Below, piece by piece: positions 1 to 46,838 of a DNA stretch of 46,838 bases; the stretch's first letter is position 1, and each line of letters starts with the position of its first letter. A program made the position numbers and the translations under genes. The notes under the pieces were generated by a model. It did no database searches. It had not been told where the DNA came from and worked only from the letters and a program-made list of their open reading frames with translations. Source of the DNA: an uncultured Pelagibacteraceae bacterium (lineage in GTDB: Bacteria > Pseudomonadota > Alphaproteobacteria > Pelagibacterales > Pelagibacteraceae); the NCBI GenBank assembly GCA_902529785.1, contig CABZXV010000007.1:1-46838 (forward strand), read 5' to 3'.

Positions 1-2
1 CT

Positions 3-398
3 AAATTAGAATTGGTAGACTCTGATGATCCCCTAGATGCTGGTTTAGAAATGTTAGTAAGTCCTCCTGGTAAAAGACTTCAATCTATTACTCTACTTTC
101 AGGTGGAGAACAGGCTTTGACTGCATTATCTTTAGTATTTGCAGTATTTTTAACTAATCCTTCACCAATCTGTGTATTAGATGAAGTTGATGCTCCACTT
201 GATGATGCGAACGTTACTAGATTTTGCAATCTCCTAAACGAATTAACAAAAATTACTTCCACGAGATTCATAATTGTAACCCACCATGCATTAACCATGT
301 CAAAAATGGATAGATTATATGGGGTTACAATGCCAGAGAAAGGGATAAGTCAACTAGTTGCTGTTGACCTTCAAAAAGCTGAGAGCATGGTAGCTTAG
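3..398 (+). CDS. smc: Chromosome segregation protein SMC, C-terminal fragment (5' truncated by window edge)
   Basis: Signature/Walker B region [18 protein letters not shown]...[17 protein letters not shown]; frame open to the left edge. Confidence 0.93.
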
Positions 399-402
399 GC
401 TA

Positions 403-681
403 ATGGTAGAGGAAGATTTCAAAACTCGCCTTAAAAGTGCAAAAAATAGAGCAAAGTCTAAATATTTGGAAAATAAAGAGCCTAAGACGTCAGGAATGGG
501 CCACGCTTTTAAGATGAGTACAGAATTAGTTGCTGCGGTAGCTGTTGGGACAATTATTGGGTTTATTTTAGACAATTGGTTTGGTACTAAGCCCTGGTTA
601 ATTTTAATATTTTTTTTTGTAGGAGTAATTGCAGGCATAATGAATGTAATTAAATCAGCAAAAAAAATGCAGAATAAGTAG
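403..681 (+). CDS. atpI: ATP synthase protein I (AtpI family)
   Basis: 92 aa, two TM segments, AtpI-like GTIIGFILDNWFGTKPW; directly upstream of atpB. Confidence 0.85.
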   Translation: MVEEDFKTRLKSAKNRAKSKYLENKEPKTSGMGHAFKMSTELVAAVAVGTIIGFILDNWFGTKPWLILIFFFVGVIAGIMNVIKSAKKMQNK

Positions 682-696
682 AAGTAAGAGAATATA

Positions 697-1431
697 ATGG
701 CATCAAATCCAATGTACCAATTCAATGTTTATAGGATTGGACCAGAAATAAAATTAGGCTCTGTTGATATTTCTTTCACCAATGCAAGTTTATTTATGGT
801 CATAAGCTCATTGGCTATTTTGATAATTTTTAATTTAGGTGCTAAGAAAAAAACTTTAATACCTGACAAATTACAACTATTGTCAGAACTCAGTTATACC
901 TTTGTGGCCAAAATGATTAATGATACAGCTGGATCAAAAGCAAAACCATATTTTTCTTTTATTTTCTCACTATTTATGTTTGTTCTATTTTGTAACATGT
1001 TCGGAATGATTCCTTACGCGTTTACGGTCACAAGTCATATTATAGTTACATTTGTGCTAGCGGCTTTTATCTTTATTGGAGTTACAATTATTGGTTTTAT
1101 GAAACATGGATTAGGATATTTAAAATTATTTGTACCTAGTGGAGTTCCAATAGTTTTGCTTCCATTAATAGTTATTATTGAGATTATCTCATATTTAAGT
1201 AGGCCGATTAGTTTATCAGTAAGACTATTTGCAAATATGATGGCAGGTCATACAATGATGAAAGTGTTTGGCGGTTTTGTTATTAGCTTAGGAATTGTTG
1301 GTGGGTGGCTTCCACTAAGTTTTTCGGTTGCACTTACAGGTTTGGAGATATTAGTTGCTTTTCTTCAAGCATATGTATTTGCAATTTTAACATGCATTTA
1401 TTTGAATGATGCATTAAATTTACACCATTAA
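697..1431 (+). CDS. atpB: F0F1 ATP synthase subunit a
   Basis: Conserved SLSVRLFANMMAGH and C-terminal ...AYVFAILTCIYLNDAL. Confidence 0.97.
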   Translation: MASNPMYQFNVYRIGPEIKLGSVDISFTNASLFMVISSLAILIIFNLGAKKKTLIPDKLQLLSELSYTFVAKMINDTAGSKAKPYFSFIFSLFMFVLFCNMFGMIPYAFTVTSHIIVTFVLAAFIFIGVTIIGFMKHGLGYLKLFVPSGVPIVLLPLIVIIEIISYLSRPISLSVRLFANMMAGHTMMKVFGGFVISLGIVGGWLPLSFSVALTGLEILVAFLQAYVFAILTCIYLNDALNLHH

Positions 1432-1448
1432 TAAAAAAAGGAGGAAGA

Positions 1449-1676
1449 ATGGAATTAGAAGCAGCAAAAATGATAGGAGCAGGTTTAGCAGCTATTGCAT
1501 TAGCAGGTGCAGGAGTTGGTATTGGAATTATCTTTGGTAATTACTTATCTGGTGCTATGAGAAATCCATCTGCAGCTCAAAAACAATTCCCTAATTTATT
1601 ATTAGGATTTGCTTTAGCTGAAGCTACAGGATTATTTGGACTAGTAGTTGCGTTGATTATTTTATTTGCATTTTAG
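1449..1676 (+). CDS. atpE: F0F1 ATP synthase subunit c
   Basis: 75-aa hairpin, GAGVGIGIIFGN, RNPSA loop, ALAEATGLFGLVVALI. Confidence 0.97.
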   Translation: MELEAAKMIGAGLAAIALAGAGVGIGIIFGNYLSGAMRNPSAAQKQFPNLLLGFALAEATGLFGLVVALIILFAF

Positions 1677-1679
1677 TTA

Positions 1680-2270
1680 ATGTTAAAAAAAATAATTATT
1701 TTAGTATTCATCACATGCTTTGCATGTTTTAATATAGTATTTGCTGCTGAAAGTGGTGGTATGCCTCAACTCAATCCAGAGTTTTGGATATCTCAAATAT
1801 TCTGGCTTATCATCACATTTGGAATACTTTTTATTGTTCTAACCAAAGTTATATTGCCGAAAATAAGTGACAACCTGGAAACTAGAAAGTCCCAAATATT
1901 AGAAAATATTGAAACAGCGGATGAACAAAAAAAAGAAAGTCAGAAAAAAATTGATGAATATGAAAAAATTATTTTAGATAGTAAAATTAAAGCGAAAAAC
2001 TACTTTAACGAAGCTAGAGAAAAAATATTAGAGGATATTAATAAAAAAAGAAATGCATTAGAAAAAGATCTTGATGAAGAAATTAGTTCAGTAGAAAACG
2101 AGTTGTCTGAATTTAGAAATAAATCAGGTGAAAAAATAAACAAAATAGCAGCCGAAACATCAGCAGAATTAATAAAAGAGCTGATAGGTGAAGAAGTAAA
2201 TAGTAGCAGCATTGCTGCGATAGTAGATGAACAAGCAAAATTAAACAAAGAGAGAAAAGATGTCGTTTGA
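1680..2270 (+). CDS. atpG: F0F1 ATP synthase subunit b'
   Basis: N-terminal TM then long charged coiled coil; between subunit c and a second b-type gene (alphaproteobacterial order). Confidence 0.85.
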   Translation: MLKKIIILVFITCFACFNIVFAAESGGMPQLNPEFWISQIFWLIITFGILFIVLTKVILPKISDNLETRKSQILENIETADEQKKESQKKIDEYEKIILDSKIKAKNYFNEAREKILEDINKKRNALEKDLDEEISSVENELSEFRNKSGEKINKIAAETSAELIKELIGEEVNSSSIAAIVDEQAKLNKERKDVV

Positions 2271-2757
2271 TGCAACATTTTGGGTAGCAATTTCATTTTT
2301 TATATTTATTGGTGTGTTGGTATATTTTAAAATTCCTCAGAATATAAACAATCTTCTTACAAAGATGATAGGAGATATAAAAAAGGAAATTGATGAAAGT
2401 GAAAAGTTAAGAGTTGAGTCAAAGAAACTTTTAGATGCGGCTCAGGCTAAACTTAACTCTGTAGAGGGCGAAACCAAAAAAATACTCGATCAAGCCAAAA
2501 CTGAGTCAGAACAGCTTGTTATTAGCATGAATGAAAAGTTTCATAAAAGTTCTGAAATAAAGAAAAATTTAACCCAAACTAAAATAAATCAGATGAAAGA
2601 TTCAGCAATCAAAGAAATCAAAGATAGATCAATTAAAATTGCACTAGAGTCTGTGAAAAAGATTATGACTACAACAGTTGATAGGTCCAAATTAGATAAT
2701 CTTTTTGAAAAAAATCTTGAAGAAGCAAAGTCTGAATTAAAAAAAATTAATTCATAA
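2260..2757 (+). CDS. atpF: F0F1 ATP synthase subunit b
   Basis: MSFDATFWVAISFFIFIGVLVYFKIP + coiled coil; overlaps preceding b' gene. Confidence 0.9.
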   Translation: MSFDATFWVAISFFIFIGVLVYFKIPQNINNLLTKMIGDIKKEIDESEKLRVESKKLLDAAQAKLNSVEGETKKILDQAKTESEQLVISMNEKFHKSSEIKKNLTQTKINQMKDSAIKEIKDRSIKIALESVKKIMTTTVDRSKLDNLFEKNLEEAKSELKKINS

Positions 2758-2801
2758 CTTAATTACGTTACATTTACTCAAAATAATATAAAATCTGTAT
2801 T

Positions 2802-4259
2802 ATGAATTCGATAGTAATTGGATCAGGATTTGGAGGTATGGCCGCAGCATTGAGATTAAAGGCTAAAAGTCATAATGTAACTCTGATTGAAAAACATAAA
2901 GATTTAGGTGGAAGAGCAAGAGTTTTTAGAAAAAATGGATTTACATTTGATGGTGGTCCAACTGTTATAACAGCACCTTATTTGATTGATGAATTATTCC
3001 AGCTTTTTAATAAAAACTCAAAAGATTATTTAGAAATTAGATCTCTCAAAACTTGGTATCAATTTGTTTTTGAGGATGGTTTCAAATTCAACTACTCAGG
3101 TAATGAACAAGAGATGATTGATCAAATAAAAAAGATCAATGAAAAGGACGCCGAGGGTTATAAAAACTTAGTAAATTTTACAAAAAAAATTTTCGATAAA
3201 GGATTTACTGAATTATCAGATGTACCATTTGATAAACCCTCATTTATGTTAAAGCAAATACCCTCTTTGTTCAATCTAAAGAGTTATAAATCTGTTTATG
3301 GTTTAGTTTCATCTTACATAGAAAATGAAAAATTAAGAAGATTACTTAGTATGCATCCACTATTGGTAGGTGGTAATCCTTTTACAACAACATCAATATA
3401 TGGATTAATTTTATATTTAGAAAAAAAATGGGGGATTCATTATTCAATGGGGGGTACTGGTCAAATAATAAATGGTATGGAAAAACTAATGAATGAAGAA
3501 CATATAAAAGTATTAAAAGGATGCGAAGTAAATAAAATCTTATCAAATAAAAATAAAATAACTGGCGTTGAACTAAGCAACGGAGACAAAATAGAGGCAG
3601 ATAATGTCATTTGCAACGCTGATCCACCTGCAGTTTACTCAAAATTAGCAAACAGAAATATTAGTAATTCTATTTTTAATTGGAAAATGAAAAGAATGGA
3701 ATACTCAATGGGTTTGTTTGTGTATTACTTTGGAACTAAAAAAGTTTACGACGATGTTGAACATCATACAATCAAATTCGGTGATAAGTACAAGGAACAC
3801 TTGGATGACATTTTTAATAATAAAAAATTAAATGACGATATTAGTTACTATTTACATAGACCAACAGCTACTGACAAATCTATGGCGCCTGACAATCATG
3901 ATTGTTTTTATGTGTTGGTGCCAGTTCCTAATAACCAATCTGGTATAGATTGGTCTATTGAGGGAGATAAAATAAAAAAATTAGTTATTAAAAAAATGGA
4001 AGAAAGTTTACTGCCCAATCTAAGAGAAAATATTGTTGAGGATTTTTATTTAACTCCAGATTATTTTGAGAAAGAGTTGAATACAAAATATGGCTCAGGT
4101 TTTTCTATTCAACCAAAATTTACCCAATCAGCTTATTTTAGATTTCATAATAAATCAGAGATTTTTGATGGTTTGTATTTCGTTGGAGCAGGTACCCATC
4201 CTGGAGCAGGTGTACCAGGAGTATTATCTTCAGCAAAAGTCTTAGACAAAATTTTGTAA
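2802..4259 (+). CDS. crtI: Phytoene desaturase
   Basis: N-term FAD motif VIGSGFGGMAAALRL, GGRARVF; C-term FVGAGTHPGAGVPGVLSSAK. Confidence 0.95.
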   Translation: MNSIVIGSGFGGMAAALRLKAKSHNVTLIEKHKDLGGRARVFRKNGFTFDGGPTVITAPYLIDELFQLFNKNSKDYLEIRSLKTWYQFVFEDGFKFNYSGNEQEMIDQIKKINEKDAEGYKNLVNFTKKIFDKGFTELSDVPFDKPSFMLKQIPSLFNLKSYKSVYGLVSSYIENEKLRRLLSMHPLLVGGNPFTTTSIYGLILYLEKKWGIHYSMGGTGQIINGMEKLMNEEHIKVLKGCEVNKILSNKNKITGVELSNGDKIEADNVICNADPPAVYSKLANRNISNSIFNWKMKRMEYSMGLFVYYFGTKKVYDDVEHHTIKFGDKYKEHLDDIFNNKKLNDDISYYLHRPTATDKSMAPDNHDCFYVLVPVPNNQSGIDWSIEGDKIKKLVIKKMEESLLPNLRENIVEDFYLTPDYFEKELNTKYGSGFSIQPKFTQSAYFRFHNKSEIFDGLYFVGAGTHPGAGVPGVLSSAKVLDKIL

Positions 4260-5110
4260 TGGAGAAAAAGAGTTTTCTATCAATTTACGCAAAATCATTT
4301 AACTGGGCTGGTTTTTTTCTTCCAAAGAAAACTTATTTGAAATGTTCTAATTTATACGATTTTTGTAGAACTTTAGACAATATAGCAGACGATGAAGGTA
4401 CAATTGATGTTAAATTAAGAAGATTTTTAAACTTCAAAAATAATTTTATTAATAAAGAATTTCAGAATCCAATAATAAAAAATATGTGGGTATTAATGGA
4501 TGAATATAATATTTCAACCAAAATTGTAGAAGACTTATTCGATGGTCTAGAGTCTGATATTCAAAATGAAATAAGATTAAATTCAAAAAAGGAATTATTA
4601 ATTTATTCATATAGAGTAGCAGGAACTGTAGGATTAATGATGGCAAAAATTTTAAATGTCACTAGTTCTAATTCTCTTAAATCAGCTTTAGATTTGGGAA
4701 TAGCTATGCAACTAACAAATATTTCTAGAGATGTGATAGAGGATTCTAAAAATAAAAGGTTTTATATAAAACATAATTTTGAAACCATAAAAGAAACATT
4801 GGCTACTGCAGATTTATTTTATGATAGTAGCTTTTCATCAATAAAAGATATTCCAGTAACTCTTAGATTTTCAATATTAGTTGCAAGAAGAGTTTATAGA
4901 CAAATTGGAAGAAATATTATTAAAAAACAAACTATTCAGAATTATAATAAATCAGGTAAAATTTTTGTTACTAAAAGCGGTAAGATATTACAAACAATAT
5001 TATCTATATTTGACCTAGTAAAACTATCATTGATTAAAAAACATAATCACCTTAGAGATAAAGAACACGAATTAATAAGTGAAGAGATAAATTTAAATGA
5101 AAGATTTTGA
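4259..5110 (+). CDS. crtB: Phytoene synthase
   Basis: Prenyl-diphosphate binding motifs DFCRTLDNIADD and QLTNISRDVIED; TAATG overlap with crtI. Confidence 0.94.
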   Translation: MEKKSFLSIYAKSFNWAGFFLPKKTYLKCSNLYDFCRTLDNIADDEGTIDVKLRRFLNFKNNFINKEFQNPIIKNMWVLMDEYNISTKIVEDLFDGLESDIQNEIRLNSKKELLIYSYRVAGTVGLMMAKILNVTSSNSLKSALDLGIAMQLTNISRDVIEDSKNKRFYIKHNFETIKETLATADLFYDSSFSSIKDIPVTLRFSILVARRVYRQIGRNIIKKQTIQNYNKSGKIFVTKSGKILQTILSIFDLVKLSLIKKHNHLRDKEHELISEEINLNERF

Positions 5111-6161
5111 TTTTGTCATTATTGGTGGAGGTTGTGCAGGATTATCTTTGGCATATGAATTAGAGATCAATAATAAGTTAAAAAATAAAACATTAGCTAT
5201 TATTGAACCAAGAGATGAATATAAAAAAGATAAAACTTGGTCTTTTTGGAAGACATTCCCACATAATTTTGAAGATTGTGTAAAAAAAAATTGGAAATAT
5301 TTTTCAATAAATGTGCCTAAAAAAACTAAACATCTAGAGTGCAATAATTATCCATATCAAAGTATTGATAGTGGGCTATTTTATGAGAAGATAAACAATA
5401 GATTAAAAGAGAATAAAAATATTTCATTTCACAAAAATGATCAAAATATAAATTTTGATAACTCTTTAGTATTTAATAGTGTTCCAATTTTAAATAATCG
5501 AAACAATGGTCTATGGCAGCATTTTTGTGGTGTAGAAATAGAAACTAAAAAGGAATTTTTCGATGAAGAAATGATGAATCTAATGGATTTCGATTGTGAA
5601 CAGAGAGGTAGTGTTCATTTTTTTTATACACTTCCATATTCAAAAAGGACAGCATTGGTTGAAACAACTTGGTTATCAGAAATGAATGACGACTCCCAAA
5701 AAGATTATGATCAGCAAATTAAAGAATATATTGAGAATAATCTTAAAATAAAAGATTATAAGATTACATATAAAGAAGTGGGTGCAATACCTCTTTTTTA
5801 TCCAACAATTGACCAATTAATAAATAAAATTAATATTGGCACAGCAGGTGGTATGACAAGATTAAGTACTGGTTATACTTTTCTAAATATTCAAGAACAA
5901 AGTAAATACATAAGAGAAAATATCGAAAACATTAGTAAATTGAAAACTTTTCAAATTAAAAAGAAATATCAATTTCTTGATAATGTTTTTTTAAAAGTTC
6001 TGAAAAATAATCCAAGCAAAATGCCAAATATTTTTTTTAGGATGTTTAATAATAAACCAAATACCGTTATAAAATTTTTGTCTAATAGAAGCAATTTTTT
6101 TGAAGATTTATCAATAGTATTAAAAATGCCTAAATGGATTTTTATAAAAGCACTTTTTTAA
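5097..6161 (+). CDS. crtY: Lycopene beta-cyclase
   Basis: FAD-binding VIIGGGCAGLSLAYEL, KTWSFW, GTAGGMTRLSTGYTF; overlaps crtB. Confidence 0.92.
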   Translation: MKDFDFVIIGGGCAGLSLAYELEINNKLKNKTLAIIEPRDEYKKDKTWSFWKTFPHNFEDCVKKNWKYFSINVPKKTKHLECNNYPYQSIDSGLFYEKINNRLKENKNISFHKNDQNINFDNSLVFNSVPILNNRNNGLWQHFCGVEIETKKEFFDEEMMNLMDFDCEQRGSVHFFYTLPYSKRTALVETTWLSEMNDDSQKDYDQQIKEYIENNLKIKDYKITYKEVGAIPLFYPTIDQLINKINIGTAGGMTRLSTGYTFLNIQEQSKYIRENIENISKLKTFQIKKKYQFLDNVFLKVLKNNPSKMPNIFFRMFNNKPNTVIKFLSNRSNFFEDLSIVLKMPKWIFIKALF

Positions 6162-6166
6162 ATTAA

Positions 6167-7060
6167 ATGATCAAAATTAATTTTTACCACTCTTTAATTT
6201 TTTTTAATTTATCTATTTTTCTATCTGGGATAAAATACTTAAGAGAAGGTAGTTTCTTAATTATTTCATTATTTTTAATTCTAACAATTGGAATTTCTCA
6301 TGGTTCTCTGGATAATATTAAAGGTAAAAAAATGATTAAATATTTTGGATATAAATCTATTAGTATTTTTTATTTGAGTTATTTACTTATTGGTGCAGTT
6401 ACAATATTAATTTGGCTAATATTTCCAAAATCATTACTTTTATTATTTTTAATTATCGCTGCTTTTCATTTTGGTAAAGAGGATTCTGAATTTATTAATC
6501 AAAAGAAAAACTTTGAATTAATTTATTTTTTTAAAGGATCATTGATAATTACATCGCCACTATTTTTCCACAAAGAAGAGACAATTTTAATATTCGAGAC
6601 ATTAAATTTTAATATTTCAAATAATTTTATAATATCTAATGAGATATTATTCGTGCTTATACTTTTATCTTTGATCTCTGGGATTATTTTGGCATTAAAT
6701 AAAAGTATTGAAGCAAAGTCATTATTATTAATGGATTACCTATCAATACTTATCCTAAATTATTTTCTTGCCCCAATAATTGCTTTTACGATTTACTTTT
6801 GCTTTTTACATTCTATTAGACACTCGATTTCTTTAATTAGAGAATTAAATAAAAATTTGAAAAAGGGTTTGCCGTTATTCATTAAAAAAGCCCTTCCACT
6901 AACAATTTTGACAATTTTTGGATATGTTGTTTCAATATTAATACTAAATAATTATAACGAATTTAACGAGACTATATATCGGGTTATTTTTATTGGATTG
7001 GCCTCTTTAACTTTTCCACATATATTGCTCGAATATTTAATTGAAAAAAATGAGCAATAA
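6167..7060 (+). CDS. blh: Beta-carotene 15,15'-dioxygenase, Brp/Blh family (retinal-forming)
   Basis: Polytopic membrane protein with His motifs GISHGSLDN, AAFHFGKED, HSIRHSI; last gene of crt cluster. Confidence 0.88.
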   Translation: MIKINFYHSLIFFNLSIFLSGIKYLREGSFLIISLFLILTIGISHGSLDNIKGKKMIKYFGYKSISIFYLSYLLIGAVTILIWLIFPKSLLLLFLIIAAFHFGKEDSEFINQKKNFELIYFFKGSLIITSPLFFHKEETILIFETLNFNISNNFIISNEILFVLILLSLISGIILALNKSIEAKSLLLMDYLSILILNYFLAPIIAFTIYFCFLHSIRHSISLIRELNKNLKKGLPLFIKKALPLTILTIFGYVVSILILNNYNEFNETIYRVIFIGLASLTFPHILLEYLIEKNEQ

Positions 7061-7223
7061 AAATATTAATTTAATTGGTTGGATTTTATTCATTATTTCT
7101 GCATTGGGTTTTGTCATATCAAGTGTAGGAAGTTTTTGGGCTATGTTTGGCAGTCTTTTTTTTCTAATTGCATGCATTGTTTTTTTAATTCCATTTTTTC
7201 GAAAGGATGAAAGTGAAAAATAA
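7041..7223 (+). CDS. Small two-TM membrane protein of unknown function
   Basis: 60 aa with two hydrophobic segments; overlaps the 3' end of blh and 5' end of ispH (internal ATG start at 7050 also possible). Confidence 0.65.
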   Translation: MKKMSNKNINLIGWILFIISALGFVISSVGSFWAMFGSLFFLIACIVFLIPFFRKDESEK

Positions 7224-8157
7224 TCATCTTAAAATACTTTTAGCAGCTCCAAGAGGTTTTTGTGCGGGAGTTGATAGGGCAATTGAGATTGTAAAGAAAA
7301 GTATAAAAAAATATGGTGCCCCTGTATATGTAAGACATGAAATAGTCCATAACAAACATGTAGTAGATGGCTTAAAAAAAATTGGTGCAGTATTTGTTGA
7401 AGAAATTGATGAAATAGAGGATAAAACAAGACCTGTTATCTTTTCAGCTCATGGTGTCCCAAAATCTGTTCCTCAAGAAGCTGAAAGTTTAAATATGATA
7501 TTTGTTGATGCAACGTGCCCACTAGTATCTAAAGTTCATAGAGAAGCAGAAAATTTAAATAAAAAAGATGTTCAAGTTTTACTTATAGGTCATAAAAACC
7601 ATCCTGAAGTAATTGGCACAATGGGTCAAGTAGCGAGTGGAAAGATTGATCTTATTGAAACTATAGATGATGCAAAAAATTATCAAAGAGGTAAAAACGA
7701 TAAACTTGCTTATATTACACAAACAACATTGTCGGTTGATGATACTAAAGATATTATAAACGTTTTAAAAGAACGCTTTCCTGATATTTACGAGCCTAAA
7801 AAAGATGACATTTGTTATGCAACAACAAATAGGCAAGCAGCAGTGAAAAAGATAGCAAAAGAGTGTGATAATTTGTTTGTGATTGGTAGCAGGAATTCTT
7901 CTAACTCGGTTAGATTGGTGGAGGTAGCTAAAAATAATGGATGCAAAAATGCTGAATTAATTCATTCAGAAAGTACTTTTCCACTTGAAAAAATATCTAA
8001 ATGCAAAACAATAGGTATTTCATCTGGTGCCTCAGCTCCTGAAGTATTAGTTAATGAATTCATAGAAAATATTAAAAAAAAATTTACTGTAGAGATAAAG
8101 GAAGTTGAAATAGTAAAAGAAGATGTAACATTTAAAATTCCAGGAAAATTAAATTAA
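7207..8157 (+). CDS. ispH: 4-hydroxy-3-methylbut-2-enyl diphosphate reductase
   Basis: LLAAPRGFCAGVDRAI, HGVP, DATCPLV, GHKNHPEVIG. Confidence 0.97.
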   Translation: MKVKNNHLKILLAAPRGFCAGVDRAIEIVKKSIKKYGAPVYVRHEIVHNKHVVDGLKKIGAVFVEEIDEIEDKTRPVIFSAHGVPKSVPQEAESLNMIFVDATCPLVSKVHREAENLNKKDVQVLLIGHKNHPEVIGTMGQVASGKIDLIETIDDAKNYQRGKNDKLAYITQTTLSVDDTKDIINVLKERFPDIYEPKKDDICYATTNRQAAVKKIAKECDNLFVIGSRNSSNSVRLVEVAKNNGCKNAELIHSESTFPLEKISKCKTIGISSGASAPEVLVNEFIENIKKKFTVEIKEVEIVKEDVTFKIPGKLN

Positions 8158-9122
8158 TGGCTGTATATACAAGGATAAATCAGAACGATTTAAGCTTGAT
8201 CGAGAAAAACTTTAATGTTGGTAAAATTGCATCTTTTTCAGGCATAAAAAAAGGAATTGAAAATACTAATTACTTATTAAAAACAAATAAAAAAAAAATA
8301 ATACTTACTATATTTGAAAAAAGAGTTCAAAAAAGAGATTTACCTTTTTTTATGAGCTTGATGTTTGGTTTATCTAAGAATAAAATTAAGTGTCCTGAGC
8401 CAATAAAAAATAAAAAAGGTAAATATTTATTCAGAATTAAAAATAAAACCGCATGTCTAGTAAGTTTTTTAGAGGGAAAAGACAAAAATCAACTTACAAA
8501 TAAAGATTGTTTTCAAGTTGGGAAAAATGCAGCTCTGTTACATTTGGCTGCAAAAAAATTAAAGTTATATAGAAAAAATTCATTATCAATTAGTTCATGG
8601 GGACCTTTATTGAATAGAATAGATAAAAGAATTAATAAACTTTCAAGTAATTTAATAGATACTATGCGAACAGACTTGGTCGATATCAAGAAAAAATGGC
8701 CAAAAAGTATGCCCAATGGAATAATACACAGCGATCTGTTTATTGATAATATTTTTTTTTATAAAAAAAAATATTATGGGTTCATTGATTTTTATTTTTC
8801 TGCAAATGATTTTTTAGCTTATGAATTAGCCACATGTGTGAATGCATTATGTTTTAAAAAAAGAAATAAAATTTTTATTTTAGACAAAAGTAAATCTTCT
8901 CAATTGTTAAAAGGTTACCAATCTGTCCGAAAATTGAATTACAAAGAAAAGAGCAATTTCAATACTTTATGCAGAGGTTCGGCTTTGAGATATTTACTTA
9001 CAAGATCATATGACTATTTAAATACTCCAAAAAAAGCATTAATTAAAATTAAAGACCCAAAAGAATATTTACATAAATTAAATTTTCACAGAAAATTAAA
9101 TTCATTTAAGGATTACATCTAA
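8157..9122 (+). CDS. thrB: Homoserine kinase
   Basis: MAVYTRI, GIENTNYLL, NGIIHSDLFIDNIFF; ispH-thrB-rnhA context. Confidence 0.92.
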   Translation: MAVYTRINQNDLSLIEKNFNVGKIASFSGIKKGIENTNYLLKTNKKKIILTIFEKRVQKRDLPFFMSLMFGLSKNKIKCPEPIKNKKGKYLFRIKNKTACLVSFLEGKDKNQLTNKDCFQVGKNAALLHLAAKKLKLYRKNSLSISSWGPLLNRIDKRINKLSSNLIDTMRTDLVDIKKKWPKSMPNGIIHSDLFIDNIFFYKKKYYGFIDFYFSANDFLAYELATCVNALCFKKRNKIFILDKSKSSQLLKGYQSVRKLNYKEKSNFNTLCRGSALRYLLTRSYDYLNTPKKALIKIKDPKEYLHKLNFHRKLNSFKDYI

Positions 9123-9544
9123 TGATAAAAATCTATACTGATGGATCGTGTTTGGGTAATCCAGGAAATGGTGGGTGGGCTGCTATTATTATAGACGATA
9201 AAAAAAAAATTCAGATAAAGGGTAGCAGAAAAGATACCACAAATAACCAAATGGAACTACTTGCTCCAATAAAAGCTCTTAAAAAAATTCCTAAAGGAAG
9301 CAATGTTCAGATTTTCACAGACTCTAAATATGTGAAATCAGGAATAACTGAATGGATACATAATTGGAAAAAAAATGGGTGGAAAACTGCAAACAAACAA
9401 CCGGTTAAAAATAAAGAGCTATGGATTGATTTGGATGAGCTTTCTAAGAATTTTCAAATTGAGTGGACTTGGGTTAAAGGGCACTCAATAGATCAGTTAA
9501 ATAATGAGGTAGATGCTATGGCAAGAGATATAGCAAATACTTAA
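9122..9544 (+). CDS. rnhA: Ribonuclease HI
   Basis: IYTDGSCLGNPGNGGWAAII, NQMELLAPIKAL, FTDSKYV, WVKGHS. Confidence 0.97.
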   Translation: MIKIYTDGSCLGNPGNGGWAAIIIDDKKKIQIKGSRKDTTNNQMELLAPIKALKKIPKGSNVQIFTDSKYVKSGITEWIHNWKKNGWKTANKQPVKNKELWIDLDELSKNFQIEWTWVKGHSIDQLNNEVDAMARDIANT

Positions 9545-9567
9545 TTATTTTAAATACTCATTTCTAT

Positions 9568-10113
9568 TTAGTTAACATTCATGTCGTCAAATAAGTCTTC
9601 AGGAAAAGATATCTCTACAACTTTCCACTTTGTTCCTATGCGCCTAAAATGGACTGGATATGTTTCTCCCTCATTCTCTAAATTTACATGAAAAGAATTT
9701 AAACTATCAAATTTCATAATTGAAATACTCCCAATTAATGTTTGAAAATTTGGCTCAGGTATTTCAGATTTTTGCTCAGATTTCTCAATTAATAAACTAA
9801 GTCCATCAGCATTAATATATGTATCTATTGCATAATCAACAAATTTACTTGCTAAACCTGTAACTAATATACTCAATTGACCCAACTCATCAGACTGGCT
9901 TTCATTAGACATTTTTTCAAGAAGATTTGCATTTAAAAAATCTTTAAAATTATTCTTTACCTCGTCCCATTCAATATATTTTTTACTTAATTGTTTATTA
10001 TTATAATAAACAGATTTGTGTACTTGGTGAAATGAATACATAGCACTGAAAATATAAATGATAATAATTAGTACTGGCAACAATGCTATAGAAATTTTTT
10101 TCATAACATTCAA
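9568..10113 (-). CDS. DUF2939-like protein
   Basis: N-terminal TM then DUF2939-like segment (FHQVHKSVYYNNKQLSKKYIEWDEVKNNFKD...). Confidence 0.65.
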   Translation of the reverse strand: MNVMKKISIALLPVLIIIIYIFSAMYSFHQVHKSVYYNNKQLSKKYIEWDEVKNNFKDFLNANLLEKMSNESQSDELGQLSILVTGLASKFVDYAIDTYINADGLSLLIEKSEQKSEIPEPNFQTLIGSISIMKFDSLNSFHVNLENEGETYPVHFRRIGTKWKVVEISFPEDLFDDMNVN

Positions 10114-10120
10114 ATACTAA

Positions 10121-10606
10121 TTAAATAATACTTAAAATTCCCTCTGCTGAAGATATTCCACAATTTTTAGTTTCTTCTTCCTCTTGAATATTTTGCACCT
10201 TAAGATTTTCTATAACCATTGCATAACGGCTTGATCTCATGCCCATACCTTTTGAGTTTCTATCAACTTCAGCGCCTATTAGCTTAGTAAATGACAAATA
10301 AGGATCAGCTAACATAGTTATATTTTCTCCTATATTATTCGCCTCACCCCAAGCATTCATTACATAAGGGTCATTAACAGCTAAGCAAAATATTTTATCA
10401 ATACCTTTATCTAAGATTTGTGGAGCATTTTTAACATAACCTGGTAAATGAAATTTAGAGCATGTAGCTGTAAATGCACCAGGTAAACCAAATAATACTA
10501 TTTTTTTTGATCCTAATACCTCAGATATATTTTGCTCCTTGGGCTCACCATCAACTAAATGGAAGATTTTTATATCTGGTATTTGATCATTAACTTTTAG
10601 CTTCAT
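10121..10606 (-). CDS. Peroxiredoxin (Prx5-type)
   Basis: LFGLPGAFTATCSKFHLPGYV peroxidatic Cys motif; SRYAMVIEN. Confidence 0.92.
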   Translation of the reverse strand: MKLKVNDQIPDIKIFHLVDGEPKEQNISEVLGSKKIVLFGLPGAFTATCSKFHLPGYVKNAPQILDKGIDKIFCLAVNDPYVMNAWGEANNIGENITMLADPYLSFTKLIGAEVDRNSKGMGMRSSRYAMVIENLKVQNIQEEEETKNCGISSAEGILSII

Positions 10607-11973
10607 AATTTACTTTTAACGAAATTTTTTACTGCCTCTGTATCATTTTTTAGTAATTGAAAATTTTCCTCTTTACTATGAACATATTGTAGCTCTTTAG
10701 GTAGTTCTTCACGTTTATTTATAGCCTTATCTGTAGCAGCTGGAAATTTACATGGATGTGCAGTAGATAAAACTACACAATCATTAAAATTTAGCTTATT
10801 TGCAGCTCCTACTCCAACTGCAGTATGAGGATCTAATATGACACTACTTTTGTCAAAATGTTGTTTTATAATTTCTAAAGTTTCATTTTCATCACAACTT
10901 TCTGAAATAAAATCTTTTTGGATAATGTCTAAGTTTGATTTTTCTATTTTATATTCATTATTCTTAACTTTTTTCATTATATCTGATGTAATGCCAGAAT
11001 TAGAATTATTTACATAATAAATTAATCTTTCAAAATTACTTGCTAATTGAATATCCATACTTGGGGAAAGTGTTTCTTTAACTTTTTTTGAAATATAATC
11101 ACCTTTAGAAATTGCTCGATGCAAAATATCATTCTCATTAGTTGCAACAATAAGTTTATCTATGGGTAATCCCATTTGTTTTGCAAGATAACCTGCAAAA
11201 ACATCTCCAAAGTTTCCTGTTGGTACTGAAAAAGAAATTGGTTTGTCACTATCAAGTTTAAAATAAGTATAAAAATAATAAACAGCTTGAGCTATAATTC
11301 TTGCCCAATTAATAGAATTAACCCCTGACATATTTATTGATTTAGAAAAATCTAAATCTGAAAACATTTGTTTAACAATATTTTGACAGTCATCAAAATT
11401 TCCATCAATTGCGATATTGAAAACATTTTCGTCCTCAACTGTTGTCATTAACTTTCTTTGAACTGGTGATATTCTATTATTAGGATGTAATACGAAAATA
11501 TTTAAATTTGATTTACCTCTAATTGCATCAATAGCAGCTGCCCCTGTATCCCCAGAGGTAGCAACAACAATATTAATTTTTTTATCATTTTTAGTTAAGT
11601 AATATTCATACAAATTACCAATAAATTGCATAGCAACATCTTTAAAAGCTAGTGTTGGTCCATGAAAAAGTTCTAACAATTTTAGATCACCAAGATTTAA
11701 GATTTTAACAACCTCTTTTTCTCTAAAAGTTGAATAAGATTTTTTAATTAATTCTGAAAGATCATTCTTAGATATAAAATTGGATGAAAATAAATTTATT
11801 ACCTCAATAGATAAATCATTATAATTTAGATTTTTAAGCTTTGATAATTCATCTAAACTGAATTTTTTTAAAGATTTAGGCACATAAAGTCCTCCATCAT
11901 CGGCAAGGCCTTTGATGAAAACCTCTTCAAAACTATATTCCTTAGAATTATCTCTTGTGCTTACGTATTTCAT
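10603..11973 (-). CDS. thrC: Threonine synthase
   Basis: MKYVSTR start, ELFHGPTLAFKDVAMQF, VATSGDTGAAA, FSVPTGNFGDVFAGY. Confidence 0.97.
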   Translation of the reverse strand: MKYVSTRDNSKEYSFEEVFIKGLADDGGLYVPKSLKKFSLDELSKLKNLNYNDLSIEVINLFSSNFISKNDLSELIKKSYSTFREKEVVKILNLGDLKLLELFHGPTLAFKDVAMQFIGNLYEYYLTKNDKKINIVVATSGDTGAAAIDAIRGKSNLNIFVLHPNNRISPVQRKLMTTVEDENVFNIAIDGNFDDCQNIVKQMFSDLDFSKSINMSGVNSINWARIIAQAVYYFYTYFKLDSDKPISFSVPTGNFGDVFAGYLAKQMGLPIDKLIVATNENDILHRAISKGDYISKKVKETLSPSMDIQLASNFERLIYYVNNSNSGITSDIMKKVKNNEYKIEKSNLDIIQKDFISESCDENETLEIIKQHFDKSSVILDPHTAVGVGAANKLNFNDCVVLSTAHPCKFPAATDKAINKREELPKELQYVHSKEENFQLLKNDTEAVKNFVKSKL

Positions 11974-12014
11974 GAATTTTTTTTACCATTTTCCTATAAA
12001 ATAAATAGGATTAT

Positions 12015-12929
12015 TTATTTTATGATCTGGTCTACCAAAAATAAGACAAAAAGCAAAAATAGGTAAAAAATAGAGTAAGAAAATACCTTTTTAGCCTTCT
12101 TTATTTCAAATTTGTTTTTTTTGAATTTAAGAAGATCGTAACAAACATAGTTGTAATAAAATGTCAGTAGTAGAGATACGATTAAAAATGTTTCACCTAC
12201 AAACCCAATATAATAAGGCAAAATTACTATTGGTAACATTATTAATGAGTAAACAAATATATTCTTCTTTGTCTCCTCAATTCCATTAGTAATCGGCAAC
12301 ATCGGGATTTTAGCTTTTTGATAGTCGTCTGCTTTATAAAGGCTAAGAGCCCAAAAATGAGATGGGGTCCAAAAAAATATTATTAAGAAAAATGTTATTG
12401 GTTCAAATGTTAGCGAGTTAGTAGCTATTGTCCAACCAATAACTGGGGGCAACGCTCCAGATGCTCCTCCAATAACAATATTTTGTGGTGTTTTTCTTTT
12501 TAACCAAATTGTATAAACGAATACGTAAAATGCTATTGTTATAGATAATAGTATAGCTGATGTTAAATTTGAAAAATAATAAAGGCCGACTACAGAAATA
12601 ACTGATAGCAATGAACCAAATATAAGAGCATGCTCCCTGTTTACTTTTCCAGTAGGAATTGGTCTAAGACACGTTCTTGTCATTAATTTATCAAGATCAG
12701 CCTCATACCACATATTTAGAGCACCCGCAGCACCTGCGCCTATTGTGACAAAAAAAATTGCAATTATTGAATTTAGAAATGAAACTGAAACAGGAGCTGT
12801 TAACAACCCAACTGCACAAGTAAAAATAACCAAAGACATTACTCTTGGCTTCATCAATAATAAAAGATATTTAAAATAAGATAAAAAACTTATTGAAACT
12901 GATTTTTTTTTAATTGTATTTGTGGTCAC
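12015..12929 (-). CDS. ctaB: Protoheme IX farnesyltransferase
   Basis: LLLMKPRVMSLVIFTCAVG, NMWYEADLDKLMTRTCLRPIPTGK, IGGASGALPPVIGW. Confidence 0.96.
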   Translation of the reverse strand: MTTNTIKKKSVSISFLSYFKYLLLLMKPRVMSLVIFTCAVGLLTAPVSVSFLNSIIAIFFVTIGAGAAGALNMWYEADLDKLMTRTCLRPIPTGKVNREHALIFGSLLSVISVVGLYYFSNLTSAILLSITIAFYVFVYTIWLKRKTPQNIVIGGASGALPPVIGWTIATNSLTFEPITFFLIIFFWTPSHFWALSLYKADDYQKAKIPMLPITNGIEETKKNIFVYSLIMLPIVILPYYIGFVGETFLIVSLLLTFYYNYVCYDLLKFKKNKFEIKKAKKVFSYSIFYLFLLFVLFLVDQIIK

Positions 12930-12931
12930 TA

Positions 12932-13219
12932 CTACTCAACATTCAGTGAAACAAATATTACAAGTAATATAACACCCGCTATTAAGATATGATTTCCAAG
13001 ATCAAATATTCCTACTTTGCTATTTTTCTTATCAATTAGTCTTCTACGTAAAGGAATTTGATCATAAGGATTTATTGAGACTTTATCTCCCTGTTCTTTC
13101 TGATTTTCTAATTTAACTGAATAGCCAAACCAAACAATATAAATAAAGAAAACAAATAAAATTAAGAAGAAAGCTAAATATCCATATGCGTCCATTTTAA
13201 GCTCCACCTCCAACGACAA
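12932..13219 (-). CDS. Small two-TM membrane protein in cox operon, unknown function
   Basis: 95 aa; packed between subunit IV-like gene and ctaB; overlaps subunit IV-like gene. Confidence 0.7.
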   Translation of the reverse strand: MSLEVELKMDAYGYLAFFLILFVFFIYIVWFGYSVKLENQKEQGDKVSINPYDQIPLRRRLIDKKNSKVGIFDLGNHILIAGVILLVIFVSLNVE

Positions 13220-13556
13220 AATAAAATAATCTTGAAAATAATGTATACTGAAATTCAGCTGCCATTAAAAATATGAAGCAAGCTATGGCGGTCATTGGCC
13301 ATAAAAGAACATTTACCAATGCATATCTTTCCCAAAACAGGTGCATGAAAAATGCCATTATCAGTCCGGCTTTTAGGAACATGAAAAATAATATTAATGA
13401 CCATCTTAACATTCCTTGGAATTGATACCAGTCGACCATGTAAGAAAAAAAACTGAGTACGAATAACAAAGTCCAAATCCAAAGATAAATTCCAATTTTA
13501 TGTGTGGAAGCTTCCTCTTTTTTGTCTGTTTTTTCAATATTGTTTGTTTTTTCCAT
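13197..13556 (-). CDS. Cytochrome oxidase subunit IV-like protein
   Basis: Three TM segments, KAGLIMAFFMHLFWERYALVNVLLWPM typical of prokaryotic COX subunit IV. Confidence 0.85.
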   Translation of the reverse strand: MEKTNNIEKTDKKEEASTHKIGIYLWIWTLLFVLSFFSYMVDWYQFQGMLRWSLILFFMFLKAGLIMAFFMHLFWERYALVNVLLWPMTAIACFIFLMAAEFQYTLFSRLFYFVVGGGA

Positions 13557-13564
13557 AATTTATT

Positions 13565-14275
13565 TTACCACAAGTAAAAGAATGCAAAAATAAAAACCCA
13601 TACAAGATCTACAAAGTGCCAATAAAGACCTAAAATCTCAATTTCTACATAATCGCCCTTTAATTTTGTGAACCATCCTTTTTTGCCTTTTTCATAGTGG
13701 CCAGCAAACACTTTATAAGTATATATAAATAAAAAGATTACTCCGATAGATACGTGGAATCCATGAAAACCAGTTATCATAAAGAAAAATGATCCAAATT
13801 GAGCAGCTCCAAATGGATTTTCCCAAGGTCTCACACCTTCATGAATTAATTTTGACCACTCATAAGCCTGCATTCCAACAAAAGTTAAACCGCCGAGCGC
13901 AGTCGCCAATAATAGCCATCCACACATTTTTCTGTTTTTTTCGTATCCATATTTAACAGCGATAGCCATTGTTCCACTGCTGGTGATCAAGACAAAGGTC
14001 ATAAGAGCAATCAGTAATAGCGGAACAGGTACACCAAATGCCTCTAGCGCAAATACTTCACTAGGATTTGGCCACTCTACAGGAGTTGAACCTCTTCCTT
14101 TCATGTATGAAATTAAAAAACAACTAAAAACAAATGTATCACTTAACAGAAAGATCCACATCATGGCTTTACCCCAATGTACACCTTTGAACATTGTTTG
14201 GTCTGACGCTGTGTCAGACGCCATTCCCTTAAACCCTGGTTTAAGTTCGAAGCCGTCTATTTTTGGTTCAGACAT
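13565..14275 (-). CDS. coxC: Cytochrome c oxidase subunit III
   Basis: GMQAYEWSKLI, TGFHGFHVSIGVIFL, YWHFVDLVWVFIFAFFYLW. Confidence 0.95.
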   Translation of the reverse strand: MSEPKIDGFELKPGFKGMASDTASDQTMFKGVHWGKAMMWIFLLSDTFVFSCFLISYMKGRGSTPVEWPNPSEVFALEAFGVPVPLLLIALMTFVLITSSGTMAIAVKYGYEKNRKMCGWLLLATALGGLTFVGMQAYEWSKLIHEGVRPWENPFGAAQFGSFFFMITGFHGFHVSIGVIFLFIYTYKVFAGHYEKGKKGWFTKLKGDYVEIEILGLYWHFVDLVWVFIFAFFYLW

Positions 14276-14284
14276 TTATTTCTC

Positions 14285-16123
14285 TTATGTTTTTTCTACT
14301 TCTGTATGTATTACTTCACTCGGAGCAGTAGTTTGTGGAATATAATCTTCCTTAGCTCCAGGAACACTAAAGTCGTATGGCCATCTATGCACAACCGGAA
14401 GTCTGTCACCGAAATTACCATGTTCTGGTGGAACAGTAGAAGTGTACCATTCTAGTGAATTAGCTTTCCAAGGATTTTGCTCAGCCTTTTTACCTGTTTT
14501 TAATGTTTTAATTATATTGAAGATTAAAATAAATTGTGCAGCGCCAACTATGAATGCTGCAATACTAATAAATTCATTCATTCCTACTGCTGATGTCATA
14601 TATGGACTATCATACATTTCAAAATATCTTCTTGGAACTCCAATAAATCCTAAATAGTGCATTGGGAAGTAAATGGAGTAAGCACCTAAGAATGTAATCC
14701 AGAAATGCCATTTTCCAAGACCTTCGTCTAACATTTTTCCAGCAACTAATGGGAACCAGTGATAAACTGCACCCATAATTACCATTAACGGTGCAATACC
14801 CATTACCATGTGGAAGTGCGCTATCACGAAATAAGTATCTGATAATGGAACATCAACTGATACGTTTCCTAAAAAAATTCCAGTAATTCCACCATTAACA
14901 AAAGTTACTATAAAACCTAAACACCACAACATAACTACGTTTATTCTTATATTTCCTCTCCATAGAGTTAGTATCCAGTTATAAACCTTCATGGCTGTTG
15001 GAACCGCAATAATTAATGTAGTTGTTGCAAAGAAGAAACCAAACCAAGGATTCATTCCGCTTACATACATATGGTGTGCCCAAACAAAGAAACTTAATGC
15101 TCCAATTCCAACAATTGCCCACACCATCATTCTATATCCAAAAATATTTTTTCTAGCATGAACAGAAATTAAATCTGAAACTATTCCAAAAGCAGGAAGC
15201 GCAACAATATAAACCTCAGGGTGTCCAAAGAACCAAAACAAGTGTTGGAAAAGAATTGGGCTTCCACCACCATATTCTAGAACTTCACCAGCCTTTAATA
15301 TTGTCGGCATGAAGAAACTAGTTTGTAAAACCTTATCTAAAGTCATCATTATAGCACTTACCAATAATGCTGGAAATGCTAACATTGCAAGCACCGTAGC
15401 TGTAAATATACCCCAGACCGTAAGAGGCATTCTCATTAATGTCATCCCTCTAGTTCTAGCTTGAAGAATTGTAATCATGTAATTTAATCCACCCATTGTA
15501 AATCCAATTACGAAAAGAGATAAAGAAATAAGCATTAATAAAATTCCCATACCTGCTCCAGGAGTACCCTCTAAAATTGTTTGGGGAGGATATAAAGTCC
15601 ATCCAGCTCCTGTTGGGCCACCTGGCACAAAGAAACTTGCCATCAAAACTGCAACGGCAACAAAGAACATCCAAAAACTTAACATGTTCACATATGGAAA
15701 AACCATATCTCTTGCTCCAACCATTAATGGTATTAAATAGTTACCAAAGCCTCCAAGGAATAATGCGGTTAAAAAATAAACTACCATTATCATTCCATGC
15801 ATGGTTACGAATTGATAATAATGTTCTGCAGTCATGAAACCAGCTAACTCAGGAAAACCTAGCTGAAGTCTCATTAACCAAGATAAAATTAATCCTACAA
15901 CTCCAGTAAATACTGCTGTTAAAAAATATTGTACACCGATTACTTTTGCATCTTGGCAAAATACCCATTTCTCAATGAAACTATGAGGATGATATAATTC
16001 TTGTTCACCAACTTCTGAAGGTCTTACATAATCTATGTCAGGATTCACTGAACCTGTTGAACCATCCATTACCTCTGATGATTGTGCTTGATAAGATTTA
16101 TTATTATCGTATTCGTCTGACAT
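14285..16123 (-). CDS. coxA: Cytochrome c oxidase subunit I
   Basis: TMHGMIMVVYF, FGHPEVYIVALPAFGIVS, WAHHMYVSGM, AHFHMVMG. Confidence 0.98.
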   Translation of the reverse strand: MSDEYDNNKSYQAQSSEVMDGSTGSVNPDIDYVRPSEVGEQELYHPHSFIEKWVFCQDAKVIGVQYFLTAVFTGVVGLILSWLMRLQLGFPELAGFMTAEHYYQFVTMHGMIMVVYFLTALFLGGFGNYLIPLMVGARDMVFPYVNMLSFWMFFVAVAVLMASFFVPGGPTGAGWTLYPPQTILEGTPGAGMGILLMLISLSLFVIGFTMGGLNYMITILQARTRGMTLMRMPLTVWGIFTATVLAMLAFPALLVSAIMMTLDKVLQTSFFMPTILKAGEVLEYGGGSPILFQHLFWFFGHPEVYIVALPAFGIVSDLISVHARKNIFGYRMMVWAIVGIGALSFFVWAHHMYVSGMNPWFGFFFATTTLIIAVPTAMKVYNWILTLWRGNIRINVVMLWCLGFIVTFVNGGITGIFLGNVSVDVPLSDTYFVIAHFHMVMGIAPLMVIMGAVYHWFPLVAGKMLDEGLGKWHFWITFLGAYSIYFPMHYLGFIGVPRRYFEMYDSPYMTSAVGMNEFISIAAFIVGAAQFILIFNIIKTLKTGKKAEQNPWKANSLEWYTSTVPPEHGNFGDRLPVVHRWPYDFSVPGAKEDYIPQTTAPSEVIHTEVEKT

Positions 16124-16167
16124 ATTTTTTATCCTTTATATATATATTTTTTTTAATTATTAAATTG

Positions 16168-17004
16168 TTATTTTTTAGCTAATTTGTTCCCATCTACGTT
16201 TAATTTTTCATATCTAGCAGATAATTGTTCGAAAGTTTCTTGTTCTGCTAACCAAGCTTCGTAATCAGCTTTATCTTGAACTTCAACACCACCTCTCATA
16301 GCATAATGTCCAACTCCACAATACTCTGCACATAAAACTTCATATTCTCCAACTTTGTTAGGTTCAAACCAATAAAAAGTTACTGTTCCAGGCACAGCAT
16401 CCATTTTTGCTCTGAACTGAGGTACATACCAGTTATGAAGTACATCTACAGATCTTAGTAAAATTTTGACAGGTCTATTATTTTCTAAATTTATTACATC
16501 ACTTTCGACCATTATATCATCTTTACCAAATGGATCGTCTGGATTGATACCAAACGGATTATTGTCTGCAATATTCCTGACTTGAGTTGTCCCTAATTTT
16601 CCATCTTTGCCTGGTAACCTGTATTGCCATCCCCACTGCCATGCCATTACATCAACTTCGATTGCATTTTTTGGAACATTCACATATTGATTCCAAATTA
16701 TAAGTCCAGGCGCTAACAGAGCAGCAACTCCTAATGTCGTTGCCCAAGTTAAAATTTTTTCTAATTTTTTGTCTTCAGGTTTATATTCTGCTCTTCTACC
16801 CTCTTTGTGTTGATATCTAAAAACGCAATATATCATGAATAGACAAACAGCTACAAAAACTCCTCCACCTACCCAGAAGGTAAGTGTAATTGTATCATCC
16901 ATACCTTTCCAGTTTGATGCTATGTCCGTCCAATACCAAGGTGTAAAGATATGAAATAGTATCGATCCGATGATGACTAGTAAAAATATAATTCCTGCAT
17001 GCAT
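16168..17004 (-). CDS. coxB: Cytochrome c oxidase subunit II with CuA centre
   Basis: Two N-terminal TMs, AWQWGWQYRLP, DVLHNWYVPQF, CuA motif CAEYCGVGHYAM. Confidence 0.97.
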   Translation of the reverse strand: MHAGIIFLLVIIGSILFHIFTPWYWTDIASNWKGMDDTITLTFWVGGGVFVAVCLFMIYCVFRYQHKEGRRAEYKPEDKKLEKILTWATTLGVAALLAPGLIIWNQYVNVPKNAIEVDVMAWQWGWQYRLPGKDGKLGTTQVRNIADNNPFGINPDDPFGKDDIMVESDVINLENNRPVKILLRSVDVLHNWYVPQFRAKMDAVPGTVTFYWFEPNKVGEYEVLCAEYCGVGHYAMRGGVEVQDKADYEAWLAEQETFEQLSARYEKLNVDGNKLAKK

Positions 17005-17038
17005 AGTGCCTGTATAGAATAATAATTTTATAAATACC

Positions 17039-17055
17039 TATGACAAAATGTCATA
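17039..17055. promoter_or_regulatory. Inverted repeat tatgaca-aaa-tgtcata between divergent coxB and mini-ORF
   Basis: 7-bp perfect arms with 3-nt spacer read directly; on the minus strand it contains a TTGTCA -35-like hexamer 16 nt from TATTAT. Confidence 0.5.
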
Positions 17056-17091
17056 AAACATATTAATTATACTAATATAATCAATATATTT

Positions 17092-17283
17092 ATGTTTGGT
17101 AAATTAGGTATTTTAATAACGATACTTGCCCTAGTTTTAGCTTTCTATTTTGTAATTTCTTTAGGAGCTGGAAGATTTTCAAAAGGAGAGGCTAAACCTG
17201 AAACAAAGAAGTATCTTCGATCAGTGAACATTTTGTTAATAATTATCGCAGTGTTTGGATCTGTGTTAGTTTTATTTCTTTAG
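17092..17283 (+). CDS. Small twin-TM protein, possibly DUF2909-like
   Basis: 63 aa; TM - polar linker (GAGRFSKGEAKPETKKYLRSVN) - TM; divergent from coxB. Confidence 0.6.
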   Translation: MFGKLGILITILALVLAFYFVISLGAGRFSKGEAKPETKKYLRSVNILLIIIAVFGSVLVLFL

Positions 17284-17290
17284 AACAAAT

Positions 17291-17968
17291 TTAAGCAATT
17301 AAAGATTTACAAAATTCAATCACAGTATCATTATAAGCAAACATTATTGTAAAAAATACTAACCAAACAATAAATAAAAATAACCAGTATAACGAAAGTG
17401 CGTTAATACTTTTTTCTTCTTTTTTGTATTCGCTCTCCTGTGATTTAAAAATTCTTGAACTTACCTTGCCCCAGAAAAAAAGTCCTCCAAGTAAATGAAT
17501 ACCATGAAGTGCAGTGAAGAAATAGTAAGATGAGAAATAAGTATTTGTTGAAACAAAATTTCCAGTTTGCATTAATTGATACCAAAGAGCTAACTGAAGA
17601 AATAAAAATATATAACTTAGTCCACCAACGTAAATTAAATTCTTTTTTATTGAACTTGTAATTCCATTCTTTAAATCTTTACTTATCTTGTTAAAAAATA
17701 TTGTTACTAAAATTAATACTAATGTATTTATCCAAAGCAAATTTGTTTTAAGAATAAAAGTCGTATCCTGTTCAGGTGGAAGTGAATAAAGATAACCAGT
17801 GAAAATTAGACTAAATAATGTTGTACTTACTCCAAATATAATTATTACCGCAGACATTTGATTTGATATTTCAAATGTTTTGCCCGAGTGACCACTGTCT
17901 ATTACTGCTTGATTTTGTTCCCAAGGTTTCTCAGTTAATGCGCCAAATAATTTCTTTAACAAAGACAT
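17291..17968 (-). CDS. Second cytochrome c oxidase subunit III-like protein
   Basis: YYFFTALHGIHLLGGLFFW and SLYWLFLFIVWLVFFTIMF match heme-copper oxidase subunit III pattern. Confidence 0.85.
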   Translation of the reverse strand: MSLLKKLFGALTEKPWEQNQAVIDSGHSGKTFEISNQMSAVIIIFGVSTTLFSLIFTGYLYSLPPEQDTTFILKTNLLWINTLVLILVTIFFNKISKDLKNGITSSIKKNLIYVGGLSYIFLFLQLALWYQLMQTGNFVSTNTYFSSYYFFTALHGIHLLGGLFFWGKVSSRIFKSQESEYKKEEKSINALSLYWLFLFIVWLVFFTIMFAYNDTVIEFCKSLIA

Positions 17969-18004
17969 ATTATTTATATAGTCCGAATATACAATTTTAC
18001 AATA

Positions 18005-18592
18005 ATGAAATTAAAAACCTCCATTGCGGTATTAACAGGATGCTTAACTATATTCTTATTTTTAATGCTTCCTGTCTTTTTATCAATGAAAGAGCAAAAA
18101 GATCAATCAGTCGCAGCATTCAAAGGATCAGATTTTGAGCTTAAAGATATGAACAATAATATAATAACTCAAGAGTCCTTTAACGGACCTTTGACTGCAA
18201 TTTTTTTTGGTTTTACAAATTGTCCTGACATATGTCCAATGACACTAAACAAAATGGATATAGTTATGAATAGAATTAAGAAAAATAAAAAAAAAGATAT
18301 AAAAGTATTTTTTATTAGTGTTGATCCTAAAAGAGATACTCCTGATGTAGTAAAAGAATATCTCAGCAATTTTGATAATAAATTTGTCGGAATTACTGGA
18401 GATCCAGGAGAAATTTTTTTACTTTCACAATCTTGGGGAATAATTAGCCAAAAAATATTTTTTGAAAATGGTGATTATAATATTGATCATAGTTCACCTG
18501 TAATACTTTTGAAAAATGGAAAATATATTGCCAAGATTTCTCACAGAGACGACATTAAAAAATCTATCAAGTTGGTTAATAAGTATTTATAA
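18005..18592 (+). CDS. SCO1/SenC copper chaperone for cytochrome oxidase
   Basis: FFGFTNCPDICPMTLNKM (CxxxC), FISVDPKRDTPDVVKEYL, DHSSPVILL. Confidence 0.93.
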   Translation: MKLKTSIAVLTGCLTIFLFLMLPVFLSMKEQKDQSVAAFKGSDFELKDMNNNIITQESFNGPLTAIFFGFTNCPDICPMTLNKMDIVMNRIKKNKKKDIKVFFISVDPKRDTPDVVKEYLSNFDNKFVGITGDPGEIFLLSQSWGIISQKIFFENGDYNIDHSSPVILLKNGKYIAKISHRDDIKKSIKLVNKYL

Positions 18593-19297
18593 ATTTAAGA
18601 TATAATTAAGAATTGATATTGAAGATATAACTGCTGTCTCTGACCTCAATATATTGTCATTGATCTTAATTGATTTTACATATTTAAAATTTAAAATAGC
18701 TTCTCTTTCCTTCTCAGAAAAATCCCCTTCGGGTCCAATTATAATACACAAAGGTTTTTTGCTTTTTTTATCTACTTCGATTTTTTTGTTGTTAGAATTA
18801 AGATCAGTAAAAATTAGATCCATTGTGCTTTGATTTTTCTCTAAAAAAGTTTTCAAATTTTGAGTTTTTTCTAAATACGGAGGGTTCAATCTATTTGACT
18901 GTTCTGTTGCCTCTATTATTATTTTTCCCAATCTTTCAGAATTAATTTTTCTAACAATTGTCCTATCAAAAATTATAGGGAAAAATTTTGTAACTCCTAA
19001 TTCTGTAGCCTTCTGAATCATAAAATTTGAATAATTTGATTTAATAGGTGAAAATGCTAACCAAATATCCATAGGATTTTCTTTCTTTCTTAACTGTTCC
19101 TTAATGCTAAATTCTACCTTTCCATCATAAATGTTGTCTATTTTGGCTAACCATTCACCAGTTTTATTAAATAAAGAAAAATTTTCTCCAATTTTCACTC
19201 GCATGACTTTCGTCAAATAATGTGATTGTGGTTTAGCAAGTGAAGAACTTAAATTAAGAGATAAACTTTCAGAGAAAAATATTCTAATATTACTCAT
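18587..19297 (-). CDS. rsmE: 16S rRNA (uracil1498-N3)-methyltransferase
   Basis: HYLTKVMRVKIG, QKATELGVTKFFPI, CIIIGPEGDFSEKE, ILRSETAVISSISIL. Confidence 0.93.
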   Translation of the reverse strand: MSNIRIFFSESLSLNLSSSLAKPQSHYLTKVMRVKIGENFSLFNKTGEWLAKIDNIYDGKVEFSIKEQLRKKENPMDIWLAFSPIKSNYSNFMIQKATELGVTKFFPIIFDRTIVRKINSERLGKIIIEATEQSNRLNPPYLEKTQNLKTFLEKNQSTMDLIFTDLNSNNKKIEVDKKSKKPLCIIIGPEGDFSEKEREAILNFKYVKSIKINDNILRSETAVISSISILNYILNL

Positions 19298-19313
19298 ATC
19301 AAGAAAGTAATTT

Positions 19314-19976
19314 ATGAAAAATATTAAAGCAATAATTTTCGATGCATATGGAACTCTATTTGACGTAAATTCTGCAGCTGAAAAGTGTAAAGATCAAATT
19401 GGTACTAAATGGGAAAATTTCTCAAATTATTGGAGGACTACTCAGTTAGAATATACTTGGCTTAGGAGTTTAATGACCAGGCATAAAGATTTTTGGAAAG
19501 TAACAGAAGATAGCCTAGATAAATCAATGAGAGTTTTCAATATTAATCCAGATATGAAATCTGAATTATTGGATCTTTACAAAATTTTATCTCCATACCC
19601 AGAAGTAAAAGAAACCCTCAAGTTATTGAGAGAAAAAAATTATAAACTTTCAATACTTTCAAACGGCACCCCTGCTCTTCTTGATGAATTAGTGAATAGA
19701 AATAATATCAATGATATTTTTGATGATATTTTTTCTGTAGAGGAAGTAAGTATTTTTAAACCAAATTCAAAAGTTTACGATATGCCAATTAAAAAATATA
19801 ATATTAAAAAGAAGGAAGTTGCTTTTTTAAGCGCAAATACTTGGGACGTGTCTGGAGGTGGAAATTATGGTTTTAACGCAATTTGGGTCAACAGAAACAA
19901 TGCCATTTTTGATAATTTGGATTACACACCAGAAAATGAAATAAATAATCTTAAACAGTTGCTTGATATTGTTTAG
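19314..19976 (+). CDS. L-2-haloacid dehalogenase (HAD type II)
   Basis: FDAYGTLFD, WRTTQLEYTWLRSLM, LSNG, FKPNSKVY, SANTWDVSGGGNYGF. Confidence 0.9.
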   Translation: MKNIKAIIFDAYGTLFDVNSAAEKCKDQIGTKWENFSNYWRTTQLEYTWLRSLMTRHKDFWKVTEDSLDKSMRVFNINPDMKSELLDLYKILSPYPEVKETLKLLREKNYKLSILSNGTPALLDELVNRNNINDIFDDIFSVEEVSIFKPNSKVYDMPIKKYNIKKKEVAFLSANTWDVSGGGNYGFNAIWVNRNNAIFDNLDYTPENEINNLKQLLDIV

Positions 19977-19997
19977 GCAAGATACTACTTTATAGAT

Positions 19998-20369
19998 ATG
20001 ACAAATATCCTCGACCTTATCGCAAGAATTTTAATCTCAACATTATTCCTTCTCAATGGTTTTTTTAAAATTGATAATTATGATGGAACTATTGAATGGA
20101 TGGAGAGTTATGGAGTACCTGGAATTTTAATTATACCAGCAATAATACTTGAGATAGTTGGACCAATTTTAATTATACTAGGATATAAAGCAAAGATATC
20201 AGCTGGTTTATTAAGTTTATTTTGTATTGCAACAGCAGTAATATTTCACAATGATTTTTCTGACCAAATCCAACTTGGATCATTTTTGAAAAATATAGCT
20301 TTAGCAGGTGGGTTTCTATTTATTTTCATTAATGGAACTAAAAATTTAAGCATAGATAAAAAATTCTAA
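19998..20369 (+). CDS. DoxX family membrane protein
   Basis: LIARILISTLFLLNGFFKI, GVPGILIIPAIILEIVGPILIILGY. Confidence 0.85.
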   Translation: MTNILDLIARILISTLFLLNGFFKIDNYDGTIEWMESYGVPGILIIPAIILEIVGPILIILGYKAKISAGLLSLFCIATAVIFHNDFSDQIQLGSFLKNIALAGGFLFIFINGTKNLSIDKKF

Positions 20370-20376
20370 ACATAAA

Positions 20377-21213
20377 ATGTCAAATATTGAAGTTAAACAA
20401 ATTATTGAACCTATGCCAGCATCTGACGGCGCAGGAGTTAAATTAAAAAGAAGCATTGGTGTAGAACCCAATTACTTTGATCCGTTTTTAATGTTGGATG
20501 AATTCGGATCAGAAAATAGTGAAGATTATATAGCAGGTTTTCCACCTCATCCTCATCGAGGTATTGAAACAGTGACTTATATGTTAGCTGGAGATTTTGA
20601 GCACAAAGACAGTACAGGAGGTGAAGGTAGAATGACTGCAGGAGATGTTCAGTGGATGAAAACAGGAAGTGGAATAATTCACTCTGAAATGCCTACAATG
20701 AAAGAAGGTAAGTTACATGGGTTTCAATTATGGATAAACATGCCAGCAAAACTAAAAATGAGCAAGCCTAGCTACATCTACATTGATGCTGATCAGATGC
20801 AAACTCACCTAGATGAAGAAAAAATAGTCAAAGTCATAGCTGGTAAATTTAGAAAAGCTGAAGGACCTATAAAAAAACATAATGTTGAACCTATTTATTT
20901 TGATATTGAATTAAATAAAGATAAAGAGTTTAATTTTGATTTACCATCCACCCACAATTCATTTATTTATTTAATTCAAGGAGAAATAAAAATTGGGGAA
21001 CAACAACACCAGAAAATTGAAAATTCAAAACTAATTCTTTTAGAGAAGGGTGAGAAACTTAAGGTTTATGGATCAACTAATGCTAAGTTCCTTCTGATTG
21101 CTGGAAAACCAATAGGTGAACAAATTGCAAGAGGTGGCCCTTTTGTCATGAATACTAAACAAGAAATCTTGCAAGCAGTCGAGGATTATCATAAAGGTAC
21201 ATTTGTAAAATAA
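20377..21213 (+). CDS. Pirin family protein
   Basis: DPFLMLDEFG, GFPPHPHRGIETVTYMLAG, HSEMP, GFQLWINMPAKLKM. Confidence 0.95.
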   Translation: MSNIEVKQIIEPMPASDGAGVKLKRSIGVEPNYFDPFLMLDEFGSENSEDYIAGFPPHPHRGIETVTYMLAGDFEHKDSTGGEGRMTAGDVQWMKTGSGIIHSEMPTMKEGKLHGFQLWINMPAKLKMSKPSYIYIDADQMQTHLDEEKIVKVIAGKFRKAEGPIKKHNVEPIYFDIELNKDKEFNFDLPSTHNSFIYLIQGEIKIGEQQHQKIENSKLILLEKGEKLKVYGSTNAKFLLIAGKPIGEQIARGGPFVMNTKQEILQAVEDYHKGTFVK

Positions 21214-21231
21214 AAAATTACTTTTGTAAAA

Positions 21232-22203
21232 ATGAAATCAATTAAAGTAACAAATACAGGTGGTCCTGAAGTTCTTAAGCTAGAGGACATTACTTTAGAT
21301 AAACCAGGTGTTGATGAGGTTCAGATAGAACACGTGTCTATTGGATTGAATTATATAGATACTTATCATAGATCGGGTTTATACCCTCTTCAACTACCAA
21401 CAGGAATTGGATTGGAAGCAGCAGGTGTAATTAAAGAAATTGGTTCAAATGTTTCTAATTTTTCAGTTGGAGATAAAGTTGCATATGCTGCAGCTCCATT
21501 AGGTTCATATTCAACTCACAGAAATTACCCATCAAAAAATATTGTAAAAGTTCCTGATAATATAGATTTAGAAATTATATCTAGTGCTATGACAAAAGGT
21601 ATGACAACTTTCTATTTATTGCACAAAACATATGTCCCACAAAAGGGAGAAACAGTTTTATTTCACGCAGCAGCTGGAGGTGTTGGACAATTCTTTTGTC
21701 AGTGGGCGAAAAGTTTAGGGCTAAACGTTATTGGAACAGTTGGAAGTGAAGAAAAAATAGAGATAGCAAAAAAGTATGGATGTGATGAAGTAATTAACTA
21801 TTCAAAGGAAGATTTTGCAAAAAAAGTTATGGAACTTACAGATGGCAAAGGTGTTTCTGTTGTTTATGATGGTGTAGGTAAATCAACTTATGATAAATCA
21901 ATTGACTGTTTAAAACTAAGAGGGACTATGGTTTCTTTTGGTAATGCATCAGGAGCACTTGATCCTATAATTGTTTCAAAATCTCTCCAACCAAAAGGTA
22001 TATATTTTGTAAGGCCAGCAATGAATCAATATTTTACAAATAGCGATGAAATACATGAGGCAGCCAGTATGTTATTTAAACAAATTTCATCAGGAAATGT
22101 AAAAATAGAAATTTATAAAAAATATAAATTAGAAGATGCTGTACAAGCTCACAAGGACTTAGAGGGAAGAAAGATCACTGGACCAGCAGTAATTATTCCT
22201 TAA
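21232..22203 (+). CDS. Quinone oxidoreductase (zinc-independent MDR family)
   Basis: GLNYIDTYHRSGLYP, GLEAAGVIKEIG, LFHAAAGGVGQFFCQWAKSLG. Confidence 0.93.
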   Translation: MKSIKVTNTGGPEVLKLEDITLDKPGVDEVQIEHVSIGLNYIDTYHRSGLYPLQLPTGIGLEAAGVIKEIGSNVSNFSVGDKVAYAAAPLGSYSTHRNYPSKNIVKVPDNIDLEIISSAMTKGMTTFYLLHKTYVPQKGETVLFHAAAGGVGQFFCQWAKSLGLNVIGTVGSEEKIEIAKKYGCDEVINYSKEDFAKKVMELTDGKGVSVVYDGVGKSTYDKSIDCLKLRGTMVSFGNASGALDPIIVSKSLQPKGIYFVRPAMNQYFTNSDEIHEAASMLFKQISSGNVKIEIYKKYKLEDAVQAHKDLEGRKITGPAVIIP

Positions 22204-22609
22204 ACTGGACATCCATATCTGACAGATGAAGTTTTAAAGCTTTACCTGAAATTTGTATTTCTCTTATAAAAAAAATAATTGAAATCATCATAGATAAACA
22301 GCATGACCCAAAAATTACCCTTGCAATAATCAAACTGTCTAAATAAAGAGCAAACACCGTAAGCATATTAAATAGAAAACCAAATGCCGCTGACATAATG
22401 GCAAATTTTAGTACTCCTATTCTGCTATTCAAGTTTATAAGTTGATCTTTCCACTCTGGTGGGGTGTGTTTTTCAAAAACGTATTCATCATGAATTTTTC
22501 TGATAAGTCCACTAAGGGTATGAAACCTATTGCTGTAAACGCTCATTATAAGAGGTATTGCTGGAAACATCAATGCAGTTACTGTGTAATCTATATTCAT
22601 TCGAATCAA
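22193..22609 (-). CDS. DUF2721 family membrane protein
   Basis: MFPAIPLIMSVYSNRF + two TM segments; convergent overlap with quinone oxidoreductase. Confidence 0.75.
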   Translation of the reverse strand: MIRMNIDYTVTALMFPAIPLIMSVYSNRFHTLSGLIRKIHDEYVFEKHTPPEWKDQLINLNSRIGVLKFAIMSAAFGFLFNMLTVFALYLDSLIIARVIFGSCCLSMMISIIFFIREIQISGKALKLHLSDMDVQFKE

Positions 22610-22652
22610 TTTGATTATGAAACTCTGCTTTGCTATTTACAAGTAAATTATT

Positions 22653-23519
22653 ATGCAAAACATTAAATTGTTCGTTGAGCTTACAAGATTTAACAGACCA
22701 ATAGGTTACATGCTTTTATTTTGGCCTTGCTTGTGGGGTCTCACTATTGCTTATGATTTCAATTCTGACTTGGAAATATTTTATTTTTATTCTTTTCTAT
22801 TTTTAATGGGTTCAATACTAATGAGGTCTGCTGGATGCATTGTAAATGACATAGTAGACAGAAATTTTGACAAAAAAGTTGAACGCACTAAAAATAGACC
22901 TATAGCATCTGGAAAAGTTTCAGTTAGACTTGGAATTATATATTCAATAGTTTTATGTGGATTAGCATTTTTAGTTTTAATCAATTTTAATATATTTACA
23001 ATATCGATGGCAATATTATCAATGCCACTTGCATTTACTTATCCTTTGATGAAAAGATTTACTTACTGGCCTCAATTATTTTTAGGTATTACTTTTAATT
23101 ATGGTCTTGTTCTTGCTTGGATATCAATAAATAATAGTATCTCTATAGTCCCGGTTATATTTTATATTGGGGCCATATTTTGGACACTCGGTTACGACAC
23201 AATTTATGGATATCAAGATATAAAAGATGATGAGATTATAGGAGTAAAATCTACCTCAATAAAATTTAAAAATAACCCTAAAATATTTATTTCTCTATGC
23301 TACTTATTATTTTTGATATCTTTAATAACTATAGGTGTTTTGATGAATTTTAAAATTATATATTTCTTTACTTTAATAATTATTTTTTTTCATCTTATAA
23401 TTTACCAAATTAAAAATCTAAATGTTGAAAGTCCAAATGAATGTTTGCAAAAATTTAAAAGTAATAATTATTTTGGATTAATTGTGTTTATAAATATTTT
23501 AATAGGGAAAATAATTTAA
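22653..23519 (+). CDS. ubiA: 4-hydroxybenzoate polyprenyltransferase
   Basis: FNRPIGYMLLFWPCLWGL, AGCIVNDIVDRNFDKKVERTKNRPIASGK, YDTIYGYQDIKDDEIIGVKSTSI. Confidence 0.95.
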   Translation: MQNIKLFVELTRFNRPIGYMLLFWPCLWGLTIAYDFNSDLEIFYFYSFLFLMGSILMRSAGCIVNDIVDRNFDKKVERTKNRPIASGKVSVRLGIIYSIVLCGLAFLVLINFNIFTISMAILSMPLAFTYPLMKRFTYWPQLFLGITFNYGLVLAWISINNSISIVPVIFYIGAIFWTLGYDTIYGYQDIKDDEIIGVKSTSIKFKNNPKIFISLCYLLFLISLITIGVLMNFKIIYFFTLIIIFFHLIIYQIKNLNVESPNECLQKFKSNNYFGLIVFINILIGKII

Positions 23520-25262
23520 ATGACAAATATTCAAATATTAAGAAGATTGTATCAGGAATACACCAAAGAGCATTTAAGTAAAATATTGTTAGCAGTTTTT
23601 TTTTCAATTTTAGTTGCAGCAAGTACATCAGCAACAGCCTGGTTATTGGATCCGGCTATTGACAAAATTTTTTTAAACAAAGACCAAAGTTTATTGTTAT
23701 TGATACCTTTTTTTATTATTTTGGCATTTGCAACAAAGGGTATATCACTTTATATGGCAAAAGTTTTGATGATAAATGTTGCAGAAGAAGTTAAAAAAAA
23801 AATTCAAATAAATATGTTATCATCTTTTATTAAAGCAGATACTGAATATATAGAAAACAAGCATACAGGAAGGTATATTTCCAATTTAAATTTTGATGTT
23901 AACCAAATTACTAACATGCTTAGTAATTCTTTTTTAAATTTCTTTAAGGATGGTTTAACTTTAATTGGTCTTCTTGGTGTTATGTTTTTTCAAAATTGGA
24001 GACTTTCTTTAATAGCAATAATAATGATACCTTTTGCATCAATTACTGCTAAAAAATTAGGAAAAAGAATGGGCAAAGTTGTAACGGAGGCTCAAGAAAA
24101 ATCAGGAGATTTAAATAAATATTTAGTTGATATATTCAAAAACCATAAAATAATTAAAATATTTCAAAGAGAAAAATTTGAGGAAGAGAGATCAGAAAAA
24201 TTTGTCGATGATCTTAAGAATAAATCAATAAAAATTGCAACAGTATTCATTAGAGCAACACCAATAATGGAGGTCTTAACAGGAATTATGATTGCTATCT
24301 TGATATTTTATTCTGGTAAATTAATAATGAATGATCAATTAAGTTTAAACAATTTTTTTTCATTTTTAGCAGCTATGATGTTGGCGTATCAACCGGTAAA
24401 ATCACTTGCCACAATTAATGTAGGAGTTGGACAAGGTTTATCTGCTGGTAAAAGAATACTTCCAATAATCGATATAAAAAATAAGGTTGAAAATAATAAA
24501 GATAAATCAAAAATAAACTTAGTGAATGGAGATATTATATTTAAGAATATAAATTTTAATTATTTATCAAATATTGAGAATAAAGTTTTAAATAATATAA
24601 ATATTAAAATAAATGGTCGTAAAATGACCGCTTTAGTTGGTCAAAGTGGTTCGGGTAAATCATCTTTGCTTAGTTTAATACCTAGAATTTATGATCCAAA
24701 ATCAGGGATTTTAGAAATTGATGGACAGAATATTAAAGATGTAAATTTGTTTTCTTTGAGAAAGGAAATATCAATAGTAGATCAAAATGTGACTCTATTT
24801 GATGATACAATTTTCAACAATATAAAATACGCAAAACCTCATGCAAGTGACGATGAGATCTACAACGCCGCTGAAAATTCAATGTGTGTTGATTTTATTG
24901 AAAAGTTAGAAAATAAATATCAAACAATGATTGGAGAAAATGGAATAAGATTATCTGGGGGAGAAAAACAAAGACTTTCTATTGCTAGAGCTTTTTTGAA
25001 AGATAGTAAGATTATTCTTTTAGATGAAGCAACCTCGTCGCTAGACTCCGAAACAGAAGAAAAAATTCAGAAGGCTCTTGATAAATTAACAACTAATAAA
25101 ACAACAGTGGTTATTGCACATAGACTTTCAACAATTCTAAATTCTGATAAAATTTATGTTATGGAAAAAGGAAATGTAATAGACTCTGGCAATCATGAAG
25201 AGCTTTTAAATAAATCAGAAACTTACAAAAATTTTTATAATAGGCAGATAAACAGAAGCTAA
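23520..25262 (+). CDS. msbA: Lipid A export ABC transporter, MsbA-like permease/ATPase
   Basis: ABC TM domain; Walker A GQSGSGKSS, LSGGEKQRLSIARAF, LLDEATSSLD; adjacent lipid A genes. Confidence 0.88.
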   Translation: MTNIQILRRLYQEYTKEHLSKILLAVFFSILVAASTSATAWLLDPAIDKIFLNKDQSLLLLIPFFIILAFATKGISLYMAKVLMINVAEEVKKKIQINMLSSFIKADTEYIENKHTGRYISNLNFDVNQITNMLSNSFLNFFKDGLTLIGLLGVMFFQNWRLSLIAIIMIPFASITAKKLGKRMGKVVTEAQEKSGDLNKYLVDIFKNHKIIKIFQREKFEEERSEKFVDDLKNKSIKIATVFIRATPIMEVLTGIMIAILIFYSGKLIMNDQLSLNNFFSFLAAMMLAYQPVKSLATINVGVGQGLSAGKRILPIIDIKNKVENNKDKSKINLVNGDIIFKNINFNYLSNIENKVLNNINIKINGRKMTALVGQSGSGKSSLLSLIPRIYDPKSGILEIDGQNIKDVNLFSLRKEISIVDQNVTLFDDTIFNNIKYAKPHASDDEIYNAAENSMCVDFIEKLENKYQTMIGENGIRLSGGEKQRLSIARAFLKDSKIILLDEATSSLDSETEEKIQKALDKLTTNKTTVVIAHRLSTILNSDKIYVMEKGNVIDSGNHEELLNKSETYKNFYNRQINRS

Positions 25263-26497
25263 TGTTTATTTTTTACAATATTTTTTTTTTAATAATATTA
25301 ATAATTTCCCCAATAATAATAATTGTTAGAATCTTTTTAGGAAAAGAGGATAGAACAAGGTTTAAAGAGAAATTCTGTTTTTTTTCAAAGAGAAATAAAA
25401 TCAACGGAATAATTTGGATACATGGTGCGAGTGTTGGAGAAATATTTAGTATAATTCCTATTGTAAAGAAATTTGAGAAGGACAAAAAAATAAAAAAAAT
25501 TTTAATTACATCTACAACAAAAAGTTCATCATATATTTTGTCTAAATATAAATTTAAAAAAACAGTACATCAATTTTATCCATTAGATTTAAATATCTTA
25601 ACTAAAATATTTATTGACCATTGGAAACCCAAAATAGCAATATTCGTGGACTCAGAGATTTGGCCGAATATGTTCAACAACTTGCATAAGAAGAATATTC
25701 CAATAATTCTCATAAATGCAAGAATTACAAAAAAATCATTTAATAGATGGAGATTTTTTCCAAAATTTTCAAAAAAACTATTTGAAAAAATAACAATTGC
25801 ATTACCTCAAAATATGGAAACCAAAAAGTATTTAAAATTGCTAGGAGTTAAAAATATTAAGACTGCAGGAAATCTTAAATTTTATGGGACTTCATTTTCT
25901 AACAATAACAATACAAAATTTAAAAAAAAATTTAATAAAAAAACTATTTTATGCGCCGCAAGTACTCACAAAAGTGAGGAATTATTTGTAGGAAAAGTCC
26001 ATAAAGAATTAAAGCCAAATATTAAAAATTTGTTAACTGTAATTATCCCAAGACATATAAATAGGAGAAAAGAGATAGCTGACGGATTATTAAGTATTGG
26101 TTTAAACTCAGAATTACATACAGAATGTAAAAAATTAAGAAAAAATACTGAAGTTTATATAGTTGATACTTATGGAGAGGCATCTAAATTCTACTCTCTT
26201 TCAAGGTTAACTTTTGTTGGAGGTTCTTTGATTCCGCATGGCGGTCAAAATCCTCTAGAACCAGCAAGAGAAGGAAATTATATATTATTTGGGCCAAACA
26301 CTGCTAATTTTAAAGAAGTATATCAAATGTTAGAAAAATTAAAAATTGCTTCTAAAATAAAATCGATAAGTAATATGAAAAATGTTTTTCTCAAGAAAAT
26401 TAATTATTCGAGAAATAGTAGAGTTAGTAAAAAATTAAACTCTTTGGGTAATAAAATAATAAATAAAAATATGCTGGAGATTAAAAAATTAATCTAA
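25262..26497 (+). CDS. waaA: 3-deoxy-D-manno-octulosonic acid transferase
   Basis: WIHGASVGEIFSIIPIV, ITSTTKSS, INARITKKS, GGSLIPHGGQNPLEPA. Confidence 0.94.
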   Translation: MFIFYNIFFLIILIISPIIIIVRIFLGKEDRTRFKEKFCFFSKRNKINGIIWIHGASVGEIFSIIPIVKKFEKDKKIKKILITSTTKSSSYILSKYKFKKTVHQFYPLDLNILTKIFIDHWKPKIAIFVDSEIWPNMFNNLHKKNIPIILINARITKKSFNRWRFFPKFSKKLFEKITIALPQNMETKKYLKLLGVKNIKTAGNLKFYGTSFSNNNNTKFKKKFNKKTILCAASTHKSEELFVGKVHKELKPNIKNLLTVIIPRHINRRKEIADGLLSIGLNSELHTECKKLRKNTEVYIVDTYGEASKFYSLSRLTFVGGSLIPHGGQNPLEPAREGNYILFGPNTANFKEVYQMLEKLKIASKIKSISNMKNVFLKKINYSRNSRVSKKLNSLGNKIINKNMLEIKKLI

Positions 26498-27418
26498 ATG
26501 AATATAAAAAAACCATTATTTTGGGATGATAAAAATATTATTTCATTATCTTTATATCCATTTTCATTAATTACACTGGGAATTAACTTTTTAAAAAACT
26601 TTTCAAATAACAAAAAAAATATAATTAAATCGATATGTGTAGGAAATATATATGTCGGCGGAACTGGAAAAACATCTCTAAGTATTGAAATAAATAATAT
26701 ATTAAGAAAAAGATTTAAAACTGTATTCATTAAAAAAAAATATATTGATCAACTTGATGAAAGAAATTTACTTAAAACTCATGGCAATTTAATAAGCCAT
26801 AACAAAAGAATTATCAGTTTGATTAAAGCTAAAAATACAAATAGATACAACTTAGCAATTCTAGATGATGGATTGCAGGATAAATCTATTAAATATGATA
26901 TATCTATTGCCTGCTTTAATACAAGCTATGGTATTGGAAATGGATATTTATTGCCAGCCGGTCCCTTAAGAGAAAATTTATCAAAGCTAACGAATTATAG
27001 TGCGATTTTTTTAAATGGTGAAAAAAAAAACAAAAAACTTTTCTTAACTTTAAAAAAATACAACAACAAGATTTTTTATTCAAATTATATACCTATTAAT
27101 TTAAAAAAGTTTAATAGAAAGAAGAAATATTTATATTTTTGTGGTATAGGAAACCCAGAAGAATTTAAAAATACACTCAAAAAATACAAGTTTAATATTA
27201 TAAAAAAATTTATATTTCCAGATCATCATTATTATAAAAATAAAGAAATTGATGAAATAAAAAAAATTGCGAAAGATAATAACTTAGAAATAATAACAAC
27301 AGAAAAAGATTATAAAAGATTGAATTCGAGAAATAAAAAAAATATTAAATATTTAAAAATTAAATTGAAAATTCAAAATTTGAACAAATTTAAAAATTTT
27401 CTTAAAGAGAGGCTATGA
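26498..27418 (+). CDS. lpxK: Tetraacyldisaccharide 4'-kinase
   Basis: CVGNIYVGGTGKTSLSIEI, AILDDGLQDKSI, LLPAGPLRE, EIITTEKDYKRL. Confidence 0.93.
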   Translation: MNIKKPLFWDDKNIISLSLYPFSLITLGINFLKNFSNNKKNIIKSICVGNIYVGGTGKTSLSIEINNILRKRFKTVFIKKKYIDQLDERNLLKTHGNLISHNKRIISLIKAKNTNRYNLAILDDGLQDKSIKYDISIACFNTSYGIGNGYLLPAGPLRENLSKLTNYSAIFLNGEKKNKKLFLTLKKYNNKIFYSNYIPINLKKFNRKKKYLYFCGIGNPEEFKNTLKKYKFNIIKKFIFPDHHYYKNKEIDEIKKIAKDNNLEIITTEKDYKRLNSRNKKNIKYLKIKLKIQNLNKFKNFLKERL

Positions 27419-28275
27419 GAAAAACAAAATATTTTTTTGAATACGTATTCATCAAATTATTTTTTACCATCTGCAAAATATTGGGATACAAATCTTCTTC
27501 TAATTTAGGATTTTATATAGGAAAAACTTTTGGAAATTTCTTTAGAAGCAAAGCATCTATTATTGAAAATATTAGAAAATCAAAAATTTTAATTAAAACA
27601 AGTGAAATTGAATTTGCCAAAAATGTCTTAGGAAATTATGGAAGAATTTTAGCAGAGTACCCATTTTTAGAAAATTTTAGAAATGATGATTTATCAAATT
27701 ATATTCAAATTGATGGGATAAAAAACCTTGAACAGATTAAAAAAAAAAACAAACCAGTTGTTTTTATTTCAGGACATTTTAGTAACTTTGAACTTATGGC
27801 AATGCAAATAGAAAAATCAGGAGTTAATTTAGCTGCAATTTATAGACCTTTAAATAATTCTTTTTTGAATAAAGATATGGAAAATATTCGATTAAACTAT
27901 ATTTGCAGAAATCAAATTAAAAAAGGAAGATCAGGAACTAGAAAAATTTTAGAAAACTTAAAGAAGGGTTATTCAATTGCGTTAATGATCGATCAGAGAG
28001 TGACAGAGGGTATTAAGATAAATTTTTTTGGAGATTTAGCATCTACAACAACAATACCCGCACAAATTATAAAAAAATATAAATGTGATTTGGTTCCTAT
28101 TTATATAGAGAGAAGTAGAAAATATCATTTCAAAATGTACGTTTCACAACCAATTGCTATAAGTTCAGAAAAATCTCAGGAGGAAATATCTGTACATTTG
28201 AATAAAATATTAGAAAAGATGATACTGAGAAATCCTGATCAATGGATTTGGACGCACAATAGATGGAGAAAATAG
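27415..28275 (+). CDS. Lipid A biosynthesis lauroyl acyltransferase (LpxL/HtrB family)
   Basis: FISGHFSNFELMA, AAIYRPLNN, ALMIDQRV, QWIWTHNRWR. Confidence 0.92.
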   Translation: MRKTKYFFEYVFIKLFFTICKILGYKSSSNLGFYIGKTFGNFFRSKASIIENIRKSKILIKTSEIEFAKNVLGNYGRILAEYPFLENFRNDDLSNYIQIDGIKNLEQIKKKNKPVVFISGHFSNFELMAMQIEKSGVNLAAIYRPLNNSFLNKDMENIRLNYICRNQIKKGRSGTRKILENLKKGYSIALMIDQRVTEGIKINFFGDLASTTTIPAQIIKKYKCDLVPIYIERSRKYHFKMYVSQPIAISSEKSQEEISVHLNKILEKMILRNPDQWIWTHNRWRK

Positions 28276-28286
28276 TTATAAATTAG

Positions 28287-28469
28287 CTATTTTTCTTTTT
28301 TAACAGCGGCTTCAACATAGGAGAAATAAGCTTCTTGTTCATCAACATTCCAGTAATTTAACTTTTCTAAAGGAATTTTGTTTCCTGAAACTGCACAAAT
28401 TACATAATCACCATCTTCAATAATTTCAAAATTATTTGGTAGATATTTTAATTTTGCTAACTTGTTCAT
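28287..28469 (-). CDS. DUF2093-like small protein
   Basis: 60 aa, KLKYLPNNFEIIEDGDYVICAVSGNKIPLEKLNYWNVDEQEAY. Confidence 0.75.
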   Translation of the reverse strand: MNKLAKLKYLPNNFEIIEDGDYVICAVSGNKIPLEKLNYWNVDEQEAYFSYVEAAVKKEK

Positions 28470-28495
28470 AATTTATAAGATATATATTTGAATAT

Positions 28496-29761
28496 ATGAA
28501 AATTGCAATTCTTGGAAATGGAGGAAGAGAGCATGCTATAGCGCATCAAATATCAAAGTCCGTAAAAGTAAGTAAATTATATTGCATACCAGGTAATGCT
28601 GGAACGATGACTATTGCTGAAAATATTTATTTAGATATTTTAAATTTTGAAAAACTATTAGATTTTGTAAAAAAGAAAAAAATAGACTTAGTTATTGTTG
28701 GCCCTGAAAAGCCTCTCGTTGAGGGTGTTGTAAATTTTCTTGAAGACAATGGAATAAAAGTATTTGGTCCAAGTAAAATCTCTTCTCAACTCGAGGGCTC
28801 TAAGATTTTTACAAAAAAAATATGTGAAAAGTATAATATACCTACTGCGAAATTTGGAATTTTTGACTCAAGTGAAAGTGCATACAAATATTTAGAAGAT
28901 GCAAATAAACCAATTGTAGTTAAAGCTGATTGTCTAGCTGCAGGTAAAGGAGTTTATATATGCAGAGATACTGAGAGTGCAAAAAATGCAGTAAATGAAA
29001 TATTTAATGGTAAATTTGGTATTGCTAATCAAGTCCTTATTGAAGAATTTTTAGAAGGAGAAGAAATGAGCTACTTCATATTATCAGATGGTAAAACATT
29101 TAAAAAATTCAATACCGCTCAAGACCACAAAAGAGTTGGGGAAGGAGATAAAGGTAAAAATACTGGAGGAATGGGTGCTTATTCACCTTCAGGCCTAATC
29201 AATGAAGACTTAGACTCAAAAATTATTAATAATATTGTTAAACCAACTTTTAAAGCAATTAAAGATATGGGGGAGACTTATAAAGGATTTTTGTATGTTG
29301 GCCTCATGATAAAAGATAATAAACCGTATCTAGTTGAATATAACGTAAGAATGGGAGACCCAGAATGTCAAACTATTTTACCATTATTGCATTCTGATTT
29401 TTTAGAATTAATCCTTTCTTGCTGTGAAGAAAAATTAGAAAATCAAATAATAGAGTGGAAAAATAAAAAAAGTATTTGCATTGTCTTATGTTCAAATGGA
29501 TATCCAGAAAATTATAGAAAAAACATAGAAATTCCTAATTTAAATACGATAGCAAATGATGATAAATCTTTTATCTATCATGCTGGTACTAGTTTAGTAG
29601 GAAGAAAATTTTATGCTATTGGAGGAAGAGTACTTAATTTTGTAAGCATTTCTGAAAATCTTAAAAATTCAAGAGATAATGTGATTAACAAAATAGATAG
29701 TTTAAACTGGAAAAATGGTTTCTATAGAAAAGATATTGGTTACAAAATTATTGATAAATGA
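28496..29761 (+). CDS. purD: Phosphoribosylamine-glycine ligase
   Basis: ILGNGGREHAIAHQI, GPEKPLVEGVV, VKADCLAAGKGV, NVRMGDPECQ. Confidence 0.97.
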   Translation: MKIAILGNGGREHAIAHQISKSVKVSKLYCIPGNAGTMTIAENIYLDILNFEKLLDFVKKKKIDLVIVGPEKPLVEGVVNFLEDNGIKVFGPSKISSQLEGSKIFTKKICEKYNIPTAKFGIFDSSESAYKYLEDANKPIVVKADCLAAGKGVYICRDTESAKNAVNEIFNGKFGIANQVLIEEFLEGEEMSYFILSDGKTFKKFNTAQDHKRVGEGDKGKNTGGMGAYSPSGLINEDLDSKIINNIVKPTFKAIKDMGETYKGFLYVGLMIKDNKPYLVEYNVRMGDPECQTILPLLHSDFLELILSCCEEKLENQIIEWKNKKSICIVLCSNGYPENYRKNIEIPNLNTIANDDKSFIYHAGTSLVGRKFYAIGGRVLNFVSISENLKNSRDNVINKIDSLNWKNGFYRKDIGYKIIDK

Positions 29762-30321
29762 GAATTATTAAAGGTGAGTTCAAAGGAAAAAAATTATTAA
29801 TACCATTAGATAAATCTACAAGACCACTGAAAGATATAGTAAGGGAGTCAATCTTTAATGTTTTAGATCACTCCTCAAAAGTATCTACAAGAATAAATAA
29901 CTCAAAAGTTTTAGATTTATTTTCTGGTACTGGATCATTTGGAATTGAATGTTTATCAAGAGGGGCGACGAATGTAGTTTTTTTTGAAAATTATCTTAAT
30001 TCATTAAAAATTTTAAAGCAAAATATCTTAAATTTAGAAATAGAAAAAAAATGTACAATATATGATCATAGTGCTTATGAGTTAAGGAGCTCAAATCTTA
30101 AAAATGAAATATTTGATATAATTTTTCTAGATCCTCCATTTAAAGACAAAAATATAGAAAATTTAATAGAGCAAATTGATAAATTAAATATTGTAGATAC
30201 AAATACTTTATTAATTATTCATCGTAATAAAAAATCAAATGATAAAATTTCTGAATATCTAAATATTATTGAAGAAAAAAAATACGGATTATCAAAAATA
30301 TTCTTTTGTAGATTAATTTAA
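29758..30321 (+). CDS. rsmD: 16S rRNA (guanine966-N2)-methyltransferase
   Basis: MRIIKGEFKGKKL, TRPLKDIVRESIFNVL, VLDLFSGTGSFGIECLSRGA, IIFLDPPF. Confidence 0.94.
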   Translation: MRIIKGEFKGKKLLIPLDKSTRPLKDIVRESIFNVLDHSSKVSTRINNSKVLDLFSGTGSFGIECLSRGATNVVFFENYLNSLKILKQNILNLEIEKKCTIYDHSAYELRSSNLKNEIFDIIFLDPPFKDKNIENLIEQIDKLNIVDTNTLLIIHRNKKSNDKISEYLNIIEEKKYGLSKIFFCRLI

Positions 30322-31487
30322 TTAAGTATTTTTGAAGTCTCAGTTTTGATTAACTCAACAGAAGGCTGATCGAAAGGATTTACATTCATTAGTCTTCCTA
30401 ATAAGATTGTTTCTAAAACAAAAAAAGTAAATAATTCTCCAATTGTCTCTTCATTTCTTTTTAAAATTTCGAAACTCCTAAATGGTATACCCTTCCTTCT
30501 AAATACTAATTTAGTTGCATCTCTTTGTGCTTGAATTATTTGACTTAAATTTTTATTTTTTAAAATTGAAAAATGATCAAATAAGTTAGTATTGTTGAGC
30601 TTATTTGATTTTTCATTTTTAAACCCAAAAAATGTAAAAAAATTATTTCTAGGTCCATCTAAATAAAGCTGAAGTAAACTATGATTATCTTTTGGCATAG
30701 AAGACAGAATCGGAAAAAAACCTTGATTATTTTTACCCAGACTTTCTGCTGTTAATTGCTGATACCATTTAAAAAAATTTTCTGAACTTTCGTCATAATT
30801 AAGAATCACAGAATTTATATTCCCTTTTGTTGCATTCTGAAACATAAAACCTACATTATAAATCAATTCATTTAAGAAAGTTTTATTTTTTATCAAATAA
30901 TTAAATCTTTTAAATTTTTTTTCATTTAATCCCAACAGCTGAGCAGGTATCATCCCTACTTCAGATAAAACAGAATATCTTCCGCCAATAAAATTTTTAT
31001 GTTCTATAACCTCTATTTTTAATTTTTTAGCTAAAGACATTAAAAAATTTGATTTATTTTCTGTGATTATAAGGTTTTTATTTTTTTTTTGAGATTTTAA
31101 TATTACATTAAAATTTGCAACTGTCTCAAGGGTATTTCCCGATTTCGAAACTATTAAATTAAGTGTATTATTTCGTGATTTAATATTTATTTGACTATTT
31201 AAATTATTATAAAATTTGATTTTTTTTTTTATTTTAAATTTTAGAAAATCATGAATGGCTTCGGTACCAAGAACTGAGCCGCCCATTCCAATTAAATTAA
31301 TTTGTTGAAAATTCCTATATTTATTAAGTTTTTTTTTTTTAAAACTATATTTGTATTTTGTAGAGTATGAATTTAATAAAAGAGAACTCTCTTGTAATTC
31401 TTTTTTTAAGATTTTAAAAATTTTTTTTTTCGTTTTTACGTTCTTTTTATGTCTAAAATTTTGAAAAATAATGTTTTTTGAAAACAT
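30318..31487 (-). CDS. pgi: Glucose-6-phosphate isomerase (compact)
   Basis: NLIGMGGSVLGTEA, VSKSGNTLETVANF, WYQQLTAESLGKNNQG, NHSLLQLYLDGP, FDQPSVELIKTET. Confidence 0.9.
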   Translation of the reverse strand: MFSKNIIFQNFRHKKNVKTKKKIFKILKKELQESSLLLNSYSTKYKYSFKKKKLNKYRNFQQINLIGMGGSVLGTEAIHDFLKFKIKKKIKFYNNLNSQINIKSRNNTLNLIVSKSGNTLETVANFNVILKSQKKNKNLIITENKSNFLMSLAKKLKIEVIEHKNFIGGRYSVLSEVGMIPAQLLGLNEKKFKRFNYLIKNKTFLNELIYNVGFMFQNATKGNINSVILNYDESSENFFKWYQQLTAESLGKNNQGFFPILSSMPKDNHSLLQLYLDGPRNNFFTFFGFKNEKSNKLNNTNLFDHFSILKNKNLSQIIQAQRDATKLVFRRKGIPFRSFEILKRNEETIGELFTFFVLETILLGRLMNVNPFDQPSVELIKTETSKILN

Positions 31488-31491
31488 ATAT

Positions 31492-31815
31492 CTACTTGAT
31501 TTTTTTTAAAATATATTCTTCCAGCGATGTGGGGGTTTTTGTGGACGATATATCTTTCTCAATTTGACTGCTCTTAAGTAAATCTTTTATGGATGATTGA
31601 TCACTTCTTATATCACTCGTAGATTTTGCACTTGCCTCTCCTGGTTTTGGTAGTTTATCATAATCAGGAGGCATAGTTAGTGGATTTTTTTTATCAATTA
31701 AAAATTCATCACCTTGATCAGATCTTTTTTTACCTTGTAATGCCTCTCCAACACCGCATGAATAAAGAAAAAGTGAAATAAAGAAAAAAATTATTGATTT
31801 AAAAAATTTGTTCAT
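31492..31815 (-). CDS. DUF3035-like (BamF-like) lipoprotein
   Basis: Lipobox-like LYSC; PLTMPPDYDKLPKPGEA; upstream of pgi and downstream of lspA. Confidence 0.7.
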   Translation of the reverse strand: MNKFFKSIIFFFISLFLYSCGVGEALQGKKRSDQGDEFLIDKKNPLTMPPDYDKLPKPGEASAKSTSDIRSDQSSIKDLLKSSQIEKDISSTKTPTSLEEYILKKIK

Positions 31816-32297
31816 TTTCTTTTATAACCTAATATTTCAGAAAATATAAGTAAACAAATTCCTACTGTTATAAAGATATCAGCAACATTAAAAACAAACC
31901 AATGATATCCATTATAATTTAAATCTATAAAATCTGGGACAGCTCTAAAATATATTCTGTCAAATAAATTACCTAGTGAGCCTCCTAGAATTACCAATAA
32001 AAAATAATACTTCATTCCTTTTTCTTTGAATAATAAATAAATTATAACAAAATTAATAAAAACAATTAAAGCTGTCACAATATTATAAAAATAATCTTGA
32101 TCTGAAGATAACAAGCCAAATCCAATTCCTTTGTTCCAAACAAGATAAAAATTTAAGAATGTATTGATATAAATATCAACTTTACCATTTTGCTCTAGTA
32201 TATTGAGAATAGAAATTTTAGATATTCTATCTAATAAAAAAATTAATAATAAAATTAAAGCGCTGAAAACTATTTTTTTTATATTTTCATTTTTCAT
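31812..32297 (-). CDS. lspA: Lipoprotein signal peptidase
   Basis: DRISKISIL, WNKGIGFGLL, GGSLGNLFDRIYFRAVPDFID, FNVADIFITVG. Confidence 0.96.
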   Translation of the reverse strand: MKNENIKKIVFSALILLLIFLLDRISKISILNILEQNGKVDIYINTFLNFYLVWNKGIGFGLLSSDQDYFYNIVTALIVFINFVIIYLLFKEKGMKYYFLLVILGGSLGNLFDRIYFRAVPDFIDLNYNGYHWFVFNVADIFITVGICLLIFSEILGYKRK

Positions 32298-35035
32298 TGA
32301 ACAATTAAATGCCCATGTTTCTCACATATTTCCTTGCTAATTTTCCAACATACTGGACACTTAGTTCCTACAGCTTTTGAACTAGTAACTTCAATATCTT
32401 TTTCCAAATTATTGTCATTGGAGATTGAAGCTGAAGAAGTTATACATATTTCAGAGAAATCTTGGTTCTGAGCTATATTGAACATATCTTGATTTTTGAT
32501 TTTAATTTCAATATTTGCCTCTAAACTCGAACCAATAATTTTTTCTGCTCTTTTACTCTCTATGCTAATATTTGCTTCATCTCTTATTAGTTTAATCTTT
32601 TCCCATTTATTATTTAATTCATCATTTTTCCATTGATTAGGAATTTTAACAAATTTTTGTAAATGAACACTTCCCTCTTTATCTTCTTTATAAATTAAAT
32701 GATAAATTTCTTCAGTTGTGAATGACAATATTGGTGCAAACCATTTTAATAAACACTCTAAAATTACTTTTAGTATTAAAATACAATCTGATCTTTTTTT
32801 TGAGTTTTTAGGATCACAATAAAGAAGATCCTTTCTTATATCAAAATAAAAAGCTGACAATTCTACAGTACAGAAATTGAGTAATTCTTTATAGAGATTA
32901 TGAAAATTATAGGACTTAAAATACTCATTAAAATTTTTATTAATCATATATAATCTATGAAGCATGTATTTTTCGAGTTCAGGCAAATCATTTAAGTCAA
33001 TTTTTTCAAAATCTATTTTTGAGTAATCATCTTGCATATTTCCTAAAAGATATCTGAAAGTATTTCTAATTTTTCTGTAAGACTCAGAATGTTGGTCTAA
33101 AATTGAATAATCAATTCTTAAATCCTCAGCATAATTTGATGATGCAACCCAGATTCTAAGTATATCAGCACCATATTTTTTTAAAATATCTTCTGGGGCA
33201 ATTACATTCCCTGTTGATTTAGACATTTTAAGCCCTTTGCCATCAACGACAAACCCATGTGATAGAATACTTTCAAAGGGTGCTCTACCTCTAGTTCCAC
33301 ATGACTCAAGTAAAGAAGAATGAAACCATCCTCTATGTTGGTCTGAGCCTTCTAAATACATTGATGCAGGCCATTTTAAGTCTTCTCTTTTTTCTAATAC
33401 AAAAGAATGTGTTGAGCCACTATCAAACCACACTTCTACTATGTCTGATGATTTAGTAAAATCCTCTGCTTTATATTTATCTCCAAGAAGTCTTTGAAAA
33501 TTTTCTTCAAACCAACAATCGGAACCCTCTTTTTCATAGATTTTTGCGATATTTTCAAAAACTTCATCATCTATCAAAATCTCTCCATTTTTTTTTGAAA
33601 TAAATATTGGTAAAGGAACACCCCATACTCTCTGTCTAGATACACACCAATCTGGCCTAGTCTCAATCATTGATTTAATTCTTTCTTTACCTTTCGCGGG
33701 GTAAAAAGTTGTATCATCTATAGCTTTAAGAGCTTTATCTCTTAATTTGTGACTCTCCATTGAAATAAACCATTGAGGTGTTGCTCTGTGAACTAATGGA
33801 GCTTTAGATCTCCAAGAATGTGGATAGGAATGAGTAAGTTTTCCGTTGGATAATAGGGTTTTTGTTTCCTTAAGCTTCTCTATGACAATCGTATTAGCTT
33901 TAAAAATATGTGTTCCTTCAAATATTGGTATATGTTTAGTGTATCTTCCATCGTCATCAACTGTTTCAACTGCTTTAATCCCATTGTTTAAACACAAATT
34001 AAAATCATCAGGTCCATGACTAGGTGCGCAATGAACAATACCTGTTCCCTGTTCTGTTGTAACAAATCTTGCTTCAAGCATTGGAACATCATAATCATAT
34101 CCAATTTTATGAAATGGATGACCACAAATAGTTCCTTCAAAATCTTTTCCTTTAAATTCAGAAAGTAAATTTATTTTTAAGTCTGTGTCTTTTGACACAG
34201 ATTCTAAAAGCTCTTTAGCAATTACTATTTTTTCACTATGTAGTTTGTCATTATTGTTTATCTCGCATAAGACATAATCTAAACTTTGATTATATGCTAA
34301 AGCCTTATTTGCAGGTATAGTCCATGGTGTAGTAGTCCAAATGATAATATTTGATCCAATGATTTCTTTTATATTTGAACTTTTGACTATAAAAGCAGCA
34401 TAAATTGTATCTGATACATGATCTTGATATTCAACTTCTGCATCTGCTAAAGCAGTTTTTTCGACTGTAGACCATAAAACAGGTTTATATCCTTTGAATA
34501 AACTTCCCTCTTTCAAAAATTTACCCAGCTCTCTTACAATTTGAGCCTCAGCATCAAAACTCATTGTTGAATAATAGTTTTCCCAATCTCCAATTACTCC
34601 AAGTCTTTTGAATTGATCTTTATGAATTTCGATCCATTTACTTGCAAAATCTCTGCATTCTTTTCTAAATTCTATAATAGGTACATCGTTTTTATTTTTT
34701 TTATTTTTTTTATATTGTTCCTCAATTTTCCACTCAATTGGTAAACCATGGCAATCCCATCCAGGAACATAGACAGAATCCTTACCATCCATTTGATGGA
34801 ATTTAATTATTATATCTTTTAGAATTTTATTTAAAGCTGTACCCATATGAATATTTCCATTTGCATAAGGCGGGCCATCATGTAATACAAATTTTTCTTT
34901 TCCTTTACTTTGTGATCTCAGTTTCTTATATAAATTAATCTTCTCCCAAAATTTTAAATATTCAGGCTCTTTATTAGGCAGGTTCGCCTTCATAGAAAAA
35001 GCAGTTTTAGGTAAATTTAAATGTTCCTTACTCAT
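32294..35035 (-). CDS. ileS: Isoleucyl-tRNA synthetase
   Basis: HDGPPYANGNIHMGTALNKILKD, VYVPGWDCHGLPIEWK, GLKMSKSTGN. Confidence 0.98.
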   Translation of the reverse strand: MSKEHLNLPKTAFSMKANLPNKEPEYLKFWEKINLYKKLRSQSKGKEKFVLHDGPPYANGNIHMGTALNKILKDIIIKFHQMDGKDSVYVPGWDCHGLPIEWKIEEQYKKNKKNKNDVPIIEFRKECRDFASKWIEIHKDQFKRLGVIGDWENYYSTMSFDAEAQIVRELGKFLKEGSLFKGYKPVLWSTVEKTALADAEVEYQDHVSDTIYAAFIVKSSNIKEIIGSNIIIWTTTPWTIPANKALAYNQSLDYVLCEINNNDKLHSEKIVIAKELLESVSKDTDLKINLLSEFKGKDFEGTICGHPFHKIGYDYDVPMLEARFVTTEQGTGIVHCAPSHGPDDFNLCLNNGIKAVETVDDDGRYTKHIPIFEGTHIFKANTIVIEKLKETKTLLSNGKLTHSYPHSWRSKAPLVHRATPQWFISMESHKLRDKALKAIDDTTFYPAKGKERIKSMIETRPDWCVSRQRVWGVPLPIFISKKNGEILIDDEVFENIAKIYEKEGSDCWFEENFQRLLGDKYKAEDFTKSSDIVEVWFDSGSTHSFVLEKREDLKWPASMYLEGSDQHRGWFHSSLLESCGTRGRAPFESILSHGFVVDGKGLKMSKSTGNVIAPEDILKKYGADILRIWVASSNYAEDLRIDYSILDQHSESYRKIRNTFRYLLGNMQDDYSKIDFEKIDLNDLPELEKYMLHRLYMINKNFNEYFKSYNFHNLYKELLNFCTVELSAFYFDIRKDLLYCDPKNSKKRSDCILILKVILECLLKWFAPILSFTTEEIYHLIYKEDKEGSVHLQKFVKIPNQWKNDELNNKWEKIKLIRDEANISIESKRAEKIIGSSLEANIEIKIKNQDMFNIAQNQDFSEICITSSASISNDNNLEKDIEVTSSKAVGTKCPVCWKISKEICEKHGHLIVQ

Positions 35036-35964
35036 GAAATTTTTTTTGCATTCAAAATATCTTTTTTAATTTGATTTTTTAACTCACTGATACCTTTGAA
35101 TTTTTTTTCTCCTCTAATAAATTTTAAAAATTCGACAGACAATTTTTTATTATAGAGATTTCTTGAAAAATTAAAAATATTTACCTCTAAAAGTATTTTT
35201 TTTTGTTCAAAAGTTGGCCTATATCCTAAATTTGCAATACCCCTAAAGACCTTTTTTTTATCATTAATTCTAACTCTTACTGCATAAACTCCTGGTTTTG
35301 CTATGACGTAGTTTTCAATGTCTATGTTGCATGTTGGAAAACCAATTTTTTGCCCCATCATTCTACCCTTTTGAACTGTACCCTCAATCGTCCAATTTCT
35401 TTTTAGAAAATTATTTGCCCTAGATAGATGCCCTTTTTCAAGCAACTTTCTAATTATTGTAGATGAAATAATTTTTTTATTTTTCTTTAAAGGTGTTGGT
35501 TTAACTAAAGTATAACCAAAAATATTTTCATATTTTTTAAGTAACAAAACATCTCCCTCTCTTTTGTTACCAAATCTAAAATTGTTACTGACAAATATAA
35601 ATTTTGAGTTTAATTTTTTTGATAAAATATCCTTAATAAAATCTATACAATTAATTTTTGAAAATTTTTTATCAAAATTTTTATTAATTATAAAATCAAC
35701 TCCAAATTTTTGTAAATAGGCAACTTTTTGATTAAAATTTGATATTCTATAATTTTTTATTTTACGATTAAAAAACATTTTAGGAATAGGATCAAAAGTG
35801 ACAACTCCTATCTTAGATTTATATTTAGTTTTATATTTTTTTGCCAATTGAAATAATTTTTGGTGTCCAGAATGTAAACCATCAAAGTTTCCAATCAAGA
35901 TAATAGAATTTTTAAATTTTTGTGAAATATTAAAATTATTAAAAATCTTAGACTGTTTCACCAT
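35032..35964 (-). CDS. ribF: Bifunctional riboflavin kinase/FAD synthetase
   Basis: LIGNFDGLHSGHQKL, VVTFDPIPKMFF, GRMMGQKIGFPTCNI, GIANLGYRPTF. Confidence 0.94.
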   Translation of the reverse strand: MVKQSKIFNNFNISQKFKNSIILIGNFDGLHSGHQKLFQLAKKYKTKYKSKIGVVTFDPIPKMFFNRKIKNYRISNFNQKVAYLQKFGVDFIINKNFDKKFSKINCIDFIKDILSKKLNSKFIFVSNNFRFGNKREGDVLLLKKYENIFGYTLVKPTPLKKNKKIISSTIIRKLLEKGHLSRANNFLKRNWTIEGTVQKGRMMGQKIGFPTCNIDIENYVIAKPGVYAVRVRINDKKKVFRGIANLGYRPTFEQKKILLEVNIFNFSRNLYNKKLSVEFLKFIRGEKKFKGISELKNQIKKDILNAKKIS

Positions 35965-36773
35965 TTTAATTCACTCTGAAAATAATTAATTTTTGCATCA
36001 TAATTTTTTAGTACATTTTCAATAGAAAAATTTGAAATTTCTTGTCTATGTATACCACCTGTGATCAGTAGTGAATCAAAATTTTGTGCCATGGCTCCTT
36101 TTATATCCGTATTTAAATTATCACCAATACATAATATTTTTTTATCTTTAACTGTGGCAGCAAGTTCATAAACTGGTGGATAAGGTTTGCCAAAATATAT
36201 TACTTCCCCATCAATTTCCTCAAATGATTTAGCTATAGATCCAGCGCAGTATTCTCTTTTATTTCCTCTATCAACTATTAAATCTGGATTAGTACATATC
36301 ATTTTTTTTGATATTTGCGTTGATAGAAAATTTTTATAATACTCCAAATCATTCTCATGTTCCTCGAAAAGTCCTGAGCACAATATGTATTCTGAGTCAT
36401 CTATATTGTTGACTTTATTGTTCTCAAATTTTCTGAATAAATCAAAATCTCTTGGTGGTCCTAAATGAAAAAATTTTTTGTTTTTAAATTTTTCTAAAAT
36501 ATATCTAAGAGATGCTTCTCCGGATGTAAAAACAGTTTCAGAAAACTTATTTAATCCCATTCCTTTAAGGGTATTAATTACAGTTACATTTGGTCTTGGA
36601 GCATTTGTAAGTAAAATAAATTTTTTATTATTTTTTGATAATTCTTCTAAAACTTTTACTGCATTCTTGTGAAGCTTTATTCCATTATGAATTACTCCCC
36701 AAATATCGATGAAAAATAAATCATACTGACTTACAATTGATTTTAAGCCTATTTGCTCTAAATTTTTACTCAT
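35958..36773 (-). CDS. HAD-superfamily hydrolase (NagD-like, TIGR01459 type)
   Basis: FFIDIWGVIHNGI, LLTNAPRP, YFGKPYPPVYELA, CIGDNLNTDIKGA. Confidence 0.88.
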   Translation of the reverse strand: MSKNLEQIGLKSIVSQYDLFFIDIWGVIHNGIKLHKNAVKVLEELSKNNKKFILLTNAPRPNVTVINTLKGMGLNKFSETVFTSGEASLRYILEKFKNKKFFHLGPPRDFDLFRKFENNKVNNIDDSEYILCSGLFEEHENDLEYYKNFLSTQISKKMICTNPDLIVDRGNKREYCAGSIAKSFEEIDGEVIYFGKPYPPVYELAATVKDKKILCIGDNLNTDIKGAMAQNFDSLLITGGIHRQEISNFSIENVLKNYDAKINYFQSELKW

Positions 36774-36840
36774 ATTTCAGATATAGCTTAAAAAACTAAT
36801 AAATTCTTGGATTTTCTACTTTATATATTTTAGACCAGAT

Positions 36841-36870
36841 CTTGAAAAAATAGTCACATGCATCTATATG
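36841..36870 (+). promoter_or_regulatory. Putative heat-shock (sigma32/RpoH-like) promoter of groESL
   Basis: CTTGAAA at 36841-36847 followed by a CATCTATAT -10-like block in the groES leader; no CIRCE repeat seen in the leader. Confidence 0.55.
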
Positions 36871-36893
36871 AACTTTAATTTAAAGGAGTATTT

Positions 36894-38868
<1,975 letters not shown>

Positions 38869-38900
38869 TCCCTTTCCAATCTGATTTTTCAGAAAAATTT

Positions 38901-38938
38901 AAAACCCCCGAAACTAAGTTTCCGGGGGTTTTTTTTTT
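38901..38938 (+). terminator. Rho-independent terminator after groESL
   Basis: aaaacccccgaaac-taa-gtttccgggggtttt hairpin (one bulged base) followed by a T-run. Confidence 0.92.
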
Positions 38939-39133
38939 ACCTTTTTCAAGGTGGACGAAAACTTAATTTAACAAATTTATGTAGTCTTTTTCTAACGAAC
39001 CACATAAGTTAATTTTATAAATTTTTCAGGTTGTATTCAATCAAACTCTAATTTTTTTCTATCTTAAAGTGAAATTAAATTAATTTTTTTTTTGTTTTCA
39101 ATCTGAGGTTTAGATGTATAAGAACACCGAACT

Positions 39134-40960
39134 ATGAATCAAAATATAAGAAATATTACTATAATCGCTCATGTTGACCACGGAAAAACAACGTTGATTG
39201 ATAATTTGATGAAGCAAAGTGGATCTTTTAGAGAAAATGAAGTCATAGATGAAAGAATAATGGACTCTGGTGAACTCGAAAAAGAAAGAGGAATTACAAT
39301 TTTAGCTAAACCTACTTCTATAAATTGGAAAGATACTAGAATAAATATTATCGATACACCTGGCCACAGAGATTTTGCAGCAGAAGTTGAAAGAGTTTTA
39401 AGTTTAGCAGATGGAGCATTATTGCTTGTGGACTCTGCAGAAGGGGTTATGCCACAAACAAAATTTGTATTAAGTAAAGCCTTAAGGCAGGGTTTGAAAC
39501 CAATAGTTGTTATTAATAAATTAGACAAGACCGATCAAAGAGCTGATGAAGTTTTAAATGAGACTTTTGATTTATTTGTAAGTTTAGATGCAAACGAAGA
39601 ACAATTGGATTTCCCAGTTTTATATGCAAGTGGTAGATCGGGTTGGGCTAGTAAAGATATTGATGGGCCTCGAGAAAATCTTCATCCTTTATTAGATTTA
39701 GTACTTGAACATGTTAAACCTTCCGAATTTGATAGATCTAAACCTTTTGCAATGTTATCAACATTACTTTATGCAGATAATTTTTTAGGAAGAAGTCTTG
39801 TAGGAAGAATATCTCAGGGAACAGCCAAAGCAAATCAACAGATAAAAGCAATAAATTTAGAGGGTAAAAAAGTAGACGAAGGAAGACTCACAAAAATCTT
39901 TAGATATGAGGGTACAAAGAAAGTGCCAATCGAAATTGGAGAAGCTGGCGATATTGTAGTAATAGCTGGATTAGAAAAGGCTAATGTAGCAGATACTATT
40001 TGCGATTTGGAAGTAAATGAGCCAATAAAAGCAACTCCTATTGATCCACCAACAATGTCTATAAAAATTACAGTAAATAGCTCTCCACTTGCAGGGACTG
40101 AAGGTAAAAAACTGACCAGCACCCAAATTAGAGATCGATTAATATTAGAAGCTCAAAATAATGTTGGAATTAGTTTTTCTGAAAATTCAAACAAAGATGC
40201 ATTTGAAATAAGTGGAAGAGGCGAACTAATGCTTGAGATTTTGTTAACCCAAATGAGACGAGAAGGCTTTGAAATGACGGTAAGCCCTCCTAAAGTTTTA
40301 TTTAAAACTGACAGTAATTCTAAAAAATTAGAGCCAATTGAGGAGATTACAATGGATATTGATAAGGAGTTTTCATCTAAAATCATAGACAGTATGAATA
40401 GAAGAAAAGGGAAATTAATTGAACTTAAAGATACTGGAAAAAATAAAAAAAGATTAATTTTTCAAGCACCAACTAGGGGGTTGATGGGATATACAAGTAG
40501 ATTTTTAACTTTAACCAAAGGTACAGGCGTAATTAACAGAATTTTTCACTCTTATGGAGATTTTGAGGGCGACATGGAGGGTAGAAGGAACGGTGCTTTA
40601 ATTTCTATGGATCAAGGTAAGGCCGTAGCTTTTTCAATTTTTAACTTACAAGCTAGAGGAGAAATGTTTATTACACATAACGATCCTGTTTATACTGGAA
40701 TGATAGTGGGCTTGGCACCAAAACCGGGTGATATGATAATTAATGTCATGAAAGGTAAAAAACTTACAAATATGAGAACACAAGGAACAGATGAAAATAT
40801 TGTTCTCACTCCCGTTCGAAAAATGTCTATAGCTGAACAACTAAGTATACTGAATACAGATGAGGCTTTAGAAATTACCCCAAAATCATGTAGACTAAGA
40901 AAAGCAATTCTTGACCCTCATGAGAGGAAAAGAAGTGAAAAAAATAATTTAATCACTTAA
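39134..40960 (+). CDS. typA: GTP-binding protein TypA/BipA
   Basis: IAHVDHGKTTLIDNLMKQSG, ERGITILAKPTSI, DTPGHRDF, NKLDKTD; BipA C-terminal region. Confidence 0.97.
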   Translation: MNQNIRNITIIAHVDHGKTTLIDNLMKQSGSFRENEVIDERIMDSGELEKERGITILAKPTSINWKDTRINIIDTPGHRDFAAEVERVLSLADGALLLVDSAEGVMPQTKFVLSKALRQGLKPIVVINKLDKTDQRADEVLNETFDLFVSLDANEEQLDFPVLYASGRSGWASKDIDGPRENLHPLLDLVLEHVKPSEFDRSKPFAMLSTLLYADNFLGRSLVGRISQGTAKANQQIKAINLEGKKVDEGRLTKIFRYEGTKKVPIEIGEAGDIVVIAGLEKANVADTICDLEVNEPIKATPIDPPTMSIKITVNSSPLAGTEGKKLTSTQIRDRLILEAQNNVGISFSENSNKDAFEISGRGELMLEILLTQMRREGFEMTVSPPKVLFKTDSNSKKLEPIEEITMDIDKEFSSKIIDSMNRRKGKLIELKDTGKNKKRLIFQAPTRGLMGYTSRFLTLTKGTGVINRIFHSYGDFEGDMEGRRNGALISMDQGKAVAFSIFNLQARGEMFITHNDPVYTGMIVGLAPKPGDMIINVMKGKKLTNMRTQGTDENIVLTPVRKMSIAEQLSILNTDEALEITPKSCRLRKAILDPHERKRSEKNNLIT

Positions 40961-41604
40961 TTCATAATCCTATCAATTAAAAATAAGCTTAAAGCTATAC
41001 AAGGACCTATACCGAAAGCAAACATTAAAGTCCCTACTCCAAGAGTTCCACCTAAATACCAGCCTACTGATGCTACTGAAATTTCTATAAAAGCTCTAAC
41101 AGCTGCAATTGGTAAATTAGTTTTTTTTTGTAATCCAGTCATTAAACCATCTCTTGGTCCTGGCCCCAAATTTGCAATCAAATAAATTCCACTCCCTACT
41201 CCAACTATCATTACACCTAGAGCTGCCATTAACAATTTCATTATATAACTTTCAGGGGTTGGAATTAACGCAATTGTTACATCCAACATTACTGCAATAA
41301 TTACGATATTAAATATTGTTCCAAGACCTGGCTTTTGTTTTAAAAAGAACCATAGAGACAAAACAACGACACTTACAATAAAAGTGACAACACCAATTGA
41401 TAATCCTGATTTAATTGAAATTCCTTGTGCCATTACAGTCCATGGAGAGTTCCCAAGAAATGAAATAACTACCAATGCTTCACCAAAACCGAACAATATA
41501 AGGCCAAAACAAAGAAAAAATAATGTTGATAATTTCGGTTTTAAATTAAAGGTTTCATCAGAACTCCATGAGACTTTTGGGATTTTTTTGATAGTAAGGA
41601 ACAT
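40957..41604 (-). CDS. YczE/YyaS-like membrane protein
   Basis: Polytopic; LGNSPWTVMAQGISIKSGLSIG and ANLGPGPRDGLMTGLQKKTNLPI motifs. Confidence 0.8.
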   Translation of the reverse strand: MFLTIKKIPKVSWSSDETFNLKPKLSTLFFLCFGLILFGFGEALVVISFLGNSPWTVMAQGISIKSGLSIGVVTFIVSVVVLSLWFFLKQKPGLGTIFNIVIIAVMLDVTIALIPTPESYIMKLLMAALGVMIVGVGSGIYLIANLGPGPRDGLMTGLQKKTNLPIAAVRAFIEISVASVGWYLGGTLGVGTLMFAFGIGPCIALSLFLIDRIMN

Positions 41605-41643
41605 ATAATTAACTATTATTTATACTTTCTTGTACTAAAATCT

Positions 41644-42330
41644 ATGAAAATGAAACATTTTGTATTGATAATAATAATTTTCATTTATTCCTCAAAGGCT
41701 ACTGCACACAGTAGTCACTATGAAGGTTTAAAAAAAATTGAGATGGATGTTCTTAGAAATAATGAAGTTATTGGTAGTACTAGCTACTTTTTTGAATTTG
41801 ATGAGGATTTATTTGTAGTTAAAAATTATACCAATTTTAAAGTAGAATTATTTGGAATAAAAGTTTTTTCAATACTAAGTGAAACTATAGAAAAATATAA
41901 AGATGATAAACTTATTTTTTTTAAATCAAATACATTCCAAAATGACAAGGAAAAATACGTAAATTTAAAATATCATAGGGCAAAAAATAAATTCATTATT
42001 GATGGTTCATCTTTTAAGGGAGAAGCTGATATAGATTGTACTATTGGCAATTGGTGGAACCATAAAATTTTTAAAGCTAATAAACAAATTAGTCCTTTAT
42101 CTGGAAGTATAAAGAAACAAACTGTAAATTTAATTGGAACTGAAAATATTATTATAAATAATAAAGAATATTCAAGCAAACATTTCAAAATTAAATCAAA
42201 TGATGAAAGCCTTGATGAAGACAAGCAATTTGAATTTGATGTATGGTATAATCCAAAAAATAATTTAATTTTAAAAGTAACTTATAATAAAATGGGAAAC
42301 TGGGAATATAGATTAAGGAGTTTTGAGTAA
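41644..42330 (+). CDS. Secreted DUF6134-like protein
   Basis: Signal peptide MKMKHFVLIIIIFIYSSKATAH; beta-rich body with GNWWNHKI and FDVWYNPKNNLILKVTY. Confidence 0.65.
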   Translation: MKMKHFVLIIIIFIYSSKATAHSSHYEGLKKIEMDVLRNNEVIGSTSYFFEFDEDLFVVKNYTNFKVELFGIKVFSILSETIEKYKDDKLIFFKSNTFQNDKEKYVNLKYHRAKNKFIIDGSSFKGEADIDCTIGNWWNHKIFKANKQISPLSGSIKKQTVNLIGTENIIINNKEYSSKHFKIKSNDESLDEDKQFEFDVWYNPKNNLILKVTYNKMGNWEYRLRSFE

Positions 42331-43052
42331 TGGCTATATGGGGAAGTTTAATTGGCGGAATGATAGGTTTTTCACTTGGAGGACCATTTGGAATGCTTTT
42401 AGGATCCTTAATAGGTGGAAAAATGTCAAGATCAAGATCTGGAGGAGGATTTAGATCATTTGCGCAACCACAACAAATTTTTGCACTTTCTTTAATTGTT
42501 TTGTCAGCCAAACTAAGTAAGGCAGATGGACAGGTTAGTCGTGAAGAATTAATTGCAGTTAAGGATAAATTAAAAATACCTGATAGTGAATTAGATCAAG
42601 TTGGAAAAATTTTTAATAAGGCAAAAGAAGAAAGTACAGGTTACGAGCCATACGCAAAACAAATTGCGGAAGTCTACAAAGGTAATTTAAATATTCTGGA
42701 GGAAGTAATAAATACTTTATTTTATATTGCTGAGTCAGACGGACATGTAAGTGAAAAAGAATTAGTAATGATTGAGGATATAGCAAGAATATTTGGATTA
42801 AATGATATTCAAATAAATGGAATTAAGGAGAGTAGAAAATCATCAGATAAGCTTAATCCTTATATTGTATTAGAGAGCAAACCTGAGGATTCATTAGATA
42901 CAATTAGAAAACGTTATCTTAAGCTTAGTAAAGAACATCATCCAGATTTATTAATGAGTAAAGGCGTACCTCAAGAGGTTTTAGATGAAAGTAAAGCTAA
43001 AATGAGAGCAGTTAATTCTGCTTGGAGTCAAATACAGAAATTAAAGAATTAA
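42330..43052 (+). CDS. DjlA-like TerB/DnaJ-domain protein
   Basis: N-terminal Gly-rich segment, TerB-like KADGQVSREEL / AESDGHVSEKEL, C-terminal J-domain with HHPD. Confidence 0.88.
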   Translation: MAIWGSLIGGMIGFSLGGPFGMLLGSLIGGKMSRSRSGGGFRSFAQPQQIFALSLIVLSAKLSKADGQVSREELIAVKDKLKIPDSELDQVGKIFNKAKEESTGYEPYAKQIAEVYKGNLNILEEVINTLFYIAESDGHVSEKELVMIEDIARIFGLNDIQINGIKESRKSSDKLNPYIVLESKPEDSLDTIRKRYLKLSKEHHPDLLMSKGVPQEVLDESKAKMRAVNSAWSQIQKLKN

Positions 43053-43331
43053 TCCTAATAAACTAGCCATAAAATACATAGAAAAAATAAATGCGAGTAC
43101 TACTATAAAATACATAATAGTCACAATCTTATCTCTTCTTCGTCTCTGCCTCACAAAGGGTTTATCATCTAGATCACAAATATCTCTAATTCCAACAACT
43201 TGATAATCGCAAGTATATCTCCAAATGGAATTCGGCATTCTTGGATCAGTTTGATTATAATATTGGATCCACTGAACTGTATATTTAAATGAAAGGTAGC
43301 TTACTATTAATAGAAGACCGCTTGTAAACAT
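43041..43331 (-). CDS. Hypothetical two-TM membrane protein
   Basis: 96 aa, N-terminal and C-terminal hydrophobic segments around a charged middle (VRQRRRRDK); convergent overlap with DjlA-like gene. Confidence 0.6.
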   Translation of the reverse strand: MFTSGLLLIVSYLSFKYTVQWIQYYNQTDPRMPNSIWRYTCDYQVVGIRDICDLDDKPFVRQRRRRDKIVTIMYFIVVLAFIFSMYFMASLLGLIL

Positions 43332-43342
43332 TATACTTTCAT

Positions 43343-44617
43343 TTAAAATTGTTCGGACTCGGTTGATCCTTCCATTGCTGTGGTTGAACTCTTACCTGAG
43401 CTAATTGTATTTGAAACAGCATCAAAATAAGATGTACCTACTTCTCTTTGATGTTTAACACTAGTATATCCATCTTTTTCTCTAGCAAATTCATGCTGTT
43501 GGATTCTAGAATAAGCAGTCATTCCTTCTTTTTTATATTTTTCTGCTAACTCAAATATCGCAATATTTTGTGTATGAAAACCAGCAAGTGTAATAAATTG
43601 AAATTTGTAACCCATTTCTCCAATTTTTCTTTGGAAAGATCCAATTTCCTCATCTGACAAATGTTTCTTCCAATTAAATGATGGTGAACAATTATAAGCT
43701 AACATCTTACCAGGATATTTTTCATGAATAGCATCAGCAAATTTCTTTGCTTCCTCTAAATTTGGAGTTGCTGTTTCACACCATATTAAATCTGCGTATG
43801 GTGCATAAGCTAGACCTCTTGAGATTGCTTGCTCAATTCCATCTTTTACATAAAAGAAACCTTCTGGGGATCTTTCGCCAGTTAAAAAAGGTTTATCATT
43901 TTCATCAAAATCATTGGTAATTAATTTAGCAGCATTAGCATCAGTTCTAGCAAGAATGATGAGAGGGACATCTGCTATATCTGCTGCTAATCTTGCTGCT
44001 TTAAGGTTTCTAACCATAGTTCCAGTTGGAACCAAAACTTTACCACCCATGTGACCACACTTTTTCTCACTCGCTAATTGATCTTCAAAGTGAACGCCAG
44101 CGGCACCTGCTCTAATAAATTTTTTTGTTAATTCGAATACATTTAACGGACCACCAAATCCTGCTTCTCCATCAGCTATTATCGGTAACATATAATCAGT
44201 TCTTTTACTTTTATCCATGTCTCCATCTATCATTTCCATATGTTGAATTTGATCAGCTCTGATTAAAGAATTGTTCATAGTCTCAACTAATTTTGGTGCA
44301 CTATCATATGGATATAATGATTGGTCAGGATACATTTCACCAGCACTATTAGCATCAGCTGCCACTTGCCAACCACTTAAATAAATTGCTTTTAATCCAG
44401 CTTTTGCATGTTGAACTGCATGATTTCCAGAAAGTGACCCTAATGTGTTCACATAAGACTCTGTGTTTAGAAGTCTCCAAAGCTTTTGGGACTGCATTTT
44501 GCACATCGAATACTCAATTTTAATTGATCCTCTTAATCTCTCAACTTCCTCGGGTGTATAATCTCTTTTAATACCTGCAAATCTCTGTAAATCGTATGAA
44601 ATGTTTTCAGCTGACAC
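43343..44617 (-). CDS. aceA: Isocitrate lyase
   Basis: [43 protein letters not shown]. Confidence 0.97.
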
Positions 44618-44660
44618 TTAAACCTCTCTCTTTGAATAAATGACTAGAAATTACTAATTT

Positions 44661-44822
44661 TTAATTTGAGCTATATTCTTCAGTAAATTCGTTCATTCCG
44701 CTTGATCCCCAATCGCAATGATCGTCTCTGATGTAGATGCCTTTAGACTTATGCTCAGAATGCTCTTCTTTGTTAGTAATTTGGTAGTTATTTTCTATGT
44801 TGTTGATTTTGTTTTTTTCCAT
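44661..44822 (-). CDS. Unlisted 53-aa small ORF co-directional with aceA
   Basis: Manual translation: MEKNKINNIENNYQITNKEEHSEHKSKGIYIRDDHCDWGSSGMNEFTEEYSSN*; below the cutoff of the supplied ORF track; 43 nt upstream of aceA. Confidence 0.6.
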   Translation of the reverse strand: MEKNKINNIENNYQITNKEEHSEHKSKGIYIRDDHCDWGSSGMNEFTEEYSSN

Positions 44823-44833
44823 GTAAACTTTAT

Positions 44834-44852
44834 AATTTACAATATTTACAAA
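44834..44852. repeat. 19-bp direct repeat, copy 1 (aatttacaatatttacaaa)
   Basis: Identical to 44907-44925; lies just upstream of the small ORF start on the minus strand. Confidence 0.85.
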
Positions 44853-44896
44853 ATCTACAATTAATTACATTTTCCTTGTAAAATACAATAATTTTA

Positions 44897-44914
44897 TGTA
44901 AATTTAAATTTACA
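44897..44914. promoter_or_regulatory. 18-bp perfect palindrome tgtaaatttaaatttaca, candidate operator
   Basis: Exact self-reverse-complement in the aceA/regulator intergenic region. Confidence 0.6.
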
Positions 44915-44925
44915 ATATTTACAAA
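44907..44925. repeat. 19-bp direct repeat, copy 2 (aatttacaatatttacaaa)
   Basis: Identical to 44834-44852; immediately upstream of regulator start codon. Confidence 0.85.
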
Positions 44926-44932
44926 TAGTAAA

Positions 44933-46357
44933 ATGAGTCAAATTGATACAAAAATCGGTCCAAAAATCAAAGCTTTTAGAAGACAGTTAGGTATACAAGC
45001 TAACAAACTAGCTGAGGAAATGTCTATCTCTCCAAGTTATTTAAATTTAATCGAAGGTGGAAAAAGGAAAATTGATGGTGATTTACTATTAAGAGTTTGT
45101 GATAAACTTAAAATAGAACTTTCAGATTTAACAAGTAAGACAGACATTAATCTAGAAAATAATATATCTGAGTTGTTGGGTGATGAGCTTTTTGAAGATC
45201 TAGATATCTTGGGGCCAGAAGTAAAAGATTTAGTTAATACTAATCCAAAAATTGCTAAAGCTTTAATCAAGTTAGGGGATAATTTTAAGCAAAAAGATCA
45301 TGAAATTTTTAATAAACTAGAAAATATTTCAGGTAAAATTATTGATGGAAGAAAAAATGCATTTCCTGGGGAAGTAATTTCAGATTTTTTACAAGAGAAT
45401 AAAAACTTTTTTCCAAAACTGGAAGAATTTGCAAATAAAATCTTTGATAAGGTTAAACAAAATAACAGAACAAGATATATAGCTCTTTGTGATTTTCTAA
45501 AAACTGAGTATGGTATAACAGTAAAAGATGTGATTCCAAAAGAAGGAAAACCATTTTCAAAAATATACAAAGTTAAAGAAAAAGAGTTATTATTATCTGA
45601 TTATCTTTCACTTGAAACAAAAAAACTTTTTGCCGCTGCACAAATTTCACAAGAAGGAGCATCAAAAGAAATTGATGAGTACCTATCCACATTTAGTTTT
45701 CCAACGAATGAGTCTAAAAAGTTAACTAGGGTTGCTCTCTTAAATTATTGTGGAGCAGCAATATTAATGCCCTACTCTCTTTTTCATAAAGAGTGTAAAG
45801 AATTAAAATATGATCTTGAACTTTTACAAAATACATTTGCAACTTCGTTTGAACAAGTTGCACATAGAGTAACCTGTTTACAAGATCCTAAACTACCTGG
45901 AATACCTTTTCATTTTTTAAGAGTTGATGTTGCTGGAAACATATCAAAAAGATTCTCATTATCAGGCATTGAAATACCAAGGTATGGCGGCGCTTGTCCT
46001 CGATGGAATGTTTATTCAGCTTTTTCAAGACCTGGGGTAATTCAAGCAGCAGTAAGTAAAATGACTAATGGAGAAAAATACGTTTGTATAGCAAAGACAG
46101 TTGAAAAAGGTGTTGGAAGATATGGACAAAAGAAAAGTATGTTATCTATAGGTCTTGGATGCGAGGCGAAATATGCAAAAGAATTTGTTTATACTGAAAA
46201 TTTAGATTTAACTGATAAAAAATCTGAGTTGCCTATAGGCGTATCATGTAGAACGTGCGATAGACTTGATTGTTCACAAAGAGCCTTTCCACCTCTTCAT
46301 AAAAAATTTGATGTAGATATCAATTCTAGAGGAGTTTCTGTTTACGTAAATGAATAA
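44933..46357 (+). CDS. XRE-family short-chain fatty acyl transcriptional regulator (ScfR/RamB-like)
   Basis: N-terminal HTH (IQANKLAEEMSISPSYLNLIEGGKRKI); C-terminal DUF2083-like region FEQVAHRVTCLQDP...YGGACPRWNV...GVSCRTCDRLDCSQRAFPP. Confidence 0.88.
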   Translation: MSQIDTKIGPKIKAFRRQLGIQANKLAEEMSISPSYLNLIEGGKRKIDGDLLLRVCDKLKIELSDLTSKTDINLENNISELLGDELFEDLDILGPEVKDLVNTNPKIAKALIKLGDNFKQKDHEIFNKLENISGKIIDGRKNAFPGEVISDFLQENKNFFPKLEEFANKIFDKVKQNNRTRYIALCDFLKTEYGITVKDVIPKEGKPFSKIYKVKEKELLLSDYLSLETKKLFAAAQISQEGASKEIDEYLSTFSFPTNESKKLTRVALLNYCGAAILMPYSLFHKECKELKYDLELLQNTFATSFEQVAHRVTCLQDPKLPGIPFHFLRVDVAGNISKRFSLSGIEIPRYGGACPRWNVYSAFSRPGVIQAAVSKMTNGEKYVCIAKTVEKGVGRYGQKKSMLSIGLGCEAKYAKEFVYTENLDLTDKKSELPIGVSCRTCDRLDCSQRAFPPLHKKFDVDINSRGVSVYVNE

Positions 46358-46361
46358 AAGG

Positions 46362-46838
46362 TTAATTTTGCTTTAGTTTTTGCCTTTTCTTTGAAATTAA
46401 TTGAGTAAGTGAGTCCACCATTAAATCTGATGCTTTAAATATTTCATTAGGTTTGAACTCATAAGACATATTTTTTTCATCATTTGTCTTGTCTTCTATT
46501 ATTATTCCTTTATCTGGCGAATTGTCCTTAATATATATTAAAATTAACCATTCTTCGTCTGATGACTCGTCCCATTTTATGAATATTTCCCCAGTCTCAA
46601 ATCTTTTGTCTATACATCTGAATATAGACATATGTCTTGTAATATATCTTTTATTTAACTGAAAAACTAAACTGTTAGCACTTCTATAAAAACTTTCTAA
46701 AGCAAACTCAATTTTTTGTCTTGCTAAGTTATATTCCCTTTCTTTTTCAAGTAAGGCTGATCTATCATCTTCTTCGTCAATTTTTACTCCAAGAGCTTCG
46801 ACTCTTTCCCTAATTTTTTGATCTCTAATTAATCTATA
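46362..46838 (-). CDS. Hypothetical protein, 5' end beyond window
   Basis: The listed 89-aa ORF stays open upstream to the right edge (in-frame ...REREYNLARQKIEFALESFYRSANSLVFQLNKRYITRHMSIF...), so the ATG at 46631 is probably internal. Confidence 0.6.
   Translation of the reverse strand, partial: YRLIRDQKIRERVEALGVKIDEEDDRSALLEKEREYNLARQKIEFALESFYRSANSLVFQLNKRYITRHMSIFRCIDKRFETGEIFIKWDESSDEEWLILIYIKDNSPDKGIIIEDKTNDEKNMSYEFKPNEIFKASDLMVDSLTQLISKKRQKLKQN

Follow-up and report, generated by a model that had tools for sequence, protein, structure and literature searches.

What controls the divergent genes for isocitrate lyase (aceA) and an ScfR/RamB-like regulator in SAR11, and is the dense array of TTTACA/TGTAAA hexamers between them an operator? 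The window, the whole 46,838-nucleotide stretch of DNA analysed here, comes from an uncultured Pelagibacteraceae bacterium. We consider it very likely that the array serves the divergent ScfR/RamB-type regulator as its operator and governs both transcripts. These would be a leftward transcript of a small ORF and aceA, and a rightward transcript of the regulator itself. This reading is supported because the box pairs are conserved, are nearly locus-specific, show PrpR-like geometry and recur at distant ScfR genes. The earlier note on this DNA had already proposed such an operator. That assignment stands, except that the left repeat adjoins a small gene that had gone unnoticed. The features are as follows.

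43343-44617, − strand: aceA, isocitrate lyase, left of the small ORF, here without malate synthase
44661-44822, − strand: small ORF of 53 aa, conserved, first gene of the leftward transcript, with core GIYIRDDHCDWGSSGM at 44694-44741
44836-44852, + strand: predicted operator pair L, boxes TTTACAAT (44836-44843) and TTTACAAA (44845-44852)
44854-44861, + strand: degenerate third box TCTACAAT after L, in the same 9-bp register
44875-44882, − strand: near-invariant single inverted box CTTGTAAA, or the −35 element TTGTAA (44876-44881) of the regulator promoter
44897-44902, − strand: near-invariant TGTAAA, a single inverted box, left palindrome arm or part of a −10 element
44909-44925, + strand: predicted operator pair R, boxes TTTACAAT (44909-44916) and TTTACAAA (44918-44925)
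44933-46357, + strand: ScfR/RamB-like regulator of 474 aa, with HTH, IrrE-like and ScfR C-terminal domains

The 19-mer AATTTACAATATTTACAAA occurs at 44834-44852 and 44907-44925, with a start-to-start distance of 73 bp. Each copy contains two 8-bp boxes repeated every 9 bp, TTTACAAW-N-TTTACAA. The two identical 19-bp direct repeats and the hexamers paired 9 bp apart within each, both described in the earlier note, are thus as reported, and the 18-bp palindrome said to overlap the second copy is found at 44897-44914. The seven TTTACA/TGTAAA hexamers are at 44822 (−), 44836 (+), 44845 (+), 44877 (−), 44897 (−), 44909 (+) and 44918 (+). They fall within 102 bp, where 0.135 are expected from the remainder of the window (Poisson P ~1e-10), in line with the previous count of seven against fewer than one. 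The density is local, because the hexamer count over the whole window is at background (69 observed, 69.4 expected) with no enrichment. Nor is the 19-mer common AT-rich background; its own 0.99-Mb assembly (about 75% complete) has only two exact copies, both here, and the next-best places have two mismatches. Pair L begins 14 bp from the ATG of the small ORF, and pair R lies just upstream of the regulator ATG at 44933. A repeat had been said to abut each divergent start. This is correct for the regulator, while the left start is that of the small ORF (44822), which sits between pair L and aceA, and not that of aceA (44617). An RNA element in the array was considered and rejected, with no match in Rfam.

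Upstream regions were compared for about 120 SAR11 relatives, with about 100 loci in the genus of the window. Box pairs are present in nearly all regulator-bearing SAR11 loci; at three loci (L130-L132) no clear pairs were found. The intergenic alignment shows both repeats and their spacing kept in the genus: the distance from L to R is 73 in 95 of 99 loci and 74 in two, and the remaining two were scored as 64 by a mis-pick, the picker having taken the next 9-bp register. Pair L lies 14–17 bp from the leftward start codon, and pair R is separated from the regulator ATG by −2 to 12 bp, while the gap between the small ORF and aceA takes about 20 different values from 26 to 82. Among 18 genus representatives with less than 85% identity, both pairs are near-invariant, as are two single boxes in inverted orientation (CTTGTAAA at 44875 and TTGTAAA ending at 44902), and the sequence between the boxes drifts. 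The third box TCTACAAT is kept in near relatives only. At least 42 exact pairs are listed in 201 genus genomes, 37 at 73 and 5 at 74, and a reversed control pattern is mostly absent. These locus counts are not independent, because the sequences are related. Helical phasing of the repeats had also been proposed. In the genus the spacing (73/74) is of the conserved, near-integral kind that a phased loop would need, but seven-turn phasing is not universal, because other SAR11 genera have pair R inverted and spacings of 82 or 90–91 bp, about 7.8 and 8.7 helical turns. A wider regulon was rejected, since one-mismatch scans of complete genomes are about at background except at the aceA-regulator locus. 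The malate synthase loci have no good operator site.

Outside SAR11, a TTTACAADNTTTACA pair with at most two mismatches is found within 150 bp upstream of 18 of 27 alphaproteobacterial regulators (taken as outside the family of the window, although L151 may be a near relative), compared with 1 of the 243 control windows taken from coding sequence. In 17 cases, none of 50 dinucleotide shuffles was equally good. The pairs recur at ScfR genes in GC-richer alphaproteobacteria, and one distant locus (L169) has a TTTGCAAA pair. Because so many distant regulators carry the pair, we take it as an old alphaproteobacterial ScfR operator and not as a SAR11 novelty.

The regulator shows HTH_3, Peptidase_M78 (IrrE-like) and PF09856 ScfR C-terminal (E 1e-59) domains in Pfam, the N-terminal HTH, IrrE-like and ScfR C-terminal combination of the ScfR/RamB/PrpR family. 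Mycobacterium tuberculosis PrpR matches it at E ~1e-61 and offers the sole close solved structures. Residue C355 and the CX2CX4C motif from C439 (CRTCDRLDC) align with the [4Fe4S] ligands of PrpR, so the cluster ligands of the family are in place and the cluster itself is predicted. With the NCBI RamB equivalog NF038139 the regulator scores 355.6 bits, below the cut-off of 700, and it is therefore RamB-like and not an equivalog. A tandem double HTH is seen in 9 of 104 scored regulators (L020, L097-L100, L102, L104, L108 and L117), whose loci carry the usual operator pairs where readable. These versions are patchy on the tree, and their first HTH copies cluster in 88% of bootstrap trees. On this grouping repeated recent duplication was rejected; one old duplication, followed by losses or transfer, is favoured.

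How would such a regulator work on two pairs? Each 17-bp pair (L from 44836, R from 44909), with its two boxes in the same direction, would be one binding unit. L is directly upstream of the leftward start and R would overlap the probable start of the regulator transcript, positions that suit repression of both promoters. Against this reading, a consensus promoter scan marked no clear promoter at the array positions. A tetramer carrying a [4Fe-4S] cluster would sit on both L and R, which are separated by seven helical turns, and keep the two promoters repressed. It would fall apart when a CoA ester binds or when the cluster is lost at low iron, and aceA would then be switched on. In PrpR the cluster favours tetramerisation (PMC6765138). 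The RamB tetramer of Paracoccus denitrificans goes to dimers on CoA ester binding, with the tetramer proposed to repress and the dimer to activate (PMC10370305). We consider repression the probable default state. A DNA loop between L and R is suggested more tentatively; a tetramer bridging two phased pairs fits the genus arrangement, but other genera depart from this phasing. Control of the array by iron is more doubtful. Isocitrate lyase expression of SAR11 is reported to be higher in iron-limited water (PMC6618146), and no mechanism for this rise was found; such a rise would be expected if the operators are released on loss of the cluster.

The regulator could also act with the opposite sign, because P. 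denitrificans RamB activates in vivo. It would then be mainly an activator, acting on aceA through R, which lies 87–103 bp ahead of the start of the small ORF, with L as a secondary or repressing site. The site from which the P. denitrificans protein activates lies 82 bp ahead of the gene it controls (PMC10370305), and R is about as far from the leftward start. We regard this as possible but unlikely, since the places of L, 14 bp from the ATG on the left, and of R, next to that of the regulator, are typical of repressor sites, and in M. tuberculosis both icl1 and the RamB gene itself are repressed by RamB (PMC3420887).

The hexamers might instead be promoter elements of an AT-rich genome. TAAATT at 44899-44904 is 17 bp from TTGTAA at 44876-44881 and would be a candidate −10 element of the regulator promoter. 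Both are near-invariant, and the hexamers at 44877 and 44897 suit a −35/−10 pair as well as operator boxes, so that a promoter role may apply to the two single boxes. For the array as a whole this explanation is improbable: the paired 9-bp unit is almost restricted to the aceA-regulator locus and absent at malate synthase loci, it recurs at ScfR genes of GC-richer alphaproteobacteria, and it resembles the footprinted PrpR operator of the family, two 8-bp boxes with one nucleotide between (PMC3420887). Low-complexity AT-rich background kept by close kinship, to which the low G+C and the lack of window-wide enrichment of the hexamer alone might point, is hardly conceivable and already contradicted by the local density, by boxes kept while their flanks diverge in the 18 representatives and by their conservation across genera and families.

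The operator of the divergent regulator is thus the preferred reading, and its genes tend to occur together. In 15 SAR11 genomes no regulator was detected, and aceA was likewise not detected in 14 of them. The exception (G002, 86% complete) carries aceA, but a different gene precedes it, and both the operator and the small ORF are absent; it is a single case and weak evidence, and its regulator may sit in the missing part. Many near-complete SAR11 genomes in the family-level set have neither aceA nor the regulator, so the glyoxylate cassette looks all-or-none.

The small protein has a dN/dS of about 0.02, and 0.002 in its near-invariant core among near relatives, which points to strong purifying selection. 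In the SAR11 genomes searched its ORF is found only at the aceA-regulator locus, with variants in other genera; none was found in 286 non-SAR11 alphaproteobacteria, and the protein has no family match in Pfam, NCBIfam or PHROGs. AlphaFold gives a mean pLDDT of 58 and no fold, so the protein is predicted to be unstructured. Its origin as a detached isocitrate lyase N-terminus was rejected, the likeness to acidic tails in two other alphaproteobacteria being too loose. Other SAR11 genera (L121, L122, L125-L126, L129-L132) have different small genes before aceA, some with SNCV..DDDC motifs, and L121 and L122 have two in a row. The core motif also occurs in marine phage contigs of IMG/VR, either in ORFs of 39–56 aa or N-terminally in a protein of the SpeD family (PF02675). 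A DD(Q/H).DWGSSG-type motif is present at marine phage loci L178-L187, L213, L216, L220, L231 and L240; some further pattern matches are large unrelated proteins and due to chance. Around SpeD in five pelagiphage records (four isolates, one fosmid-derived) the motif is absent. Host and phage may have a short interaction motif in common.

Taken as one picture, an iron-sulfur CoA-sensing repressor would bridge two phased operators at SAR11 aceA, and the unstructured 53-aa protein of the same operon would share a DD..DWGSSG motif with phages; we rate this full combination as rather speculative. If true, the iron-sulfur repressor would explain the onset of the glyoxylate shunt in SAR11 under iron shortage, and phages that carry DD..DWGSSG as small proteins or as a SpeD tag suggest a shared short interaction motif. 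The conserved operator pair and iron-sulfur ligands make the iron response testable in vitro. The strongly conserved small gene offers a new target; it belongs to none of the families searched, and its motif also occurs in phages.

The operator type is already known, and TTTACAAW pairs, at a spacing fixed in the genus of the window, are its SAR11 version. As in the M. tuberculosis PrpR/RamB operators (prpDC, icl1), two 8-bp boxes lie one nucleotide apart near the regulator gene. As with prpR, the regulator is divergent from and next to its probable target; as with RamB, which negatively autoregulates, that target would be isocitrate lyase (icl1). The iron-sulfur CoA-ester sensor fold is also shared, here judged from sequence. 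Unlike the palindromic TTTGCAAA of PrpR, whose operator is TTTGCAAA-N-TTTGCgAA, the SAR11 box is TTTACAAW and departs from the PrpR-type TTTGC(A/G)AA. Because it is non-palindromic, the same-direction polarity of both boxes can be read, which TTTGCAAA hides. SAR11 further differs from the PrpR/RamB operators in having two full pairs at fixed spacing, with a small gene separating aceA from the operator. At the position of F155, a residue that gives the PrpR ligand pocket its shape (PMC6765138), the regulator of the window has G146. Class 2 RamB of P. denitrificans is likewise alphaproteobacterial and divergent from glyoxylate-cycle genes, and is a tetramer with a [4Fe4S] cluster that needs two boxes, as proposed here for SAR11; unlike in SAR11, its boxes are reported 18 bp apart, before malate synthase-isocitrate lyase. 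Rhodobacter sphaeroides PccR and Corynebacterium glutamicum RamB belong to the ScfR family and have TTTGCAAA-like sites, and are comparable by family and site type. This agrees with the earlier note, which named TTTGCAAA-like motifs for regulators of this family; the box letters in SAR11 are TTTACAAW.
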